Below, in pieces: positions 1 through 64,000 of a stretch of DNA of 64,000 nt. How positions within the stretch are numbered: position 1 is the stretch's first letter; each line of letters opens with the position of its first letter. Below the pieces are notes generated by a model. That model made no database searches. It saw only the letters and a program-made list of their open reading frames with translations, and was not told the DNA's origin. The position numbers and the translations under genes are program-made. Source of the DNA: Caulobacterales bacterium (GTDB lineage Bacteria; Pseudomonadota; Alphaproteobacteria; Caulobacterales; Caulobacteraceae); contig JACPDR010000045.1 of the NCBI GenBank assembly GCA_016183935.1, positions 1-64,000 of the forward strand, written 5' to 3'.

Positions 1-1600
<1,600 letters not shown>

Positions 1601-1795
1601 GGAGAGGTTTCCTCTGGTTCAGGCCGCCCGACAATCCGGTTGCACGATCGCGCGACTGACGGCGGGGCGCACAGGTCCCCGCCGCGCGCGGCGAACGCCT
1701 GCTGCGGCGAGGCCGGATATAGCGATGGTTCCCGCAGGCGTCCATGTATCCACGACGGGCGTGGGGTCATTGAGAAGTGCTCGCAACTGGGGCGC

Positions 1796-2401
1796 ATGCG
1801 GATGATCACCGTCACCGCCCTCACCCTGTCCCGCGGCGAGCGCGTGCTGTTCCGCGATCTGTCCCTGTCGCTGGCGTCGGGCGAGGCCGTGGCCCTGACC
1901 GGGGCCAACGGCGCCGGCAAGACCAGCCTGCTGCGCGCCCTCGCCGGTTTCATCCGCCCGGACGCCGGGACCATCGCCTTCGCGGACGTCGATCCGGCCG
2001 AGGCGCGCCGCCGTCACCGCCACTGGCTCGGCCATCTGGACGGGCTCAAGGGGGCCCGCCGCGCGCGCGACGAACTGGCCTTTCAGGCCGGCTGGCTGGG
2101 CGCCGACCGCACCGCCATGGACGCCGCCGTCGACGTGCTGGCGCTCGAGCCGCTGCTCGATCTCGAGGTGCGCCAGCTGTCGGCCGGCCAGCGCCGCCGC
2201 CTCGCCTTCGCCCGGCTGATCGCCAGCCCCCGGCCGATCTGGCTGCTGGACGAGCCCTTCGCCCCCCTCGACGCCCGCTGGCGCGCCGCCCTCGGCGTTC
2301 TGATGCGGGCCCATCTCGACAAGGGCGGCGCCATCCTCGCCGCTGTCCACGACCCGCTGCCGGCCGCCTCGCGCGCCGTTGATATCGGGGCGGGGCGATG
2401 A
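1796..2401 (+). CDS. ccmA: Heme exporter ATP-binding protein CcmA
   Basis: ATPase subunit of the CcmABCD machinery that delivers heme to CcmE for cytochrome c maturation at the inner membrane. The 201-residue protein has Walker A GANGAGKTS (about residue 36), a signature LSAGQRRRLAFARL and Walker B IWLLDEPFAPLD. The length suits CcmA. The open frame extends far upstream, but homology starts at the ATG pair at 1796/1802, so 1796 is chosen. The stop overlaps the ccmB start (ATGA), which implies translational coupling. Confidence 0.95.
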   Translation: MRMITVTALTLSRGERVLFRDLSLSLASGEAVALTGANGAGKTSLLRALAGFIRPDAGTIAFADVDPAEARRRHRHWLGHLDGLKGARRARDELAFQAGWLGADRTAMDAAVDVLALEPLLDLEVRQLSAGQRRRLAFARLIASPRPIWLLDEPFAPLDARWRAALGVLMRAHLDKGGAILAAVHDPLPAASRAVDIGAGR

Positions 2402-3063
2402 GGGCGTTGGCGATTCTGTTCCGCCGCGAGCTGGCCCTGGCCTGGTCGGGCGGGGGCGGGCCGCTGCTGGCCTGCGGCTTCTTCCTGTGCCTGACCGCGC
2501 TGGTCCCGCTGGCGGCGGGCGGGGACCCGGCCGGGCTGCGTCCCGTCGCGGGCGGGGTCGCCTGGCTGGCGCTGGCCCTGTCGTCGATCCTGTCGCTGGA
2601 GCGGCTGTTCGAGCGCGATCTCGAGGACGGCGCGCTGGACCTGATCGCGCTGGGGCCCGTCCCGCTCGAACTGGTGGTCCTCGCCAAGGCCAAGGCGCAG
2701 TGGCTGGCTGTCGGCGTTCCGTTGTCCCTCACCGCTCCCGTCGCCGCCGTCACCCTCGGCCTGCCGCCGGCGGAGGCCCCGCTGGTGGCCTTGTCGGCCC
2801 TGATCGGCGCGCTGGGGTTCGCCCTGACCGGGGCGCTGGGCGCGGCGCTGGCGCTGGGCTCGAAGCGCGGCGGCCTGCTGATCGCGGTCGTCGTCCTGCC
2901 GCTGTTCATCCCGCCGGTGGTGTTCGGGGCGGGCGCGCTGGAGCGGGCCGTCAACGACCTGTCGCCGCTGCCGGCGCTGGCCCTGCTGACCGCCTACGTC
3001 CTGTTCGCCGCCGTGATCACGCCGTTCGCGGGGGCGGCCGCCATCCGCAATGCGCAGGGATAG
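2398..3063 (+). CDS. ccmB: Heme exporter membrane protein CcmB
   Basis: Integral membrane permease subunit paired with CcmA. It has 221 residues, the usual CcmB length, with about six hydrophobic segments and the characteristic N-terminus MRALAILFRRELALAW followed by a cytoplasmic stretch with FERDLEDGALDL. It starts inside the ccmA stop codon. After this gene the ccm series is interrupted by an opposite-strand PhnA-domain gene before ccmC resumes at 3393. Confidence 0.95.
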   Translation: MRALAILFRRELALAWSGGGGPLLACGFFLCLTALVPLAAGGDPAGLRPVAGGVAWLALALSSILSLERLFERDLEDGALDLIALGPVPLELVVLAKAKAQWLAVGVPLSLTAPVAAVTLGLPPAEAPLVALSALIGALGFALTGALGAALALGSKRGGLLIAVVVLPLFIPPVVFGAGALERAVNDLSPLPALALLTAYVLFAAVITPFAGAAAIRNAQG

Positions 3064-3071
3064 GCGACGTC

Positions 3072-3296
3072 TCAGGCCTTCTTGACGAACTCGGTCCGCA
3101 GGACGAGGCCGCGCACCTTCTCGACATTGGCCTCGATCTCGTCGGGGTCGCCGGTCAGGCGGATGTTCTTGACCAGCGTGCCGCGCTTCAGCGTCACCCC
3201 GCCCGAACCCTTGACCTTGAGGTCCTTGATCAGCGTCACGCTGTCGCCGTCGGCGAGGATGTTGCCGTTGGAATCCTTGGTGGGATCGTCGCTCAT
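3072..3296 (-). CDS. PhnA/YjdM C-terminal-domain protein (stand-alone)
   Basis: A 74-residue protein reading MSDDPTKDSNGNILADGDSV and ending in TEFVKKA. It matches the C-terminal SH3-like domain of PhnA/YjdM (DSNGNxLxDGDSVTLIKDLKVKG, KNIRL). The N-terminal zinc ribbon of full-length YjdM is absent. The name alkylphosphonate utilisation is historical and the role is unknown. It lies antisense between ccmB and ccmC, 8 bp from the ccmB stop, so it cannot be part of their transcript. Domain assignment is good; function is not known. Confidence 0.85.
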   Translation of the reverse strand: MSDDPTKDSNGNILADGDSVTLIKDLKVKGSGGVTLKRGTLVKNIRLTGDPDEIEANVEKVRGLVLRTEFVKKA

Positions 3297-3392
3297 GATC
3301 TGGCCTTTCGTCGGAGGCGCGACGCTCTAGCACATCACCCGCCGCGGACCTCAAGTAGCGCGACGCGCGATACCCCTCTAAAGAGCGCTCCG

Positions 3393-4115
3393 ATGTTCGG
3401 CCTCGCCAATCCCGACCGCTTCCTGCGCTTCACCCGACCGCTCATGCCGGTGGTGTGGGGGCTGGCCGTTGTGCTGCTGGCCGCCGGGACCTGGCTCGCC
3501 TTCGCCGCGCCCGAGGACTACCAGCAGGGCGACACGGTGCGGATCATGTTCGTGCATGTGCCCGCCGCCACCCTCGGCCTCATGGCCTATGGCGCGCTGG
3601 GCGTGTCCAGCTTCTTCGCCCTGGTGTTCCGTCATCCGCTGGCCGACGCCGCCGCCCGCGCCGCCGCCCTGCCCGGGGCCGCCTTCACGGCGCTGGCCCT
3701 GATCACCGGCAGCCTGTGGGGCAAGCCGATGTGGGGGGCATGGTGGGCGTGGGGCGACGCGCGGCTGATGTCGGTGCTGATCCTGTTCCTGTTCTACCTC
3801 GGCTATCTGGCCCTGCGCGCCTCGATCGACGACGAGACCAGGGCCGCCCGCGCCGCCGCCGTGCTCGGTCTCGTCGGGCTGGTGAACCTGCCGATCGTCA
3901 AATTCTCGGTCGACTGGTGGAACACCCTGCACCAGCCGGCCTCTTTGCTGAGGGCTGACGGCCCGGCCATGCCGGCGGTCTTCCTCGCCCCCCTGCTGAC
4001 CATGATGGCGGCCTGGGGCCTGGTCTTCCTCGCCGTCTGGCTGACCGCCATCCGCACCGAGATCGTGCGCCGCCGGGTGCTGTCGATCCGCGCCCGCCGC
4101 GCCATGGAGGCCTGA
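3393..4115 (+). CDS. ccmC: Heme export/chaperone membrane protein CcmC
   Basis: Polytopic inner-membrane protein that holds heme at its periplasmic face for transfer to CcmE. The 240-residue protein has six hydrophobic segments, an early conserved histidine in MFVHVPAA, a second in WNTLHQPAS, and the tryptophan-rich heme loop between them. Here the loop reads WGAWWAWGDARLMS, whereas the family consensus is close to WGxWWxWDxRLTS; the extra G and the M are unusual. The start at 3393 is chosen because homology begins MFGLANPDRFLRF. ccmD follows after 2 bp. Confidence 0.94.
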   Translation: MFGLANPDRFLRFTRPLMPVVWGLAVVLLAAGTWLAFAAPEDYQQGDTVRIMFVHVPAATLGLMAYGALGVSSFFALVFRHPLADAAARAAALPGAAFTALALITGSLWGKPMWGAWWAWGDARLMSVLILFLFYLGYLALRASIDDETRAARAAAVLGLVGLVNLPIVKFSVDWWNTLHQPASLLRADGPAMPAVFLAPLLTMMAAWGLVFLAVWLTAIRTEIVRRRVLSIRARRAMEA

Positions 4116-4117
4116 GC

Positions 4118-4267
4118 ATGATCGACCTCGACATGGGCCAGTACGCCGCCTTCGTCTGGCCCGCCTGGGCGATCAGCGCCGTCGTGCTCGCCGCCCTCGC
4201 CGCCCGCGCCCTGACCGCCGCGCGGCGCTGGTCGGCTGAACTGAAGCGGCTGGAGGCGGAGGACTGA
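4118..4267 (+). CDS. ccmD: Heme exporter small subunit CcmD
   Basis: A 49-residue single-pass protein beginning MIDLDMGQYAAFVWPAW, with one transmembrane helix and a charged C-terminal tail (RRWSAELKRLEAED). This is the standard CcmD form: a short protein that helps release holo-CcmE from CcmABC. It sits between ccmC and ccmG with 2-bp and 4-bp gaps, the usual operon position. Size, topology and position together make the call safe although sequence conservation in the family is low. Confidence 0.9.
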   Translation: MIDLDMGQYAAFVWPAWAISAVVLAALAARALTAARRWSAELKRLEAED

Positions 4268-4271
4268 GCGC

Positions 4272-4865
4272 ATGAACCGCTGGCTCGCCGTCATTCCCCT
4301 TCTCGCCCTCGTGGCGCTGGTCGCCTTCGCCGCCGTACGGCTGGGCGATTTCACCGGCCGGTCGCTGGCCGACGGCCGCGGCGCCGAATACCGGCCGGAC
4401 GCCCTGATCGGCCAGCCGGTCCCCGAGACCGTCCTGCCGATGCTGACCGGCGCCACCGCCGGCCCGGGCGTGCTGGACCTGAAGACCGCCGGCGTCGGCA
4501 AGCCGATGCTGATCAACGTGTTCGCCAGCTGGTGCGCGCCCTGCCGCATCGAGCATCCGCAGCTGATGGCGCTCAAGGCGCGCGGCGTCGCCGTGGTCGG
4601 CGTGGCGTGGAAGGACGACCCGGCCGACACCCGCGCCTTCCTCGACGAGCTGGGCGACCCCTATTCGATGGTGCTGGTCGACCGCGAGGGCCGGGCCGGG
4701 CTCGACCTCGGCATCACCGGCGCGCCCGAGACCTTCGCCGTCGACGCCATGGGCCGGGTGGTGGCCAAGGCCTCGGCCCCGCTGGTCAACCAGGCCGAGA
4801 TCGACCGTCTGGTCGCCGCCATCCAGGCCCCGCCCCGCCCCCTGCCGACCGCCACGCGCCGCTGA
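4272..4865 (+). CDS. ccmG: Thiol:disulfide interchange protein CcmG/DsbE
   Basis: Membrane-anchored periplasmic thioredoxin that reduces apocytochrome c cysteines before heme ligation. It has 197 residues: an N-terminal anchor (MNRWLAVIPLLALVALVAFA), the active site FASWCAPCRIEHP at about residue 85, and the cis-proline motif GITGAPETF. It lies 4 bp after ccmD. The partners ccmE, ccmF and ccmH are not in the window, so the system is split over at least two loci. Confidence 0.95.
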   Translation: MNRWLAVIPLLALVALVAFAAVRLGDFTGRSLADGRGAEYRPDALIGQPVPETVLPMLTGATAGPGVLDLKTAGVGKPMLINVFASWCAPCRIEHPQLMALKARGVAVVGVAWKDDPADTRAFLDELGDPYSMVLVDREGRAGLDLGITGAPETFAVDAMGRVVAKASAPLVNQAEIDRLVAAIQAPPRPLPTATRR

Positions 4866-4896
4866 CCGGCCCCGGCCCCGGTCATTAACCTTTTTT
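4864..4896 (+). terminator. Possible intrinsic terminator after ccmG
   Basis: A GACCGG / CCGGTC stem (4864-4869 with 4878-4883) overlaps the end of ccmG and is followed, after ATTAACC, by six T residues (4891-4896). The distance from stem to T-run is longer than ideal, so this is a weak candidate for ending the ccm transcript. The octamer CATTAACC occurs twice nearby (4883-4890, 4907-4914), just before the next small ORF. Confidence 0.35.
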
Positions 4897-4922
4897 CGAC
4901 GGGTTTCATTAACCCTGTCGGC

Positions 4923-5147
4923 ATGAGCGCGATCCGTCCTCCTGTCCCCTCGCCGTTGTTCCCGACCCAGAGCCCGCCCGCTCCGGCGCGCGCCTCCCGC
5001 TCGGAGTTCTTCCGCGCCGCCCTCGACAGGGCCGGCGCGCCGATAGGCCCCTATCCGGCCAGCCCGCCGGAGTCCGCGGCCGGCCCTCAGCGCGCCGCCG
5101 AGACCCGGCCACAACGCCCCGGCGCCCTGCTCGACATCCGGGTCTGA
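4923..5147 (+). CDS. Small proline/alanine-rich hypothetical protein
   Basis: A 74-residue ORF starting MSAIRPPVPSPLFPTQSPP, with a charged helix-like core (SRSEFFRAALDRAGAP) and ending in RPGALLDIRV. No domain is recognised and no signal peptide or membrane segment is visible. In favour of it being real: its own gap after ccmG, a possible promoter region with two CATTAACC repeats, and a non-low-complexity C-terminus. Against: short length in GC-rich DNA where random ORFs are common. Confidence 0.5.
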   Translation: MSAIRPPVPSPLFPTQSPPAPARASRSEFFRAALDRAGAPIGPYPASPPESAAGPQRAAETRPQRPGALLDIRV

Positions 5148-5203
5148 CCCCTCACGCGAAAATGAGGCGCGCCGCGTCCGGGACCGTGGTTATGGTGCGC
5201 GCC

Positions 5204-5956
5204 ATGCGCACGAGGGGTTGGATCATTCCCGCGGCGGTCCTGATGACCGCCACCGTCGCGGCGGGGTCGAGCGCCCAGCCGTCGGGCGTCCGCGCCGCCG
5301 GTGAAACGGGCCCGGCCGAGCCGGTGGTCATCGAGCTGTTCACCGCCCAGGGCTGCGCCGGCTGCCCCGAAGCCAACGCCCGCGTCGAGGCGATCGCCGA
5401 TGCGCCGGGGGTCATCGCGCTGACCTACGCCGTCGACTACTGGGACTATCTGGGCTGGGAGGACACCTTCGCGCGTCCGGAGTTCGCCCAACGCCAGCGC
5501 GCCTACCGCCGCCCGCTCAAGCTGCGCGCCGTCGGCACGCCCCAGGTGGTCATCGACGGTCGCCGCCAGGCGCCCGTCACCCAGGACGGCGCACTCAAGG
5601 CCGCCGTCGAGGAGGAGGCCGCCCGCCGCGTCTTCCCGCCCGAGATCGAGTTCCGCGAAACCGGCGACCGCGTCGGCGTCGGCTCCGGCCGCGCCCCCGC
5701 CGGCGGGGCTGAGGTCGTGGCCGTGATCTACCGGCCCGGCCCCCAGTCGGTCGAGATCGGCAGCGGCGACAACCGCGGCCAGACCGTCCGCCAGATCAAT
5801 GTGGTGCGCGCGGTGCGCAGTCTCGGCGCCTGGACCGGCCGCCCCGCCCTCTACGACCTGCCCGACAGCCTCGGGCCGGACGAAGCGGTGGCCGTGCTGG
5901 TCCAGGCCCGCACAGACCGCCGCATCCTGAACGGCGCCGTCCTGCCGCCTCGTTGA
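5204..5956 (+). CDS. DUF1223 secreted thioredoxin-fold protein
   Basis: Exported protein of the DUF1223 family, whose fold is thioredoxin-like; its substrate is not known. The start at 5204 gives a signal peptide (MRTRGWIIPAAVLMTATVAA) with 250 residues in all; in-frame ATGs at 5162 and 5192 are alternatives. The family motif VVIELFTAQGCAGCPEAN carries a CxxC pair in the thioredoxin position, followed by YAVDYWDYLGWEDTFA and GTPQVVIDGR with a cis-proline-like TP. It stands alone between two unrelated genes on the same strand. Confidence 0.85.
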   Translation: MRTRGWIIPAAVLMTATVAAGSSAQPSGVRAAGETGPAEPVVIELFTAQGCAGCPEANARVEAIADAPGVIALTYAVDYWDYLGWEDTFARPEFAQRQRAYRRPLKLRAVGTPQVVIDGRRQAPVTQDGALKAAVEEEAARRVFPPEIEFRETGDRVGVGSGRAPAGGAEVVAVIYRPGPQSVEIGSGDNRGQTVRQINVVRAVRSLGAWTGRPALYDLPDSLGPDEAVAVLVQARTDRRILNGAVLPPR

Positions 5957-6052
5957 ACACCGTCATCTTTCGTCACTCGACGCGCTTGAACCCCCACGCC
6001 CAGAGTGCAAGCTTGGCCGTCCGCCGCTCCCGGCGGGATCACAGGTGACCGC

Positions 6053-6877
6053 ATGCAACCGGCGCTCCGCCTCCTGACCGTCCTCGGCGTAGCGCTGGCC
6101 TGCGCGGCGCCGGCGTCCGGCGCGCTGGCCCGCCAGACGGCGACCGCAGTGGCCGAGACGCCGGAGGCGCGCGGCGTCGCCCAATGGGTCACCGCCGCGG
6201 AACTGGCCGCCTGGGGGCGCGAGCGGCGTGACGCCGAGGCCCTGCGGGTCGCCGCCCGCATGCTCGACGAGGCCCCGCTGCGCGCCGGTCCGCAAAGCGA
6301 CCCCGGCGTCGCGCCGGTGCTGACCGCCGACGGCCTGCGGCAGGAAGCGGCCCGACTCGACGCCGAGGACAGGGCGGCCGAGGAGGCCGAGGCGGCCGCC
6401 GCCCGCGCCCGGGCCGAGGTCGAGGCCCTGCGACGGCGCGAGCGGCAAGGCGCGGTCGCCCCGCGCCCGCCGACGCAGCGCCAGCCTGTCCCGGTTCCAG
6501 CGCCTCCCCCGCCGCCTCCCCCGCCGCCACCGCCACCGCCGCCGCCCCCGCCGCCCCCACCTGCGATGGTCGGGGTGCAGTCATCGCCGTTCGGCGACGG
6601 CCCGGTGTCGACGGTCAAGCGACTGGGTTCGCGGGAAAGCTGGAGTTTCGAGATCGACGCCCGCGGCGCCGAAGTCCTGCGCGTGGCGGCGATCGGCGAC
6701 GGCGACACCGACGTCGACCTGACCATCCGCGACGCCTCCGGCAAGCTGCTCTGCGCCGACGGCTTCGGCGACCATTATCCGGTCTGCACCCTCGCGCCCG
6801 GCGCCCCGGCCCGGCTGCGGGTGCATGTGGTCAATCGCGGGGCGCTGTGGACCCGCGTTCAGGTGCTGACCAACTAG
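6053..6877 (+). CDS. Secreted protein with coiled coil, poly-proline linker and C-terminal beta domain
   Basis: Unrecognised 274-residue exported protein. A signal peptide (MQPALRLLTVLGVALACAAP) is followed by an Ala/Glu/Arg-rich probable coiled coil (about residues 100-145), an almost pure proline tract of about 25 residues (coded at roughly 6500-6560), and a C-terminal domain of about 95 residues (GSRESWSFEIDARGAEVLRV, then GDTDVDLTIRDASG) resembling the pre-peptidase or pro-domain beta sandwiches of secreted proteins. The ATG at 6053 is preferred over an upstream GTG at 6005 because it begins the signal peptide. Function unknown; an envelope or periplasm-spanning spacer role is only a guess. 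Confidence 0.75.
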   Translation: MQPALRLLTVLGVALACAAPASGALARQTATAVAETPEARGVAQWVTAAELAAWGRERRDAEALRVAARMLDEAPLRAGPQSDPGVAPVLTADGLRQEAARLDAEDRAAEEAEAAAARARAEVEALRRRERQGAVAPRPPTQRQPVPVPAPPPPPPPPPPPPPPPPPPPPAMVGVQSSPFGDGPVSTVKRLGSRESWSFEIDARGAEVLRVAAIGDGDTDVDLTIRDASGKLLCADGFGDHYPVCTLAPGAPARLRVHVVNRGALWTRVQVLTN

Positions 6878-7950
6878 GCTCCGGCCTTCTTCGCGAAGGA
6901 CAGCGCGCCCGCGGCGAGCATCGGGACTTGCGCCGCCATGGTCCTGGCGTGGGCCGAGGCGGCGGTGCCGTCTCGCACCCGCCCGGCGATGCCCTGGCAG
7001 ATGGCCGCCAACCGGAACAGGTTGTAGGCGAACAGCCAATCCAGATCAGCCGGCGCCGCCCCGCTCAGGCCGGCGTAGCGCTCCACCATCTGCTCGACGG
7101 TGGGGATGCCCAGCGCCGCGATGTCGGCGCCCGCCAGTCCGTTGCGCGCGGTCGCGGGGATCACCCAGGCGATCAGCAGGTAGGAAAAATCGGCCATGGG
7201 ATCGCCAAGCGTCGATAGCTCCCAGTCCAGCACCGCCCGCACCTCCGGCGCGTCGGGCGCGAGGATCAGGTTGTCGAGCCGGAAGTCGCCGTGGACGATC
7301 CGCGTCGGTCCTTCGGGCGGCAGGGTCGCCGGCAGGAATTCGATCAGCCGGTCCATGGCCGGGATCGGTTCGATCTCCGAGGCCCGGTACTGTTTGGTCC
7401 AGCGCCCGACCTGCCGCTCGAAATAGTTGCCGGGGCGGCCGTAGTCGCCCAGCCCGATGGCCGCCGGATCGAAGGCGTGCAGCGCCGCCAGGGCGTCCAC
7501 CTGGGCGTCATAGATGGCGCGCCGCTGGTCGGGGCTCAGGCCGGGCAGCTTCAGGTCCCAGAGCACCCTGCCCTCAACCTTGTCCATGACGTAGAACATC
7601 GAGCCGATCACGGCGTCGTCGACGCACAGGGCCCATGGCCGGGCCACCGGATAGCCTTGGGCGTGGAGGGCCGAGATGACCCGGAACTCGCGGTCCACCG
7701 CATGGGCCGAGGCCAGCAGCGTCCCCGGCGGCTTGCGGCGCAGCACATAGGTGCGGCCCGGCGTGGTCAGCTCATAGGTCGGGTTGGACTGGCCGCCCTT
7801 GAACTGGCGCACCGCCAGCGGGCCGGCGTAGCCCTCCACATGGGCGGCCAGCCACTCGCCCAACCGGGCTTCGTCGAGGGCGTAGCGGGGATCGACCTCG
7901 CGGGTGCCGGAGAAGGTGGACTGGGCGTCGGCGGGGTCGGTCTGGCTCAT
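6874..7950 (-). CDS. Phosphotransferase family protein (APH/choline-kinase fold, ACAD10-like)
   Basis: A 358-residue kinase-like protein. It has the catalytic loop VHGDFRLDNLIL and the metal motif LDWELSTLGDP, plus the N-terminal phrases FKGGQSNPTYEL and YVLRRKPPG found in the acyl-CoA dehydrogenase 10-type phosphotransferases that accompany fatty-acid catabolism. The substrate cannot be told from sequence; hydroxyacyl groups are known for relatives. The ATG at 7950 overlaps the glpK stop (ATGA), so it is probably co-transcribed with glpK. The 3' end overlaps that of the poly-proline gene by 4 bp. Confidence 0.85.
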   Translation of the reverse strand: MSQTDPADAQSTFSGTREVDPRYALDEARLGEWLAAHVEGYAGPLAVRQFKGGQSNPTYELTTPGRTYVLRRKPPGTLLASAHAVDREFRVISALHAQGYPVARPWALCVDDAVIGSMFYVMDKVEGRVLWDLKLPGLSPDQRRAIYDAQVDALAALHAFDPAAIGLGDYGRPGNYFERQVGRWTKQYRASEIEPIPAMDRLIEFLPATLPPEGPTRIVHGDFRLDNLILAPDAPEVRAVLDWELSTLGDPMADFSYLLIAWVIPATARNGLAGADIAALGIPTVEQMVERYAGLSGAAPADLDWLFAYNLFRLAAICQGIAGRVRDGTAASAHARTMAAQVPMLAAGALSFAKKAGA

Positions 7951-9440
7951 TGCGCGGCGATGATGGCGGCCTTCACCGCCCCGCGCCAGCCCTTCAGCAG
8001 CCGCTCGCGCTCGTCCGCGTCCATGCGCGGCGTCCACCGCGCCGGGGCCTCGACGGGGTGGTCCTCAAGGTCGCCGATCAGGCCGACGCCCAGCGCCGCC
8101 AGCTTGGCCGCGCCCAGCGCGGTCATCTCCTGGAAGGCCGGCCGCTCGACCACGACCTCGCAGATGTCGGCCACGAACTGCATGGCGAAGGCGTTGGCGG
8201 TGACGCCGCCGTCGACCTTCAGCACCTGGAGCTTCGGCGCCCCGTCCGCCGCCAGGGCGTCAAGCAGGTCGCGGGTCTGGTAGGCCAGCGACTCCAGCGC
8301 CGCCCGCACCATCTGCGCCGGGCCGCTGTCGCGCGTCAGGCCGGTGATGGTCCCGCGCGCCTCCGGCTCCCACCACGGCGCCCCGAGGCCGGTGAAGCCA
8401 GGGACCAGATAGACGCCGCCGTTGTCGGCCAGCCCCTGCGCCATGGCCTCGGACTGGCGCGACTCCGAGATCACCTTCAGCCCGTCGCGCAGCCACTGGA
8501 TCGCCGACCCGGCCGAGAAGATCGACCCCTCCAGCGCATACGCCACCTGGCCGTTCGCGGCGTAGCCGAGGGTGCCGAGCAGCCGGCTGGTCGAGGCCAC
8601 CGGCGCCGGGCCGACATTGGCCACCAGAAAGGCCCCGGTGCCGTAGGTGATCTTGGCGTCGCCCGCCTTGAGCGCCCCATGTCCCACCAGCGCGGCCTGC
8701 TGGTCCCCCGCCGAACCGTGGATCGGCAGGGCCGCCCCCAGCACGCTCGGCTCGCAGTCGCCCAGATGATCGGCGCAGCCCCGGATTTCCGGCAGTCCCG
8801 CCAGCGGGACGTTGAACAGTTCCGCCAGATCGGGACGCCATTGGCGGGTGGCGAGGTCCATCAGGGAGGTGCGGCTGGCGTTGGTCGCGTCGGTGACATG
8901 GCTGGCCCCGCCGGTGAGCTTCCAGATCAGCCAGGTCTCGATGGTTCCCAGCTTGACCTCGCCCCGCGCCGCCCGCTCGCGCGCGCCCGGAACCGCATCC
9001 AGCAGCCAGGCGAATTTGGAGGCGGAGAAATAGGGGTCGAGGATCAGCCCCGTCGCCGCCTGCACCCTCGGCTCATGCCCCGCCGCCGCCAGTCGCCCGG
9101 TCGCGTCCGCCGTGCGCCGGTCCTGCCAGACGATAGCCTTGTGCAGGGGCTCGCCCGTCACGGCGTCCCAGATCACCGAGGTCTCACGCTGGTTGGTGAT
9201 GCCGATGGCCGCGAACCGCCCGACCCCGCCGGCCTTGCGAATGACCTCGCGGCAGGTCTGCAGCGTCGCCGTCCAGATTTCGGCCGCGTCGTGCTCGACC
9301 CAGCCGGGGCGCGGGAAATGCTGCGCCAGCTCGATCTGGCTGACCGCGACGGGCCGCAGGCCGCCCTCCGGCGCCGTCTCGAAGGCGATGGCCCGGGTCG
9401 AGGTCGTGCCCTGGTCGATGGCGAGGATCAGAGACTTCAT
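7947..9440 (-). CDS. glpK: Glycerol kinase GlpK
   Basis: ATP-dependent phosphorylation of glycerol to sn-glycerol 3-phosphate in the cytoplasm. The 497-residue protein is full length, begins MKSLILAIDQGTTSTRAIAF, and carries FGGY-family landmarks NQRETSVIWD, WQDRRTAD, GSAGDQQAALVGHG and KVDGGVTAN. The start at 9440 is chosen because the family begins here; the frame extends six codons further up. It overlaps the downstream phosphotransferase by 4 bp. No glpD or glpF is present nearby. Confidence 0.97.
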   Translation of the reverse strand: MKSLILAIDQGTTSTRAIAFETAPEGGLRPVAVSQIELAQHFPRPGWVEHDAAEIWTATLQTCREVIRKAGGVGRFAAIGITNQRETSVIWDAVTGEPLHKAIVWQDRRTADATGRLAAAGHEPRVQAATGLILDPYFSASKFAWLLDAVPGARERAARGEVKLGTIETWLIWKLTGGASHVTDATNASRTSLMDLATRQWRPDLAELFNVPLAGLPEIRGCADHLGDCEPSVLGAALPIHGSAGDQQAALVGHGALKAGDAKITYGTGAFLVANVGPAPVASTSRLLGTLGYAANGQVAYALEGSIFSAGSAIQWLRDGLKVISESRQSEAMAQGLADNGGVYLVPGFTGLGAPWWEPEARGTITGLTRDSGPAQMVRAALESLAYQTRDLLDALAADGAPKLQVLKVDGGVTANAFAMQFVADICEVVVERPAFQEMTALGAAKLAALGVGLIGDLEDHPVEAPARWTPRMDADERERLLKGWRGAVKAAIIAAQ

Positions 9441-9485
9441 GGAGGCCACCTTACGCAAGAACGAGCGATGCGGTTAAGTGCGCTC

Positions 9486-10493
9486 ATGCACACCGCCTCC
9501 TTCGCCGGCGTTCAGGACGCCGCCCGCCAGATCGCCAGCCACGCCGTGCGCACCCCGCTGCTCGAGAGCCCGGCCCTCAACGCCCGCCTCGGCGGCCGGG
9601 TCCTGATGAAGGCGGAAACCCTGCAGGTGGCCGGCGCCTTCAAGTTCCGCGGCGCCTACAACCGCATCAGCCGCCTGACCGACGAGGAGAAGGCGCGCGG
9701 CGTGGTGGCCTATTCCTCGGGCAACCACGCCCAGGCCGTGGCGGCGGCGGCGCGCATGGTCGGAACCACCGCCATCATCGTCATGCCGGCCGACAGCCCG
9801 AAGGTGAAGGTCGAGGGCGTCATCGCCTTCGGCGGCGAGGTCCGCATGTACGACCGCTATACGGAGAGCCGCGAGGCCATCGGCGAGGAGATCGCCGCCT
9901 CGAGGGGATCGGTGCTGGTCCGCCCCTTCGACGACCCCTTCGTGATCGAGGGCCAGGGCACCATCGGGCTCGAGATCGTCGACCAGGCCAAGGCTGTGGG
10001 CGTCGCCCCGCTGGATCAGCTGGTCTGCGGCGCCTCGGGCGGCGGGCTCATCGCGGGGATCAACCTGACCATGGCCTCCCTGGCCCCGCACGCGCCGGTG
10101 ATCGGGGTCGAGCCGCAGTATTACAACGACACCCAGCTGTCGCTCGCCGCCGGCGAACGCCGCACCCATGCGCCCGCGCCCGGCACCATCTGCGACGCCC
10201 TGATGACCGACCGGCCCGGCGAACTGACCTTCCCGATCAACCGCCGCCTCGACCGGGTCGAGACCGTCTCCGACGCCGAGGTGGCCGAGGCGGTCCGCTA
10301 CGCCTTCCGGGTCCTCAAGCTGGTGGTCGAGCCCGGCGGGGCGGTGTCGCTGGCCGCCCTGCTGGCCGGCAAGATCGAGACCCGCGGCCGCGCCACGGCC
10401 ATCGTCCTGTCCGGCGGCAACATCGATCCGGCCCTGTTCTCGGCCATCATCGAGGATCGGTTCGATCCGGAAACCTGGGGGAAGACCGCATGA
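9486..10493 (+). CDS. Threonine/serine dehydratase (PLP fold type II)
   Basis: PLP enzyme that deaminates L-threonine or L-serine to 2-oxo acids. It has 335 residues from the ATG at 9486 (an alternative ATG is at 9468). The PLP lysine is in GAFKFRGAYN, the substrate loop is SSGNHAQAVA, and the phosphate-binding glycine loop is CGASGGGLIAG. The length matches the catabolic, ACT-less type; biosynthetic IlvA is longer, and serine racemase is a close alternative. The stop overlaps the start of the following MaoC gene (ATGA). Confidence 0.88.
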   Translation: MHTASFAGVQDAARQIASHAVRTPLLESPALNARLGGRVLMKAETLQVAGAFKFRGAYNRISRLTDEEKARGVVAYSSGNHAQAVAAAARMVGTTAIIVMPADSPKVKVEGVIAFGGEVRMYDRYTESREAIGEEIAASRGSVLVRPFDDPFVIEGQGTIGLEIVDQAKAVGVAPLDQLVCGASGGGLIAGINLTMASLAPHAPVIGVEPQYYNDTQLSLAAGERRTHAPAPGTICDALMTDRPGELTFPINRRLDRVETVSDAEVAEAVRYAFRVLKLVVEPGGAVSLAALLAGKIETRGRATAIVLSGGNIDPALFSAIIEDRFDPETWGKTA

Positions 10494-10969
10494 GCCGCAC
10501 CGAACGCAAGGGCGCGCCCACGCCCGTCGCCGACCTGCCCGGGTTGGTGGGACAGGAGATCGGGGTCAGCCGCTGGATCACCATCGACCAGGCCCGCATC
10601 GACGCCTTCGCCGAGGTCACCGAGGACCGCCAGTTCATCCATATCGACCCGGAGGCCGCCAAGGCCACGCCGTTCGGGGGCACGATCGCCCACGGCTTCC
10701 TGACCCTCAGCCTGCTGTCGGCCATGACCTACGACGCCGTGCCGCCGCTGGAGGGGGTGGTGATGGGCGTCAACTACGGCTTCGACAAACTCCGCTTCCT
10801 CGCCCCGGTGCTGTCCGGCTCGCAGGTCCGCGGCCGCTTCAAGCTGCTGTCGGCCGAAGACAAGGGCGGCGGCCGCTGGCTGCTCAAGCACGAGGTCACC
10901 GTCGAGATCGACGGCGCCGAAAAGCCGGCCCTGATCGCCGAGTGGCTGGGGATGCAGGTGGTGGGCTAG
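10490..10969 (+). CDS. MaoC-family (R)-specific enoyl-CoA hydratase
   Basis: A 159-residue hot-dog-fold protein with the hydratase motif, reading FAEVTEDRQFIHID, then TPFGGTIAHGFLTLSLL, in which the Asp and His pair are catalytic. Relatives hydrate trans-2-enoyl-CoA and can feed (R)-3-hydroxyacyl-CoA into polyhydroxyalkanoate or fatty-acid pathways. It is translationally coupled to the dehydratase (4-bp overlap), though no direct metabolic link is obvious. It converges on the small zinc-motif gene with a 4-bp overlap at the 3' ends. Confidence 0.9.
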   Translation: MSRTERKGAPTPVADLPGLVGQEIGVSRWITIDQARIDAFAEVTEDRQFIHIDPEAAKATPFGGTIAHGFLTLSLLSAMTYDAVPPLEGVVMGVNYGFDKLRFLAPVLSGSQVRGRFKLLSAEDKGGGRWLLKHEVTVEIDGAEKPALIAEWLGMQVVG

Positions 10970-11136
10970 CCGCCGCCGATGCCCTCGATCACCCGGCCGG
11001 AGCCTTCGCAAGTCGGGCACGGCCGGTCGCCGACCAGACCCGTGCCGTTGCAGCCGGGACAGATGTTCTCGCCGGTTCCAGGCGTGCCCGGCTGGGCCTC
11101 GTCGCCGGGAGCGGGGGTGATGGGGACCTCGGTCAT
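10966..11136 (-). CDS. Small DnaJ-type zinc-finger protein
   Basis: A 56-residue protein, MTEVPITPAPGDEAQPGTPG at the start, then two CxxCxGxG motifs (CPGCNGTG and CPTCEGSG), and a glycine-rich end. These motifs are the zinc-binding repeats of DnaJ, here with only one pair and no J domain. It may bind one zinc ion and act as a small chaperone-like or adaptor protein; that is inference. It is the last gene of a minus-strand run after gnnB, gnnA and a membrane protein. Confidence 0.7.
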   Translation of the reverse strand: MTEVPITPAPGDEAQPGTPGTGENICPGCNGTGLVGDRPCPTCEGSGRVIEGIGGG

Positions 11137-11198
11137 ACGCCGGTAACGCGCGGTCGGGGCGGAGGGTTCAGACGCGGACTGGAGGCGGCTAAGGGCGG

Positions 11199-11597
11199 CT
11201 AGTTGGACCACCGGGGTCGGAGATGCACGGTCACCATGGCGGAAACGAACGCGGCGGTCGCTCCCGTAAGGGCGAAGATCCACATCGTCCCCAAAATCAG
11301 CATTGACGTCAGGGCGCCAATTGCGGTTGCCAGCAGTATCCACCCCGCCTTGGAGCGGATGTGAGCTGAGGCCAATCCAACGAGCAGTCCCGTCGCAGCC
11401 GCGGGCAGGGCGCCGAAGGGATAACCGATGAGGCCCGTCAGCGGGAACGCCAGAACATCCGCCAGGCTGGGCCGACCTGCCAGTCCTCCGAAGCCCTCAA
11501 TCGCAAGGATAGACCAGATCACGAGGCCGCCCACATACGGGCCGATGAGGACAAACGCCCCCAAAACCATCCAGATTGAACCGCGCGGGGTGTTCAC
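11199..11597 (-). CDS. Hypothetical membrane protein, about four TM segments
   Basis: A 132-residue hydrophobic protein if read from the GTG at 11597 (NTPRGSIWMV follows); an ATG start at 11570 gives 123 residues. Segments such as VLGAFVLIGPYVGGLVIWSI and GWILLATAIGALTSMLILG are clear membrane helices. No family is recognised. Its codon use is visibly less GC-extreme than its neighbours (many third-position A/T), which hints at recent acquisition or relaxed selection. It follows gnnA on the same strand by about 53 bp. Confidence 0.65.
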   Translation of the reverse strand: MNTPRGSIWMVLGAFVLIGPYVGGLVIWSILAIEGFGGLAGRPSLADVLAFPLTGLIGYPFGALPAAATGLLVGLASAHIRSKAGWILLATAIGALTSMLILGTMWIFALTGATAAFVSAMVTVHLRPRWSN

Positions 11598-11650
11598 AAG
11601 AACACCGATAACATCGATGTCTCCCGTCACGATGTGGCGCGGAGCCGCAG

Positions 11651-12586
11651 TCAGCTCTCCCCGAGGCACCTCAGCGCCACTTCCAGGTTCCGCAGGCCGT
11701 CCTCCCCCGTCACCGCCGGCGGTTCGCCGGTGCGGATGGCGTGGGCGAAGGCTTCCAGCTCCTTCTTGAGCGGCTCGGCGGGCCAGCTGTTGACCGCGCG
11801 GGTCTGGTAGGGGCCGTCGGGCTGCTGGCCGAAATATTCCGTGACCTGCCGGGTGATCAGGTCGGCGACGACGAACCGGTTCAGGGTGGCCACCTGCAGG
11901 GTGCGGACCTTGTAGGGGGTGACCCAGTTGGTGGTGATGTGGGCGATGGTCCCGTTCTCCAGCCGGAACTGCAGCAGGGCGGTGTCCTCGCGCTCGGCCT
12001 TGGTGCGGGCCAGCTGGGGCTGGACCTCGGCGATCTCGGAATCGGTCAGGTGGCGGATGATGTCGATGTCGTGCACCGCCAGGTCGATGACCACCCCGAC
12101 CTCGCCCATGCGCGGCGGAAAGGGGCCGACGCGGGTGATCTGGATCGAGATGATGTCGTCGCCGTCGATGGCCCGCTTGACCGCGTCCACCGCCGGATTG
12201 AAGCGCTCGACCTGGCCGACCATCAGCACCCGGCCGTTGGCCTTCGCCGCGTCGATCATGCGCTGGGCGTCGGCCAGGCTCGCCGCGATGGGCTTTTCGA
12301 CCAGCACGTGGACGCCCTTTTCCAACAGGGCCACGGACAGGTCCGCGTGGGTGCGGTTCGGCGTCGCCACCACGGCGGCGTCCAGACCCGCCTCGATGAA
12401 GGCCTCCGCCGTCGTCACCGCCGCCGCGCCATAGGCGGCCGCGACGCCCTCGGCCGTCACCGCATCGGGGTCGAAGACGTGAGTCAGCTCGACATCGCGG
12501 ATGTCCGTCAGCACGCGGGCGTGGTTGCGGCCCATGACGCCGACGCCGGCGACGCCGAACTTGAGGACGGGCTCGTGAGTGGTCAT
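11651..12586 (-). CDS. gnnA: Gfo/Idh/MocA oxidoreductase, probable UDP-GlcNAc 3-dehydrogenase (GnnA-like)
   Basis: A 311-residue NAD(P)-dependent dehydrogenase. The Rossmann motif is GVAGVGVMGRNHARV, and the catalytic-region motif VLVEKPIAAS carries the conserved EKP lysine. The gene sits 5 bp after a DegT-type aminotransferase. In known systems such an oxidoreductase/aminotransferase pair (GnnA/GnnB) converts UDP-GlcNAc to its 3-amino derivative for 2,3-diaminoglucose lipid A, which Brevundimonas is known to make. The family and pairing are seen; the precise substrate is inferred. A WlbA/WbpB-like role in O-antigen sugar synthesis is the alternative. Confidence 0.8.
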   Translation of the reverse strand: MTTHEPVLKFGVAGVGVMGRNHARVLTDIRDVELTHVFDPDAVTAEGVAAAYGAAAVTTAEAFIEAGLDAAVVATPNRTHADLSVALLEKGVHVLVEKPIAASLADAQRMIDAAKANGRVLMVGQVERFNPAVDAVKRAIDGDDIISIQITRVGPFPPRMGEVGVVIDLAVHDIDIIRHLTDSEIAEVQPQLARTKAEREDTALLQFRLENGTIAHITTNWVTPYKVRTLQVATLNRFVVADLITRQVTEYFGQQPDGPYQTRAVNSWPAEPLKKELEAFAHAIRTGEPPAVTGEDGLRNLEVALRCLGES

Positions 12587-12591
12587 GCGGA

Positions 12592-13752
12592 TCAGCCCTT
12601 GAAGGAGGCGACGGCGGCGATGATGCGGTCCTGGGTGGCCTCGTCGAGGTCGGCATGCATCGGCAGGCTGATGACCCGGTCCTTGAGCCGCTCGGTGACC
12701 GGCAGGCCCTGCGGTCCGCGCGGATACATGTCATAGGCCGGCTGCAGGTGCAGCGGGATCGGATAGTAGACCGCCGTCGGCACGCCCTGCGCCTTCAGAT
12801 GGGCGGCGAGGCCGTCGCGGTCGTCGTGCTCGATGGTGTACTGGGCCCAGTTGGAGACGTTGCCCTCCGGCACGTCCGGGACCGCCGCCACGTGCGGGCG
12901 CAGGCCCTCGTTGTAGCGGGCCGCGATGCGGTTGCGCATGCCGATCTCGTCGCCGAACACCTTCAGCTTCTCGATCAGCACCGCGGCCTGGATGGTGTCC
13001 AGCCTGCTGTTCAGGCCGATGCGCATGTTCAGGTATTTGGGGTCGTGGTCGAAGGTCTTGCCCTCCAGGTCCCGCGCCACCGCCTTGCCGTGCACGCGGA
13101 TCGAATCGATCAGCTGGGCGAGGTCGTCGTCGTTGGTCAGCACCGCCCCGCCGTCGCCGTAGCAGCCCAGCGGCTTGGCCGGAAAGAAGCTGGTGGTGGT
13201 GATGTCGGCCCACTTCAGCGGATGCTCGCCTCCGATGGTGCAGCCGAAGCCCTGCGCCGAATCCGAGATCAGCTTCAGCCCGTGCTTGTCGCAGATGGCC
13301 TTGATCGCCGGATAGTCGGCCGGCTGGCCGAACAGGTCGACGGCGATGACCACGCGCGGCTTGAGCCGGCCTTCCTTCAGCGTCGCCTCGATGGCGGCCT
13401 CCAGATGCCCGGGATCCATGTTGTAGGTCCTGGCGTCGACGTCGATGAAGACAGGCTCGGCGTCGAACCACGGCACGATCTCGGCCGTGGCGGCGAAGGT
13501 GAAGCTGGGCACGAAGACCGCGTCGCCGCGCCCGATCCCCCAGGCCATCAGAGGCAGGGCCAGGGCGTCGGTGCCGTTGGCGCAACCGAGGGCGTGCTTC
13601 GCCCGCCCGAAGGCGGCGAGGTCGGCCTCGAACTGGCGCACCTGCGGCCCCATCACCCAGGCGCCCCCGACCACGGCTGCCTGCACGGCCGCCTCGATGG
13701 CGCCGTTCAGGCGCAGGCGCTGGGCCTGCAGATCGATGAAGGGGATGGTCAT
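12592..13752 (-). CDS. gnnB: DegT/DnrJ/EryC1 aminotransferase, probable GnnB-like
   Basis: A 386-residue PLP-dependent sugar aminotransferase beginning MTIPFIDLQAQRLRLNG. The internal-aldimine lysine is in TTSFFPAKPLG, the PLP-stacking region is ANGTDAL, and the second-subunit motif GLNSRLDTIQAAVL is present. Its partner gnnA starts 5 bp downstream of its stop. Together they would oxidise and then aminate C3 of a UDP-amino sugar. WbpE-type enzymes (3-aminouronate synthesis) are close relatives and cannot be excluded. It is divergent from the HAD phosphatase gene at 13919. Confidence 0.85.
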   Translation of the reverse strand: MTIPFIDLQAQRLRLNGAIEAAVQAAVVGGAWVMGPQVRQFEADLAAFGRAKHALGCANGTDALALPLMAWGIGRGDAVFVPSFTFAATAEIVPWFDAEPVFIDVDARTYNMDPGHLEAAIEATLKEGRLKPRVVIAVDLFGQPADYPAIKAICDKHGLKLISDSAQGFGCTIGGEHPLKWADITTTSFFPAKPLGCYGDGGAVLTNDDDLAQLIDSIRVHGKAVARDLEGKTFDHDPKYLNMRIGLNSRLDTIQAAVLIEKLKVFGDEIGMRNRIAARYNEGLRPHVAAVPDVPEGNVSNWAQYTIEHDDRDGLAAHLKAQGVPTAVYYPIPLHLQPAYDMYPRGPQGLPVTERLKDRVISLPMHADLDEATQDRIIAAVASFKG

Positions 13753-13918
13753 GCGGGGCGGTCTCCGATCATGCGCGCGGGCGCCGGCGATGCGGGATCA
13801 ACGCCTCGCCGAAGGTGGCGCTCCCTACCAAATCGGCCCCCACGGCGCCAAATGGCCCGGGGTCACTTCCCGTGACGGGTTGCAACGAAGCGGCCCGGCG
13901 GCGTATGCGCGGGGCATC

Positions 13919-14431
13919 ATGACATCCGGCGTTCCAGCCGTCTTCCTCGATCGCGACGGCGTCCTGATCGAGGATACCGGCTACCCCCATCTCGAAGAGC
14001 ATCTGCGCCTGATCCCCGGCGCGCCAGAGGCCGTGCGCCGTCTGACCGCGCTCGGCTACCTGTGCGTCGTGGTCACCAACCAGTCCGGCGTCGCCCGCGG
14101 CCTGTTCAGCGAAGAACGGATGAAGGCCTTCAACGCCCAGCTGGTGCGCCGGCTGGCGTCGAAGGGCGCGGTGGTCAGCGCCGTCTACGCCTGCCCCTTC
14201 CACGCCGACGCCATCGACGAACGCTACCGCCATCCCGACCATCCGGACCGCAAGCCCAATCCCGGCATGATCCTGCGCGCCATCGACGAGCACCGCATCG
14301 ATCCGGCCCGGTCCTTCCTGATCGGCGACCGGCCCTCGGACCTCGAGGCCGCCCGTCGCGCGGGCATACCCGGCTTCCGCTTCGAGGGCGGAAACCTCGA
14401 TGATTTCGTAAAAGACCTGCTGGGCCATTGA
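13919..14431 (+). CDS. HAD-IIIA phosphatase, heptose-1,7-bisphosphate phosphatase (GmhB)-like
   Basis: A 170-residue phosphatase with HAD motif I FLDRDGVLIED, motif II VVTNQSGVARG, and motifs III/IV in RKPNPGM and LIGDRPSDLEAA. It resembles GmhB, which dephosphorylates heptose 1,7-bisphosphate for LPS core synthesis. The zinc site of GmhB normally pairs CxH with a later CxC; here CPFH is present but the second pair is replaced by a His/Asp-rich RHPDHPDRKP. The start at 13919 begins the homology. Its neighbours, gnnA/gnnB, also point to envelope sugars. Confidence 0.82.
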   Translation: MTSGVPAVFLDRDGVLIEDTGYPHLEEHLRLIPGAPEAVRRLTALGYLCVVVTNQSGVARGLFSEERMKAFNAQLVRRLASKGAVVSAVYACPFHADAIDERYRHPDHPDRKPNPGMILRAIDEHRIDPARSFLIGDRPSDLEAARRAGIPGFRFEGGNLDDFVKDLLGH

Positions 14432-14482
14432 AGGAATTCGTCCGGCGGTGAATTACTCCGGGCGACGCCCCGGAGCCGCCGC

Positions 14483-15358
14483 ATGACCCAGACCTTCACC
14501 GAACGCCGCTGGACCAGTCCGGACGGGCTCTGCCTGTTCGCCCGCGACTACCCGGCCGCCTCCGGTCCAGCGAGGCTGCCGGTGATCGCCATCCATGGCC
14601 TGACGCGCAACTCGGCCGACTTCGGCACTATCGCCCCGTTGATCGCCCAGAGCGGCCGAAGGGTGCTGGCCATCGACGTGCGCGGCCGCGGCAAGTCCGA
14701 CCGCGCCGCCGACCCGATGACCTACCAGCCCCTGAGCTACGCCCACGACGTGCTCGCCCTGCTCGAACAGGCCGGCGTTGCGAGGGCCGTCTTCCTCGGC
14801 ACGTCGATGGGCGGGCTGATCACCATGGCGCTGGCCGCCCTTCGCCCCAAGGTCATCGCCGCCGCCATTCTCAACGACATCGGCCCGGAGGTGGCGAAAG
14901 CGGGCCTGGCCCGTATCGCCGCCTATTCCGGCCAGCCGGTGGACACCCCGGGCTGGGCCGAGGCCGCCGCCTATGTGAAGGCGATCAACGAAGTGGCCTT
15001 CCCGCACTACACCGACGCTGACTGGGATGCATTCGCCCGCCGCACCTTCAAGATCGGAACGGAAGGGTCGCCGGTGCTCGACTACGACCCCGACATCGCC
15101 GTGCCGATCCGCGCCGCCGGCGCCAAGGCCCTGGTCCCCAACCTGTGGCCGATGTTCAGGCGGCTGACCAAGGGCCGCCCGGTGCTGCTGGTGCGCGGCC
15201 AGACCTCCGACCTGCTCAGCGAGGCCATCGCGGCGAAGATGCGCAAGCGCGCCCCGAAGATGGATTACGTCGAGGTCCCCGGCGTCGGCCACGCCCCGAT
15301 GCTCGACGAGCCCGCGGCCAAGGCGGCGATATTCCCGTTCCTGGGAGAGTTGCCCTAG
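14483..15358 (+). CDS. Alpha/beta hydrolase
   Basis: A 291-residue cytoplasmic alpha/beta-hydrolase with the oxyanion-hole region AIHGLTRNSADF, nucleophile elbow FLGTSMGGLITM (Ser), and catalytic histidine in VPGVGHAPMLDEP. The closest general type is 3-oxoadipate enol-lactonase-like or esterase-like, but the substrate cannot be assigned. The 3' end overlaps the convergent NAD synthetase gene by 4 bp. Confidence 0.88.
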   Translation: MTQTFTERRWTSPDGLCLFARDYPAASGPARLPVIAIHGLTRNSADFGTIAPLIAQSGRRVLAIDVRGRGKSDRAADPMTYQPLSYAHDVLALLEQAGVARAVFLGTSMGGLITMALAALRPKVIAAAILNDIGPEVAKAGLARIAAYSGQPVDTPGWAEAAAYVKAINEVAFPHYTDADWDAFARRTFKIGTEGSPVLDYDPDIAVPIRAAGAKALVPNLWPMFRRLTKGRPVLLVRGQTSDLLSEAIAAKMRKRAPKMDYVEVPGVGHAPMLDEPAAKAAIFPFLGELP

Positions 15359-17406
15359 GCCTCCGGAACGTTCGCCTCCAACTCATCCAGCCACACCCGC
15401 GCCGTGCTGTCCGACGGCGCCCGCCAGTCGCCGCGAGGGCTCAGCGAGCCGCCGGTGACCACCTTGGGACCGTTCGGCAGGGCCGAGCGCTTGAACTGCG
15501 AGGTCTGGAAGAAGCGGACGAGGAATTTCCGCAGCCAGTGTTTGATCGTGGCCAGGTCGTATTCGACCTTCTCGTCGTCGGGCGTTCCCGCCGGCCAGTG
15601 GCCCGCCGAGGCGTCCTTCCACGCCTGATGGGCCAGATACGCCACCTTCGACGGCTTCAGGCCGAAGCGGGTCACGTAGAACAGGAAGAAGTCGTTCAGG
15701 GCGTAGGGCCCGACCATGCCCTCGGTCGACTGGATCTTGCCGTCCACGGCCGGGACCAGCTCGGGCGATATCTCGGTGCCGAGAATGCCGCGCAGCACCG
15801 AGACAGCCCCGGCTCCCACCACTTCGCGGTCGGCGACCCAGCGGATCAGGTGGCGCATCAGCGTCTTCGCGATCCCGCCGTTGACGTTGTAGTGGCTCAT
15901 GTGGTCGCCGACGCCGTAGGTCGACCAGCCCAGCGCCAGCTCCGACAGGTCGCCGGTGCCGAGCACGAAGGCCCCGTTCTGATTGGCCAGCCGGAACAGA
16001 TAGTCGGTCCTCAAGCCCGCCTGCACGTTCTCGAAGGTGATGTCGTGGACCGGCTCGCCCTTGGCGAACGGGTGGCCGATGCCTTCCAGCATGGTCGTGG
16101 CGGTGGGCCGGATATCGATCTCCGCGCCGGTGACGCCCAGCGCCTTCATCAGCGCCCAGGCGTTCGACTTCGTCCCCTCGGAGGTGGCGAAGCCCGGCAG
16201 GGTATAGCCGAGGATGCCGGTCCGCGGCAGGCCCAGCCGGTCGAAGGCGCGGCAGGCCACCAGCAGGGCGTGGGTCGAATCCAGCCCGCCCGAGACGCCG
16301 ATGACGATCCGCTCGCCGTTGGTCGCCTTGAGCCGGCGCATCAGCCCCTGCACCTGGATGTTGAAGGCCTCGTAGCAGTCCTGGTCCAGACGGGCCGGGT
16401 CGTCGGGCACGAAGGGGAAGCGGTCGAGGGGACGGATCAGGTCGCCTGACGCGGCGATGTCGCGGGCCTCGAACAGCACCCGCTCGAACAGGTAGCCGTC
16501 CAGCTCGTCGCGGGCGCAGTCGGCGAAGGTGCCGTTGCGCAGCCGGTCCAGCCCGATCCGCTCCACGTCGACGTCGGCGACCGTCAGGTGGCTCTCCAGC
16601 GCGAACCGCTCCCCGCTCGCCAGACAGGCGCCAAGCTCGTGAACGGTCGCCTGCCCATCCCAGGCCAGATCGGTGGTGCTCTCGCCCCAGCCGGAGGCGG
16701 CGAACACATAGGCCGCCATGGCCCGAGCCGATTGGCTGGCGCACAGCAGCGCCCGCTCGTCGGCCTTGCCGATGACGATGTTGGAGGCCGACAGGTTCAG
16801 CAGGATGCGCGCGCCCGACAGCGCCTGCCGCGTCGAGGGCGGCAGCGGGGCCCAGTAGTCCTCGCAGATTTCGACCCCGAAGACGAAGCCCGGCCGGTTC
16901 GACGCCTCAAACACCAGATCGGTCCCGAAGGCGACCTCCTCGCCCGCGAGCGTCAGGTCGCCGTCGCGGCTCGACACGTCGCCGCCGGCCGAGAACCAGC
17001 GCTTCTCGTAGTATTCCCGATAGTTGGGCAGGTAGGTCTTGGGGATGACGCCCAGGATGCGGCCGTTCCCTAGCACCACGGCGCAGTTGTAGAGTCGGTC
17101 CTCGCGGCGCAGCGGCGCGCCCACCACGGCTACGAGGCCGGTCTGGGCCGTCAGCGGCGCCAGCCGCCCGATCTGCCGCTCGACCTCGTCCAGCAGGACG
17201 CCCTGCATGACCAGATCGTCGATGGCGTAGGCGCTGACCGACAGCTCCGGGAACACCAGCAGATCGACGCCCTGTTCGCCCGCCTGGCGGATCAGGGCGA
17301 TGTGCTCGTCGGCGTTGGCGACGGGGTCGGCGGTGTGCACCACGGGCGTGGCCGCGGCGACGCGGACGAAGCCGTGGGTGTTCGGACTGTGAAAAGCTTC
17401 AGCCAT
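15355..17406 (-). CDS. nadE: Glutamine-dependent NAD(+) synthetase
   Basis: Final step of NAD synthesis: amidation of deamido-NAD with ammonia produced from glutamine. The 683-residue two-domain protein has an N-terminal nitrilase-like glutaminase with the catalytic triad in FPELSVSAY (Glu), [16 protein letters not shown] (Lys) and GVEICEDYW (Cys). The C-terminal synthetase has the PP-loop [11 protein letters not shown]. The length equals the long bacterial NadE form. The ATG at 17406 is preferred over an upstream in-frame start at 17487, because the latter runs through the repeat element at 17419. Confidence 0.97.
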
Positions 17407-17418
17407 CAATCTCTTCCG

Positions 17419-17541
17419 CTCATCCCGGCGAAAGCCGGGACCCAGTGCTGTCCAGCGTGACGCGGCTGGACCGCGACTTATGCTCATATAGGCGCAAACG
17501 GCTCATCCAAAGAACCGGGTCCCGGCTTTCGCCGGGGTGAG
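17419..17541. repeat. REP/BIME-like pair of inverted palindromes
   Basis: Two near-identical copies of a palindromic unit face each other between nadE and ftsY. Unit one has CCCGGC-GAAA-GCCGGG at 17424-17439. Unit two has CCCGGC-TTTC-GCCGGG at 17521-17536. Over about 27 bp the second is the reverse complement of the first with two mismatches, separated by roughly 70 bp. This is the layout of a bacterial interspersed mosaic element, and a GAAA tetraloop hairpin would be very stable. No other copy was noticed in the window. Confidence 0.75.
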
Positions 17542-17600
17542 CGGTTTCAGACTTTCAAGGACCGCGTGATTTTGCCGAACGAACCCGCTAAGCCCGCTTC

Positions 17601-18536
17601 ATGAACGACGCGCCGAAAAAGGGCTGGCTTTCCCGCCTGAGCGAGGGCCTCTCCCGCTCCTCGAAACAGATGACCGAGCAGGTCGTCGCCGCCTTCGTCA
17701 AGGAACCGCTGTCCGAGGCCGCCCTCGAGGGGCTGGAGGAGCACCTGCTTGAGAGCGACCTGGGGCCCGCCGCGACCGACCGCATCGTCGCCCGCTTTCG
17801 CGACCTGCGCTTCGGCGCCGGGGCCAACGAGCGCGAGGTCAAGGAAGCCCTGGCCGAGGCCGTCGCCGCCGAACTGGTCGGCCACGAGGCCCGCTACGAA
17901 CCGCTGGACGGCCCGCGGCCGTTCGTGACCCTGTTCGTCGGCGTCAACGGCTCGGGCAAGACCACGACCCTGGGCAAGATCGCCGCCGACCTGACCGGCC
18001 GGGGCGCCAAGGTCATGGTCGTGGCCTGCGACACCTTCCGCGCCGCCGCCCGCGAACAGCTCAAGGTCTGGGCCGAGCGCGCCGGCGCGACCTTCGAGAG
18101 CCGCCGCGACGGAGCCGACCCGGCCGGCCTCGCCTTCGACGCCTACACCCGGGCGAAGGCGGAAGGGTTCGACGTGGTCCTGATCGACACCGCCGGCCGG
18201 CTGCAGAACAAGACCGCCCTGATGGACGAACTGCTCAAGATCGTCCGGGTGCTGAAGAAGATCGATCCCGAGGCCCCGCACGAGACCCTGCTGGTGCTCG
18301 ACGCCACCGTCGGCCGCAACGCGTTGGCCCAGGAGCAGATCTTCGGCCGCACCGCCTACGTCTCCGGCCTGGTCATGACCAAGCTGGACGGCACGGCGCG
18401 CGGCGGCGTGCTGGTGCCGGTGGCGCAGGCCTCGGACGCCCCGATCAAGCTGATCGGCGTCGGCGAAGGAATCGAGGATCTGCAACCGTTCGACGCCCGG
18501 GCCTTTTCACGCTCTCTGGTGGGGCTCGAGGATTGA
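17601..18536 (+). CDS. ftsY: Signal recognition particle receptor FtsY
   Basis: SRP receptor GTPase that targets ribosome-nascent chain complexes to the membrane. It has 311 residues: a short N domain with no long acidic A domain, then the NG GTPase with GVNGSGKTTTLGKIA (G1), DTFRAAAREQL, DTAGR (G3) and TKLDGTARGG (G4 and following). The compact form is usual for alphaproteobacteria. It is followed 3 bp later by the YciB gene, a common Caulobacterales neighbour pair. Confidence 0.97.
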   Translation: MNDAPKKGWLSRLSEGLSRSSKQMTEQVVAAFVKEPLSEAALEGLEEHLLESDLGPAATDRIVARFRDLRFGAGANEREVKEALAEAVAAELVGHEARYEPLDGPRPFVTLFVGVNGSGKTTTLGKIAADLTGRGAKVMVVACDTFRAAAREQLKVWAERAGATFESRRDGADPAGLAFDAYTRAKAEGFDVVLIDTAGRLQNKTALMDELLKIVRVLKKIDPEAPHETLLVLDATVGRNALAQEQIFGRTAYVSGLVMTKLDGTARGGVLVPVAQASDAPIKLIGVGEGIEDLQPFDARAFSRSLVGLED

Positions 18537-18539
18537 CGC

Positions 18540-19232
18540 ATGAGTGAGCCCGACGCCCCCCTCCCGCCCGCGCGCAAGGAGTCCAGCCTGCGACAGCTGG
18601 TCGACTTCAGTGGCCTGCTGGCTTTCGGGCTGGCCTTCCTGGTCTTCCGCCTGCGCGGCGTCGAGGGCGACGACGCCCTGGTCAACGCCACATGGTTCCT
18701 CGTCGCCGGCTCGGCGGTCGGCGTGGCCGTCGGCCTGATCGTCGAGAAGCGGCTGGCCCTGCTGCCGCTTCTCGTCGGTGGCTTCGCCCTCGTCTTCGGC
18801 CTGCTGACCCTGCTCACCGGCGACGGCCTGTGGGTCAAGCTGAAGGTCACCATCCTCAACGCCTCCCTCGCCGTCGCCCTGCTGGGCGGACTGGTGCTGG
18901 GCAAGCAGCCGCTGCGCGCCCTGCTCGGCACGGTCATCCCGATCAACGACCGGGCCTGGCGCATCCTGACCTTCCGCTACGGCCTGTTCTTCCTGGGCGT
19001 CGCCATCGTCAACGAGCTGGTGCGCAGCGAGGCGCTGGTCGGCTGGGTCGCCGAACGCATCGGCCGCGGCGACGTCGAGCCGGCCGACGTCTGGGTCAGC
19101 TTCCGCGGCGTGCTGTGGATCGCCTCGTCGGTCTTCGGCCTGTCGCAGATCCCGCTGATCATGCGCAACCTGACCTCGACCGACACCCCGGTCGACCCGA
19201 TGGCCCCCGCCGAGCCCGACCGCGCGCCCTGA
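18540..19232 (+). CDS. yciB: Septation protein A family membrane protein (YciB/IspZ)
   Basis: A 230-residue integral membrane protein with about six helices, including LVDFSGLLAFGLAFLVF and LGGLVLGKQPLRALLG. The family phrases GLWVKLKVTILN, FRYGLFFLGVAIVNE and LPLLVGGFALVFG are typical of YciB/IspZ, which influences cell-envelope synthesis and septation. It has an acidic/proline-rich C-terminal tail. Adjacent to ftsY with a 3-bp gap, so likely co-transcribed. Confidence 0.9.
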   Translation: MSEPDAPLPPARKESSLRQLVDFSGLLAFGLAFLVFRLRGVEGDDALVNATWFLVAGSAVGVAVGLIVEKRLALLPLLVGGFALVFGLLTLLTGDGLWVKLKVTILNASLAVALLGGLVLGKQPLRALLGTVIPINDRAWRILTFRYGLFFLGVAIVNELVRSEALVGWVAERIGRGDVEPADVWVSFRGVLWIASSVFGLSQIPLIMRNLTSTDTPVDPMAPAEPDRAP

Positions 19233-19307
19233 CCGGGTGCGGATCGTCCGTCGTCAAACCGTAAAACGCGGCTGCTACCTATGCCGGGCAGTCGAGGGGA
19301 TACGTCG

Positions 19308-19880
19308 ATGGTCAAGTCCGGCGCCAAGTCGAAACGGGGCCTCTCCGCCTCGCCCAGCCACCTGATGCACCGCGCGCTGCAACTGGCGCTCGACATCTAT
19401 GCGGAAGAGGCGGGGCCGGGCGGCGTGACCCAGCGCCAGTTCGCCGTGCTCGAGGCGGTGTCGCACAGGTCCGGCCTGACCCAGACCGATCTGGTCCGCG
19501 CCACCGGCATCGACCGCTCCACCCTGGCCGACCTGGTCGCGCGGATGACCGCCAAGGGCCTGCTGGATCGCGAGCGCTCCACCATCGACGCCCGGGCCAA
19601 GGCGGTGCGCCTGTCCGCCGCCGGCGAAGCCGCGCTGGAGGCCGCCCGCCCCCGCGTCGAGGCCGCCGACAAGCGCATCCTGGCGCTGCTGCCCAAGGGC
19701 AAGCGCGAGGGCTTCCTCGCCCAGCTGGCCGACCTCGCCGGCGCGGCCGACGCGGCCCCGGACAAGGCGAAGGCCGAGCTCAAGGCCGCCAAGAAGGCCG
19801 CCCGCGAGGCGAAGAAGGCCGAAAAGCTGGCGAAGAAGTCGGCCAAGGTCGCGAAGCTGGTGCTCGTCGAACCGGCCTGA
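19308..19880 (+). CDS. MarR-family transcriptional regulator with lysine/alanine-rich tail
   Basis: A 190-residue DNA-binding protein. The winged-helix core includes VTQRQFAVLEAVSHRSGLTQ, the recognition helix TGIDRSTLADLVARM, and the wing ERSTIDARAKAVRLS. Unlike ordinary MarR proteins (about 140-150 residues), it carries about 40 extra residues rich in Lys and Ala (KAAKKAAREAKKAEKLAKKS), reminiscent of histone-H1-like tails. The ATG at 19308, with GAGGGGA seven bases upstream, is chosen over the one at 19281. The target operon is unknown; it converges on the S9A peptidase. Confidence 0.88.
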   Translation: MVKSGAKSKRGLSASPSHLMHRALQLALDIYAEEAGPGGVTQRQFAVLEAVSHRSGLTQTDLVRATGIDRSTLADLVARMTAKGLLDRERSTIDARAKAVRLSAAGEAALEAARPRVEAADKRILALLPKGKREGFLAQLADLAGAADAAPDKAKAELKAAKKAAREAKKAEKLAKKSAKVAKLVLVEPA

Positions 19881-19884
19881 CCCC

Positions 19885-22101
19885 TCAGTCCATCAGCTGC
19901 TGCGCCAGATAGACGTAGTGCCGCGCCCAGCGCCGCGCGTTGGCCACCGGATCGGCGTCGTTGGAGTGGCCGCCCGACGTCTCCTCGTAATAGAGATGGT
20001 CGTGGCCCTGGGCCTCCAGCCGCGCCGCGAATTTGCGGGCGTGGCCGGGGTGGACCCGGTCGTCGCGCGTGTTGGTGGTGATATAGGCGCGCGGATAGTC
20101 CGCATCCGGACGAAGCTGCTGATAGGCCGAGTAGCGGGCGATATAGGCCGCCTCCTCGGGGATGCGCGGGTCGCCGTACTCGCCGATCCACGACGCCCCG
20201 GCGGGCAGTTCGTGATAGCGCAGCATGTCGATCAGCGGGCTCTCGATCACCGCCGCATTGATCAGCTCCGGATGCTGGGTCATCGCCACGGAGGTCAGCA
20301 CCCCGCCGTTGGAGCGTCCGTAGATGCCGGTCCGGCGCGGGCTGGTGATGCCGCGTTGATGCAGGTCGCGCGCCACCGCCGCATAGTCGTCGAAGGCCAG
20401 TTGCCGGTTCTCCTTCAGCACCGCCTGGTGCCAGGTCGGGCCGAACTCGCCGCCGCCGCGGATGTTGGCGTTGACGTAGACCCCGCCGCTCTCGAGCCAC
20501 AGCTTGCCCATCTCGGGGATGTAGGCCGGCGGCTTCGACACCTGGAACCCGCCGTAACCGTAGATGATCGTCGGCGCCGACCCGTCCATGGCCAGATCGC
20601 GCGGCCGCACGACGAAATACGGGATCTTCGTCCCGTCCGACGACGTCGCCTCGAATTGCTCGACCACATGGGTCGAGGCGTCGAAGCGGGCGGGGGCGGA
20701 CTTGAGGACCTCCGCGGCGCCGGTGTTGGCGTCGGCGAGGGACAGGGTCGAAGGCGTCAGGAAGCCCTCGACGGAGAAGAACTGTCGGCCGGTCGCACGC
20801 GACCTGTCGCCCAGATGGACGGACACGTTCTCCGGGGTGGCGATGCCCGAACGGCTCCAGCCCTCGCCGGACGGCGTGAACACCGCCAGGGCGCCGCGCA
20901 CATTGTCGTAGACGGTGGCGGCGATCCGATCGTCCAGGACGCTGACCTCCTCCAGCGACTGCCGCGCGCCCGGCGCGAAGATCAGGGCGTCGGCGCGGGC
21001 GGTCAGGGCCGCGTCACGCTCCTGTCCCAGCCGCGCCAGCGGCGGCGCCAGGAGGGACCCGGCGACGTACGTCTCGCCGTCGAAGGTCCACGGTTCCTCG
21101 ATGGTGAAGACCAGGCGGTCGCCCATGGCCCCCTGCACGGTGGCCCGCTCGGGCAGGCTGAGCTGGTAGGGTTCGCCGTTGGAGCCCAGCGCCCAGATCT
21201 CGCTGCGGAAAGTGTCCAGCGGCCGGTTGATGACCACGGCGAGCACACGCCCGCTCCCGTCGCGCAACACCGACGGGCTGACCCCATAGCCGCCGTCGCC
21301 CTGATCGCCGCGATAGACTTCCGTCGCCTGCTCCAGCGACTGGCCGCGCTCCAGCGCCTTGACGATGAAGGGGTAGCCGCTCTCGGTCAGGGTGTTCGGG
21401 CCGAAGTCCGTGGCCACCAGCAGGGTGTCCCGATCCAGCCATTCCAGCCGGTGCTTGCCCTCCGGCAGGATGAAGCCGTCCTCGACCCACAGGCCCGTGG
21501 AGGTGTCGAACTCTCGCACCACCACCGCGTCCTTGCCGCCGTCGGACAGGGATACGAGGCACCGCGTCTCGTCCGGCGCCAGGCAGTCCGCGCCCTTCCA
21601 CACCCAGTCCTTGCCCTCGGCCCTCGACAGGGCGTCGACGTCGAGCAGCGTCTCCCATTGCGGCGCGTCCGAGCGGTAGCTGTCCAGCGTCGTGCGCCGC
21701 CAGATCCCCTTCGGATTGGCCGCGTCCTGCCAGAAATTCCCGATCCCCTCGCCGAGGAAGCTCGGGCCCGGGATGCGGTCGGTGGCCGACAGGATGTCGA
21801 ACGCCTGCGCCCGGAACGTCTCGTAGCGCCGGTCGCCCTCCAGCGCCGCCAGCGCCTTGCGGTTGGACTCGGCCACGAAGGCCATGGCCTCGGCCCCCTC
21901 GACCTCTTCGAGGGCCAGATGATCGTCGGCGGCGCGTACGCCGGCCGGGCTCAGGTCCGTCGGCATGTGCGGCGGGGGAACGGCCGCGCTGTCCGCGCTG
22001 GCCGCGGCCGGGTCGGCGTCCGCGTGAGCCTGCTGGGCGAGGGCGGGACTGGCGGCGAACAGCAGGGCCGGAATCGCGGCCGAGAGGATCAGATGGCGCA
22101 T
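19885..22101 (-). CDS. Secreted S9A prolyl oligopeptidase-family protein (copy 2)
   Basis: A 738-residue serine peptidase with a signal peptide (MRHLILSAAIPALLFAASPA). An N-terminal beta-propeller is followed by the alpha/beta-hydrolase domain with the triad Ser (GRSNGG, about 597), Asp (TRDDRVHPGH, about 681) and His (SGGHSND, about 712). Export suggests periplasmic or surface breakdown of proline-containing peptides. It lies 2 bp after a paralogue in tandem. The start at 22101 begins the signal peptide; the same frame runs upstream only as a shadow of the paralogue. Confidence 0.93.
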   Translation of the reverse strand: MRHLILSAAIPALLFAASPALAQQAHADADPAAASADSAAVPPPHMPTDLSPAGVRAADDHLALEEVEGAEAMAFVAESNRKALAALEGDRRYETFRAQAFDILSATDRIPGPSFLGEGIGNFWQDAANPKGIWRRTTLDSYRSDAPQWETLLDVDALSRAEGKDWVWKGADCLAPDETRCLVSLSDGGKDAVVVREFDTSTGLWVEDGFILPEGKHRLEWLDRDTLLVATDFGPNTLTESGYPFIVKALERGQSLEQATEVYRGDQGDGGYGVSPSVLRDGSGRVLAVVINRPLDTFRSEIWALGSNGEPYQLSLPERATVQGAMGDRLVFTIEEPWTFDGETYVAGSLLAPPLARLGQERDAALTARADALIFAPGARQSLEEVSVLDDRIAATVYDNVRGALAVFTPSGEGWSRSGIATPENVSVHLGDRSRATGRQFFSVEGFLTPSTLSLADANTGAAEVLKSAPARFDASTHVVEQFEATSSDGTKIPYFVVRPRDLAMDGSAPTIIYGYGGFQVSKPPAYIPEMGKLWLESGGVYVNANIRGGGEFGPTWHQAVLKENRQLAFDDYAAVARDLHQRGITSPRRTGIYGRSNGGVLTSVAMTQHPELINAAVIESPLIDMLRYHELPAGASWIGEYGDPRIPEEAAYIARYSAYQQLRPDADYPRAYITTNTRDDRVHPGHARKFAARLEAQGHDHLYYEETSGGHSNDADPVANARRWARHYVYLAQQLMD

Positions 22102-22103
22102 GG

Positions 22104-24290
22104 TCACTCCGCGGTGGTCGGGGCCGGCTGATCCATCAGCCGCCGGGTCAGATAGGTGTATTCCAGCGCCACGCGCCGCGCCGTCTCGCGCAGGTTGGCC
22201 CCCGCCGCGTGGCCGCCGTCGGTGTTCTCGTAGAACAGCACCGGATAGCCCAGTTCCTCCAGCCGCGCCGCCGCCTTTCGGGCGTGGCCCGGATGGACCC
22301 GGTCGTCCTTGGTCGAGGTGTGGATGAACACTTCCGGATAGGGCTGGCCGGCGCGCAGGTTCTGGTAGGGCGAATAGGCCTCGATCCAGGCCCGCTCCTC
22401 CGGCACGTCCGGATCGCCGTACTCGGCCATCCATGACGCCCCGGCCAGCAGTTTGTGGAAGCGCAGCATGTCGAACAGCGGCACCTGGATGACCGCGCCG
22501 TTGATCAGGTCGGGCCGCTGGGTCAGCATCGCCCCCATGAACAGCCCGCCCTGCGAGCCGCCCATGATCCCGAGGCGCGGCTGCGAGGTGACGTCGCGCG
22601 CGATCAGGTCCAGCGCCACCGCCTGGAAGTCCTCGTGCGCCCGCTGCCGGTTCTCCTGCAGCGCCGCCTGGTGCCAGCGCGGTCCGAACTCGCCGCCGCC
22701 ACGCGTGTTGGCGATGACATAGACCCCGCCCCGCTCCAGCCACAGCTTGCCGACCGTGGCCGAATAGCCGGGCAGCAGCGAGTTCTGGAAACCGCCGTAG
22801 CCGTACAGCAGGGTCGGGTTCGAGCCGTCCATCGGCATGTCGCCCTTGTGGACGACGAAATACGGGATCTTCGTCCCGTCGGCCGAGGTCGCCTCGAACT
22901 GCTCGACGACCATGCCGGTGGCGTCGAACTTGGCCGGCAGCGCCTTGACCACGTCGGCCGAGCCCGTCGCCGCGTCGGCCAGATACAGGCTGGAGGGGTC
23001 CAGATAGCCGGCCACGCTGACGAACACCTGGTCGTCGCGCTCGCTGGCCGAGCCGACGCCGACGGTGACGTTCTGCGGCAGGTCGAGCCGGGTGCGGCTC
23101 CACTCGCCGGCCGGGTCGGGCTCATAGACATAGACCGAGCCGCGCACGTTCTCGTACAGGGCGACGACCAGCGTGTTGCGGGTGTTGGAGATGCCCTCGA
23201 TGGCCTCGCGCTCGCCCGGCCGGATGACCAGCAGGGCCGGCGTCGCCGGATCGGCCAGCCAACGCTCGAGATCCCAGGCGATGACGTCGCCGGTTTTGAA
23301 TTCCTGCCCCGACGGCGCGGTCCAGTCCTGGTCCGTGGTCACCACCAGCTGACCCTGCACCAGGGCGTTGATGTTCGACTTGGCCGGCAGCTCCAGCTTC
23401 GTGGTCGTGCCGTCGGCGTTGAGCCGGTGCGTCTCGCCCTCGTAGAAATTCACGCCGCGATTGATCAGCGTCGTCTGGATGACCCCGTCGGCGTCGCGCA
23501 GGGTGTAGCCCGACACCGAGACGTCGGTCGGCTGGCCGGTGAACACCGTCTGCGCCTGGTCCAGCGTCTGGCCGCGCTTCAGCACCTTGACGATCATCGG
23601 ATAGCCCGAGGTGGTCATCGAGCCGGGGCCGAAGTCGCGCGAGATCAACAGCGTGTCCGCGTCGACCCACGACGCGCCGCCCTTCGACTCCGGCAGCACG
23701 AAGCCGTCCTCGACGAAGGTCTTCGTCGCCCGGTCGAACTCGCGCACCGTCACCGCGTCCTTGCCGCCGTCCGACAGCATGACCAGGCAGCGGGTCTCCT
23801 CGGGCGGCAGGCAGGTCGCGCCCTTGTAGACCCAGTTCTTGCCCTCGGCCGCCGCCAGGGCGTCGAAGTCGAGAATGGTCTCCCACTGCGGCTCGGCGCT
23901 GCGATAGCTGTCCAGCGTGGTGGTCCGCCAGACGCCGCGCACGTGCTCGGCGGCCTGCCAGAAATTGTCGATGGAGCCGTCGCGGTTGAAGCCCGGCGAG
24001 GGGATGCGGTCGCGCGACTGGACGATCTCCAGCGCCTGCTGGTGCAGGGTCTCGAAACGGGGGTCGCCGCGCAGCACGCCGAGCGAATGCGCGTTGTGTT
24101 CCTCGACCCAGGCCATGGCTCGTTCGCCCTCGACCTCTTCCAGCCAAAGGTAGGGGTCGGTCGCATCGGACGTCGCGAAGCCGGCGCCGGACGCGTCGTT
24201 CGGGGAGTGGGCGGGTGTGGACTGGGCCATGGCGGCGCTCGAAAGGGCGGTGGAGGCGAGAAGCGCGGCGAGCGCGGCGATGCGGATCAT
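22104..24290 (-). CDS. Secreted S9A prolyl oligopeptidase-family protein (copy 1)
   Basis: A 728-residue paralogue of the downstream gene, with signal peptide MIRIAALAALLASTALSSAA. The triad is Ser in GGSQGGLF (about 579), Asp in TKDDRVHPGH (about 663) and His in DGGHAAG (about 694). Shared stretches such as GTKIPYFVV, YGYGGFQ and RGGGEFGP show the two arose by duplication, but they have diverged widely, so redundancy is not certain. The tandem pair is probably transcribed together from a promoter in the 148-bp gap above 24290. Confidence 0.93.
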   Translation of the reverse strand: MIRIAALAALLASTALSSAAMAQSTPAHSPNDASGAGFATSDATDPYLWLEEVEGERAMAWVEEHNAHSLGVLRGDPRFETLHQQALEIVQSRDRIPSPGFNRDGSIDNFWQAAEHVRGVWRTTTLDSYRSAEPQWETILDFDALAAAEGKNWVYKGATCLPPEETRCLVMLSDGGKDAVTVREFDRATKTFVEDGFVLPESKGGASWVDADTLLISRDFGPGSMTTSGYPMIVKVLKRGQTLDQAQTVFTGQPTDVSVSGYTLRDADGVIQTTLINRGVNFYEGETHRLNADGTTTKLELPAKSNINALVQGQLVVTTDQDWTAPSGQEFKTGDVIAWDLERWLADPATPALLVIRPGEREAIEGISNTRNTLVVALYENVRGSVYVYEPDPAGEWSRTRLDLPQNVTVGVGSASERDDQVFVSVAGYLDPSSLYLADAATGSADVVKALPAKFDATGMVVEQFEATSADGTKIPYFVVHKGDMPMDGSNPTLLYGYGGFQNSLLPGYSATVGKLWLERGGVYVIANTRGGGEFGPRWHQAALQENRQRAHEDFQAVALDLIARDVTSQPRLGIMGGSQGGLFMGAMLTQRPDLINGAVIQVPLFDMLRFHKLLAGASWMAEYGDPDVPEERAWIEAYSPYQNLRAGQPYPEVFIHTSTKDDRVHPGHARKAAARLEELGYPVLFYENTDGGHAAGANLRETARRVALEYTYLTRRLMDQPAPTTAE

Positions 24291-24438
24291 GGACGGGTCC
24301 CCGACGGTTGGTCGGCCGGCACCTTACCCGGCGGCGGCCCTGTCACAAGGCGGGCCGGGATGAGGTTACGGTTTTGTCATTTGGCGGCGGGCGGGGCGTC
24401 GCGTTCCTCCAGCGGAGGTCCAGCGCCGTCGGCCGCCT

Positions 24439-25254
24439 CTAGTGATGTCCCTCGTCCGGAATGCACAGAATCTCGCCACAGGCCTTGCAGTGGACGGCGT
24501 CCGGATCGTGTTTCTGCAGGCCGCAGGTCGGACAGGGGAATTTGACCTTGTGGGGCCGAACCAGGGTCTGGGCCAGACGCACGAACAGGGTGATGCCGGT
24601 CAGCATGATGATGATCGACAGCACCCGGCCCCAGTTTCCCGGCAGGGTGATATCGCCGTACCCCGTCGTGGTCAGGCTCGAAACGGTGAAATACAGCGCG
24701 TCCAGATAGCCGTGCAGGTCGTCGTGGCGACCGCGGAAGGTGGCGTAGACGAAGCCGGTGGCCACGAAGACGAAGGTGACCAGCGCGGCCAGCGCCCGCG
24801 TCACCTCCTCGACCCGGGTGTCGTCGTACTTCTGGCCGACCGTGCGCCAGAAGAAGTCCGAACTCAGCAGCGTCCACAGCCTCAGCATCCGCAGGAAGCC
24901 GAAATTGTACAGCGATTGCGGGAACATCAGGGTGGCGAGGATGAACAGGTCGATCCACGTCGACGGCCGTTTCAGCCAGTCCTTGATGTCGGTGTAGGCC
25001 ATCGCCCGGGCGGCGAGATCGGCCGCCAGCACCAGGGCGACGATGACGTCGACGACGTAGAAGGCCCAACCCGCCTCGCGCAGGATCGGGGCGGCGAGGA
25101 AGAAGCCGATGATGGCGAAATCGACGACGATGACCGCCAGCCGGAACCGCACCGCCGCCGGCGACGAGCCGTGGTAGAGGTAGCGCATTCGCGCCCGCAG
25201 CCGCCAGCCCTGGCGGTTCGGATCGGTTCCGGGTTGGGTGTCGGCGCGGCTCAT
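24439..25254 (-). CDS. Voltage-gated-type K+ channel with C-terminal zinc ribbon
   Basis: A 271-residue membrane protein with a six-helix voltage-sensor-type layout. The selectivity filter is SSLTTTGYGDITLPG between the last two helices, and an S4-like stretch is NFGFLRMLRLWTLL. After the last helix comes an unusual short cytoplasmic tail with a CPTCG...CKACG zinc ribbon ending CIPDEGHH. The start at 25254 is preferred; the frame extends 14 codons up. K+ selectivity follows from TTTGYGD. It is divergent from dapF, with starts 60 bp apart. Confidence 0.88.
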   Translation of the reverse strand: MSRADTQPGTDPNRQGWRLRARMRYLYHGSSPAAVRFRLAVIVVDFAIIGFFLAAPILREAGWAFYVVDVIVALVLAADLAARAMAYTDIKDWLKRPSTWIDLFILATLMFPQSLYNFGFLRMLRLWTLLSSDFFWRTVGQKYDDTRVEEVTRALAALVTFVFVATGFVYATFRGRHDDLHGYLDALYFTVSSLTTTGYGDITLPGNWGRVLSIIIMLTGITLFVRLAQTLVRPHKVKFPCPTCGLQKHDPDAVHCKACGEILCIPDEGHH

Positions 25255-25313
25255 GATCCAGCGATAACGCGCGTCGCTCGCGCAAGGAACCGGCAACCGC
25301 TATATCCGCCGGC

Positions 25314-26144
25314 ATGACCCGTCCTTTCGTCCGCATGAATGGCGCCGGCAACGACTTCGTGGTCGTCAATGCGCTGGAGACGCCGTTCGCGCCGACGGCG
25401 GACCAGGTGCGGGTCATCGCCGACCGGGAGACGGGCCAGGGCTGCGACCAGCTGATCGCCATCGAGCCGTCCGCGACCGCCGACGCCTTCATGCGCGTCT
25501 GGAACGCCGACGGCGGCGAGGTCGAGACCTGCGGCAACGCCCTGCGCTGCGTCGGCTGGCTGCTGATGGAATCGACCGGCAAGGACTCCGCGACCATCGA
25601 CACCCTCGGCGGACCGACCACGGCGGCCCGGGCCGGCGATCACCGCGTGCGCGTGGACATGGGCGCGCCCGGTCTCGACTGGACGCAGGTGCCGCTGGCC
25701 GAGGAGATGGACACCCGCGGCATCGAGCTGCAGGTCGGCCCCATCGAGGCGCCGATCCTGCACACGCCGGGCGCGGTCTCGATGGGCAATCCGCACGTGG
25801 TCTTCTTCACCGACCGCCAGGACGACGCCTTCGTGCGCGGCTCGGGCTCGCTCGTCGAGCACCACCCGCTGTTCCCCGAGGGCGTCAACGTCGGCTTCGC
25901 CAGGGTCCTCGCCCCCGACCGCATCCGCCTGCGCGTCTGGGAGCGGGGGGCGGGCCTGACCAAGGCCTGCGGGACGGGCGCCTGCGCCGCCCTCGTGGCC
26001 ACGGCCCGTCGGGGCCTGACGGGCCGCCACGCGGTCGTCGAGGCCGACGGCGGCGACCTCCAGATCGACTGGGACGAGGCGACCGGCCACGTCTTCATGA
26101 CCGGCCCGATCGAGATCGAAGGCACGGGGACGCTGGCGCTCTGA
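25314..26144 (+). CDS. dapF: Diaminopimelate epimerase DapF
   Basis: Interconverts LL- and meso-diaminopimelate for lysine and peptidoglycan synthesis, using two cysteines as acid and base. Both active-site cysteines are visible, in VETCGNALRC and KACGTGACAAL. The N-terminal signature is FVRMNGAGNDFVVV. Length of 276 residues is normal. It is the only plus-strand gene in its immediate area and converges on the small membrane gene at 26152. Confidence 0.97.
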   Translation: MTRPFVRMNGAGNDFVVVNALETPFAPTADQVRVIADRETGQGCDQLIAIEPSATADAFMRVWNADGGEVETCGNALRCVGWLLMESTGKDSATIDTLGGPTTAARAGDHRVRVDMGAPGLDWTQVPLAEEMDTRGIELQVGPIEAPILHTPGAVSMGNPHVVFFTDRQDDAFVRGSGSLVEHHPLFPEGVNVGFARVLAPDRIRLRVWERGAGLTKACGTGACAALVATARRGLTGRHAVVEADGGDLQIDWDEATGHVFMTGPIEIEGTGTLAL

Positions 26145-26151
26145 TCCGGCG

Positions 26152-26340
26152 TCAGCGGTGGCGGCGGACGATCAGGGCCCAGACGAGGACTGCGACCGAC
26201 GCGCCGAGGCCCAGCCAGCCGATGGCGTTCCAGACGCCGTCTCCGATCAGGGCCGCGACCAGACCGATCAGGGACAGGACGGCGACGACCGCCGGAACGG
26301 CGAAGATGGCGGCCAGGCCGAAATGGCGAGCCTTGATCAT
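26152..26340 (-). CDS. Small two-TM membrane protein of the iron-uptake operon
   Basis: A 62-residue protein beginning MIKARHFGLAAIFAVPAVVA, with two transmembrane helices and a basic end (VRRHR). No family is recognised. Its ATG overlaps the stop of the PepSY gene (ATGA), so it is translated with the PepSY/TonB-receptor operon and probably contributes to the same inner-membrane function. Confidence 0.72.
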   Translation of the reverse strand: MIKARHFGLAAIFAVPAVVAVLSLIGLVAALIGDGVWNAIGWLGLGASVAVLVWALIVRRHR

Positions 26341-27434
26341 GCCCCGGCCCGGCCCGTCCGGCTCTTGCCCAGCCAGAGGTAGAGCCCGCTGCCCAGCACG
26401 ATGATGGTGGCGAGATCGAGAATGGCCCAGAGGATCTTCAGCGGCATCCCACCGTAGTCGCCGAAATGCAGCGGCTGGGACAGCGACAGCGTCTTCACAT
26501 ACCAGGGCATCGGCGTGACGGCGGCGGGCTCGCCCGTGCGGGCGTCGATCAGGGCCGGCGTGGTCATGTGCGTCGTCAGCGGCGTCTCCCCGTGGAAGAA
26601 GACCGCGTAGTGGTGGTCGGTCGAATAGTCCGAACCGGGAAAGGCCACGAACTGCAGCGTCATGCCGGGCAGGGCCGCCCGCGCGCGCCGGACGGCGGCG
26701 TCGAGGGAGGCACGCTCCGAGGGCGCGGCGGGGGCGTCATAGGCCTCGGTCAGCTCTTTGAGGGCCGTGTCCTTCCAGTAGGCGATGATCGGCACCGCCA
26801 GGGTGTTGACCACCCCCGTCACGCCGACGACCAGGATCCAGGCCACGGTCACCGCCCCGAGCAGGTTGTGATAGTCGAGCCAGCGCGTGCGCGCCGCCTT
26901 TCCGGCCCGCACCGTGCCGAACGGCAGGCGGCGCATGAACGGGGCGTAGAGCACCAAGCCCGAGACCACCGCCGCGATCAGCAGCAGCCCCATCGCGCCG
27001 AGGAACAGCATCCCCGGCAGGCCCAGGAACAGGTCGGTGTGCAGCTGGAGCAGGAACTCCATCGCCGGATGTCCGGCGACCAGGGGCGCCGGGTCGCCGC
27101 TGGTCTGGTCGATGGGCTGGAAGTTGAACTGACCGGCGGGGGCGTCCGGCGCACGGCTGGTGACGTTCACCACCGGCCGGTCCTCGTCGAAGCTCATGAA
27201 GGCCGGCACGTCTCCGGGATGGCGCGAAAGGGCGACGTCCAGCACCTGGTCGAGGTTCAGCGTCTCGCCGCCGGGATTGGCGGGGGCCCAGGCCTCGTCC
27301 AGCAGCCAGTGATCCAGCTCGTGGGTGAAGACGAGCGGCAGGCCGGTGACGCAGAGCATCAGCAGGAAAATGGTCGAGACGAGGCTCGACCATTTATGGA
27401 CCCACGACCAGGCGCGAATCGTGCCCGCCCTCAT
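26337..27434 (-). CDS. PepSY-associated TM helix domain protein (iron-uptake reductase-like)
   Basis: A 365-residue inner-membrane protein with four hydrophobic helices. The first is preceded by the hallmark RAWSWVHKWSSLVSTIFLLM; others include LLLIAAVVSGLVLYAPF and LLGAVTVAWILVVGVTGVVN. PepSY_TM proteins beside siderophore receptors are thought to act in ferric-siderophore reduction or transport at the inner membrane. It lies 4 bp downstream of the receptor gene stop. Conserved histidines in helices (VHKW, YHNLLG) could bind heme or metal; that is inference. Confidence 0.88.
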   Translation of the reverse strand: MRAGTIRAWSWVHKWSSLVSTIFLLMLCVTGLPLVFTHELDHWLLDEAWAPANPGGETLNLDQVLDVALSRHPGDVPAFMSFDEDRPVVNVTSRAPDAPAGQFNFQPIDQTSGDPAPLVAGHPAMEFLLQLHTDLFLGLPGMLFLGAMGLLLIAAVVSGLVLYAPFMRRLPFGTVRAGKAARTRWLDYHNLLGAVTVAWILVVGVTGVVNTLAVPIIAYWKDTALKELTEAYDAPAAPSERASLDAAVRRARAALPGMTLQFVAFPGSDYSTDHHYAVFFHGETPLTTHMTTPALIDARTGEPAAVTPMPWYVKTLSLSQPLHFGDYGGMPLKILWAILDLATIIVLGSGLYLWLGKSRTGRAGA

Positions 27435-27438
27435 CCGG

Positions 27439-29598
27439 TCAGAAGTCCGTGGAGATCGACAGGCGGACGGTGCGCGGCACGCCGAGCGTCAGATAGTTGG
27501 CGCCCGGATAGCCGCCGACCGCGACCCACTGGTCCTCGTCCGCCAGGTTCTCGACCCGCGCGCGGAGGGTCAGCGGCTTGCCGCCGGCCTCGAAGGCGTA
27601 GCGGACGCCGGCGTCGAGACGGGTCCAGGCGTCCAGCTCGACGGCGTTGTCGGCGGTGACCGGCTGGGAGCCGGTGTGGACCACCCGCCCCTCGACGGTC
27701 AGGCCCGAAACGGCGGGGACGTCCCACTCGACGTTCAGATTGCCCTGGAAGTCAGCCACGCCGATCGGGGCCCTGCCCTCAAGCACGGGGTTGATCGAAC
27801 GGGTGATCTCGGCGTCCATCAGCGTGACGCCGCCCAGCAGGCGCAGGCCGTCGGCGGGCTGGCCGAAGAACGCGAACTCGATCCCCTGATTCCGCTGTTC
27901 GCCGCCGGCGCTGTAGATCGCGGTGGCGGGGTCGAAAAATTCATTGGGCAGGGTGATGCGGAAGGCGTTGATCGAACCGCCGAACCGCCCGCCGTCGTAT
28001 TTGACGCCGGCCTCGACCTGCTCGCCCCGGAACGGATCGAGCACCTCGTTGGCGTTGGCCACCGCGATCCCGTTGATCACCGCCGGCGCGGTCTTCCCCG
28101 GGATCAGGGCCTCGGCGTAGTTGGCGTAGACCGAGATACGGTCCGAAGGCTTGTAGACCACCGCGAAGGCCGGGGTGATCGCGTCGCCCTCATAGGACGA
28201 GAGCGGGGCGCCGGTGTTGTAGTCATACGAGCGGGTCTCGACCTCCTGGTACCGGGCCCCGACCGTGGCCAGGATACGCCCGTCGAGGAAGGACAGCTGA
28301 TCGGCGACGGCGACGCTGGAGGTGATCGACCGCTCGGTCGTCAACGGATCGTCGAGGTCGCCGCCGACGAAGAAGTCCGGGGCGGGCGGGGCGACGTCGA
28401 CAGGATTGTACAGGTTGCTCGGGAAGCCGGCGAAGCTGGAGAAGGCGTAGGCGTTCGCGGACTTCAGCTGAACCTGCGAGGCGGAGGCGACCAGGCGATG
28501 GTCCACCGCCCCGGTGGTCAGGTCGGCGCGGACGCCGACATCGCCGGACCACACCGTGTCCTCGCGCGCGTTGTCGAAGCGGTAGGCGGTCAGGCTTCCA
28601 TCCGCCGCCGCCCTCGGATTGGCGAGGACGTTGGCTTCCTCCCCGCCGCGCCCGCCGAACGCGGCCCAGACGGTGACGTCGTCCGTCAGGTCGAACTCGC
28701 CGCGGGCGACGCCGAACAGCTGCTCCTCGTCCGTATAGGTCCAGGGCTGGGCGAAATTGATATCGGCCGGCGGGGGCGTCGGGACCGCGCCGGTCGGGGT
28801 GACGCTCGGGCGGGGGGCGTCGATGTGATGGTTCTGCCAGCCGATGTCGGCCGAGAAGCGGGCGCGATCGCCGCGGCGATCGACGCCGAGGCCGAGGACC
28901 TGAAGCTCGCGGTTCTCACGGTCCACGACCCCCTCGCCGTCCCGGGCGGCCAGGTTCAGGCGCGCGCCCCAGGCGTTGTCGTCGAAGCGACGGCTGAAGT
29001 CGCCCGCCGCGTAGAGGGCGTCGCCGCCGTCCCAGCCGAGGGTCAGGCGGTTCAGCGGCTCATCGCCCGCGCGCTTGGGCGTCAGGTTGAAGGCGCCGCC
29101 CACGCCGCTGCCGCCCGGCGCGGCGCCGTTGAGGAAGGCCGTCGCGCCGTGGAAGACCTCGACCCGCTCGACCAGTTCCGACGCCACGAACTGGCGCGGC
29201 AGGACGCCGTAAAGGCCGTTCCAGGTCATGTCGTCGGAGAACACGGGGAAGCCGCGGATGACGTACAGCTCCTGGAAATTGCCGAAGCCCTTGGTGACGC
29301 GGACGGCCGGGTCGTTCTGGAGGACGTCGGCGACGCTGCGGGCCTGCTGGTTGCGCGCCAGCTCCTCGGTGTAGCTGGTCATCGTGAAGGGCGTGTCCAT
29401 CACGTCCTGCGAGCCGAACATGCCGACACGACCGCCAGTGGCGACCTGGCCGCCCTGGTAGGCCGGCGCCTGACGCACCTGCGAGCCGGTGACGACCACC
29501 TCGTCCAATTCCGTCGACCCGGCGTCCTGGGCGAGGACGGGCGCGGCGTAGAACAGGCCGCCGGCGGCGGAGAGGAGGAGCAGGGAACGCAGGGTCAC
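27439..29598 (-). CDS. TonB-dependent siderophore receptor
   Basis: A 719-residue outer-membrane receptor. A signal peptide (MTLRSLLLLSAAGGLFYAAP) is followed by a TonB-box-like STELDEVVVTGS, a plug domain (ARSVADVLQNDPAVRV, LYVIRGFPV, VERVEVFHGATAFLNG) and a 22-strand-type barrel ending in a terminal Phe (RLSISTDF). The plug phrases are those of FhuA/FpvA-like siderophore receptors; the ligand cannot be named. It heads the operon with the PepSY gene and the small membrane gene, downstream of a possible Fur site. Confidence 0.93.
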   Translation of the reverse strand: MTLRSLLLLSAAGGLFYAAPVLAQDAGSTELDEVVVTGSQVRQAPAYQGGQVATGGRVGMFGSQDVMDTPFTMTSYTEELARNQQARSVADVLQNDPAVRVTKGFGNFQELYVIRGFPVFSDDMTWNGLYGVLPRQFVASELVERVEVFHGATAFLNGAAPGGSGVGGAFNLTPKRAGDEPLNRLTLGWDGGDALYAAGDFSRRFDDNAWGARLNLAARDGEGVVDRENRELQVLGLGVDRRGDRARFSADIGWQNHHIDAPRPSVTPTGAVPTPPPADINFAQPWTYTDEEQLFGVARGEFDLTDDVTVWAAFGGRGGEEANVLANPRAAADGSLTAYRFDNAREDTVWSGDVGVRADLTTGAVDHRLVASASQVQLKSANAYAFSSFAGFPSNLYNPVDVAPPAPDFFVGGDLDDPLTTERSITSSVAVADQLSFLDGRILATVGARYQEVETRSYDYNTGAPLSSYEGDAITPAFAVVYKPSDRISVYANYAEALIPGKTAPAVINGIAVANANEVLDPFRGEQVEAGVKYDGGRFGGSINAFRITLPNEFFDPATAIYSAGGEQRNQGIEFAFFGQPADGLRLLGGVTLMDAEITRSINPVLEGRAPIGVADFQGNLNVEWDVPAVSGLTVEGRVVHTGSQPVTADNAVELDAWTRLDAGVRYAFEAGGKPLTLRARVENLADEDQWVAVGGYPGANYLTLGVPRTVRLSISTDF

Positions 29599-29616
29599 GG
29601 TGTCGCCTTGGGAAAG

Positions 29617-29639
29617 GTGCGAATGATAACGGGTCGCAC
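29617..29639 (-). promoter_or_regulatory. Possible Fur/iron-regulator operator upstream of the TonB receptor
   Basis: A GTGCGA...TCGCAC inverted repeat (29617-29622 with 29634-29639) encloses GAATGATAA, which matches one half of a Fur-box-like site (GATAATGAT type). It lies about 20 bp upstream of the receptor start. A second perfect palindrome, GCGGTT-AC-AACCGC, is at 29655-29668. Iron-responsive control is expected for such operons; the identity of the binding protein is inference. Confidence 0.45.
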
Positions 29640-29800
29640 TAACAGCCGTGACGGGCGGTTACAACCGCATGAGGGGCGCCGGCGAAGATGCCGCGGACGG
29701 AACGACGCCCGTGTTGCGGTTGTCGCGCCCGGTCCCGCGCACTAGGAACAGGAACGCCCCAGCAGACGCGCGGCCACGCGCCCCGGAATCCTCGCCGACC

Positions 29801-31938
<2,138 letters not shown>

Positions 31939-31939
31939 A

Positions 31940-33685
31940 TCAGGACGGCTGCGCCTCCGTGGCGGCCTCGGCGTCGCGGGCCTTCTGCAACGCCACCACC
32001 GCCGGCTGCCGCTTGGCGACATAGAAGGCGAGCAGGATCGCGAAGATGCCGATCGCCGTCGAATAGAGGAAGAAGGTCACATAGCCGGAGCCGAGCCCCG
32101 CCGGCGTGACCGCACTCTTGGCGGCCCCCTCGACCAGCGAGCCGGACGGCAGCCCGCCGAACAGGCCCTTGAACATGGCGGGCGGTCCCCCGGCGTCCGC
32201 CGATCGCGCCGAGGCCTCGACGATCTTGCCGGACTGCGAGGCGATCAGCTTGCCGGGCAGGGCGTACAACGAACTGAACAGGGCGTACTGGGTCGCCGTG
32301 AAGCCGATCGAGGTCAGGCTGGACATGTAGGCGATCAGCGCCGTGCCCGCGTAGCCCGTCGCCAGGTTGTCGATGCCGATGGCGATGAACAGGGCGCCGA
32401 GATCATGCCCCTGGGTCGCCAGCCAGGCGAACACCAGGTTCGAGACCGGGCTCATGAAGGCGCCGATCACCATGGTCCGGATCAGCCCCAGCCGCGCCAC
32501 CGACCAGCCGCCGACGAACACGCCCAGCGACATGGCGATGACCCCGAACAGCTTCCGCACCTCTCCGATCTCGATCAGGCTGAAGCCGAGGTCGAGATAG
32601 AAGGGATTCATGATGTTGAGCACGAAGTCGGCCAGCCGATAGAGGCAGATCAGCGCCAGGATCGGTCCGGCCAGCTTGCCGAAGCGCACGAAGAAGTCGA
32701 CCAGCGGGGCCCCGAACGATCCGGCCAGATAGGCGCCTGGCCGGGTGCGGAAGCGCGGTATGGGCCAGCAGGCCACGACCAGCAGGCCGAAGCCTCCGAT
32801 CACCCAGGCGAACTGGGTCAGCACCCCGACCAGCTCGCCGGCCTCCATCCAGCCGTCGACCGCCGTCCGGCTGTCGATCGAAAGCAGCGGCCCAAAGGCC
32901 CACAGGAAGGCGTCGGCCTTGTCGGTCAGGCCGGTGCCGATGATCAGGGCGGCGGTGACAATCAGGGCCAGCCTGACCACCCATTCGAACCGCTCAAGCC
33001 ACGGCCGCGAGGGGATGTCCGAAACTGGAATGGCCCGAACCACGTGCTGCCGCTCGCGCGGCGCCATGATCACCCCGAGCACGCCGAACGCCATCAGGGC
33101 GGCCATCACCGCATAGGACAGGTTCCAGTTGTAGATCTGGGCCAGGGCCAGCGGAATGAAGCCCGCCGCGATCTGGGCCACGCGCCAGCCCAGCTGATAG
33201 GCAGCCGCCATGGCGCCCTGCCGGCTGTCGTCCGCGACCTCGATGCGCCACGCGTCGATGGCGATGTCCTGGGTCGCGCCGAAGAAGCCGACCGCCACGG
33301 CGAAAGCGGCCAGGGCGGCGAGATGGGTCTGCGGATTGGAGCCGGAGATCAGCCACAGACCAAGGATGATGAGCCCCTGCGTGGCCAGCATCCACGAGCG
33401 GCGATGCCCCAGCCATTTGCTCAGAAATGGAATTTCTGTCCGGTCGACCAGCGGCGCCCAGATGAATTTCAACGCATAGGTCAGCGTCGCCAGGGCGAAG
33501 AAGCCGATCAGCTCGAGCGTGACCCCATCGTCGCGCAGCCACGCCGACAGGGTGTCGTAGATCAGCAGATTGGGCAGGCCCGAGGCGAAGCCCAGCAGCA
33601 GCATCGCCATCGACTGCCGCTCGGCATAGACCGCGAGGCCTCCAAATCCGCGCACAGGCTTGTCGGACGTGGTGCTGTCGATCAT
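31940..33685 (-). CDS. ampG: AmpG-family muropeptide permease (MFS)
   Basis: A 581-residue inner-membrane transporter with about 14 helices. AmpG landmarks are GFASGLPNLLIYDTLSAWL near the N-terminus and GATQDIAIDAWRIE after helix 4. AmpG imports anhydro-muropeptides released by wall turnover, linking to the amgK-murU genes at the end of this window and, in other bacteria, to beta-lactamase induction. An extra internal segment of about 90 residues between helices 6 and 8 makes it longer than E. coli AmpG (about 490), as in many alphaproteobacteria. It converges on the broken maeB, 1 bp apart. Confidence 0.9.
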   Translation of the reverse strand: MIDSTTSDKPVRGFGGLAVYAERQSMAMLLLGFASGLPNLLIYDTLSAWLRDDGVTLELIGFFALATLTYALKFIWAPLVDRTEIPFLSKWLGHRRSWMLATQGLIILGLWLISGSNPQTHLAALAAFAVAVGFFGATQDIAIDAWRIEVADDSRQGAMAAAYQLGWRVAQIAAGFIPLALAQIYNWNLSYAVMAALMAFGVLGVIMAPRERQHVVRAIPVSDIPSRPWLERFEWVVRLALIVTAALIIGTGLTDKADAFLWAFGPLLSIDSRTAVDGWMEAGELVGVLTQFAWVIGGFGLLVVACWPIPRFRTRPGAYLAGSFGAPLVDFFVRFGKLAGPILALICLYRLADFVLNIMNPFYLDLGFSLIEIGEVRKLFGVIAMSLGVFVGGWSVARLGLIRTMVIGAFMSPVSNLVFAWLATQGHDLGALFIAIGIDNLATGYAGTALIAYMSSLTSIGFTATQYALFSSLYALPGKLIASQSGKIVEASARSADAGGPPAMFKGLFGGLPSGSLVEGAAKSAVTPAGLGSGYVTFFLYSTAIGIFAILLAFYVAKRQPAVVALQKARDAEAATEAQPS

Positions 33686-33720
33686 GGGCGCGTCCCTCGT
33701 GCGACGCCCCCCGGCGTCTC

Positions 33721-35268
33721 TTATGCGACGGCGACCTTGGCGCGCTCCGCGCGGTTCGTCCAGCGGGCCAGAGAGGCGCGCAGGGCGTCGAGCTCCAGCG
33801 GCTTGACCAGATGGTCGTCCATGCCCGCCTCAAGACAGGTGCGGCGGTCCTCGGCGAAGGCGTGCGCCGTCAGGGCCACGATCGGGGTTTCGTCGCCCCG
33901 GGCGCGGATGGCGCGGGCGGCGCTGGGGCCGTCCATGCCGGGCATCCGCATGTCCATGAACACCAGATCGTAACGGGCCCGCTTCAGCGCATCGAGCGCC
34001 TCATAACCGCTGGCGGCCGTCTCGACGGCGCAGCCCTCGCGCTTGAGCAGGGTGGCGGCCAGCAAGGCGCCGACCGGATTGTCCTCGACCAGCAGCACCC
34101 GGATGCCCGAGAAGCGGGTCAGGGCGACGCGGTCGTCGTCGGGCGGCGGCGGCGGCGGTCCGGGCTGCATGGCCTGGCGCGCGCCGGACGCGGCCAGCAC
34201 CCGCTCGGCCAGCGAGGCGCGCCGCAGCGGCTTGATCAGGTAGCCGTGGAAGCCGGCCGACCGGTAGCGGGCGATCAGGTCGCGCTCGCAGGGTTTCAGC
34301 AGGACGATGGCGCGCGCGTCGCCGGCGGGCCTGGGCGCGAGGCCGCAGCCGGCGGGACGCCCGGCGTGGTCGATCAGCATGACCGGGGCCTTGGCGGCGA
34401 CCCGGCCGCCCGAGGCTTCGATCTGGGCCGCGGCGGCCGCGCGCACGAAGGGATCCGGGCTGGTCACGGCGACAGTCTCGCCCACCAGCGACAACGACCG
34501 CTCCGGCGCATTCTTCACCGCGGGGAAGGCCGCTTCGAAACGGAAGCGCGCGCCCGGGCCGTCGGGCCGGTCGGCGACGGTGACAGTCCCGCCCATCGCC
34601 GCCGCCAGCTTGCGGACCACCGCGAGGCCAAGGCCCGCGCCGCCGAAGCGGCTGGCGTCCGAGGCGTCGACGTGGCCGAACTCCTCGAAGATGCGGGCGC
34701 GCGCCTCGAGCGGGACGCCGGGCCCGGTGTCGTCGACGATGAAGGCCAGACGCGGCGTCTTCATCGACCCGCCGGACCGTTCGACCGAGATGCGGACGCC
34801 GCCGCTTTCGGTGAATTTCACCGCATTGCCGGCCAGGTTGAACAGCACCTGGCGCAGCCGGCCGTCGTCGGCCATGACGTCGACCGCCTCGGGCGCCACC
34901 GACCAGGCGATCTCCAACCCCTTGTCGTGGGCCTTCGGGCTGAGCAGTTCGGCCACGCCCCGAACCAGCCCCTCGAGATCCACCGGCGCGGAATCGAGCT
35001 CCAGCAGCGCCGCCTCGATGCGGGCGTAGTCGAGCAGGTCGTTGACCAGGCCCAGCAGGTGCTCGGCCGACGACCGGGCCGCGTCCAGATAGGCGCGCTG
35101 GGCCCCATCGAGACGGGTGCGCGACAACAGGCCGAGCATGCCGATGACGCCGTTCAGCGGCGTGCGCATCTCATGGCTCATCAGCCGCAGGAACTGCTGT
35201 TCGGCCCCCTCGGCGACCGGAGCGTCGGCCTTGATCGTTTCCGGAACCATCCTCGTCTTGCGCGTCAT
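33721..35268 (-). CDS. Cytoplasmic hybrid histidine kinase (HisKA-HATPase-REC)
   Basis: A 515-residue signalling protein without any membrane or sensory domain. The phospho-acceptor His is in FLRLMSHEMRTPLNGVIG (about residue 35). The ATPase domain has NLAGNAVKFTESG, VDDTGPGVP and FGGAGLGLAVV. A degenerate receiver-like region (about 270-365) is followed by a PGPPPPPPDDD linker and a true receiver domain with VLLVEDNPVG and phospho-acceptor Asp in FMDMRMPGMDG. The start at 35268 has GGGGGATGGGCG upstream. With no sensor domain, it probably responds to partner proteins. No cognate phosphotransferase is adjacent. Confidence 0.9.
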   Translation of the reverse strand: MTRKTRMVPETIKADAPVAEGAEQQFLRLMSHEMRTPLNGVIGMLGLLSRTRLDGAQRAYLDAARSSAEHLLGLVNDLLDYARIEAALLELDSAPVDLEGLVRGVAELLSPKAHDKGLEIAWSVAPEAVDVMADDGRLRQVLFNLAGNAVKFTESGGVRISVERSGGSMKTPRLAFIVDDTGPGVPLEARARIFEEFGHVDASDASRFGGAGLGLAVVRKLAAAMGGTVTVADRPDGPGARFRFEAAFPAVKNAPERSLSLVGETVAVTSPDPFVRAAAAAQIEASGGRVAAKAPVMLIDHAGRPAGCGLAPRPAGDARAIVLLKPCERDLIARYRSAGFHGYLIKPLRRASLAERVLAASGARQAMQPGPPPPPPDDDRVALTRFSGIRVLLVEDNPVGALLAATLLKREGCAVETAASGYEALDALKRARYDLVFMDMRMPGMDGPSAARAIRARGDETPIVALTAHAFAEDRRTCLEAGMDDHLVKPLELDALRASLARWTNRAERAKVAVA

Positions 35269-35352
35269 CGCCCATCCCCCAACCCGGACGGTAACCATCG
35301 CCGACAATGTCTTAAGGCTGGTTCAAGCGGGTCGGTTAAGGAAGTCTGGCGA

Positions 35353-36939
35353 TCAGTAGGCCGGCGCCCCGCCTTGATGCTCCGTCCGCCGTTCGAAATC
35401 GGCCTGGGCGCCGACGGTCGAGCGGCGATGCACCAGGGCCTCGGCCACGTGCCGGCGCAGCACCCCGTCGCAGCCGTCGAGGTCGGCGATGGTGCGGGCC
35501 AGCCGCAGCGTCCGCGTCCAGCCGCGCGCGGTCAGGCCGCCGCCCTCCCCCGCCCGCATCAGCAGGGCCCGGCCCGCCTCGTCAGGCCGGGCGAAGCGGT
35601 CGAGCGTCTCGCCCGAGGCGCGGGCGTTGACGGCCTGGTCCCGCGCCGTGTCCGGGTCGACGCCGGCGGCGCGCAGCCGGTCCTCCTGCAAGGCCCGGGC
35701 GGCGTGGACGCGGGCGGAGGCCTCGGCCGTGCCTTCGGCCGGCGGCGGCAGGGCCATGTCGGCGGCGGTGACCGGCGGCGTCTCCACCGTCAGGTCGATG
35801 CGGTCGAACATCGGCCCGGAGATGCGGTTCTGGTAGTCGCGCTGGCAGCGCGGCGCCTTGCCGCAGGCGCCCTTGCCGCCGCCGCCGAGACCGCAGCGGC
35901 ACGGGTTCATCGCCGCCACCAGCTGGAAGCGGGCCGGATAGCGGACATGGGCGTTGGCGCGGGCGACCACGATCTCGCCGGTCTCGAGCGGCTGGCGCAG
36001 CGAATCCAGAGCTTGGGCGGAGTATTCCGGGAGTTCATCGAGGAAGAGCACCCCGTTGTGCGCCAGCGAGGCCTCGCCCGGTTTGGCGCGCAGTCCGCCG
36101 CCGGTCAGCGCCGCCATCGAGGCCGAGTGATGCGGCGCGCGGAACGGCCGGTCGCGGGTCAGGGCGCCGCGCTCGATCAGTCCGGCCACCGACCAGATCA
36201 TCGAGGTCTCCAGCAGTTCCTTCGGCGTCAGTGGCGGCAGCAGGCCGGGCAGCCGCGCCGCCATCATCGACTTGCCCGAGCCCGGCGGGCCGACGAACAG
36301 CAGGTTGTGGCCGCCCGCCGCCGCGATCTCCAGCGCCCGCTTGGCGCTCTCCTGTCCCTTGACCTCCTTGAGGTCGGGCACGCGGTCGCCGGAACGCATC
36401 GCCCCCGGCTCGGGCCGGCGCAGCACCTGCACGCCCTTGAAGTGATTGACCAGGCCGATCAGCGAGCGCGGCGCCAACACCGCCACCTCGCCGGCCCAGG
36501 CCGCCTCGGGCCCGTTGGCCTCGGGGCAGATCAGGCCCAACCCCATGGCGTCGGCGGCCACGGCGGCGGGCAGGGTTCCGCCGACCGGGGCGATCTGTCC
36601 GTCCAGACCGAGCTCCCCGACCGCCGCCCAGCCCGCCAGGGCGTCGGCCGGGATGACGCCCATGGAGGCCAGCAGGGCGAGGGCGATGGGCAGGTCGAAA
36701 TGGCTGCCCTCCTTGGGCAGGTCGGCGGGCGCGAGGTTGGCGATGATCCGTTTGGGCGGCATGGCCAGGCCGATGCCGGCGAAGGCCCCGCGCACCCGCT
36801 CGCGGCTCTCGGCCACCGCCTTGTCGGCGAGGCCGACAATGACGAAGGACGGTTCGGCCGCCGACAGCTGCTGGACCTGCACGTCGACGCGCCGGGCGTC
36901 CACGCCCTCGAACGCCACCGTGACGACGCTGGCCACCAT
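35353..36939 (-). CDS. comM: YifB/ComM Mg-chelatase-like AAA+ ATPase
   Basis: A 528-residue protein of the ComM family, hexameric DNA branch-migration helicases that help integrate incoming DNA in transformation. An N-terminal ChlI-like domain (VVTVAFEGVDARRVDVQVQ, PADLPKEGSHFDLPIAL) is followed by the AAA+ core with Walker A FVGPPGSGKSMMAARLPG and Walker B GVLFLDELPEY. A zinc-like NPCRCG...CGKAPRCQ loop comes next. A strong GGGAGGGG ribosome-binding site precedes the ATG at 36939. The IS1595-family transposon ends only 18 bp upstream, separating it from gshB. Confidence 0.94.
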   Translation of the reverse strand: MVASVVTVAFEGVDARRVDVQVQQLSAAEPSFVIVGLADKAVAESRERVRGAFAGIGLAMPPKRIIANLAPADLPKEGSHFDLPIALALLASMGVIPADALAGWAAVGELGLDGQIAPVGGTLPAAVAADAMGLGLICPEANGPEAAWAGEVAVLAPRSLIGLVNHFKGVQVLRRPEPGAMRSGDRVPDLKEVKGQESAKRALEIAAAGGHNLLFVGPPGSGKSMMAARLPGLLPPLTPKELLETSMIWSVAGLIERGALTRDRPFRAPHHSASMAALTGGGLRAKPGEASLAHNGVLFLDELPEYSAQALDSLRQPLETGEIVVARANAHVRYPARFQLVAAMNPCRCGLGGGGKGACGKAPRCQRDYQNRISGPMFDRIDLTVETPPVTAADMALPPPAEGTAEASARVHAARALQEDRLRAAGVDPDTARDQAVNARASGETLDRFARPDEAGRALLMRAGEGGGLTARGWTRTLRLARTIADLDGCDGVLRRHVAEALVHRRSTVGAQADFERRTEHQGGAPAY

Positions 36940-36950
36940 CGGCCCCTCCC

Positions 36951-36957
36951 GCTATCC
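36951..36957. repeat. Target-site duplication, left copy (GCTATCC)
   Basis: The heptamer GCTATCC directly precedes the left terminal inverted repeat and recurs directly after the right one (40055-40061). If the first G of the left repeat is counted, the match becomes 8 bp (GCTATCCG), the duplication length usual for IS1595 elements. Intact duplications argue for a single, fairly recent insertion event. Confidence 0.85.
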
Positions 36958-36985
36958 GGCGTATATGTATTTGACAAACCCACCC
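36958..36985 (+). repeat. Left terminal inverted repeat of the transposon
   Basis: Begins GGCGTATATG and ends ACAAACCCACCC. It matches the reverse complement of 40027-40054 at 23 of 28 positions, with mismatches at positions 4, 8, 9, 11 and 20. The inner half (ATTTGACA-ACCCACCC) is best conserved and also supplies a consensus -35 element, TTGACA. Confidence 0.9.
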
Positions 36986-36998
36986 CATGATGTAGGGT
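36971..36998 (+). promoter_or_regulatory. Probable transposase promoter
   Basis: TTGACA (36971-36976, inside the left terminal repeat), a 16-bp spacer and TAGGGT (36993-36998) form a sigma-70-like promoter with a perfect -35 and weak -10. An AAGGAG ribosome-binding site follows at about 37006, 10 bp before the GTG start of the transposase. Confidence 0.5.
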
Positions 36999-37021
36999 GA
37001 GCGGGTAAGGAGAAACCCGCC

Positions 37022-38011
37022 GTGTCCGTTCTTTCGAAGCCCTACTTCCACGATGAAGCCGCCGCCTTCGCCTTCGTTGAAGGCATCATCTGGAACGGCG
37101 AGCCGTCGTGCCCGCACTGTGGCGTGGTCGGTCGGGCCTACGCGCTGAAGAACGTGCGCTCCAAGCCCTCCAAGAAGAACCCGGAAGGCGTGGTCCGCCA
37201 CGGCCTGAAGAAGTGCGGCGCTTGCCGTCAGCAGTTCACGGTCCGCAAGGGCACGATCTTTGAGGAAAGCCACCTGCCCCTGAACAAGTGGCTACAGGCG
37301 ATCTACCTCATGTGTTCCAGCAAGAAGGGCATTAGCGCCCTCCAGCTCCAGCGCACCCTTGAGGTCCAGTACAACACCGCGTGGTTCTTGGCCCACCGCA
37401 TCCGCGAGGCCATGCGCTCCGGCGATCTGGCTCCCTTCGGCATGAACGGCGAGACGGTCGAGGTCGATGAAACCTTCATCGGCAACGACACCGCCGCCCC
37501 GCGCCCGACCACTCAAACCAAGACGCGCACCATCAACCAGATGATGAAGGTCGTCTCGCTGGTTGAGCGCGAGAGCGGTCGCTCTCGCTCGTTCGTCGTG
37601 GACAACTACAGCGTCCAAGACATTGTCCCTATCGTGGAGGCCAACCTCGCGAAGGAAGCCCACCTGCGCACCGACGAGAGCCGCCTGTACAAGGTCATGG
37701 GCCGCTACTTCGCCAGCCACGAAACCACCACGCACAGCAAGGGCGAGTACGTCCGCCTGTCCGACCGCACCATCCATACCAACACGGTTGAAGGCTACTT
37801 CTCGATCTTCAAGCGCGGCATGAAGGGCGTCTATCAGCACTGCTCCAAGAAGCACCTGCACCGCTATCTGGCGGAGTTCGATTTCCGCTACTCGAACCGT
37901 TCGGCGACCGGCTGTGAAGATCAAGAGCGGGCGCTGCGGGCGGTGCTGGGAGGCATCGGGAAGCGCCTGACCTACCGCAGGCCTGATCTCGGGGCCGAAG
38001 CCTCCACCTAA
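37022..38011 (+). CDS. IS1595-family transposase
   Basis: A 329-residue transposase starting at a GTG with AAGGAG upstream. An N-terminal zinc ribbon (CPHC at 30-33, CGAC at 65-68) and the phrase FTVRKGTIFEESHLPLNKWL are IS1595 hallmarks. The ISXO2-like catalytic domain has Asp about 149 (VEVDETFIG), Asp about 218 (LRTDES) and Asn about 254 (HTNTVEGYFSIFKRG), giving the DDN-type triad of several IS1595 subgroups. The frame is intact, so the element may be active. Confidence 0.95.
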   Translation: MSVLSKPYFHDEAAAFAFVEGIIWNGEPSCPHCGVVGRAYALKNVRSKPSKKNPEGVVRHGLKKCGACRQQFTVRKGTIFEESHLPLNKWLQAIYLMCSSKKGISALQLQRTLEVQYNTAWFLAHRIREAMRSGDLAPFGMNGETVEVDETFIGNDTAAPRPTTQTKTRTINQMMKVVSLVERESGRSRSFVVDNYSVQDIVPIVEANLAKEAHLRTDESRLYKVMGRYFASHETTTHSKGEYVRLSDRTIHTNTVEGYFSIFKRGMKGVYQHCSKKHLHRYLAEFDFRYSNRSATGCEDQERALRAVLGGIGKRLTYRRPDLGAEAST

Positions 38012-38097
38012 ACCGAAGCGGCGGCGTCGGTCCCGGTGGCGGCGCAAGTCCTGAGTCCTTGCTAATTCAGGCGAATTCTCTATTGTCCACAATTGCA

Positions 38098-38271
38098 CAC
38101 AGGCGCGAACGGATTGGACCCGCCGCGCCTGTGCTCCTTACCCCTTCTGGAAGGGGGCAGGGTCTGCCGAGAGCCGATTGAAGGCCGCTACCTTCCTTGT
38201 CACGGGATCGGGGTAGCGGCCTTTCCTGCTTCTCCGGGCCCGCAACGCCGGTCGGCGTGAACGCTGCGGGC
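38098..38271 (+). ncRNA. Candidate structured RNA: run of hairpins in the transposon's non-coding region
   Basis: The 417-bp stretch 38012-38428 holds no convincing gene but a series of strong stems. P1: CACAGGCGCG (38098-38107) with CGCGCCTGTG (38124-38133), 10 bp perfect. P2: CCCCTT-CTGG-AAGGGG (38141-38156). P3: AAGGCCGCTACC (38181-38192) with GGTAGCGGCCTT (38212-38223), 12 bp perfect and followed by TCCTGCTTCT. P4: GCCCGCA (38238-38244) with TGCGGGC (38265-38271), enclosing ACGCC-GGTC-GGCGT. P3 could simply be a terminator. Four perfect stems in 175 bp suggest a folded transcript; the strand and function are inferred. Confidence 0.4.
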
Positions 38272-38428
38272 TCTCACTCTCCTGAACATGGTGAACCTCC
38301 AGCAACGGTTTTGGCGCCGAATCGAGGGGCCGTCAACTGGATTGCTTGATTGCTTCACCGCCACCCCCTCCGTTGCTTTTCTAGGTTGCCTCGTATATGG
38401 GGGTTATGCAGACGCAGGAGCTAACGTC

Positions 38429-39223
38429 ATGACCCGCAGCCGCAGCCCCGGATACCCGAACTTCTCCCTTGGTGCCGCCGTGAAGCGCGCGGAGCGCATC
38501 TTCGCAGCCGACCGTAAGAACCCTATCGAGCGAGAGGTTGCGGCTCAGCATATGGGTTATGCGGGGATTAGTGGTGCGGCCGACAAGGCGCTGGCTACCA
38601 TGATGCACTACGGCCTTCTGGAGCGTGTGGGGAAGGGCCAGGTGAAGGTTGCGCAACGGGCGATAGACATTTTGCATCCGAGTACCGATGCCGAGCGTCG
38701 GGCCGCGTTGCGCGAAGCTGCGTTCCGACCCCAACTTTTCGCGACGCTTCAGGAGCGGTTCCCTGACGGAGCCTCCGAAAGCACCCTCCGATCGTTCTTG
38801 GTTCGGGAGGACTTTTTGGAGCGAGCCATCGGGCCTGCCCTCAGTGCCTATGAGGAAACTTGCTCGTTCTTGAAGCAAGAGGGCGCTTACGGAAGTCGTG
38901 GACCTGACGAACCAGACGAGGAAGAATTGGGTCCTGACGACTACGAGGACCCCGCCATGAATGAAGTCGAAACCATCACGCGTCGCCAGCCGCCACCGCC
39001 CCCTCTGCTGCCACCCGCGCCGGGCGCGGACATTCCGCCGGGGATGCGGAAGTTCGTCATCAACCTGCCGGATGGCGGGGACGCCATCCTTGCCTACCCT
39101 GCGGGAATGACGGCGGAGGGCTATCAGGACCTTGAGGACTATCTCAGCCTGTTCTTCAAGAAGGCGAAGCGCGCGACTCCCCCGCCAGCCGAGGACGACG
39201 ACCTAAGCTCAATCTTGGGGTAA
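38429..39223 (+). CDS. Transposon passenger protein, probable winged-helix N-terminus, function unknown
   Basis: A 264-residue protein. The ATG at 38429 follows GGAG by 8 bp, and homology-like composition begins there (MTRSRSPGYPNFSLGAAVKR); the frame opens earlier at 38288. Residues about 10-80 read like a winged helix-turn-helix (EREVAAQHMGYAGISGAADK, then MMHYGLLERVGKGQVKV). An acidic stretch (DEPDEEELGPDDYEDP), a proline run and a C-terminal segment with MRKFVINLPDGGDAILAYPA follow. It may be a DNA-binding regulator of the element or an accessory function. No family is recognised with confidence. Confidence 0.75.
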   Translation: MTRSRSPGYPNFSLGAAVKRAERIFAADRKNPIEREVAAQHMGYAGISGAADKALATMMHYGLLERVGKGQVKVAQRAIDILHPSTDAERRAALREAAFRPQLFATLQERFPDGASESTLRSFLVREDFLERAIGPALSAYEETCSFLKQEGAYGSRGPDEPDEEELGPDDYEDPAMNEVETITRRQPPPPPLLPPAPGADIPPGMRKFVINLPDGGDAILAYPAGMTAEGYQDLEDYLSLFFKKAKRATPPPAEDDDLSSILG

Positions 39224-39234
39224 GAGGGGTGCCC

Positions 39235-39381
39235 ATGACCGACACCCCTAAGCCCCAAGCTGACAAGTTCCGCGACATGGCCCGCGAGCTAGAGTGCGAC
39301 GAGGACGAAGCCGCCTTTGAGGACAAGGTGCGGAAGGTGGCGACCGCGCCAAAGCCGCCCGAGCCTGCGGACAAGTCCTGA
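39235..39381 (+). CDS. Small acidic passenger protein
   Basis: A 48-residue ORF, MTDTPKPQADKFRDMARELE at its start, followed by CDEDEAAFEDKVRKVATAPK. It has a highly charged helix, no membrane segment, and starts 11 bp after the stop of the 264-residue gene with AAGAGGGG upstream. Small proteins with this DKF..MARELECDEDEAAF pattern are, to my memory, frequent companions in mobile elements, but no function is known. Coupled by TGATG overlap to the next ORF. Confidence 0.65.
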   Translation: MTDTPKPQADKFRDMARELECDEDEAAFEDKVRKVATAPKPPEPADKS

Positions 39382-39821
39382 TGGCTGGGGATGGCGTAGC
39401 CGAGCTACGTTCGCGGCCCGTGAACAGAACTGGAACATCGATCCGGTTCGTGCCTATGATCGATCATCTCCCGAGCCGAGTCGGAGCCAGTCGATTGAAG
39501 GCCGTCACCCTCATTGTCGAACTGAAGCGTGATCTACAGTTCTGTCAGGACGAGATCGCGTTCCTCATGTCCAAGATGCCAGCCTATAGCGAGAAGGTCA
39601 TGCATGGAGCCCGCATGATCGGCTTCCTCATGCCCGCCCACAACATTCTGCCCGCGATGCGGGCGCCGCTGCACAATGCGTTGTCCGTGTTCGAGAACTA
39701 CTGGTTCATCGGCGTGAGTGGTGAGGTTCTAGCCAAGAACGGCTCATTCGATCCACTCGCCAGCGCCATCAAGCAGTACACCGTGCCTCCGATCAGGGGC
39801 CGGGAGAGGGCGAAGCCCTAA
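39381..39821 (+). CDS. Hypothetical passenger protein
   Basis: A 146-residue ORF whose ATG overlaps the previous stop (TGATG). The first about 25 residues (MAGDGVAELRSRPVNRTGTS) look unlike a conserved start, so MIDHLPSRV further in is an alternative. The body (LIVELKRDLQFCQDEIAFLM, then MHGARMIGFLMPAHNILPAM) is amphipathic and helical. No family is recognised. Its reality rests mainly on translational coupling and position inside the element. Confidence 0.45.
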   Translation: MAGDGVAELRSRPVNRTGTSIRFVPMIDHLPSRVGASRLKAVTLIVELKRDLQFCQDEIAFLMSKMPAYSEKVMHGARMIGFLMPAHNILPAMRAPLHNALSVFENYWFIGVSGEVLAKNGSFDPLASAIKQYTVPPIRGRERAKP

Positions 39822-40026
39822 AACGTGCCTGCACGTTAGGTGCGGCAACCACGGCAGCAGCCGCCGGTCGATCATCTCATAGGCCGCACAATCGGTGAGG
39901 TGGCGACGGAAACCCTCGCTCCAAGCGAGCGGCGTCAACGCGCAGATCAAGCTCAGCGGTCGCACGTCACCACTCCCCATCATGGGGGGCACGCTTGGCC
40001 GAATTGCCTATCAGGCCGTTAAGTTC

Positions 40027-40054
40027 GGGTGGGTGTGTCAAATGCGGATATGCC
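40027..40054 (-). repeat. Right terminal inverted repeat of the transposon
   Basis: On the minus strand this begins GGCATATCCG and ends ACACACCCACCC, pairing with the left repeat at 36958-36985 (23 of 28). Between the last passenger ORF and this repeat (39822-40026) no gene is supported; the stretch holds two small palindromes, AACGTGC-CT-GCACGTT (39822-39837) and CCCCAT-C-ATGGGG near 39974. Confidence 0.9.
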
Positions 40055-40061
40055 GCTATCC
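40055..40061. repeat. Target-site duplication, right copy (GCTATCC)
   Basis: Matches 36951-36957. The following base is G, so the copy can be read as GCTATCCG, the 8-bp form. The remaining 47 bp to the gshB stop (40062-40108) represent the original gshB-comM spacer. Confidence 0.85.
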
Positions 40062-40108
40062 GCGAGAGAACGAACCATGAACCGACAACCTTGGCAAGAG
40101 CGGCGTTG

Positions 40109-41062
<954 letters not shown>

Positions 41063-41123
41063 GCCCTGTCCTTCCAAGCGGGGGGAGCTTGGCTAATGGG
41101 CAGCGGGGACGGCGAGCGCAACC

Positions 41124-41939
41124 CTAGTTCAGCTGAAGCCTGACCCGGTCGACCGACATCCGGCGGTGGGCCTCGGCCGGGTCGTCGAGCGAGCGGGCCC
41201 GCGACAGGGCCTCCAGCGCCCCGGCCAGGGCGCCCTGTTTCTCGCGGGCGGCGGCGACGTCGAGCCACGGGCGATGATCCTCGGGATCGAGCAGGGCCCG
41301 GCGCAGGGCCGAGCGTTCGGCGCCCTCGAAATCCTGGGCGTGGAGGGCGCGACTGAACAGCACGTTCTGCAGGCGCAGCAGGGCCTGACGGTCGCTGACC
41401 GGAGCCATCAGCACATCGAGGCGGTCGGCGACGTGGGGGGTCAGCCCGGCCCGCAGCGCCCGGCGGGTCAGTTCGGACGGCAGCACCAGCCGTCCCTGGC
41501 TGAAAGGGTCCAGCGCCACGGGGCCGTCCGGGGTCTCGACCCGCAGCAGGAAATGGCCGGGGAAGTCGACGCCCTGCGCCTTCACCCCCGCCCGCCGCGC
41601 CGCGTCGAGGTAGAAGATCGCCAGCGTCGCCGACAGGCCGCGCCGGCGCTCGGCGACGTCGATCACATCGGTGTTGCCGGGGTGGTCGTAGTTCAGCAGG
41701 TCGCCGTTCAGCCGCAGGTCGGAGGCCATCGTCTCGGCCAGGGCTTCGTCGGGGCTCTCGCCGGCGATCCGCTCGGCCAGTCGCTCAGCCGCGTTTCGGG
41801 CCAGCGTCCGCACGGGTTCGGGATCGCGGAACGGATAGTCGTGGACGGCGCAGGCGATGGCCGCCTCCAGCAGCGGGAAGGCCTCGTCCCCGGCCTGACC
41901 CGCTTCGGTCAGGATAATTTCCGCCTCGTCACGCGTCAC
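41124..41939 (-). CDS. SirB1-family transglutaminase-like/TPR protein
   Basis: A 271-residue protein with a SirB1-type transglutaminase-like N-terminal part (NYDHPGNTDVIDVAERRRGL, LSATLAIFYLDAARRAGV, VDFPGHFLLRV) followed by a TPR-like helical C-terminus (SDRQALLRLQNVLFSRALHA, then EDHRPWLDVAAAREKQGAL). The typical active-site Cys of transglutaminases is not evident at the usual helix start, so enzymatic activity is doubtful. Its start overlaps the yraN stop by 4 bp, within the gshB-rdgB run. Confidence 0.85.
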   Translation of the reverse strand: MTRDEAEIILTEAGQAGDEAFPLLEAAIACAVHDYPFRDPEPVRTLARNAAERLAERIAGESPDEALAETMASDLRLNGDLLNYDHPGNTDVIDVAERRRGLSATLAIFYLDAARRAGVKAQGVDFPGHFLLRVETPDGPVALDPFSQGRLVLPSELTRRALRAGLTPHVADRLDVLMAPVSDRQALLRLQNVLFSRALHAQDFEGAERSALRRALLDPEDHRPWLDVAAAREKQGALAGALEALSRARSLDDPAEAHRRMSVDRVRLQLN

Positions 41940-42391
41940 GCCCGCCCCCTGCCGAACGGCTCCACGCCACGACGATGGCGCGGAAGCCGGCGCGGAGCCA
42001 GCGCCACAATATCGATTCTGAGCAGATGTCCGGCCAAGCTGGGTCTTTGACGCAACACCGCGCGGCCCGCGGCCAGCAGCCGATCATACTGTTTCGCGGA
42101 CAGGGCGGCGAGGGCCAGTTCCAGGGTGGCGCGGCGCTTGACCTCGACCACCGCCAGGGTGCGGCCGCGCCGGGCCAGGATGTCGATCTCGCCGGCCCGG
42201 GTCTTCAGCCGGAAGCCGAGCACCTGATAGCCCCGGCACATCAGCAGGGCCGTGGCCAGCCATTCGGATCGATGACCCAGCCGGTGGGCGGCCGCGCCGA
42301 GCGCCACCCGCCAGCCCCGCTTGGCCACGACGACCCTCGGCGCCTTGAGGCGCGCCGGGGGCGGACGGGCCGGGGGCGCGGCGCGGGTCAC
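41936..42391 (-). CDS. yraN: YraN/UPF0102 family endonuclease-like protein
   Basis: A 151-residue protein read from a GTG at 42391 that overlaps the rsmI stop (GTGA). The conserved core RLGHRSEWLATALLMCRGYQ followed by RLKTRAGEIDILARRGRT and VVEVKRR is the restriction-endonuclease-like fold of UPF0102, with Glu/Asp/Glu-Lys in the PD-(D/E)XK-like positions. Its cellular role is unresolved. It is conserved next to rsmI and gshB in many alphaproteobacteria, as here. Confidence 0.9.
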   Translation of the reverse strand: MTRAAPPARPPPARLKAPRVVVAKRGWRVALGAAAHRLGHRSEWLATALLMCRGYQVLGFRLKTRAGEIDILARRGRTLAVVEVKRRATLELALAALSAKQYDRLLAAGRAVLRQRPSLAGHLLRIDIVALAPRRLPRHRRGVEPFGRGRA

Positions 42392-43260
42392 CGGCCCTGC
42401 AGCTCCAGCGCCCGCTTGTAGAGCGGCTTGCGGGGCAGGTTGAGCGCCTTCGACACCTCCGCCGCCGCCTCGCCGGGGGGCAGCCGGGTCAGGGCCTCCC
42501 TCAGGGCCGTATCCGCATCGGCCTCCGACGCGGTCTCGGCCTCGCCCGGTCCGACCACGACGACGATCTCGCCCTTCGGCGACTGGCAGCGCGGGTCGGC
42601 GGCCAGCTCGGGCAGGGAGCCGCGGATGCATTCCTCGTAGAGCTTGGTCAGTTCGCGGGCGACGGCGGCCGGGCGCGGCCCCAGCACCGCGGCCATGTCG
42701 GCCAGGCTGTCGGCGAGGCGCGGGCCGCTCTCGAAGAAGACCAGCGTCTGGCGGGCGGTGCGCAGCTCTTCCAGAGCCGTGCGCCGGACGCCCGACTTCG
42801 GCGGCAGGAAGCCGGCGAACAGCACCCGGTCGGCGGGCTGGCCCGCGATGCACAGGGCCGCCAGCAGGCTTGAAGCGCCGGGGATGGGATGCACCGGCAG
42901 GCCCTCGGCGATCACGGCGCGCGCCACGACGAAGCCCGGGTCGCTGACCAGGGGGGTGCCCGCGTCAGACACCAGCGCCACCACCGCCCCTTCGCGCAGC
43001 CGTTCGATCGCCAGCTCCGCGGCGCGGGCCGAGGCGTGGTCGTCGCAGCGCTCCAGCTTCGCCTTCAACCCGTAGGCCGCCAGCAGCTTGCCGGTGACGC
43101 GGGTGTCCTCGGCCAGCACCAGATCGGCGGCGGCGAGGACATCGAGCGCCCGAAGCGTCATGTCGCGCAGGTTCCCGATCGGCGTCGCCACGAGATACAG
43201 GCCGGGCGCGACGGGACGCGGCGGCGGGGCGGTCGGCGGGAAGACGGAGGGATCGGGCAT
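42388..43260 (-). CDS. rsmI: 16S rRNA (cytidine(1402)-2'-O)-methyltransferase RsmI
   Basis: Methylates the ribose of C1402 in 16S rRNA, using SAM. The 290-residue protein has the tetrapyrrole-methylase-fold motifs LYLVATPIGNLRDMTLRAL, EDTRVTGKLL, ALVSDAGTPLVSDPG and PGASSLLAAL, then FAGFLPPK. The ATG at 43260 is chosen; an in-frame ATG at 43296 adds 12 residues. It overlaps yraN by 4 bp and lies 67 bp after hemW. Confidence 0.96.
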   Translation of the reverse strand: MPDPSVFPPTAPPPRPVAPGLYLVATPIGNLRDMTLRALDVLAAADLVLAEDTRVTGKLLAAYGLKAKLERCDDHASARAAELAIERLREGAVVALVSDAGTPLVSDPGFVVARAVIAEGLPVHPIPGASSLLAALCIAGQPADRVLFAGFLPPKSGVRRTALEELRTARQTLVFFESGPRLADSLADMAAVLGPRPAAVARELTKLYEECIRGSLPELAADPRCQSPKGEIVVVVGPGEAETASEADADTALREALTRLPPGEAAAEVSKALNLPRKPLYKRALELQGR

Positions 43261-43327
43261 CGGCGGGACCGTGCCAGTCAGGGGAGGCGCACTCAAGGGC
43301 GGCGACGTTCCCGACCGGGGCGGCGAT

Positions 43328-44458
43328 TCAAGCCAGCAGGACCTTCAGAACGGCGTCCAGCACGGGGCGCCCGCGGGGGGTGGCGGCGAGGCGGTCGGCG
43401 ACGGGCGCGAGAAAGCCGTCGGCGAGGAGGTCGGCGAGCGGGGCCGAGGCGGGCGTGAGGCCGAGGGCGGCGAACACGGCCAGCGGGACGCCCTCGACGG
43501 TGCGCAGACCCAGCAGGACCTGCTCCTCGGCGGCCTCGACCGGGGTCTGGGGCTGGCGCTCGATCCATGGCGCCCCGGCCTCGACGCCGGCGATGTAATC
43601 CCCGATCCCGCGTCGGGCGACGGTCGCGGTCCGCACCCCCTCCAGCGTCAGCCGCCCGTGCGCCCCCGGGCCGACACCGATGTAGTCGCCGCCGCGCCAG
43701 ACGTGGAGATTGTGCGCTGACCGGGCCGCGACGCCCCGGGCGTGGTTGGAGACCTCATAGGCCTCGAACCCGGCCTGCTCGAGGACCGCCTGGGTCGTTT
43801 CATAGAGGGCGGCCGCCGCATCCTCGCCCGGGGGCGTCCAGGCCCCGCGCGCCACCGCCCGGCCGAAGGCGGTCGTCGGCTCGATGGTCAGTTGATAGGG
43901 CGAGACGTGCTCGAAGCCGAGGTCCAGCGCCTCAGTCAGTTCGGCGCTCCAGCCCTCCACCGTCTGACCGGGGCGGGCGTAGATCAGGTCGATCGACAGC
44001 CGCTCGAAGGCCCGTCCGGCCACGGCCACGGCGAGCAAGGCCAGCGCCGCGTCGTCCAGCGCCTGAACCCCCATCGACAGCCGGTTCACCCCGGCGTCCG
44101 CCAGCGCCGCGAACCGGTCGGCCTCGGCGTCGGTCGGGTTGGCCTCGAGGCTGATCTCGATGGGTCCGCGCGGCGGGAACAGCGCCCGCGCACGATCGAT
44201 CACCGCCGCGACCGCGGTCGGGTCCATCAGAGAGGGGGTGCCCCCGCCGAAGAAGATGGAGGCCAGCCGGCGCGGGCCGGTCAGGGCCGCCTGCGCCTCG
44301 ATGTCGGCCAGGATCGCCTCGACCAGAGCCGCCTGCTCCTCGCCCTTTCCCCGGTCGCGCACGACGTTGAAGTCGCAATAGGGGCAGATGCGGGCGCAGT
44401 AGGGCCAGTGGACGTAGAGGGCGACGTCAGAGCCGGGATCGGGGACCGGATCAGTCAA
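43328..44458 (-). CDS. hemW: Radical SAM protein HemW with a short internal gap
   Basis: HemW is a heme-binding radical SAM protein proposed to insert heme into respiratory enzymes; older annotation calls it coproporphyrinogen III oxidase-like. The 376-residue protein has the cluster motif YCARICPYCDFN, FFGGGTPSLM and SIDLIYARPGQT. Starting at TTG 44458, it overlaps rdgB by 8 bp. Between GVQALDDAALALL and AVAVAGRAFERLS about 10-12 residues are missing compared with the family, including the usual GR-x-H segment. The frame is kept, so activity is uncertain rather than abolished. Confidence 0.92.
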   Translation of the reverse strand: MTDPVPDPGSDVALYVHWPYCARICPYCDFNVVRDRGKGEEQAALVEAILADIEAQAALTGPRRLASIFFGGGTPSLMDPTAVAAVIDRARALFPPRGPIEISLEANPTDAEADRFAALADAGVNRLSMGVQALDDAALALLAVAVAGRAFERLSIDLIYARPGQTVEGWSAELTEALDLGFEHVSPYQLTIEPTTAFGRAVARGAWTPPGEDAAAALYETTQAVLEQAGFEAYEVSNHARGVAARSAHNLHVWRGGDYIGVGPGAHGRLTLEGVRTATVARRGIGDYIAGVEAGAPWIERQPQTPVEAAEEQVLLGLRTVEGVPLAVFAALGLTPASAPLADLLADGFLAPVADRLAATPRGRPVLDAVLKVLLA

Positions 44459-45053
44459 TCAGCGCCGCCTTGAGCTTCCCGAACGCCCGGGCGCGATGGC
44501 TGATCGAATCCTTCAGCTCCGGATCCAGTTCGCCGAAGGTCTGGTCGTAACCATCGGGGATGAAGATCGGATCGTAGCCGAAGCCGCGGTCGCCGCGCGG
44601 CGGGAAGGTCAACCGGCCCTCGACGCGGCCCTCGACCACCACCGCCGGACCGTCCGGCCAGGCCACCGCCAGGGCCGAGGTGAACCAGGCCCGCCGGTCG
44701 TCCGAACCGATCTCCTCGAGCCGCTCCTCGACCTTGCGCATGGCGAAGGCGAAATCCTTGTCCGGACCGGCCCAGCGGGCCGAGAAGATGCCCGGCGCCC
44801 CGTCCAGCGCCGCGACCGACAGGCCGGAGTCGTCGGCCAGCGCCACCTCGCCCGACCGGTCCGCCGCGTGGCGCGCCTTGAGCAGGGCGTTGCCGGCGAA
44901 GGTGGTCTCCGTTTCGTCCGGTTCGGGCAGGTTCAGCGCCCCGGCGGTGACTACCTCGTAATGTCCGCCCAGCAGGGCCTCGATCTCGGGCACCTTGCCG
45001 GGATTGTGGGTCGCCGCGACCAGCCGCATCCCCTTGATAAGTCGAAGCTTCAT
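44451..45053 (-). CDS. rdgB: Non-canonical purine NTP pyrophosphatase RdgB
   Basis: Removes ITP, dITP and XTP from the nucleotide pool. The 200-residue HAM1-family protein has the motifs LVAATHNPGKVPEIEALL, ETTFAGNALLKARHA, ALADDSGLSVAALDG, GFGYDPIFIP and the C-terminal SHRARAFGKL. The start at 45053 gives MKLRLIKGMRLVAATHN, consistent with relatives that begin a few residues before RLVAATHN; an ATG at 45029 is the alternative. It leads the rdgB-hemW-rsmI-yraN-sirB1-gshB run. Confidence 0.96.
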   Translation of the reverse strand: MKLRLIKGMRLVAATHNPGKVPEIEALLGGHYEVVTAGALNLPEPDETETTFAGNALLKARHAADRSGEVALADDSGLSVAALDGAPGIFSARWAGPDKDFAFAMRKVEERLEEIGSDDRRAWFTSALAVAWPDGPAVVVEGRVEGRLTFPPRGDRGFGYDPIFIPDGYDQTFGELDPELKDSISHRARAFGKLKAALID

Positions 45054-45093
45054 ACCGATCACGCGCCCTGTAACGATCCATTGCCAAAGTTTA

Positions 45094-45110
45094 ATATCGT
45101 TAAACGATAT
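45094..45110. promoter_or_regulatory. 17-bp perfect palindrome, candidate operator
   Basis: ATATCGTT-A-AACGATAT lies in a markedly AT-rich patch of the 211-bp gap between rdgB (minus, start 45053) and the microprotein gene (plus, start 45265). Its position about 40 bp upstream of rdgB and AT-rich surroundings suit a regulator binding within a promoter. The cognate regulator is unknown. It does not match the TTAA-N7-TTAA spacing of CtrA sites (spacing here is 5). Confidence 0.5.
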
Positions 45111-45264
45111 GTAACATGACTTCCGGCCCTGCACGTCCTATCTATTAACCCAAGGACGGACGCCGCAACGTTCCCCGATACGAGCCAGACCGGCAAGATC
45201 GATGCAGCGGTACAACGAAAGAGGGGTGAAAACATCCCTCACTCAGGATCAACAGAGAACGACA

Positions 45265-45381
45265 ATGAACACCATGAACGCTTCCTACTTCATCGAAAAG
45301 GTCGGCCACGGCGTGCTGAACGCCTTCCTGCTCGCCGCCCTGCCGACCGCGCTGGTCGCCACGCTCGTCCAGGCCCTGTGA
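45265..45381 (+). CDS. Single-TM microprotein (38 aa)
   Basis: MNTMNASYFIEKVGHGVLNA begins this 38-residue ORF, and the rest (FLLAALPTALVATLVQAL) is one transmembrane helix. It has its own AT-rich upstream region with a palindrome and an AGAGAA-like ribosome-binding site. No family is recognised. The N-terminal amphipathic stretch plus helix resembles small membrane stress proteins. Support comes from position, start context and clean helix composition rather than homology. Confidence 0.55.
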   Translation: MNTMNASYFIEKVGHGVLNAFLLAALPTALVATLVQAL

Positions 45382-45496
45382 TTTCCACCGGAGCTTTGAC
45401 GATCCGCATGACAACCGCGATGTATAAGACCGCGCGTGGGTTCGCCGGACCCCGCGCGGCGATCGCGCCTGGACTTCCGGCCTGAACGAGGCCCGC

Positions 45497-46069
45497 ATGC
45501 GATTCCCGAAGACGACATCGCTCGGGATGATTCGCACCCCTTCCCTGCCCCGCCTGAGCCTGGTCTCGATCTCCAGCGTCGCGGGCACGGCCTGCACCGT
45601 CGCCTTCTGGGTCCTGACCGTGGGCGCCGTCCTCATCCCCGCCTCCGTCGTGGCGCTGAAGGTTTTCGGCACGCCCGTCGTGACCGCCGGGGCCGGCGAG
45701 GACGCCATCGTGATCCCCCTGCCCTGGGCCTATGTGCTGCTCGTCGCCACGGCCGCCTTCGCCTATCTGTCCATTTCCGCCCTGATCTTCCGCCTGCTGA
45801 TCCATATCGTCGCGACGCTGCGGGTGGGCGACCCCTTCCATCCGCTCAACGTCCGCCGGCTGCACCAGATCGGCGCCGCCTTCGCCGCGGTCACCCTCGG
45901 CGTCTGGGCCGGCCAGTTCCTCGTCGCCCGTTTCGTGCGCGGGGCCATGGAGGCCCCCAGCCTGTTCGATCTGATCACCCCGTCCTTCGCGGTCGTCATC
46001 ATCGTGGTGATCGCCGAGGTCTTCCGCGAGGGCGCGCGTCTGCGCCGCGAATCCGAACTGACCATCTAG
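45497..46069 (+). CDS. DUF2975 family membrane protein
   Basis: A 190-residue protein with four transmembrane helices (for example TACTVAFWVLTVGAVLIPAS and YVLLVATAAFAYLSISALIF) and the DUF2975 segment RVGDPFHPLNVRRLHQIGAA. DUF2975 proteins almost always accompany a YozG-type regulator, and one follows at 46193. A role in membrane signalling or self-regulation of the pair is inferred; biochemical function is unknown. The first about 20 residues are poorly conserved, so the ATG in LGMIRTP is an alternative start. Confidence 0.88.
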   Translation: MRFPKTTSLGMIRTPSLPRLSLVSISSVAGTACTVAFWVLTVGAVLIPASVVALKVFGTPVVTAGAGEDAIVIPLPWAYVLLVATAAFAYLSISALIFRLLIHIVATLRVGDPFHPLNVRRLHQIGAAFAAVTLGVWAGQFLVARFVRGAMEAPSLFDLITPSFAVVIIVVIAEVFREGARLRRESELTI

Positions 46070-46073
46070 AGTG

Positions 46074-46172
46074 GCTGCGCGGTCAAAAGGCTCCGCCTTT
46101 TCGACCCGACGCGCAGCGAGATTTTTGAGTAGCTGCGCAGTAAGGCTCCGCCCTTCTCGACCCGCCGCGCAC
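46074..46172. repeat. Tandem imperfect repeat of a hairpin unit between DUF2975 and YozG genes
   Basis: Two copies of a unit of about 42 bp begin GCTGCGC at 46074 and 46132. Both contain AAGGCTCCGCC...TCGACCCG and end in a GCGC-rich complement of the start. Copy one (46074-46117) folds with GCTGCGCG against CGCGCAGC and an inner AAAAGG-CTCCG-CCTTTT stem; copy two is slightly degraded. The position between the two genes suggests attenuation or a processed hairpin. Confidence 0.7.
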
Positions 46173-46192
46173 CGTTAGATAGAGAAAGTCCC

Positions 46193-46453
46193 ATGGCCAT
46201 CCGCGTCCAGCTCGATCGCATCCTCCTCGAACGGCGCATGTCGCTGACCGAGCTGGCCGACCGCGTCGGCGTGACCCTGGCCAATCTGTCGATCCTCAAG
46301 ACGGGCAAGGCGCGCGCCATCCGGTTCACCACCCTCGACGCCCTGTGCCGCGAACTGAACTGCCAGCCCGGCGACCTGCTGATCCAGACGCCCGGCCCCC
46401 AGGACGCCGGCTCCGACGAGGACACCGACGGGAACGCCCCCGGCACGACATGA
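46193..46453 (+). CDS. YozG-type Cro/C1 HTH regulator
   Basis: An 86-residue helix-turn-helix protein. The HTH reads MSLTELADRVGVTLANLSIL, and the rest RAIRFTTLDALCRELNCQPG DLL is diagnostic of the YozG family. An acidic tail (SDEDTDGN) follows. Pairing with DUF2975 is conserved across many bacteria. A ribosome-binding site (AGAGAAAG) precedes the ATG. The stop overlaps the Smr gene start (ATGA). Confidence 0.93.
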   Translation: MAIRVQLDRILLERRMSLTELADRVGVTLANLSILKTGKARAIRFTTLDALCRELNCQPGDLLIQTPGPQDAGSDEDTDGNAPGTT

Positions 46454-46995
46454 GCCGGCGTGACGACCTGAGCCCGGAGGACCGCCGCATCTGGGCGCGG
46501 GTGGCGGGCTCGGTGACCCCGTCGAAGCCGAAGAAGGCCGCCCGCATCATTCCGGGCGCCGCCGTCGTCGATCCTCCGCCCGCCCCGATGCCGACGAAGC
46601 CGTCCCGGCCGCGCGGAGTCGCCCCGGCGTGGACGGCTCCGCCTCCGGGACCCGCCCGCCCCCGCGGCCTGCCCGAGGAACTCGAGCCCCGCCGCCAGCG
46701 CCGCCTGTCGCGTGAGCGCGATCCGATCGAGGCGAAGATCGACCTGCACGGCTTCGGCCGCTTCCAGGCCCACGACGCCCTGACCGCCTTCCTGATGGGG
46801 GCGCAGGCGCGGGGCTATCGCTCGGTGCTGGTGGTCACCGGACAGGGCCGGCGCGGCGGGACCGGCGTGATCCGCGCCTCGGTGCACGAATGGCTGCAGG
46901 CCCCGGCGCTGCGGGGGGTGGTGTCGGGGTTCGCTCCCGCCGCTCGAAAGCACGGCGGCGACGGGGCGCTGTATGTGACGATCAGGCGAGGCTGA
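46450..46995 (+). CDS. Smr/MutS2-domain protein
   Basis: A 181-residue protein with an N-terminal proline-rich low-complexity half (about residues 30-85) and a C-terminal Smr domain. The latter has the signatures EAKIDLHGFGRFQAHDALTA (DLHG box) and VVTGQGRRGGTGVIRASVHE (TGxG box). Smr domains are nicking or RNA-cleaving nucleases in known cases. Coupled to the YozG gene by a 4-bp overlap. Confidence 0.9.
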   Translation: MSRRDDLSPEDRRIWARVAGSVTPSKPKKAARIIPGAAVVDPPPAPMPTKPSRPRGVAPAWTAPPPGPARPRGLPEELEPRRQRRLSRERDPIEAKIDLHGFGRFQAHDALTAFLMGAQARGYRSVLVVTGQGRRGGTGVIRASVHEWLQAPALRGVVSGFAPAARKHGGDGALYVTIRRG

Positions 46996-47002
46996 AGAGT
47001 GA

Positions 47003-47080
47003 TTAGCGGTTAGTGGTTAGTGGTTGGCTGGGGTCGAAGCCGCAGCCCTCGACGATCCGCCGGTGCAATCACTAACCACT
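47003..47080. repeat. Tandem heptamers and inverted repeat between convergent genes
   Basis: Between the Smr stop and the adenosine-kinase-like stop, the sequence TTAGCGG-TTAGTGG-TTAGTGG-TTGGCTGG (from 47003) forms tandem heptamers. AGTGGTTAGTG (47012-47022) is perfectly complementary to CACTAACCACT (47070-47080). The 11-bp stem spans the intergenic region and could act as a two-way terminator or be a repetitive-element remnant. Confidence 0.65.
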
Positions 47081-48114
47081 CAGCTCAGCGTCAGTCCCGC
47101 GTCCTTCGCCAGCGTCTCCAGCGACACCATCGGCCGCGGTCCCCAGTGGGTGATGACCTCGGCGGCCGCCAGCGAGCCGAGCTTGCCGGCGTCCTCCAGC
47201 GACAGGCCGCGGGCGAGGCCGAGCAGCAGGCCGGCGGCGTACTGGTCGCCGGCGCCGGTGGTGTCGACCACCTTGTCGACGGGACAGGCGGCGACCTCGA
47301 CCCGCTCGGCCCCGCCGCGGCCGAACACCACCGAGCCCTTCGGCCCGCGGGTGACGGCGGCGGTGTCGACGATGCGGCCCAGGTGGGCGGCGGCGTGGTC
47401 GAAGTCCTCGGTCTCGAACAGGGCGTGGAGCTCGGCCTCGTTGGCCAGGACGATGTCGGCCGAGGCCTCGATGAAGGCCAGCAGCTCGGCCCGCCAGCGG
47501 TGGACCACGAAGCTGTCCGACAGGGTGATGGCGACCTTGCGCCCGGCGGCGTGGGCGGCGGCGGCGGCGGCCTCGAAGGCGGCGCGGGCCGGGGCCGGGT
47601 CGAACAGATAGCCCTCCAGATAGACGATGGCCGACGATCCGATCACCCCGGTGTCGATGTCAGCCATGGTCAGCTGGTTGGCGGCGCCGAGGAAGGTGCA
47701 CATGGTGCGCTGGCCGTCGGGCGTGACGTTGATCATGCAGACGCCGGTGGCCAGGCCGGTCGCGGCGCCGTTCGTCAACGGCGGCGTCTCGAAGTGGACG
47801 CCGACGGCGCGGATGTCGTGGGTGAAGACGCCCCCCAGGGTGTCGTCCGCCACCTTGCCGATATAGGCCGCACGGCCGCCGAACGAGCCGACCCCGGCGA
47901 CGGTGTTGCCGGCCGAGCCGCCCGAGGCCTCGACCCCCGCGGCCATGGCGTCGTAGAGGGCCGCGCTGCGGGCCGCATCGACCAGCTGCATCGAACCTGC
48001 GGTGAGGCCCTGGGCCTCCAGGAAAGCGGGCTCGCAGGGGGCGAGCACGTCGACGATGGCGTTGCCGACGGCGCAGACGTCATAGGCGGGGGCTTGGGTC
48101 ATGGGCGCGGCCAT
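47080..48114 (-). CDS. PfkB-family sugar kinase, adenosine-kinase-like
   Basis: A 344-residue ribokinase-type enzyme beginning MAAPMTQAPAYDVCAVGNAI; an ATG four codons in (48102) is the alternative start. It has the glycine-rich substrate motif GGSAGNTVAGVGSFGG and the catalytic signature VVDTTGAGDQYAAGLL with its base Asp. It resembles the bacterial adenosine kinase group of alphaproteobacteria, but substrate (adenosine or another nucleoside/sugar) is inferred. It converges on the Smr gene. Confidence 0.88.
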   Translation of the reverse strand: MAAPMTQAPAYDVCAVGNAIVDVLAPCEPAFLEAQGLTAGSMQLVDAARSAALYDAMAAGVEASGGSAGNTVAGVGSFGGRAAYIGKVADDTLGGVFTHDIRAVGVHFETPPLTNGAATGLATGVCMINVTPDGQRTMCTFLGAANQLTMADIDTGVIGSSAIVYLEGYLFDPAPARAAFEAAAAAAHAAGRKVAITLSDSFVVHRWRAELLAFIEASADIVLANEAELHALFETEDFDHAAAHLGRIVDTAAVTRGPKGSVVFGRGGAERVEVAACPVDKVVDTTGAGDQYAAGLLLGLARGLSLEDAGKLGSLAAAEVITHWGPRPMVSLETLAKDAGLTLS

Positions 48115-48218
48115 AGCGGGCGGCGGCGGCGAAGGCCAGAGCCGCCACCTTGCCGAAGCTTCACTTGAGCGCCACGCCCGGCGCGCGCAAATGGACGACC
48201 CTTGCGCCGGAGCCGCCC

Positions 48219-48944
48219 ATGCTGAGCCTTCTGATCGCCCTCGCCGCCGGTCCCGCCCAGGACCCGGCCGTCGTTCCCGACGGGACGCGTCTGGCCGCGA
48301 GCCGGACCTGCTACACCTTCAACATAAGCCGCGACGGGGTCAGCCGGCCCGCCGGCGTGACCTGGCAGACCGTGGAAAGGACGGTGCGCGACGGGCGGCC
48401 CGTGCTCGAGATCGTGGCGCACCAGTCGATGAACGGCGGCGCCTTCGACATGCGCGACGAGTTCGTGCTCGACGCGGCGACCCTGCGCCCCCTCTCGCTG
48501 ATCAACCGCCGCAAGGGCGGGGTCCATGTCCGCGTCACCTATGCCGACGACCGGATCACCGGCGAGCGGATCGAGGACGGGGCGGTCCAGCCCATCGACG
48601 TGCCGCTGGACGGGCCGGTCTGGGAGGGCAATCTGTTCGGCCCGACCTTCGCCGCCCTGCCGCTGGCCGAGGGCGCGAGCTTCACCCTGCCCTGGTGGCA
48701 GTACGACAAGGGCTTCGGACAGTTTTCGGTGCGGGTGACGGGCTCGCGCACCGTCGAGACCGGGGCCGGGCCCGTCGACGCCTGGGTGCTGGCGGTCACG
48801 CCCGGGCTGGAGACCGCGCCCGGCGAGGAACAGCCGGTCACCTATCTGATCAGCAAGACGGAGCCGCGGGAGCTGTCCTATAGCGTCGCCGGGTTTTCGC
48901 AGACGCCGGGCGGCGACTGCTCGGCGCTGGAGTCGGCGCAATGA
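48219..48944 (+). CDS. Secreted hypothetical protein, DUF3108-like beta fold
   Basis: A 241-residue protein from the ATG at 48219 with a short hydrophobic leader (MLSLLIALAAGPAQ). Its body alternates beta-strand-like segments, such as DEFVLDAATLRPLSLINRRK and GSRTVETGAGPVDAWVLAVT, as in periplasmic DUF3108-type domains. No catalytic motif is seen. The frame opens at 48150, but that stretch has no leader. It overlaps the ATP-grasp gene by 4 bp, so the two probably act together. Confidence 0.75.
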   Translation: MLSLLIALAAGPAQDPAVVPDGTRLAASRTCYTFNISRDGVSRPAGVTWQTVERTVRDGRPVLEIVAHQSMNGGAFDMRDEFVLDAATLRPLSLINRRKGGVHVRVTYADDRITGERIEDGAVQPIDVPLDGPVWEGNLFGPTFAALPLAEGASFTLPWWQYDKGFGQFSVRVTGSRTVETGAGPVDAWVLAVTPGLETAPGEEQPVTYLISKTEPRELSYSVAGFSQTPGGDCSALESAQ

Positions 48945-49819
48945 GCCGCGTCGCCGTCCTGACCCCCGACCCCGCCGACGCCTCCTACGCCGGCCAGTGG
49001 CCCGGCGTGCTGGAGCGGCTTTCGGAAGCGCTTGCCGGGGTCGGCGTCACCGCCGAACCGACGCCGTGGACGGAGCACGTCGAGGACGCGTCGGGCCTGA
49101 CCGGCTATCCGCTGGTCCTGCCGCTGATCGTCTGGGGCTATCACCGCGACCATGAGCGCTGGATGCGGGCCTGCGCGACCTGGGCGGCCGCCGCCGTGCC
49201 GATGCTCAACCCGGCCGGGGTGATCGCGTGGAACTCCGACAAGGCCTACCTCGGCCGGCTGGCCGACCGCGGCGTCGCCATCCCGGAAACGGTGTGGGTC
49301 GAGGGCGTAACCCAGGCCGACGTCGACGCCGCCTTCGACCGCTTCGGGTCCGAGGTGATCATCGTCAAGCCGCGCGTCTCGGGCGGGGCGTGGAAGACGC
49401 TGCGGCTGTCGCGCGGCGAGCGGCTGGCGGACGCGCCGGAGGGGCCGGCGATGATCCAGCCCTACCTTCCGTCGATCGAGACGGAAGGCGAAACCTCGCT
49501 GCTGTTCTTCGGCGGCGAGCTCAGCCACGTGGTCAACAAGCGGCCGGTGGCGGGCGAGTTCCGCATCCAGGTCCAGTTCGGCGGCCAGTATGTCGCCCTG
49601 GCCGAGCCGCCGGCGGGGGCGCTGGCGCTGGCGAAGCAGACGCTGGCGGCCATCGACGAGGACCTGCTCTATGCCCGCATCGACATGGCGCGGGGGCCGG
49701 ACGGCGGCTGGCTGCTGATGGAGGCGGAGCTGATCGAGCCTGACTTCTACCTCGGCTCGGCGCCGGAGGGCGGACGGCGGTTCGCGGAAGCCGTCAGGAA
49801 CGTTCTGAACGAAGCCTGA
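48941..49819 (+). CDS. ATP-grasp domain protein of unknown substrate
   Basis: A 292-residue RimK/GshB-like ATP-grasp protein. Recognisable parts are WNSDKAYLGRLADRGVAIPE (pre-ATP-grasp to domain A), VIIVKPRVSGGAWKTLRL (ATP lysine and glycine loop), MIQPYLPSIETEGETSLLFF, and the metal-binding C-terminus ARIDMARGPDGGWLLMEAEL. Such proteins ligate a carboxylate to an amine or thiol. The substrate cannot be assigned. Its 3' end overlaps the convergent hypothetical gene by 26 bp. Confidence 0.87.
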   Translation: MSRVAVLTPDPADASYAGQWPGVLERLSEALAGVGVTAEPTPWTEHVEDASGLTGYPLVLPLIVWGYHRDHERWMRACATWAAAAVPMLNPAGVIAWNSDKAYLGRLADRGVAIPETVWVEGVTQADVDAAFDRFGSEVIIVKPRVSGGAWKTLRLSRGERLADAPEGPAMIQPYLPSIETEGETSLLFFGGELSHVVNKRPVAGEFRIQVQFGGQYVALAEPPAGALALAKQTLAAIDEDLLYARIDMARGPDGGWLLMEAELIEPDFYLGSAPEGGRRFAEAVRNVLNEA

Positions 49820-50249
49820 GCCTGGACAGGGCGAACAGAACGGCCGCCCCGAGCGCCCCCGCGCAGAGATACGCGACCGCTGCCCAATACCATGGCGTCA
49901 GAAACTCGGCTCTCGCCTGGCCCGGCCCCCAGCCCTGATCGGCCCCGCCTTTCGGGAACACCCTCAAAAGCTCGATTTCCATGCGGATCAGGTGGAAAGC
50001 GGCATAGCCGATGCCAAACAACGCGCACGCGAGCGCCAACCTCTCAATCCATCCGGCCGGACGTTTCAGAAAGTGAAGCCCTGCCCCACCGATCACCATG
50101 GCCGCCACCACCACATAACCTAGAACATCTTCGGTCGTGGGATGGGCAACCATCTCCAGCGCCTCATCGGGGTGGGGGTGGGTCATCGCGATCGCCAACG
50201 TCGCGACCACCGCAATAAAAATCGCCAGAAGCAGACATCTGCGGACCAT
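49794..50249 (-). CDS. Hypothetical membrane protein, about four TM segments
   Basis: A 151-residue protein starting MVRRCLLLAIFIAVVATLAI at 50249. Hydrophobic segments include VLGYVVVAAMVIGGAGLHFL, LALACALFGIGYAAFHLI and YWAAVAYLCAGALGAAVLFA. No family is recognised. Its codon use is less GC-biased than its neighbours, like the membrane gene at 11199. It follows nth by 17 bp on the same strand. Confidence 0.72.
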   Translation of the reverse strand: MVRRCLLLAIFIAVVATLAIAMTHPHPDEALEMVAHPTTEDVLGYVVVAAMVIGGAGLHFLKRPAGWIERLALACALFGIGYAAFHLIRMEIELLRVFPKGGADQGWGPGQARAEFLTPWYWAAVAYLCAGALGAAVLFALSRLRLRSERS

Positions 50250-50266
50250 TGCTGACTCCCCCGAAC

Positions 50267-51016
50267 TCACCTCGCCTCTCCCGCCGCCATCAGGTCAAGT
50301 CGCGACGGGCACAGGTCGCTGATCACGCAGGCGCTGCATTTCGGCTTGCGCGCCGTGCAGGTGTAGCGGCCGTGCAGGATCAGCCAATGGTGGGCCTTAG
50401 GCAGCCACGCCTCGGGCACGACGCGGAACAGTTGGGCCTCGACCTTGTCGGGCGTGCCGGCGTTGGCGAGGCCGAGGCGGTGCGAGACGCGGAACACGTG
50501 GGTGTCGACCGCGATGGCGGCCTCTATCCCCAGTTCGTTGAGGACGACGCTGGCGGTCTTGCGCCCGACGCCCGGCAACGACTGCAGCGCCGCGCGGTTC
50601 AGGGGGACCTCGCCGCCGTATTGTTCCAGCAGGATGCGGCTGAGGGCGATGACGTTGCGCGCCTTGCCGCGATAGAGGCCGATCGAGGCGATGTACGGGG
50701 TCAGCCCCTCTTCCCCGAGGGCCAGCATCTTGGCCGGCGTGTCGGCGACCTTGAACAGCCGGTCGGTGGCCTTGTTGACCGAGACGTCCGTGGCCTGGGC
50801 CGACAGGGCGACGGCGACCACCAGGGTGAAGGGGCTGGAGAAGTTCAGCTCGGTCTTCGGGTCGGGCATGACCCGCGACAGCCGCTCGAAAATGGCTTCG
50901 ACCCGGTCCTCGTCCGGGGGCCAGCCGAGCACGGGAACCATGGCCCCGGTCATCACGGCGGGGCGCCTGGGCGCGGACTTCGGGCGGCTCCCGGAGGGAG
51001 CCCTGGGCGGCTTCAT
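50267..51016 (-). CDS. nth: Endonuclease III
   Basis: Base-excision-repair DNA glycosylase/AP lyase for oxidised pyrimidines. The 249-residue protein has the helix-hairpin-helix LPGVGRKTASVVLNE (catalytic Lys), the catalytic Asp in AIAVDTHVFRVSHRLGL, and a C-terminal [4Fe-4S] site CTARKPKCSACVISDLC (Cys spacing 6-2-5). An N-terminal basic extension of about 20 residues is common in alphaproteobacteria. Its start overlaps the stop of the amine oxidase gene by 4 bp. Confidence 0.96.
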   Translation of the reverse strand: MKPPRAPSGSRPKSAPRRPAVMTGAMVPVLGWPPDEDRVEAIFERLSRVMPDPKTELNFSSPFTLVVAVALSAQATDVSVNKATDRLFKVADTPAKMLALGEEGLTPYIASIGLYRGKARNVIALSRILLEQYGGEVPLNRAALQSLPGVGRKTASVVLNELGIEAAIAVDTHVFRVSHRLGLANAGTPDKVEAQLFRVVPEAWLPKAHHWLILHGRYTCTARKPKCSACVISDLCPSRLDLMAAGEAR

Positions 51017-52293
51017 GCCTCGTCGTCGCCGGGCGCGGGGCCGGCGTCAAGGCCGAGCGCCGCCAACGCCTCGCGCGCCGCCCGCTCCCCCTCCAGCCAC
51101 GCCCCGTGCGCCGTGCCGTAGAAATCCTTCGACGTCGCCTCGCCGGCGATGAAGATACGGTCCTCGACCACCGCCTTCAGCCGCGCCCGGTCGCCGGCAT
51201 GACCCGGACGAGCGTGGGAATAGGCCCCGCGCGACCACGGGTCGGCGCCCCACATCGAGGTCGCGACGGGCTCGATCCGCTTGCGCATGTTCGAGCCGAA
51301 CAGGTTCGCCAGTTCGTCCGAGGCGAAGGCGAAGAAGGCGGCCTCGCCCTCGGCCTCGAGCTGGCGGGCGATGTCGCCGCCGAACCAGGCCTCGATCATC
51401 GGGCGGCCGAACGGGCGCAGGTGATAGCCGGCGGTGTCGGGCGTATCCGACCGGCCCCACAGCTGGCTGTCGGGCGGGAAGTCCTCCGCGCCCGTCACTG
51501 TCATGTGCAGCTTGGAGGCCAGGCCGAGCGGCAGGTTAGCCGCCGCCTCCATCAGGTCCGGCAGCGGCGGGTCGAAGCGCACCGCCTCCGCCGCGATCAG
51601 GTCGGTGGGCAGGGTCAGGATCACCGCGCGAGCCTCGACCCCGCCCCTCGCCGTCTCCAGCCGCAGGACCGGGCCGGAGCGGTCGACACGGTGCGCCGGG
51701 CAATCGAGCACGACCGGGGCGCCGACGCTCAGCCGCTCGACCAGCCGGCCGTAGCCCTCGGCCACCCGCCAGTTCACCCCGGTGTCGCGATAGGCGTCGT
51801 AGTCGCGGATCGAGACTTCGGCGAAGCGGGCGCCGTTCAGGGCCCCGGAGATGGCGTCGATGCGGCCGTTCCATCGGCTGTCGGGGTCGAACAGGGTCGA
51901 GGCCGAACCCTCCTCGCCGCGCGCGGCCGCCTCGGCGACACGGGCCTCGAAGGCGGCGAAGGCGGCGCCGAATTCGGCCTGCTCTCCCGGCGACATCTCG
52001 TGATCGAAGGCCTGGCGCTCCCATGGCGGCGGCGTGCGGTCGATCGTGAACCCGGCGGACCCGGCCAGCTTCGCCAACGGGTTCTCGTCGGCCGAGTGCA
52101 GCCAGCCGCAGCCCAGGTCGAGCGCGTGGCCCTCGCGCACGATGGTATGGGCGCGGCCGCCGATCCGGTCGCGCGCCTCGAGCGCCACGACCGACAGACC
52201 CGCCCGCGTCAGCCGACGCGCCGCCGCGACGCCGGCGGCCCCCGCCCCGATAACGGCGGCATCGACGGAGGACGGCGGGGCGACGAGGCTCAT
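51013..52293 (-). CDS. FAD-dependent amine oxidase (flavin monoamine oxidase family)
   Basis: A 426-residue flavoprotein with the dinucleotide motif AAVIGAGAAGVAAARRLTRA, the GG motif ALEARDRIGGRAHTI, and the C-terminal FAD motif RIFIAGEATSKDFYGTAHGA. These mark the MAO/polyamine-oxidase family. The substrate amine is unknown. No signal peptide. It is coupled to nth by a 4-bp overlap and divergent from the creatininase gene. Confidence 0.88.
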   Translation of the reverse strand: MSLVAPPSSVDAAVIGAGAAGVAAARRLTRAGLSVVALEARDRIGGRAHTIVREGHALDLGCGWLHSADENPLAKLAGSAGFTIDRTPPPWERQAFDHEMSPGEQAEFGAAFAAFEARVAEAAARGEEGSASTLFDPDSRWNGRIDAISGALNGARFAEVSIRDYDAYRDTGVNWRVAEGYGRLVERLSVGAPVVLDCPAHRVDRSGPVLRLETARGGVEARAVILTLPTDLIAAEAVRFDPPLPDLMEAAANLPLGLASKLHMTVTGAEDFPPDSQLWGRSDTPDTAGYHLRPFGRPMIEAWFGGDIARQLEAEGEAAFFAFASDELANLFGSNMRKRIEPVATSMWGADPWSRGAYSHARPGHAGDRARLKAVVEDRIFIAGEATSKDFYGTAHGAWLEGERAAREALAALGLDAGPAPGDDEA

Positions 52294-52394
52294 GCCGCCT
52301 GTTTCGGCGCGACCGGGGTCGGGGGCAAGACGGCAAGGCTTGGCGCGGGGGTCATGGCGGGTCTAAGGACGCGGCGCCTGTCCCGGAGTTCCCC

Positions 52395-53144
52395 ATGCTG
52401 ATTCATCTGTCGTCCTGGCCCGAAATCGACGCGCGGCTGAAGACCGTGAAAACGGTCGTCGTGCCCATCGGCTCCAACGAGCAGCATGGGCCGACCGGCC
52501 TGCTGGGCACCGACTGGCTGTGCCCCGAGATCATCGCCCACGCGGCGGAGCAGCAGGACGGCCAGCTGGTCGTCGCCCCGACCTTCAACATCGGCATGGC
52601 CCAGCATCACCTGGCCTTCGCCGGCACGATCAGCCTGCGCCCGTCGACCTTCATGGCCGCCATCACCGACTGGGTGAACTCGCTCAGCCGGCACGGCTTC
52701 GAGCGGATCTATTTCCTCAACGGCCACGGCGGCAATGTCGCGACGATCGAGGCGACCTTCGCCGAAATCTACGCGGAGTGGAGCTTCCTCGAGGAGCGCG
52801 CCCCGTTCGTGCTGAAGCTGCGCAACTGGTGGGATCTGCCGGGCGTGACCTCGCTGTGCAACCGGATGTTCCCGACCGGCCACGGCATGCACGCCACCCC
52901 GTCGGAGATCGCCGTCACCCAGGCCGCCTATCCGGATCACATAAAGACAGCTTCGTACGAGCCGAAGATCGCGCCGGTCGGGCCGATCCGCGATGCCCTC
53001 GACTACCGCGCCCGCTTCCCCGACGGCCGCATCGGCTCCGACCCGGCCCAGGCCAGCCCCGAGAAGGGCCGCCAGATCATCGACGCGGCGGTTCCGGCGC
53101 TGTTGAAAGACGTGGCCGACTTCGCCGCCGAGGTCTTGCCGTAA
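52395..53144 (+). CDS. Creatininase-family amidohydrolase
   Basis: A 249-residue metal-dependent hydrolase. Metal-binding and active-site motifs are VPIGSNEQHGPTGLLGTDWL, FLNGHGGNVATI and the histidine of GHGMHATPSEIAV. The family includes creatinine amidohydrolase, MftE and FAPy deformylase, so the substrate cannot be assigned; creatinine breakdown is unlikely without neighbouring catabolic genes. It is followed after 26 bp by the phasin-like gene. Confidence 0.9.
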   Translation: MLIHLSSWPEIDARLKTVKTVVVPIGSNEQHGPTGLLGTDWLCPEIIAHAAEQQDGQLVVAPTFNIGMAQHHLAFAGTISLRPSTFMAAITDWVNSLSRHGFERIYFLNGHGGNVATIEATFAEIYAEWSFLEERAPFVLKLRNWWDLPGVTSLCNRMFPTGHGMHATPSEIAVTQAAYPDHIKTASYEPKIAPVGPIRDALDYRARFPDGRIGSDPAQASPEKGRQIIDAAVPALLKDVADFAAEVLP

Positions 53145-53170
53145 ACACCATTGGCGCGCACGGTCGGCGC

Positions 53171-53632
53171 ATGACACCGATCGATCAGGCGACCCGCACG
53201 GCCAGGGCCGGGCAAGAACTGCTGCAGGCCTCGGGGGACGTCATCACCCGGCGGCTTGAGATCGTCGCCGAGGCCCTGCGCGATCCAATGAAGGCCGACC
53301 TGCGCGAGATGAGCCTGATGGGGTCGGAGAAGGTCGAGGCGCTGACAGCCTCGGCCACCGTGGGCCTGAACGGCGCAATGAACATGGCCGCCGTCGGAGC
53401 CGCCGTCGCCGCCCGCGAGACCGCGGCGGCGCAGGGAGCGCTGGACGCCGTCGTCAACGCCCGCACCCCGATCGACGCCGCCATGGCGCAGGGCAGCTGG
53501 GCCTCGGCCGCGATGGGCCGCGCGGTCAGCGACGGCTGGGCCTTCGGCGCGACGATGCTGAAGCTTCAGGCCGACGCCCTGGCCCCGATCCACGCGGCGG
53601 CGATGGCCAATGCGAAGCGGCTGAAGCGGTAG
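53171..53632 (+). CDS. Phasin-like helical protein
   Basis: A 153-residue, cysteine-free, alanine-rich helical protein beginning MTPIDQATRTARAGQELLQA. Long amphipathic helices (ASATVGLNGAMNMAAVGAAV, then KLQADALAPIHAAAMANAKR) and the early phrase RRLEIVAEALRDP resemble phasins that coat polyhydroxyalkanoate granules. The similarity is to fold and composition rather than a strict motif. It converges on amn with a 2-bp gap. Confidence 0.65.
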   Translation: MTPIDQATRTARAGQELLQASGDVITRRLEIVAEALRDPMKADLREMSLMGSEKVEALTASATVGLNGAMNMAAVGAAVAARETAAAQGALDAVVNARTPIDAAMAQGSWASAAMGRAVSDGWAFGATMLKLQADALAPIHAAAMANAKRLKR

Positions 53633-53634
53633 AT

Positions 53635-55080
53635 TTACCGGAACGGCGGCTCGTCGAAGGCGCGCAGCTTGCGGGAATGCAGGCGCGAACCCTCGGCCCT
53701 GAGCAGGTCGACGGCCTGGATGCCGATCTGCAGGTGTTCCGAGATGGAGCCCTCGTAGAAGCGGTTGGCCTGGCCCGGCAGCTTGATCTCGCCGTGCAGC
53801 GGCCGGTCCGAGACGCATAGCAGCGTCCCGTAGGGCACCCGGAAGCGGTAGCCCTGGGCGGCGATGGTGGCGCTCTCCATGTCGATGGCCACGGCCCGGC
53901 TCTGGTTGAAGCGCTGGGCCGACTTGGAATAGCGCAGCTCCCAATTGCGATCGTCGGTGGTCACCACCGTGCCGGTGCGCAGCCGCCGCTTGACCTCCTC
54001 GCCCGGCGCCCCGGAGACCAGCTTGGCGGCGTCGTAGAGCGCCCGCTGGACCTCGGCGATCGACGGGATCGGGATGTCCGGCGGCAGCACCGCGTCCAGC
54101 ACATGGTCGTCGCGCAGATAGGCGTGGGCCAGCACATAATCGCCGATGATCTGGCTGTCGCGCAGGCCGCCGCAGTGGCCGATCATCATCCAGGCGTGGG
54201 GGCGGGTCACGGCCAGGTGGTCGCAGATGGTCTTGGCGTTGGACGGGCCGACGCCGATGTTGACCAGGGTGATGCCGTTCCAGCCCGGCGCGGTCAGGTG
54301 GTAGGCCGGCATCTGGTGTTTCTTCCAGGCCGCGTCCATCACCGCCTGCTCGGGGTTCGGGGTGTCGCGGGTGATCACCACCCCGCCGGCGCAGGACAGC
54401 GTCTCATAGGGACTGTCCGGGTCGGCCAACTGGGCGCAGGCCCAGCGCACGAACTCGTCGACGTAGCGGTTGTAGTTGGTGAACAGGATGTAGGACTGCA
54501 CATCCTCGACCGGGGTGCCGGTGTAGTGGCGCAGCCGGGCCAGCGAGAAGTCGGTGCGCAGGCCGTCGAACTGGGCCAGCGGGAATTCGCGGCTCGGGTC
54601 GAACAGGCCGTCGGAGACCTCGTCGCCGATGTGGGCCAGGTCGGTGGTCGGGAAGTGGCGGGCCACGGCGGCGGTCTGGCTGCGGTCCAGCGCCACGTCC
54701 GAGCCGTCCATCACATAGGGGAAGGGGATCTCCTGATCCGACGGACCGACGTCGAAGGTGGCGCCATAGTCCGCCTCGAGCAGGGCCAGTTGCTCGGTCA
54801 GGTAGGGACGGAACAGCTCGGGCCGGGTGATGGTGGTCGAATAGACGCCCGGTCGCGAGATGCGGGCGTAGGCGCGGGTGGCCAGATTGGCCGGCCGCTC
54901 GCCGAACCAGCTGACCCGGAGTTCGGGATAGGAGAACAGGCCGCGGGCGCGGGCCTCGGGGTCCGGCCGCTCGCCGGTGGCCAGGAAGGTCCGCACCGCC
55001 TCGCGGAGGTTGGTTACGGATTGATCGTAGAGGGTTTGAAGGCGGTCCAGAGCCGCCTGTGCTGTCATCGTTTCTGTCAT
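53635..55080 (-). CDS. amn: AMP nucleosidase
   Basis: Cleaves AMP to adenine and ribose 5-phosphate, helping set adenylate levels. The 481-residue protein has the Amn N-terminal domain (AQAALDRLQTLYDQSVTNLR, TITRPELFRPYLTEQL) and a C-terminal nucleoside-phosphorylase-type catalytic domain (ITLVNIGVGPSNAKTICDHL, MMIGHCGGLR, VAIDMESATIAAQGYRF). Length and motifs match AMP nucleosidase exactly. It stands alone on the minus strand. Confidence 0.96.
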   Translation of the reverse strand: MTETMTAQAALDRLQTLYDQSVTNLREAVRTFLATGERPDPEARARGLFSYPELRVSWFGERPANLATRAYARISRPGVYSTTITRPELFRPYLTEQLALLEADYGATFDVGPSDQEIPFPYVMDGSDVALDRSQTAAVARHFPTTDLAHIGDEVSDGLFDPSREFPLAQFDGLRTDFSLARLRHYTGTPVEDVQSYILFTNYNRYVDEFVRWACAQLADPDSPYETLSCAGGVVITRDTPNPEQAVMDAAWKKHQMPAYHLTAPGWNGITLVNIGVGPSNAKTICDHLAVTRPHAWMMIGHCGGLRDSQIIGDYVLAHAYLRDDHVLDAVLPPDIPIPSIAEVQRALYDAAKLVSGAPGEEVKRRLRTGTVVTTDDRNWELRYSKSAQRFNQSRAVAIDMESATIAAQGYRFRVPYGTLLCVSDRPLHGEIKLPGQANRFYEGSISEHLQIGIQAVDLLRAEGSRLHSRKLRAFDEPPFR

Positions 55081-55116
55081 GACCTCCCTTAGCGGAGGAC
55101 TGTGACAAAGGCGAGA

Positions 55117-55974
55117 TCAGGTCAGCTCGCGCCGCAGGAAAGCGGTCACGTCGTCCAGCACCGGCGCCTTCTTGCGGAACAGCGGCGAGAAGGTCGCGAT
55201 CAGGTCGGCGTGGTTCAGGCCCGGATACAGCGTCGCCTCGCAGCGCCCGCCGGCCGCCGTCATCCGCCGGCAAAGGATCGTGCTGTCCTCGGCGTGCACC
55301 ACCTCGTCCTGCGTTCCATGGCCCAGCCACAGCGGCGGGGCGTCGGGCCGGACGAAGGTGACGGGCTGGGTCAGGGTCAGGTCGGCGGCCCGCCCGAAGG
55401 CGTTGATCGAGGCCGGAACGTCGAGCGGCAGGAAGTCGTACGGCCCGGCCAGCCCCGCGGCCGCCCGGATCAGCTCGGGCGCCCCGGCGGCGGCCATGTA
55501 GCGCCGGTCGAGCGCGATCATCATCGCCAGATGGGCCCCCGCCGAGTGGCCGATGACGCCGAGCCGGGCCGGGTCGCCGCCGTAGCGGCGCGCCAGTTCG
55601 CCCGCGCGGGCCGTCGCCGTCGCCGCATCCTCGATGAACCCGGGGAAGCGAACCGTTGGAACCAGCCTGTAGTCCGGCACGGCCACGACGAATCCCCGCG
55701 CCGCCAGGGCATGCGCCGCCCAGCCGTAGTGGGCCCGCGACCCGGAGTCCCAGCCCCCGCCATAGAAGAACACCAGCATCGGCCAGGGCCGGTCCGGCGC
55801 GCCGGTCGGAGCCAGTATGTCCATGCGCTGGCGCGGATCGTCGCCGTAGCGGAGGCCGCTCGCCAGTCGCCGCACCCCTCTGTCGCGCGGGCCGAGGGCG
55901 TTCAGGGCGGCGAGCGGCGAACAGGCCGCGGCCAGCGCCGCGGCGGCGGGAACCAGAAATCCTCTTCGGGTCAT
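55117..55974 (-). CDS. Lipoprotein alpha/beta hydrolase (esterase/lipase, HSL-like)
   Basis: A 285-residue exported esterase. The N-terminus MTRRGFLVPAAAALAAACSP has twin arginines and a lipobox-like LAAAC, suggesting a membrane-anchored lipoprotein. The oxyanion-hole region is FFYGGGWDSGSR, the nucleophile elbow is VIGHSAGAHLAMM, and the histidine is in GLNHADLIA. The start at 55974 begins this signal; the frame opens farther up. It is 59 bp downstream of the AsmA gene stop. Confidence 0.88.
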   Translation of the reverse strand: MTRRGFLVPAAAALAAACSPLAALNALGPRDRGVRRLASGLRYGDDPRQRMDILAPTGAPDRPWPMLVFFYGGGWDSGSRAHYGWAAHALAARGFVVAVPDYRLVPTVRFPGFIEDAATATARAGELARRYGGDPARLGVIGHSAGAHLAMMIALDRRYMAAAGAPELIRAAAGLAGPYDFLPLDVPASINAFGRAADLTLTQPVTFVRPDAPPLWLGHGTQDEVVHAEDSTILCRRMTAAGGRCEATLYPGLNHADLIATFSPLFRKKAPVLDDVTAFLRRELT

Positions 55975-56033
55975 GGAGTCTCGAATCCGGCGAACGACCG
56001 CCAAGATACGCACGAAGCGCGCCCTTGGCTCAA

Positions 56034-58073
56034 TCACCTCGCCGAAGAGATCAGCGCGCCGCAGTTGGCGTCCTCGGCGAGGCCCGGATCGACGAAGGCC
56101 ACCAGCGCCGCGAAAGGATTGACCAGCGCGCCGATGACCGCGCCCAGCCCGACCTGGGCCGCCACCTCGCCGCGATCGACGTCGACCGAGGGCGACATCA
56201 GCGGCCCCTGCACGAGGATCGGGGCCCATAGCCGGACCAGCCGCGCCTCCTTGGTCTCGCCGTCGATGCGCAGGTTCATGGTCTCGCTGTCGAGGTCGAT
56301 CGTGCCGGTTCCGTGGGCCAGCACCGGGGTGGTGTCGATGACGAAGGTCCGCGCCGTGGCCGTGCCGCCGCTGACGGTGAAGTCGGCCACGGCGCAGCGG
56401 ATCTCGGCGGTCGAGTCATCGTCGAGCTTCAGCAGCCCGGCCAGGAGGTTGATGCCCAGCAGTTCGGCGAAGGCGGCCCGCATCCGGCCCTGCGGCACAA
56501 CGAGGCTGATCGTCCCCTTCGAGGAGGCGGCGAAGTCGTGCACCGACGCCCCCGGGCCCTCCAGCTGGGCCCGTCCCAGCGCCCGTCCGGTGACCGTCGG
56601 CAGGCCGTTGCGGGCGGGAATAATCGATTCCAGCGGGTAGCCGCGCAGGCGGAAGTCGATGGCGCTGTAGGGCCGGTCCCGCGTGGCGTTGATCTTCGCC
56701 GTGCCGCGCAGCTCGCCGCGGCTGAAGGTGAAGGCCACCGGGTCGAGATTCAGGATGCCGCCCTTCAGATCGCCCCCGAGATCGACCCGGCGGATGTCGA
56801 GGTTGTTGCCCTTGACCCGCGCCGCCCGGAAGCGAACCGTGCCGTCCATGACCCGCAGCCGGTCGACGTTCAGCGGCGCGTCGGGGAGCAGGCGGCCGGG
56901 CACGCCCGAGCTCACCACCGTATTGCCGCCGGACACGACCCGCGGCTCGGCTCCGAGCACCACCATCAGGTCGTCGATGTCGAGCAGCCGCGAGCGTAGG
57001 TCGGCGTCGACGCGTCGACGGCCGTCCACCTTGTCGACCACCACCTCGCCCGCCAGATCGGACGAGCCCACCCGGCCCGCCACGTCGGCGAAGGTGAATT
57101 TGGCGTCGTCGCGGGTCAGCTTGCCGGCTAGCCGGTAGGGCGGCGTGTTCGGCGTGGTGATGCCGGTCAGAAGATAGATGTCCGACAGGTCCTGCCCCTG
57201 CAGGCGCAGCGTCGCGTTGAAATGGCCGAGGTCGAACGGCCGGGTGATCGAGCCGTCGGCGACCATCCGCGTGCCGGCGCCGGTGATCTCGCCGTGGAAG
57301 CCGTAGGGCCGGTCGCGGCGGATGTTGATGAAGGGCCCGCCGCGGACCACCACCGTCAGCGGCGTGCCGTTGATCGTGCCCTTGCCGTCGAGATGGAAGC
57401 CGGCCTGGCCGTCCGAGCCCTCGCGCGCGTCGAACGTCGCCTCCAGCCGGAGCTTGCGCCTCTGCTCGTCGAGGGTGACGCGGCCATCCTGAATCAGCAG
57501 CCGGTTGATCGGCGGCAGCTTCAGCCCCTCGCCGGTGTCCGGCTGGTCCGGATTGAGATGCCAGCTCTTGCGGCCGTCCCCGGTCGAGATCAGCACCGCC
57601 CGGGGGCGAGCGACGACCACTCGCGGCATCTCGAGACGGCCGGCCAGCAGGGCCCGCAGCCGCACCGAAAGCTGCAGGTCCTCGACCTGCAGCGTGTCGC
57701 GCTCGCGGGCCCAGTCCGGTCCCCCGATGCGCAGGCTCTGGACCCGCGCCGACGGCGTCCAGCTGAACAGATTGACGTCGAGATCGCCGTTCAGCTGGAT
57801 TTCGCGGTCATACCGCGCCGAGGCCCAGCGGCCGATCGGGCCGCGGAGCATGTTCCAGTCGAACAGGATCAGGAACAGCACGACGGCGGCGACCACCACC
57901 AGGGTGACGCTGGCGGCGATCTTCTCCGGCGGTCCCGGCCGCCGCGCGGCGGCGTAGACGGGATCGTTGGCGACCACCCAGTCGCGCCAGCCGCGCATCC
58001 TCGCGCCGGCGGGAACGAGGGCGCGGTCCCGCACGACCAGCCAGTTCGGATTGTCCTTCAGAGGGTTGGGCAA
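56034..58073 (-). CDS. AsmA-family envelope protein
   Basis: A 679-residue protein with one N-terminal transmembrane helix (IAASVTLVVVAAVVLFLILF) and a long periplasmic beta-groove region. AsmA-type phrases include WTPSARVQSLRIGGPDWARE, GKGTINGTPLTVVVRGG and the C-terminal SKGTISLVVPQGRMRAAFAE with GTGTIDLDSETMNL. The family is implicated in phospholipid transport between membranes. The start is set at a TTG (58073) because an ACGGAG site lies 7 bp upstream and codon use before it is not coding-like; ATGs at 58145 and 57998 are alternatives. Confidence 0.88.
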   Translation of the reverse strand: MPNPLKDNPNWLVVRDRALVPAGARMRGWRDWVVANDPVYAAARRPGPPEKIAASVTLVVVAAVVLFLILFDWNMLRGPIGRWASARYDREIQLNGDLDVNLFSWTPSARVQSLRIGGPDWARERDTLQVEDLQLSVRLRALLAGRLEMPRVVVARPRAVLISTGDGRKSWHLNPDQPDTGEGLKLPPINRLLIQDGRVTLDEQRRKLRLEATFDAREGSDGQAGFHLDGKGTINGTPLTVVVRGGPFINIRRDRPYGFHGEITGAGTRMVADGSITRPFDLGHFNATLRLQGQDLSDIYLLTGITTPNTPPYRLAGKLTRDDAKFTFADVAGRVGSSDLAGEVVVDKVDGRRRVDADLRSRLLDIDDLMVVLGAEPRVVSGGNTVVSSGVPGRLLPDAPLNVDRLRVMDGTVRFRAARVKGNNLDIRRVDLGGDLKGGILNLDPVAFTFSRGELRGTAKINATRDRPYSAIDFRLRGYPLESIIPARNGLPTVTGRALGRAQLEGPGASVHDFAASSKGTISLVVPQGRMRAAFAELLGINLLAGLLKLDDDSTAEIRCAVADFTVSGGTATARTFVIDTTPVLAHGTGTIDLDSETMNLRIDGETKEARLVRLWAPILVQGPLMSPSVDVDRGEVAAQVGLGAVIGALVNPFAALVAFVDPGLAEDANCGALISSAR

Positions 58074-58149
58074 GCGCGAACTCCGTCGAGCGGAGACAAC
58101 GCACGAGCGGCTTGAAAGGCTCAGCGGGGGCTCGTCGCCGGCCATGAGA

Positions 58150-58179
58150 AAGGGCGTCCCCGTCGCCGGAGACGCCCTT
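58150..58179 (-). terminator. Intrinsic terminator of the S9 peptidase gene
   Basis: On the minus strand AAGGGCGTC (58179-58171) pairs with GACGCCCTT (58158-58150) around a 12-bp loop, and is followed by TCTCAT. It lies just downstream of the S9 peptidase stop at 58203, so it probably ends that transcript before the AsmA gene. The T-run is short. Confidence 0.6.
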
Positions 58180-58202
58180 CCCGGGATCACGAGGGTCCGG
58201 CG

Positions 58203-60305
58203 TTACTCGACCGGCTTCAGATGCTTGTCCAGCCAGCCGAACACCTCGGTGTGCCATTGCAGGCTGTTGGCCGGCTTCAGCACCCAGTGGTTCTCGTCCG
58301 GGAAGACGATCAGACGGCTCTCGATGCCGCGCCGTTGCAGGGCGGTGAAGGTCGACAGCGATTGGGCTGTCGGGATGCGGAAGTCCTGGTCGCCCTGGAC
58401 CACCAGCATCGGATCACGCCAGTTCTGCACGTGGTTGGCGGGGTTGAAGGCCTGGTAGCCGCGCGGGTTCTCCCACGGCGTGGCGCCGTACTCCCACTCG
58501 GTGAACCACAGCTCCTCGGTCGAATAGCCCATGCCGAAGGTGTCGAAGACGCCGTCGTGGTTGACCAGGCATTTGAACTCGCCGGGCCAGTTGCCGGCGA
58601 TCCAGTTGATCATATAGCCGCCGTACGAGGCGCCGAGGGCGCAGGCGTTGTCACCGTCGAGGAAGCTGTAGCGCTGCTGCGCCGCGGCCCAGCCCTTCTG
58701 CAGGTCTTCCAGCGGACGGTCGCCCCAGTGCTGGCTGATCGCGTCGGTGAAGGCCTGGCCGTAGCCGGTCGAGCCGTGGAAATCGATCATCACCACCGCA
58801 TAGCCGGCCCCGGCGTAGGTCGAGGGATTCCAGCGATAGGACCAGCTGTTGCCGAACGAGCCCTGCGGACCGCCGTGGATCAAGAAGGCGACCGGATATT
58901 TCTGGCCCTCGACGTAGTTGGCCGGCTTGATGACGTAGCCGTGCACGGTCTCGCCGTTCCAGCCCGGGAAGTTGAACTGCTCGGCCTCGCCGAAGGCCTT
59001 GTCGTCCAGCTGCGGGTTCACGTCGGTGATGCGGCGCGGCATCTCGCGGCCGCGGTAGGTCTTGACGAACAGCTCGCTGGGCCGGGTCAGGCTGTCCTGG
59101 GCGAAGACGAAGCCGGACGGCGTCTGCTGGAAGGCCGAGACGTGGCCCTCGCCGGTGATCGGCACGACCGAACCGCTGGTCACGTCGATGGCGAACAGCC
59201 GGGTCTGACCGACATCGCCGGCGGTGGTGTAGAGCGTGCTCCCGTCGGACGACCATTGCAGGCTGTCGGCCGAACGGTCCCAGTCGGCGGCGATCTGGCG
59301 CAGCTGGCCGGTGGCCACGTCGCGCAGGACGATGGCGTATTTGTCGGCCTCGAAGCCGGGCCGGGCCATGGCGCGATAGGCCATCGTGCGGCCGTCCGGC
59401 GAGAACACCGGGCCGGTGTCCCAGGCGTCATTGTGGTCGGTCAGGTTCTCGAACGCGCCGTCGCCGCTCAGGCCGTTGGTCCGCCAGAGGTCGAAATTGG
59501 TGCTCCACGGCTCCGATTGGCCCGCCAGCCGCGCCGAGAACACCACCGCGTCGCCCTCGGGCGTGAAGGTGAACTCGCTCTCGTCGCCGAACGGCTTGGA
59601 GGGCGTGTCGCCGTCGAAGCCCTTCGTGACCCAGACCGGCTCGCCGGAGCCGTCGGTGTTGAGCACGAAGAGGTGGTTCTGGGTCCCGTCGTTCCAGGTG
59701 TCCCAGTGGCGCACGAACATGCGGTCGTAGACCTGGCCGGTGGTCTTGTCGTCAGCCTCGGCCTTGGCGCGGTCGACAGTGCAGGCCAGGTCGGCGCAGG
59801 ACGGGAACACCGCCAGCGACACCGCCACCTTGCCGGCGTCGCGGCTCAGCCGGTAGGCGTTGACGTCGACCGGCAGGTCGGTGACCTGGACCGGCCCGGT
59901 TCCGTCGGCGTCGGCGCGCCAGACCTGGCTCGACCCGGAGCGGCCCGACAGGAAATACAGCTTGCCGTCGGAGCCCCAGCGCGCGGTGTTGGCGCCGCCC
60001 TCGCTGATCGCCAGCCGGCGGCCCTCGCCCGGCTCCTGCAGGTCCATGATGTAGAGCGAACCCTGGCGGCGGTTGGCCTCCACGTCCGTGGCGGTCACCG
60101 AATAGACCACCCAGCGCCCGTCCGGCGACACCTGCGGATCGCCCAGCCGGTTGGCCGAGATCATGTCGCGGTAGCCGAACGGCTCGGCGGCCTGGGCGGG
60201 CGCGGTCGCGGCGGCGGGCGTGGCGGGGACCTCCGCCAGGGCGGGTGCGGCGACGGCGAGCAGCACGGCGGCGGCGGCGCCGGAAAGAAGCGAGCGGTGA
60301 CGCAT
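58203..60305 (-). CDS. Secreted S9 family peptidase (dipeptidyl/acylaminoacyl-peptidase type)
   Basis: A 700-residue exported serine peptidase with a signal peptide (MRHRSLLSGAAAAVLLAVAA). A WD40-like propeller (DPQVSPDGRWVVYSVTATDV, TDLPVDVNAYRLSRDAGKVA) is followed by the hydrolase domain with nucleophile GASYGGYMINW, Asp in VVQGDQDFRIP and His in FPDENHWVLKP. It is a different S9 subfamily (S9C-like) from the tandem S9A pair at 19.9-24.3 kb. The frame runs upstream, but the signal peptide fixes the start at 60305. Confidence 0.93.
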   Translation of the reverse strand: MRHRSLLSGAAAAVLLAVAAPALAEVPATPAAATAPAQAAEPFGYRDMISANRLGDPQVSPDGRWVVYSVTATDVEANRRQGSLYIMDLQEPGEGRRLAISEGGANTARWGSDGKLYFLSGRSGSSQVWRADADGTGPVQVTDLPVDVNAYRLSRDAGKVAVSLAVFPSCADLACTVDRAKAEADDKTTGQVYDRMFVRHWDTWNDGTQNHLFVLNTDGSGEPVWVTKGFDGDTPSKPFGDESEFTFTPEGDAVVFSARLAGQSEPWSTNFDLWRTNGLSGDGAFENLTDHNDAWDTGPVFSPDGRTMAYRAMARPGFEADKYAIVLRDVATGQLRQIAADWDRSADSLQWSSDGSTLYTTAGDVGQTRLFAIDVTSGSVVPITGEGHVSAFQQTPSGFVFAQDSLTRPSELFVKTYRGREMPRRITDVNPQLDDKAFGEAEQFNFPGWNGETVHGYVIKPANYVEGQKYPVAFLIHGGPQGSFGNSWSYRWNPSTYAGAGYAVVMIDFHGSTGYGQAFTDAISQHWGDRPLEDLQKGWAAAQQRYSFLDGDNACALGASYGGYMINWIAGNWPGEFKCLVNHDGVFDTFGMGYSTEELWFTEWEYGATPWENPRGYQAFNPANHVQNWRDPMLVVQGDQDFRIPTAQSLSTFTALQRRGIESRLIVFPDENHWVLKPANSLQWHTEVFGWLDKHLKPVE

Positions 60306-60379
60306 GGACGTTTCCTCTGGAAGCTTTGGCAAGGGGTAGCACCCCCGCCCGGCCGCCGCCAAGGCCGGGGCCCGGCGGT

Positions 60380-60877
60380 TCAGGGACGGCGGGCCGTCCA
60401 GCCGGCCTCGCCGCGTTCGATCTTCAGCCCGGCCTCGCGGGCCCAGGCGGACAGACGCCGCTCCAGCCGGTGGTAGGCCACGGGCTCGCGCCGGGGCGAG
60501 ATGCGCCACAGCGGTCCGCGGGCGAGCTTGACGGTCCGGCCGCCGGTCAGGCGCAGCCGCAGGTCGATGGTCTCGCTCGCCGCCTTGCGATGTTCGGCGA
60601 TCCACGGCGGATAGCGCCAGGCGAATTCGACGCCGACCAGTTCGGCCGGCTCGATCCGGTCGAGCCGGCCGGGAAAGCCTGGCGCGCCGGCGGCGTCGAT
60701 GCGCAGCCGGGCGACCCGGAGCGTGCTCCGGATGAACCACGAGGCGACGGCGGCGGCGACGATCAGGGCGCCGATCACGGGCTGGCCGAGACCGATCACG
60801 GTCCCGGCGATCACCAGGACAGAGAAGGTCAGGATCGGCTCGGCCGCGCCGCGCAGCACCCGGTATTCGCCGGCCAT
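60380..60877 (-). CDS. Hypothetical membrane protein with PH-like C-terminal part
   Basis: A 165-residue protein with two N-terminal helices (ILTFSVLVIAGTVIGLGQPV, IGALIVAAAVASWFI) and a soluble part (LRIDAAGAPGFPGRLDRIEP, then TGGRTVKLARGPLW) whose strand pattern resembles bacterial PH-like domains. No firm family. It starts 1 bp after the stop of the 71-residue gene upstream, so they form a pair. Confidence 0.75.
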   Translation of the reverse strand: MAGEYRVLRGAAEPILTFSVLVIAGTVIGLGQPVIGALIVAAAVASWFIRSTLRVARLRIDAAGAPGFPGRLDRIEPAELVGVEFAWRYPPWIAEHRKAASETIDLRLRLTGGRTVKLARGPLWRISPRREPVAYHRLERRLSAWAREAGLKIERGEAGWTARRP

Positions 60878-60878
60878 G

Positions 60879-61094
60879 TCATGGCCCGGGACCGGCCGCG
60901 GGGGCGTCGATCTGCGCCGCGATCGCCGCCGCCTCCTCCGGATCGAAGCCGAGACGGCCGGCCTCGGCGGCGATCTCGCGCGCCAGCGTCCGCAGCGTCG
61001 CGCTGTCGCCGTGGCCGGCGGCCGCGGCCTCGGCCTGGCGCTCGCGCAGGGACCGAAGCCGCCGGTCGGGGTCGTCCGGGCCTGAAGGGGTCAT
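60879..61094 (-). CDS. Small helical hypothetical protein
   Basis: A 71-residue protein beginning MTPSGPDDPDRRLRSLRERQ, then alanine/arginine/glutamate-rich helices (TLRTLAREIAAEAGRLGFDP EEAAAI) with no membrane segment. No family is recognised. The frame opens 13 codons earlier at 61133. Evidence is the tight spacing (1 bp) to the membrane gene and coding-like composition. Confidence 0.6.
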   Translation of the reverse strand: MTPSGPDDPDRRLRSLRERQAEAAAAGHGDSATLRTLAREIAAEAGRLGFDPEEAAAIAAQIDAPAAGPGP

Positions 61095-61195
61095 GACGGC
61101 GGGTCCTCGGGACGCTTCCCACAGGCCTAGCATCGCCGCCCCGCCCCGACCAAGCCGCTTGCCCGGCGGCGCGGGAGCGGCGACAAGCGCAGGGC

Positions 61196-62077
61196 ATGGT
61201 TCTCGCCGCCGCCCTTGATCCTGTGGACGCTCCGGCCCCCCCGCCCGCGGGGCCGCACATCTGCGATGTGCTGATCGCCGAGCGCGCGCCGCGCCTGACG
61301 GGATCGCTGCTGTGGCCGCTGGCGCGTCCGTTCCTCTACAAACTGCTTAACTACCGTCACGCCGTGCGCATGGCGGACGCCGTGCGGCCGCTGTCGGGCG
61401 CCGAGGCGCTCGATTACATGAGTGACCTGCTCGACCTGAAGGTCACGGTGATGAACCCCGACCGCATCCCGGCGACGGGCCGCTGCATCGTCGTCGCCAA
61501 CCACCCCACCGGCATCGCCGACGGCATCGCGGTGTTCGACGCGATCCGGGCCCGGCGCCAGGACGCCGTCTTCTTCGCCAACGCCGACGCCCTGCGGGTC
61601 TCGCCCCGCCTGGACGAGGCGGTCATCCCGGTCGAATGGGTGGTCGAGAAGCGCACGCGCGAGAAGACCCGCGCCACCCTGCAGGCCGCGAAGGAAGCCT
61701 TCGAGGCCGAACGCTGCGTGGTCATGTTCCCGGCCGGGCGGCTGGCGCGGGTGGGCAAGGACGGTTCGGTCACCGATCCCGAATGGGCGCCGACCGCCGC
61801 TTCGCTGGCCCGGAAATACGGCGCGCCGGTCGTGCCGGTCCATGTCGCCGGACCGGAGTCCCGCCTGTTCCACTGGTTCGACCGGATCTCGCCGGAGCTG
61901 CGCGACATCACCCTGTTCCACGAACTGCTCAACAAGAAGCGCACGCGATTCTTCCTCAAGGTCGCCAAGCCGATTTCGCCGTCTCGGCTCGATATCGACG
62001 CCGCCCGGGCGACCTATGCGCTGAAGGCCTTCACCGAACGGGTCCTGCCCAGCCAGCCGGACGCCGACTTTGCCTGA
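61196..62077 (+). CDS. Lysophospholipid acyltransferase (PlsC-like)
   Basis: A 293-residue acyltransferase. The HX4D catalytic motif is in IVVANHPTGIADGIAVFD, followed by the second motif region VFFANADALR and the substrate motif VVMFPAGRLARV. Such enzymes acylate the sn-2 position of lysophosphatidate or ornithine lipid. The exact acceptor is not evident. The 3' end overlaps tsaE, which starts at a TTG within its last codons. Confidence 0.88.
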   Translation: MVLAAALDPVDAPAPPPAGPHICDVLIAERAPRLTGSLLWPLARPFLYKLLNYRHAVRMADAVRPLSGAEALDYMSDLLDLKVTVMNPDRIPATGRCIVVANHPTGIADGIAVFDAIRARRQDAVFFANADALRVSPRLDEAVIPVEWVVEKRTREKTRATLQAAKEAFEAERCVVMFPAGRLARVGKDGSVTDPEWAPTAASLARKYGAPVVPVHVAGPESRLFHWFDRISPELRDITLFHELLNKKRTRFFLKVAKPISPSRLDIDAARATYALKAFTERVLPSQPDADFA

Positions 62078-62543
62078 GCCGGGGACGACGCTGACCCTTG
62101 AGGACGCCGCCGCGACCGCCCGGCTGGGCGCGCGCATCGCCCCGCTGCTGGCGCCGGGCGAGACCGTGCTGCTGTACGGTCCGCTGGGCATGGGCAAGTC
62201 GACGCTGGCGCGCGGCCTGATCCGGGGCCTGACCACGCCCAACGAGGACGTGCCGTCGCCGACCTTCACCCTGGTGCAGTTCTACGAGAGCGATCCGCCC
62301 GTGGCGCATTTCGACCTCTACCGCCTGACCCGCCCCGAGGAGGCCGCCGAGATCGGCCTCGACGAGGCGCTGGACGAGGGCTGCGCCGTGATCGAGTGGC
62401 CCGAGCGCCTCGGCGACGATCCCGCCGCCTGGCTGGGCCCTGACCGGCTGAGCGTCACCCTGGCGGAGCATGGAGCGGGACGCGTTGCGACCGTTTCTGG
62501 CGTAGGGACGTGGGAGACGAAGCTGAAGGGCCTGAATGTCTGA
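62070..62543 (+). CDS. tsaE: tRNA t6A biosynthesis ATPase TsaE
   Basis: Essential ATPase that supports threonylcarbamoyl addition to A37 of ANN-decoding tRNAs. The 157-residue protein has the P-loop LLYGPLGMGKSTLARGL and the conserved VPSPTFTLVQFYES and VAHFDLYRL. It starts at a TTG overlapping the acyltransferase stop by 8 bp and overlaps the start of amgK by 8 bp, forming a tight operon. Confidence 0.95.
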   Translation: MPEPGTTLTLEDAAATARLGARIAPLLAPGETVLLYGPLGMGKSTLARGLIRGLTTPNEDVPSPTFTLVQFYESDPPVAHFDLYRLTRPEEAAEIGLDEALDEGCAVIEWPERLGDDPAAWLGPDRLSVTLAEHGAGRVATVSGVGTWETKLKGLNV

Positions 62544-63621
62544 TCGTGAACTGCAGCGTGTCGATTTCCTCAAGGCGGCCGGCCTCGCCGACGCCGTGCG
62601 CGCGCCCCTGCCCGGCGACGCCTCGACGCGGCGCTACGAGCGGCTGACCACGCCGCAGGGGGCCAGCCTGATGCTGATGGACCAGCCTCCGGCGGCGGAG
62701 TCCCAGCCCTGTGACCCGTTGTGGTCGCCGGAGCGACGCCGCGCCGAGGGCTGGAACGCCGTCGCCCGCCTGTCCGCCGGCCGTATCGAGGCCTTCGCCG
62801 CCGTCGCCGCCCACCTGCGCTCGCTCGGCCTGTCGGCGCCGGAGATCATCGCCGTGGACGCCGCCGCCGGGTTGGCCGTGCTCGAGGACTTCGGCGACGA
62901 CCTGTTCGCCAGGGTGATCGAGGCGGGGGAGCCGGAGGCGCCGCTGTATCTGGCGGCCGTCGAGGCGCTGGCCACCCTGCACGAGGCGGCGACGCCCGAA
63001 CTGTTGACCGGCGCGGCGGGCGACTGGCCGCTGCTGGCCTATGACGAGACGGCGCTTCAGGGGGGCGCGGACCTGTTCGTCGACTGGATGCCGAAACTCG
63101 ACCCGGCCCTCGACTTCGGCGCGGGGGCCGTGGCCGAATGGCGCGCGGCCTGGGCGCCGGTGGTGGCGCGCGGGGCGGCGGGGGCCGGCGTCATGGCCCA
63201 CCGCGACTATCACGCCGAGAACCTGATCCGCCTGCCGGGGCGCGGGCCGGTCAGCGTCGGCATGATCGACTTCCAGGACGCTGTCCGCGCCCACCCGTCG
63301 TGGGACCTGCATTCCCTGCTGCAGGACGCCCGCCGCGACGTCCCGCCGGCCCTCGAGGCGCGGGCGCTGGCGCACTATTTCGACCTGCGCCCGCAGGTCG
63401 ACCGGGCTCCGTTCCTGCAGGACTACGCCGGCCTCGCCGCCCTGAACGAGGCGCGCATCCTCGGCGTCTTCGCCCGGCTGATCGTCCGCGACGGCAAGCC
63501 GAGATACCGCGCCTTCATGCCCCGCATGTGGGCCCATCTGAACGCCAACCTCGACAAGCCCGGGCTGGAGGGCGTCCGCGCCTGGTTCGATCGCCATGTC
63601 CCGGTGGAGAGACGCGGATGA
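62536..63621 (+). CDS. amgK: AmgK-type N-acetylmuramate/N-acetylglucosamine kinase
   Basis: A 361-residue APH-fold kinase with the catalytic loop VMAHRDYHAENLIRLPG and metal motif GMIDFQDAVRAHPSWDL. AmgK phosphorylates C1 of N-acetylmuramate, and MurU then makes UDP-MurNAc, a peptidoglycan-recycling shortcut known from pseudomonads and Caulobacter. The adjacent nucleotidyltransferase (4-bp overlap) matches that pair, and ampG lies 29 kb away. Substrate is inferred from family and context. Confidence 0.9.
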   Translation: MSDRELQRVDFLKAAGLADAVRAPLPGDASTRRYERLTTPQGASLMLMDQPPAAESQPCDPLWSPERRRAEGWNAVARLSAGRIEAFAAVAAHLRSLGLSAPEIIAVDAAAGLAVLEDFGDDLFARVIEAGEPEAPLYLAAVEALATLHEAATPELLTGAAGDWPLLAYDETALQGGADLFVDWMPKLDPALDFGAGAVAEWRAAWAPVVARGAAGAGVMAHRDYHAENLIRLPGRGPVSVGMIDFQDAVRAHPSWDLHSLLQDARRDVPPALEARALAHYFDLRPQVDRAPFLQDYAGLAALNEARILGVFARLIVRDGKPRYRAFMPRMWAHLNANLDKPGLEGVRAWFDRHVPVERRG

Positions 63622-64000
63622 GCGGCGCCCCGAAGACCGCCCCCAGAACCGCCATGGTGCTGGCCGCCGGGCTCGGCACCCGGATGCGGCCGCTGACCGA
63701 CGATCGGCCCAAGGCGCTGGTCGAGGTGGCGGGCCGGGCCCTGATCGACCACGTGCTCGACCGGCTGGCCGGGGCCGGCGTCGAGCGGGCGGTGGTCAAT
63801 GTCCACTGGTTCGCCGACCGGCTCGAGCGTCACCTGGCCGACCGTGGGCGTAGCCCGGACATCGTCATCTCCGACGAACGGGCCGAACTGCTGGAGACCG
63901 GCGGCGGCCTGAAGAAGGCGGCCCCCCTGCTGGGGTCCGATCCGGTGTTCGTGGCCAATATCGACAGCGTCTGGACCGACAACGGCCGCGAGGGGAATTC
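63618..64000 (+). CDS. murU: MurU-type nucleotidyltransferase (N-terminal part; runs off window)
   Basis: The first about 127 residues of a sugar-1-phosphate nucleotidyltransferase, starting MSGAPKTAPRTAMVLAAGLG. The signature MVLAAGLGTRMRPLTDDRPK and ALVEVAGRALIDHVLDRL are clear, followed by ISDERAELLETGGGLKKAAP and FVANIDSVW. Overlap with amgK (ATGA) identifies it as MurU, which uridylates MurNAc-1-phosphate. The rest of the roughly 230-residue protein lies beyond base 64000. Confidence 0.9.
   Translation, partial: MSGAPKTAPRTAMVLAAGLGTRMRPLTDDRPKALVEVAGRALIDHVLDRLAGAGVERAVVNVHWFADRLERHLADRGRSPDIVISDERAELLETGGGLKKAAPLLGSDPVFVANIDSVWTDNGREGN

Follow-up and report, generated by a model that had tools for sequence, protein, structure and literature searches.

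An IS1595-family transposon with passenger genes between comM and its predicted LexA operator, from a clade with a likely preference for LexA-controlled promoters

In the window (the whole 64,000-nucleotide stretch analysed here, from a Brevundimonas-type bacterium), a mobile element stands between comM and gshB. This raises the question of whether the insertion is an accident of one genome or reflects a choice of target. An earlier note on this DNA had described a complete IS1595-family element with passengers, bounded by 28-bp terminal inverted repeats and a 7-bp GCTATCC duplication (8 bp if a boundary base is shared). It had also proposed that a probably recent insertion split the gene pair and possibly cut comM off from its promoter. 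The account below goes beyond that note in describing cargo exchange, the conservation of p2 and the preference for certain targets.

Structure of the element and its passengers

Positions 36958-40054 of the window hold a complete IS1595-family transposon of 3,097 bp (Table 1). The family assignment is based on the transposase domains, the 8-bp target duplication and the terminal inverted repeats. The transposase matched the Pfam families DDE_Tnp_IS1595 (111.5 bits, cutoff 27) and Zn_ribbon_IS1595 (36.3, cutoff 25.4) and the NCBIfam IS1595 model (196.9, cutoff 75). The D-D-N residues named in the earlier note are a candidate triad: in an alignment of 13 transposases, D149, D218 and E257 were invariant and N254 nearly so. 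The ends, the duplication, the intact transposase and three further ORFs were all present as previously described, and the spacing of 18 bp given between the repeat and the comM start proved exact. An 8-bp duplication fits with one base ambiguous, because the GCTATCC copies sit within a common 9-bp repeat, CGCTATCCG.

Table 1. Features of the element and its surroundings (window coordinates)
Feature	Position	Strand	Remarks
Target duplication, left copy	36951..36957		GCTATCC; 8-9 bp if boundary bases common to both sides are included
Left terminal inverted repeat	36958..36985	+	23/28 match to right end
IS1595-family transposase, 329 aa	37022..38011	+	GTG start; PF12762, PF12760, NF033547
12-bp perfect inverted repeat after transposase (hairpin)	38181..38223		possible terminator (putative function)
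Passenger p1, 264 aa	38429..39223	+	predicted winged-helix N-terminal half and variable C-terminal hairpin-helix module
p2, conserved companion ORF, 48 aa	39235..39381	+	two predicted helices, low-confidence model
Passenger p3, 108 aa	39495..39821	+	TTG start; longer frame from 39381
Right terminal inverted repeat	40027..40054	-	23/28 match to left end
Target duplication, right copy	40055..40061		GCTATCC
Predicted LexA (SOS) operator of comM	40068..40082	-	GTTCATGGTTCGTTC; 13 bp from element
comM	35353..36939	-	Mg_chelatase and ChlI domains; start codon 18 bp from element
gshB	40109..41077	-	GSH-S domains

The p1 and p3 families comprised 82 and 22 proteins, respectively, among the matches listed, each count including the query itself, and p2 had 328 homologues. 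Searches of Pfam and NCBIfam with the p3 frame from 39381 returned no family match. The true passenger ORFs are probably shorter than the longest open frames. The earlier note had named passengers without transposase ends as a sign against its reading. This situation does occur in the p1 family overall, in which some homologues had no such transposase nearby; it does not apply to the window element, the ends of which are exact.

The comM-gshB locus

Both genes were present in the locus retrieved from 28 relatives. The gshB-comM gap was 57-182 bp in 23 of these and about 0.8 kb in the remaining 5, so the pair is normally adjacent and was split by the insertion. The relatives of the window genome had no element at this site, and the uninterrupted target string CGGATAGCG was found in two of the relatives compared (L095 and L101). 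The proposal of a recent insertion holds.

A GTTCN7GTTC box, matching the LexA operator consensus, was kept upstream of comM in 27 of the 28 relatives, 20-27 bp from the ATG. In the window genome this predicted operator now lies 3,128 bp from comM, and the suggestion that the gene was cut off from an upstream control element was correct in this sense. SOS control of comM has probably been lost in this genome. GTTC and GAAC motifs are discussed in a literature passage, and for C. crescentus and S. meliloti ComM is listed as part of the core SOS set (PMC6473078).

Related elements and exchange of cargo

We delimited 182 elements, 96 in a first set and 86 in a second; the ends of five were set by hand, and one (L045) extends to the contig end on the right. 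Inverted ends, an 8-bp duplication and extra DNA recurred in the 181 other elements, so the anatomy of the window element is more than chance. The duplication was 8/8 in most delimited relatives, and none of the 182 elements was a bare IS.

Close relatives had three blocks in common, namely the transposase, the p2 core and the end, and these were combined with unrelated cargo. The p2 profile matched all 56 genome-contig elements and 21 of 40 elements from relatives. Cargo was compared among the 74 elements in which p2 lies on the + strand; these gave 42 pairs at 80% or higher transposase DNA identity. The p2 core aligned in 38 of these pairs. Slot 1, between the transposase and p2, was aligned over half its length in none of the 42, and slot 2 was aligned in 1 of 34 pairs. 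Cargo class required 33 changes on a 77-row transposase tree, compared with a mean of 34.1 after shuffling. Passengers are thus present in the window element and exchanged between its relatives. Nameable cargo was often of toxin/defence type (DUF3800, PIN and one full PD-Lambda-5), and much cargo had no family. PADLOC hits at E 1e-5, summed over families, barely separated cargo (18) from flanks (11).

LexA-type boxes at the insertion sites

Insertion sites recurred at orthologous loci. We counted exact GTTCN7GTTC boxes of both orientations in the 60 bp outside the duplication, a distance chosen after both sets had been seen. Such boxes accompanied 20 of the 182 elements as against 5 of 592 flank-gene promoters used as controls. 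The excess appeared in the first set (10/96, binomial P 1.1e-8) and in the second (10/86, P 3.6e-9); the other 162 elements had no exact box within this distance. Target genes included comM (three times), mmcB and recA. No two transposases among the 20 box-bearing elements were 90% identical or more.

The evidence for a fixed spacing was uneven. With a strict interval of 12-15 bp, defined post hoc and prompted by the window element, a box was found in 8 of the 96 elements in the first set (expected 0.008) and, weakly, in 1 of 86 of the second (expected 0.024, P 0.024). A gap range of 10-17, named before the second set, likewise held a box in only 1 of its 86 elements. At five mmcB sites, with both element orientations represented, GTTCN7GAAC lay exactly 12 bp away, and it occurred at one other gap within 0-199. 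The largest shared site was a DnaA_C-domain gene (20 elements, 16 of type B), where five inspected elements had no box.

Discussion

How did this element come to lie beside an SOS operator? A chance landing of an ordinary IS1595-family transporter IS, with nothing special about the target, would agree with the existence of passenger-bearing members such as tIS and ISNha5 (passage citing Siguier 2009). It is hardly credible given the other occurrences: same-clade elements lie between comM and gshB in one Hyphomicrobium and one Rhizobiaceae genome, another stands beside comM in a further genome, its ends not delimited (L142), and the excess of boxes appeared in both element sets. The shared sites could instead have been inherited, each from one ancient insertion with cargo later replaced in place by recombination. 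The gene did lie on one side throughout at the terminase site (13 elements) and at the radical-SAM site (5 elements), as inheritance would predict. However, both orientations occurred at the mmcB, S24, DnaA_C, dnaE-type and recA sites, the transposases of the three delimited comM elements were 61-64% identical, and the relatives of the window genome lack the element at the comM site. We regard such inheritance as very improbable.

A broad preference of the clade for promoter regions that are short and AT-rich deserves more weight, though we still consider it unlikely. In that case insertions at SOS genes would survive because they are tolerated or useful, and the spacing would reflect AT-richness. 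The target duplications are indeed AT-rich with G/C directly outside, and for many elements the nearest gene is not an SOS gene. Against this, boxes were far rarer in the flank-gene promoters than beside the elements, and their spacing was alike for comM, which the element separates from the box, and for mmcB, which is on the same side as the box.

We therefore think it likely that the window element, an IS1595-family transposon between comM and its predicted LexA operator, belongs to a clade that prefers LexA-controlled promoters and exchanges its passengers. The transposase, with or without p2, may recognise either the DNA of the operator or LexA bound to it, and would join a few bases further out. 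Recombination sparing the transposase, p2 and the ends might replace the cargo, and cargo of toxin/defence type could pay for its carriage. More tentatively, the clade may home to a fixed point a few bases past predicted LexA-bound SOS boxes, rewire the damage response and swap toxin/defence cassettes. In this landing-beacon version the chassis consists of the transposase, p2 and the ends, and the box genes are the DNA-repair or DNA-uptake genes comM, mmcB, recA, radC and a dnaE-type gene.

If these proposals are right, SOS operators would serve as landing sites for a transposon clade that is widespread in Alphaproteobacteria, and insertion would alter the control of DNA repair and competence. 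A very small vehicle (2-4 kb) would be spreading and swapping toxin/defence-type genes, and its cargo slots would be a place to look for new defence genes.

Several known systems invite comparison. The comM gene of Acinetobacter is a repeated target of mobile DNA, the AbaR resistance islands; the element here is a different one and sits outside the gene, next to its upstream operator. Site-seeking transposons such as the res-site hunters of the Tn5053 type find their target through a DNA-protein site of the host; here that site would be a predicted LexA operator. Tn7-like transposons also have chosen target sites. The present clade differs from them in having a single IS1595 transposase and a length of about 2-4 kb. 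A Pfam search of five window ORFs in the element found the IS1595 domains and one sub-cutoff match, and no Tn7-type (TnsA-TnsD) core genes. Tn7-like elements with defence cargo (PMC8649781) combine few core genes with highly variable toxin-antitoxin and defence cargo, as seen here. Passenger-bearing IS1595 members (tIS) and the ISNha5 and ISNwi1 subgroups are named in literature passages, one of which cites Siguier 2009. These passages do not describe a conserved p2, near-complete cargo turnover or proximity to LexA boxes. Such members resemble the window element in the domains of the transposase, in having inverted ends and a duplication of 8 bp, and in carrying passengers.

Insertion of the element between gshB and comM

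The element carries the parts that the earlier note had ascribed to it, namely an IS1595-family transposase, inverted ends, a target duplication and three extra ORFs (p1, p2 and p3). These ORFs lie downstream of the transposase. The ends agree at 23/28 positions, and GCTATCC flanks both of them within a shared 9-bp repeat, CGCTATCCG, which fits an 8-bp duplication of the IS1595 type. No Pfam family scored above cutoff in the p1, p2 and p3 frames scanned, and homologues were found for each. The prediction for p1 is a winged-helix DNA-binding protein. The element is poorer in GC (61.8%) than the window as a whole (70.3%). No second copy of it was seen in the window's own genome, which is 95.33% complete and has only a relative, on contig C28.

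Features of the element, its insertion site and two related elements (window coordinates unless a locus is named)
Feature	Location	Description
Element	36958-40054	3,097 bp
Transposase	37022-38011	passes Pfam and NCBIfam cutoffs for IS1595
p1		264 aa
p2		48 aa
p3		108 aa
Direct repeat within element	38172-38201 and 39489-39518	30 nt, 83%; brackets p1-p2
Second GTTCN7GTTC, within element	39422-39436	minus strand; between p2 and p3
GTTCN7GTTC at insertion site	40068-40082	gshB side; 13 bp from element, 3,128 bp from comM
Type-B element, window's own genome	L091:4476-6994 (G000:C28)	own cargo
IS1595-relative element	L084:2798-6564 (G129:C38)	24/24 ends; GAGTTCCC duplication

The proposal that the insertion had split a gshB-comM neighbourhood agrees with the arrangement in relatives. 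The gshB search matched 61/61 genomes, and 30 loci were examined (the window's own and 29 relatives). Both genes lay within the locus in 28/29 relatives, 57-182 bp apart in 23/28. In the other 5/28 (L097, L113, L119, L120 and L121), about 0.8 kb separates gshB from comM, and GTTCN7GTTC is still near comM in four of these five. The suggested empty site was recovered in two relatives, L095 and L101, in both of which the box precedes GGATAGCG, the target string of the window.

GTTCN7GTTC is the LexA-box form of alphaproteobacteria. In 27/28 relatives the exact box precedes the comM ATG by 20-27 bp. GTTC and GAAC consensus motifs are discussed in PMC6473078, which also places ComM among the core SOS proteins, citing Erill 2004. 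By eye, the ribosome-binding region is retained at comM in the window. We infer that SOS control of comM has been lost in the window genome. The second box, inside the element, might have arisen by chance, because just two such boxes occur in the whole window.

A different IS1595-relative element, with a transposase about 31% identical, lies inside comM and beside gshB in locus L084. It carries a p1 homologue (50% identical) and is a second p1-bearing element at comM, in another genus. Another contig of the same genome (G129) has an element listed under Henriciella marina.

Sampling of related elements

The transposase search was positive in 61/200 order-level relatives, from which 40 elements were delimited by inverted ends plus duplication. 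The ends of five were set by hand, including L045, which runs to the contig end; the partial elements L056 and L083 were left out. A scan of genome contigs supplied the best 80 of 564 confirmed loci, spread across Alphaproteobacteria. Sixty of the 80 were delimited, giving 56 after removal of 4 duplicates and a first set of 96 elements, the window's included. The second set was drawn from part of the listed matches (40 regions class-wide, 20 from another order and 60 from the window's own order) and comprised 34 + 52 = 86 new elements, after removal of exact duplicates (6 and 3) and with 22/62 and 8/63 transposase copies having no definable ends. Lengths ranged from 1,857 to 4,306 bp, and none of the 182 delimited elements was a bare IS.

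Boxes and recurrent insertion sites

comM also adjoins elements in L165 (Hyphomicrobium) and in two Rhizobiaceae loci, L191 and L142; the far side of the element is occupied by gshB in L165 and L191, as in the window. When the 190 flanks of the first set were read towards the element, the exact box occurred 12-15 bp from it in eight elements (12 bp in five, 13 bp in one, 15 bp in two), against 0.008 expected from the rate at 80-585 bp, although this test was prompted by the window, itself one of the eight. Exact boxes at 0-79 bp were found at two other gaps, and one further box pointed away. A range of 10-17 bp was fixed before the second set was examined, and 1/86 elements fell within it (L347, 12 bp); the P value of 0.024 for 12-15 bp weakly supports the strict spacing. 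In a wider test, chosen after both sets were known, an exact box in either orientation lay at most 60 bp beyond the duplication in 10/96 and 10/86 elements, compared with 5/592 flank-gene upstream regions. Transposase identity among these 20 elements stays below 90%, reaching 88% in the closest pairs. The variant GTTCN7GAAC lay exactly 12 bp from five mmcB-site elements, in both element orientations, and once elsewhere at gaps of 0-199 bp. Box-to-element spacing was similar for mmcB, which is on the same side as the box, and for comM, which lies across the element from it.

Flank comparison placed 61/182 elements at eight loci. Pfam backed the DnaA_C, S24, Radical_SAM, MmcB and ComM domains among the nearest genes (133 genes, 116 elements; 25 of 54 families viewed), while recA, the dnaE-type gene, the terminase operon, radC (L122), ImuA (L309) and UvrD (L134) were assigned by eye.

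Loci at which elements recur
Locus	Elements	Position
DnaA_C-domain gene	20	either side
Terminase operon	13	one-sided
mmcB	8	either side
S24-peptidase regulator	7	either side
Radical-SAM gene	5	one-sided
comM	3	
dnaE-type gene	3	either side
recA	2	either side

Such recurrence could reflect repeated insertion or inheritance. Repeated insertion is favoured at the DnaA_C, mmcB, S24, dnaE-type and recA loci, because elements lie on either side of the gene. The terminase and radical-SAM insertions, being one-sided, may be inherited. No exact box was seen at the sites inspected for DnaA_C (five) and S24 (seven), where TAGG preceded the duplication on one or both sides; type-B elements (those with an alternative small ORF) thus seem to use a signal other than the box.

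The terminase-operon elements (L130, L152, L155, L159, L160, L161, L164, L169, L172, L173, L178, L181 and L201) all lie upstream in the same orientation, mostly in sphingomonad genomes, and by eye the operon resembles a gene-transfer-agent cluster. L091, the C28 relative, is directly upstream of the S24-peptidase regulator, a site common to six further elements. In L240 (G277:C85) two clade elements stand back to back, one adjoining a recA-type gene and box-like motifs.

Constant and exchanged parts

A p2 profile, built from 17 members and refined once on the same ORFs, matched 56/56 genome-contig elements and 21/40 from relatives. It also matched 3/4,153 flank ORFs of the 56 (L144 twice, L190). 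The type-B ORF is a second small ORF, usually on the opposite strand, whose own profile matched 21/40 relatives' elements, 20 of these 21 having been used to build it. Because only L066 and L080 count under both profiles, all 96 first-set elements have one ORF or the other. Of the 86 second-set elements, 44 have p2, 31 the B form alone and 11 neither. Alignment between near-identical elements is mostly confined to three blocks: the transposase with the left end, a stretch of about 100 bp in p2, and the right end. The constancy of p2 suggests that it contributes to transposition; its predicted structure, of low confidence, has two helices.

The cargo varied strongly. Transposase DNA was at least 80% identical in 42 pairs of elements. 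Of these pairs, 38 align at the p2 core, 0/42 over half the length of slot 1 (between transposase and p2), and 1/34 at slot 2. Cargo class changed 33 times on a 77-row transposase tree (including two type-B rows, L066 and L080), against a shuffled mean of 34.1. L155, L164 and L173, with transposase branches of about 0.01, carry DUF3800, p1 and another gene, respectively. In L083 the transposase is 89% identical over 61 residues and p2 92%, yet p1 just 27%. The right-hand slots of L044 and L046 have a common 947-bp block (78% identity) in opposite orientation.

Cargo genes

The 56 genome-contig elements contain 106 cargo ORFs of 120 aa or longer, for which Pfam matches comprised DUF3800 (19), PIN (8), DUF5343 (3), SocA/Panacea antitoxin (3), NYN (2), PemK (1) and ten further families; because family matches total 48, over half of the ORFs have no family at E 0.001. 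None of 379 flank ORFs matched local DUF3800 and PIN profiles. DUF3800 has an RNase H-like fold and is found near CRISPR effectors (PMC10910872). PADLOC gave two matches each to BstA and HEC-09, with strong E-values, as well as matches to PD-Lambda-2_C and cll. Length-matched flank ORFs also matched 11 families, one match apiece (best 1.8e-35), so cargo enrichment is not evident from PADLOC counts alone. L050 (Brevundimonas sp. AAP58; the same element as L129) carries both PD-Lambda-5 genes (1.3e-177 and 5.5e-117), and L058 carries PDC-S33 (1.4e-123). p1 is also cargo in L130 and L164, and its homologues also occur without a window-type transposase. By eye, a HEPN-like R-N-x-x-x-H motif is frequent in type-B cargo; none of ten such cargo ORFs scanned against Pfam scored above cutoff.

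Proposed mechanism and comparison with known elements

In the most probable mechanism, the transposase would recognise the operator or a LexA-operator complex, either by itself or together with p2, and the ends would be joined a few bases past the operator. Cargo would most likely be swapped by recombination that spares the transposase, p2 and the ends. Our literature search, which covered few subscription journals, found no account of LexA as a transposon target. Among the papers listed on IS1595 with anti-phage, toxin-antitoxin or cargo genes, judged by titles and opening lines of abstracts, none gives a matching account; earlier descriptions may exist. Among known systems, IS1595 elements of Xanthomonas and Ralstonia are about 1 kb with one ORF (PMC11092175), and the subgroups of the family are treated in PMC8101967. 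Cargo is described for Tn7 (PMC8649781), and passenger regulators for tIS and ISNha5 (PMC11891212), the tIS class also being treated in ISsaga (PMC3129680).
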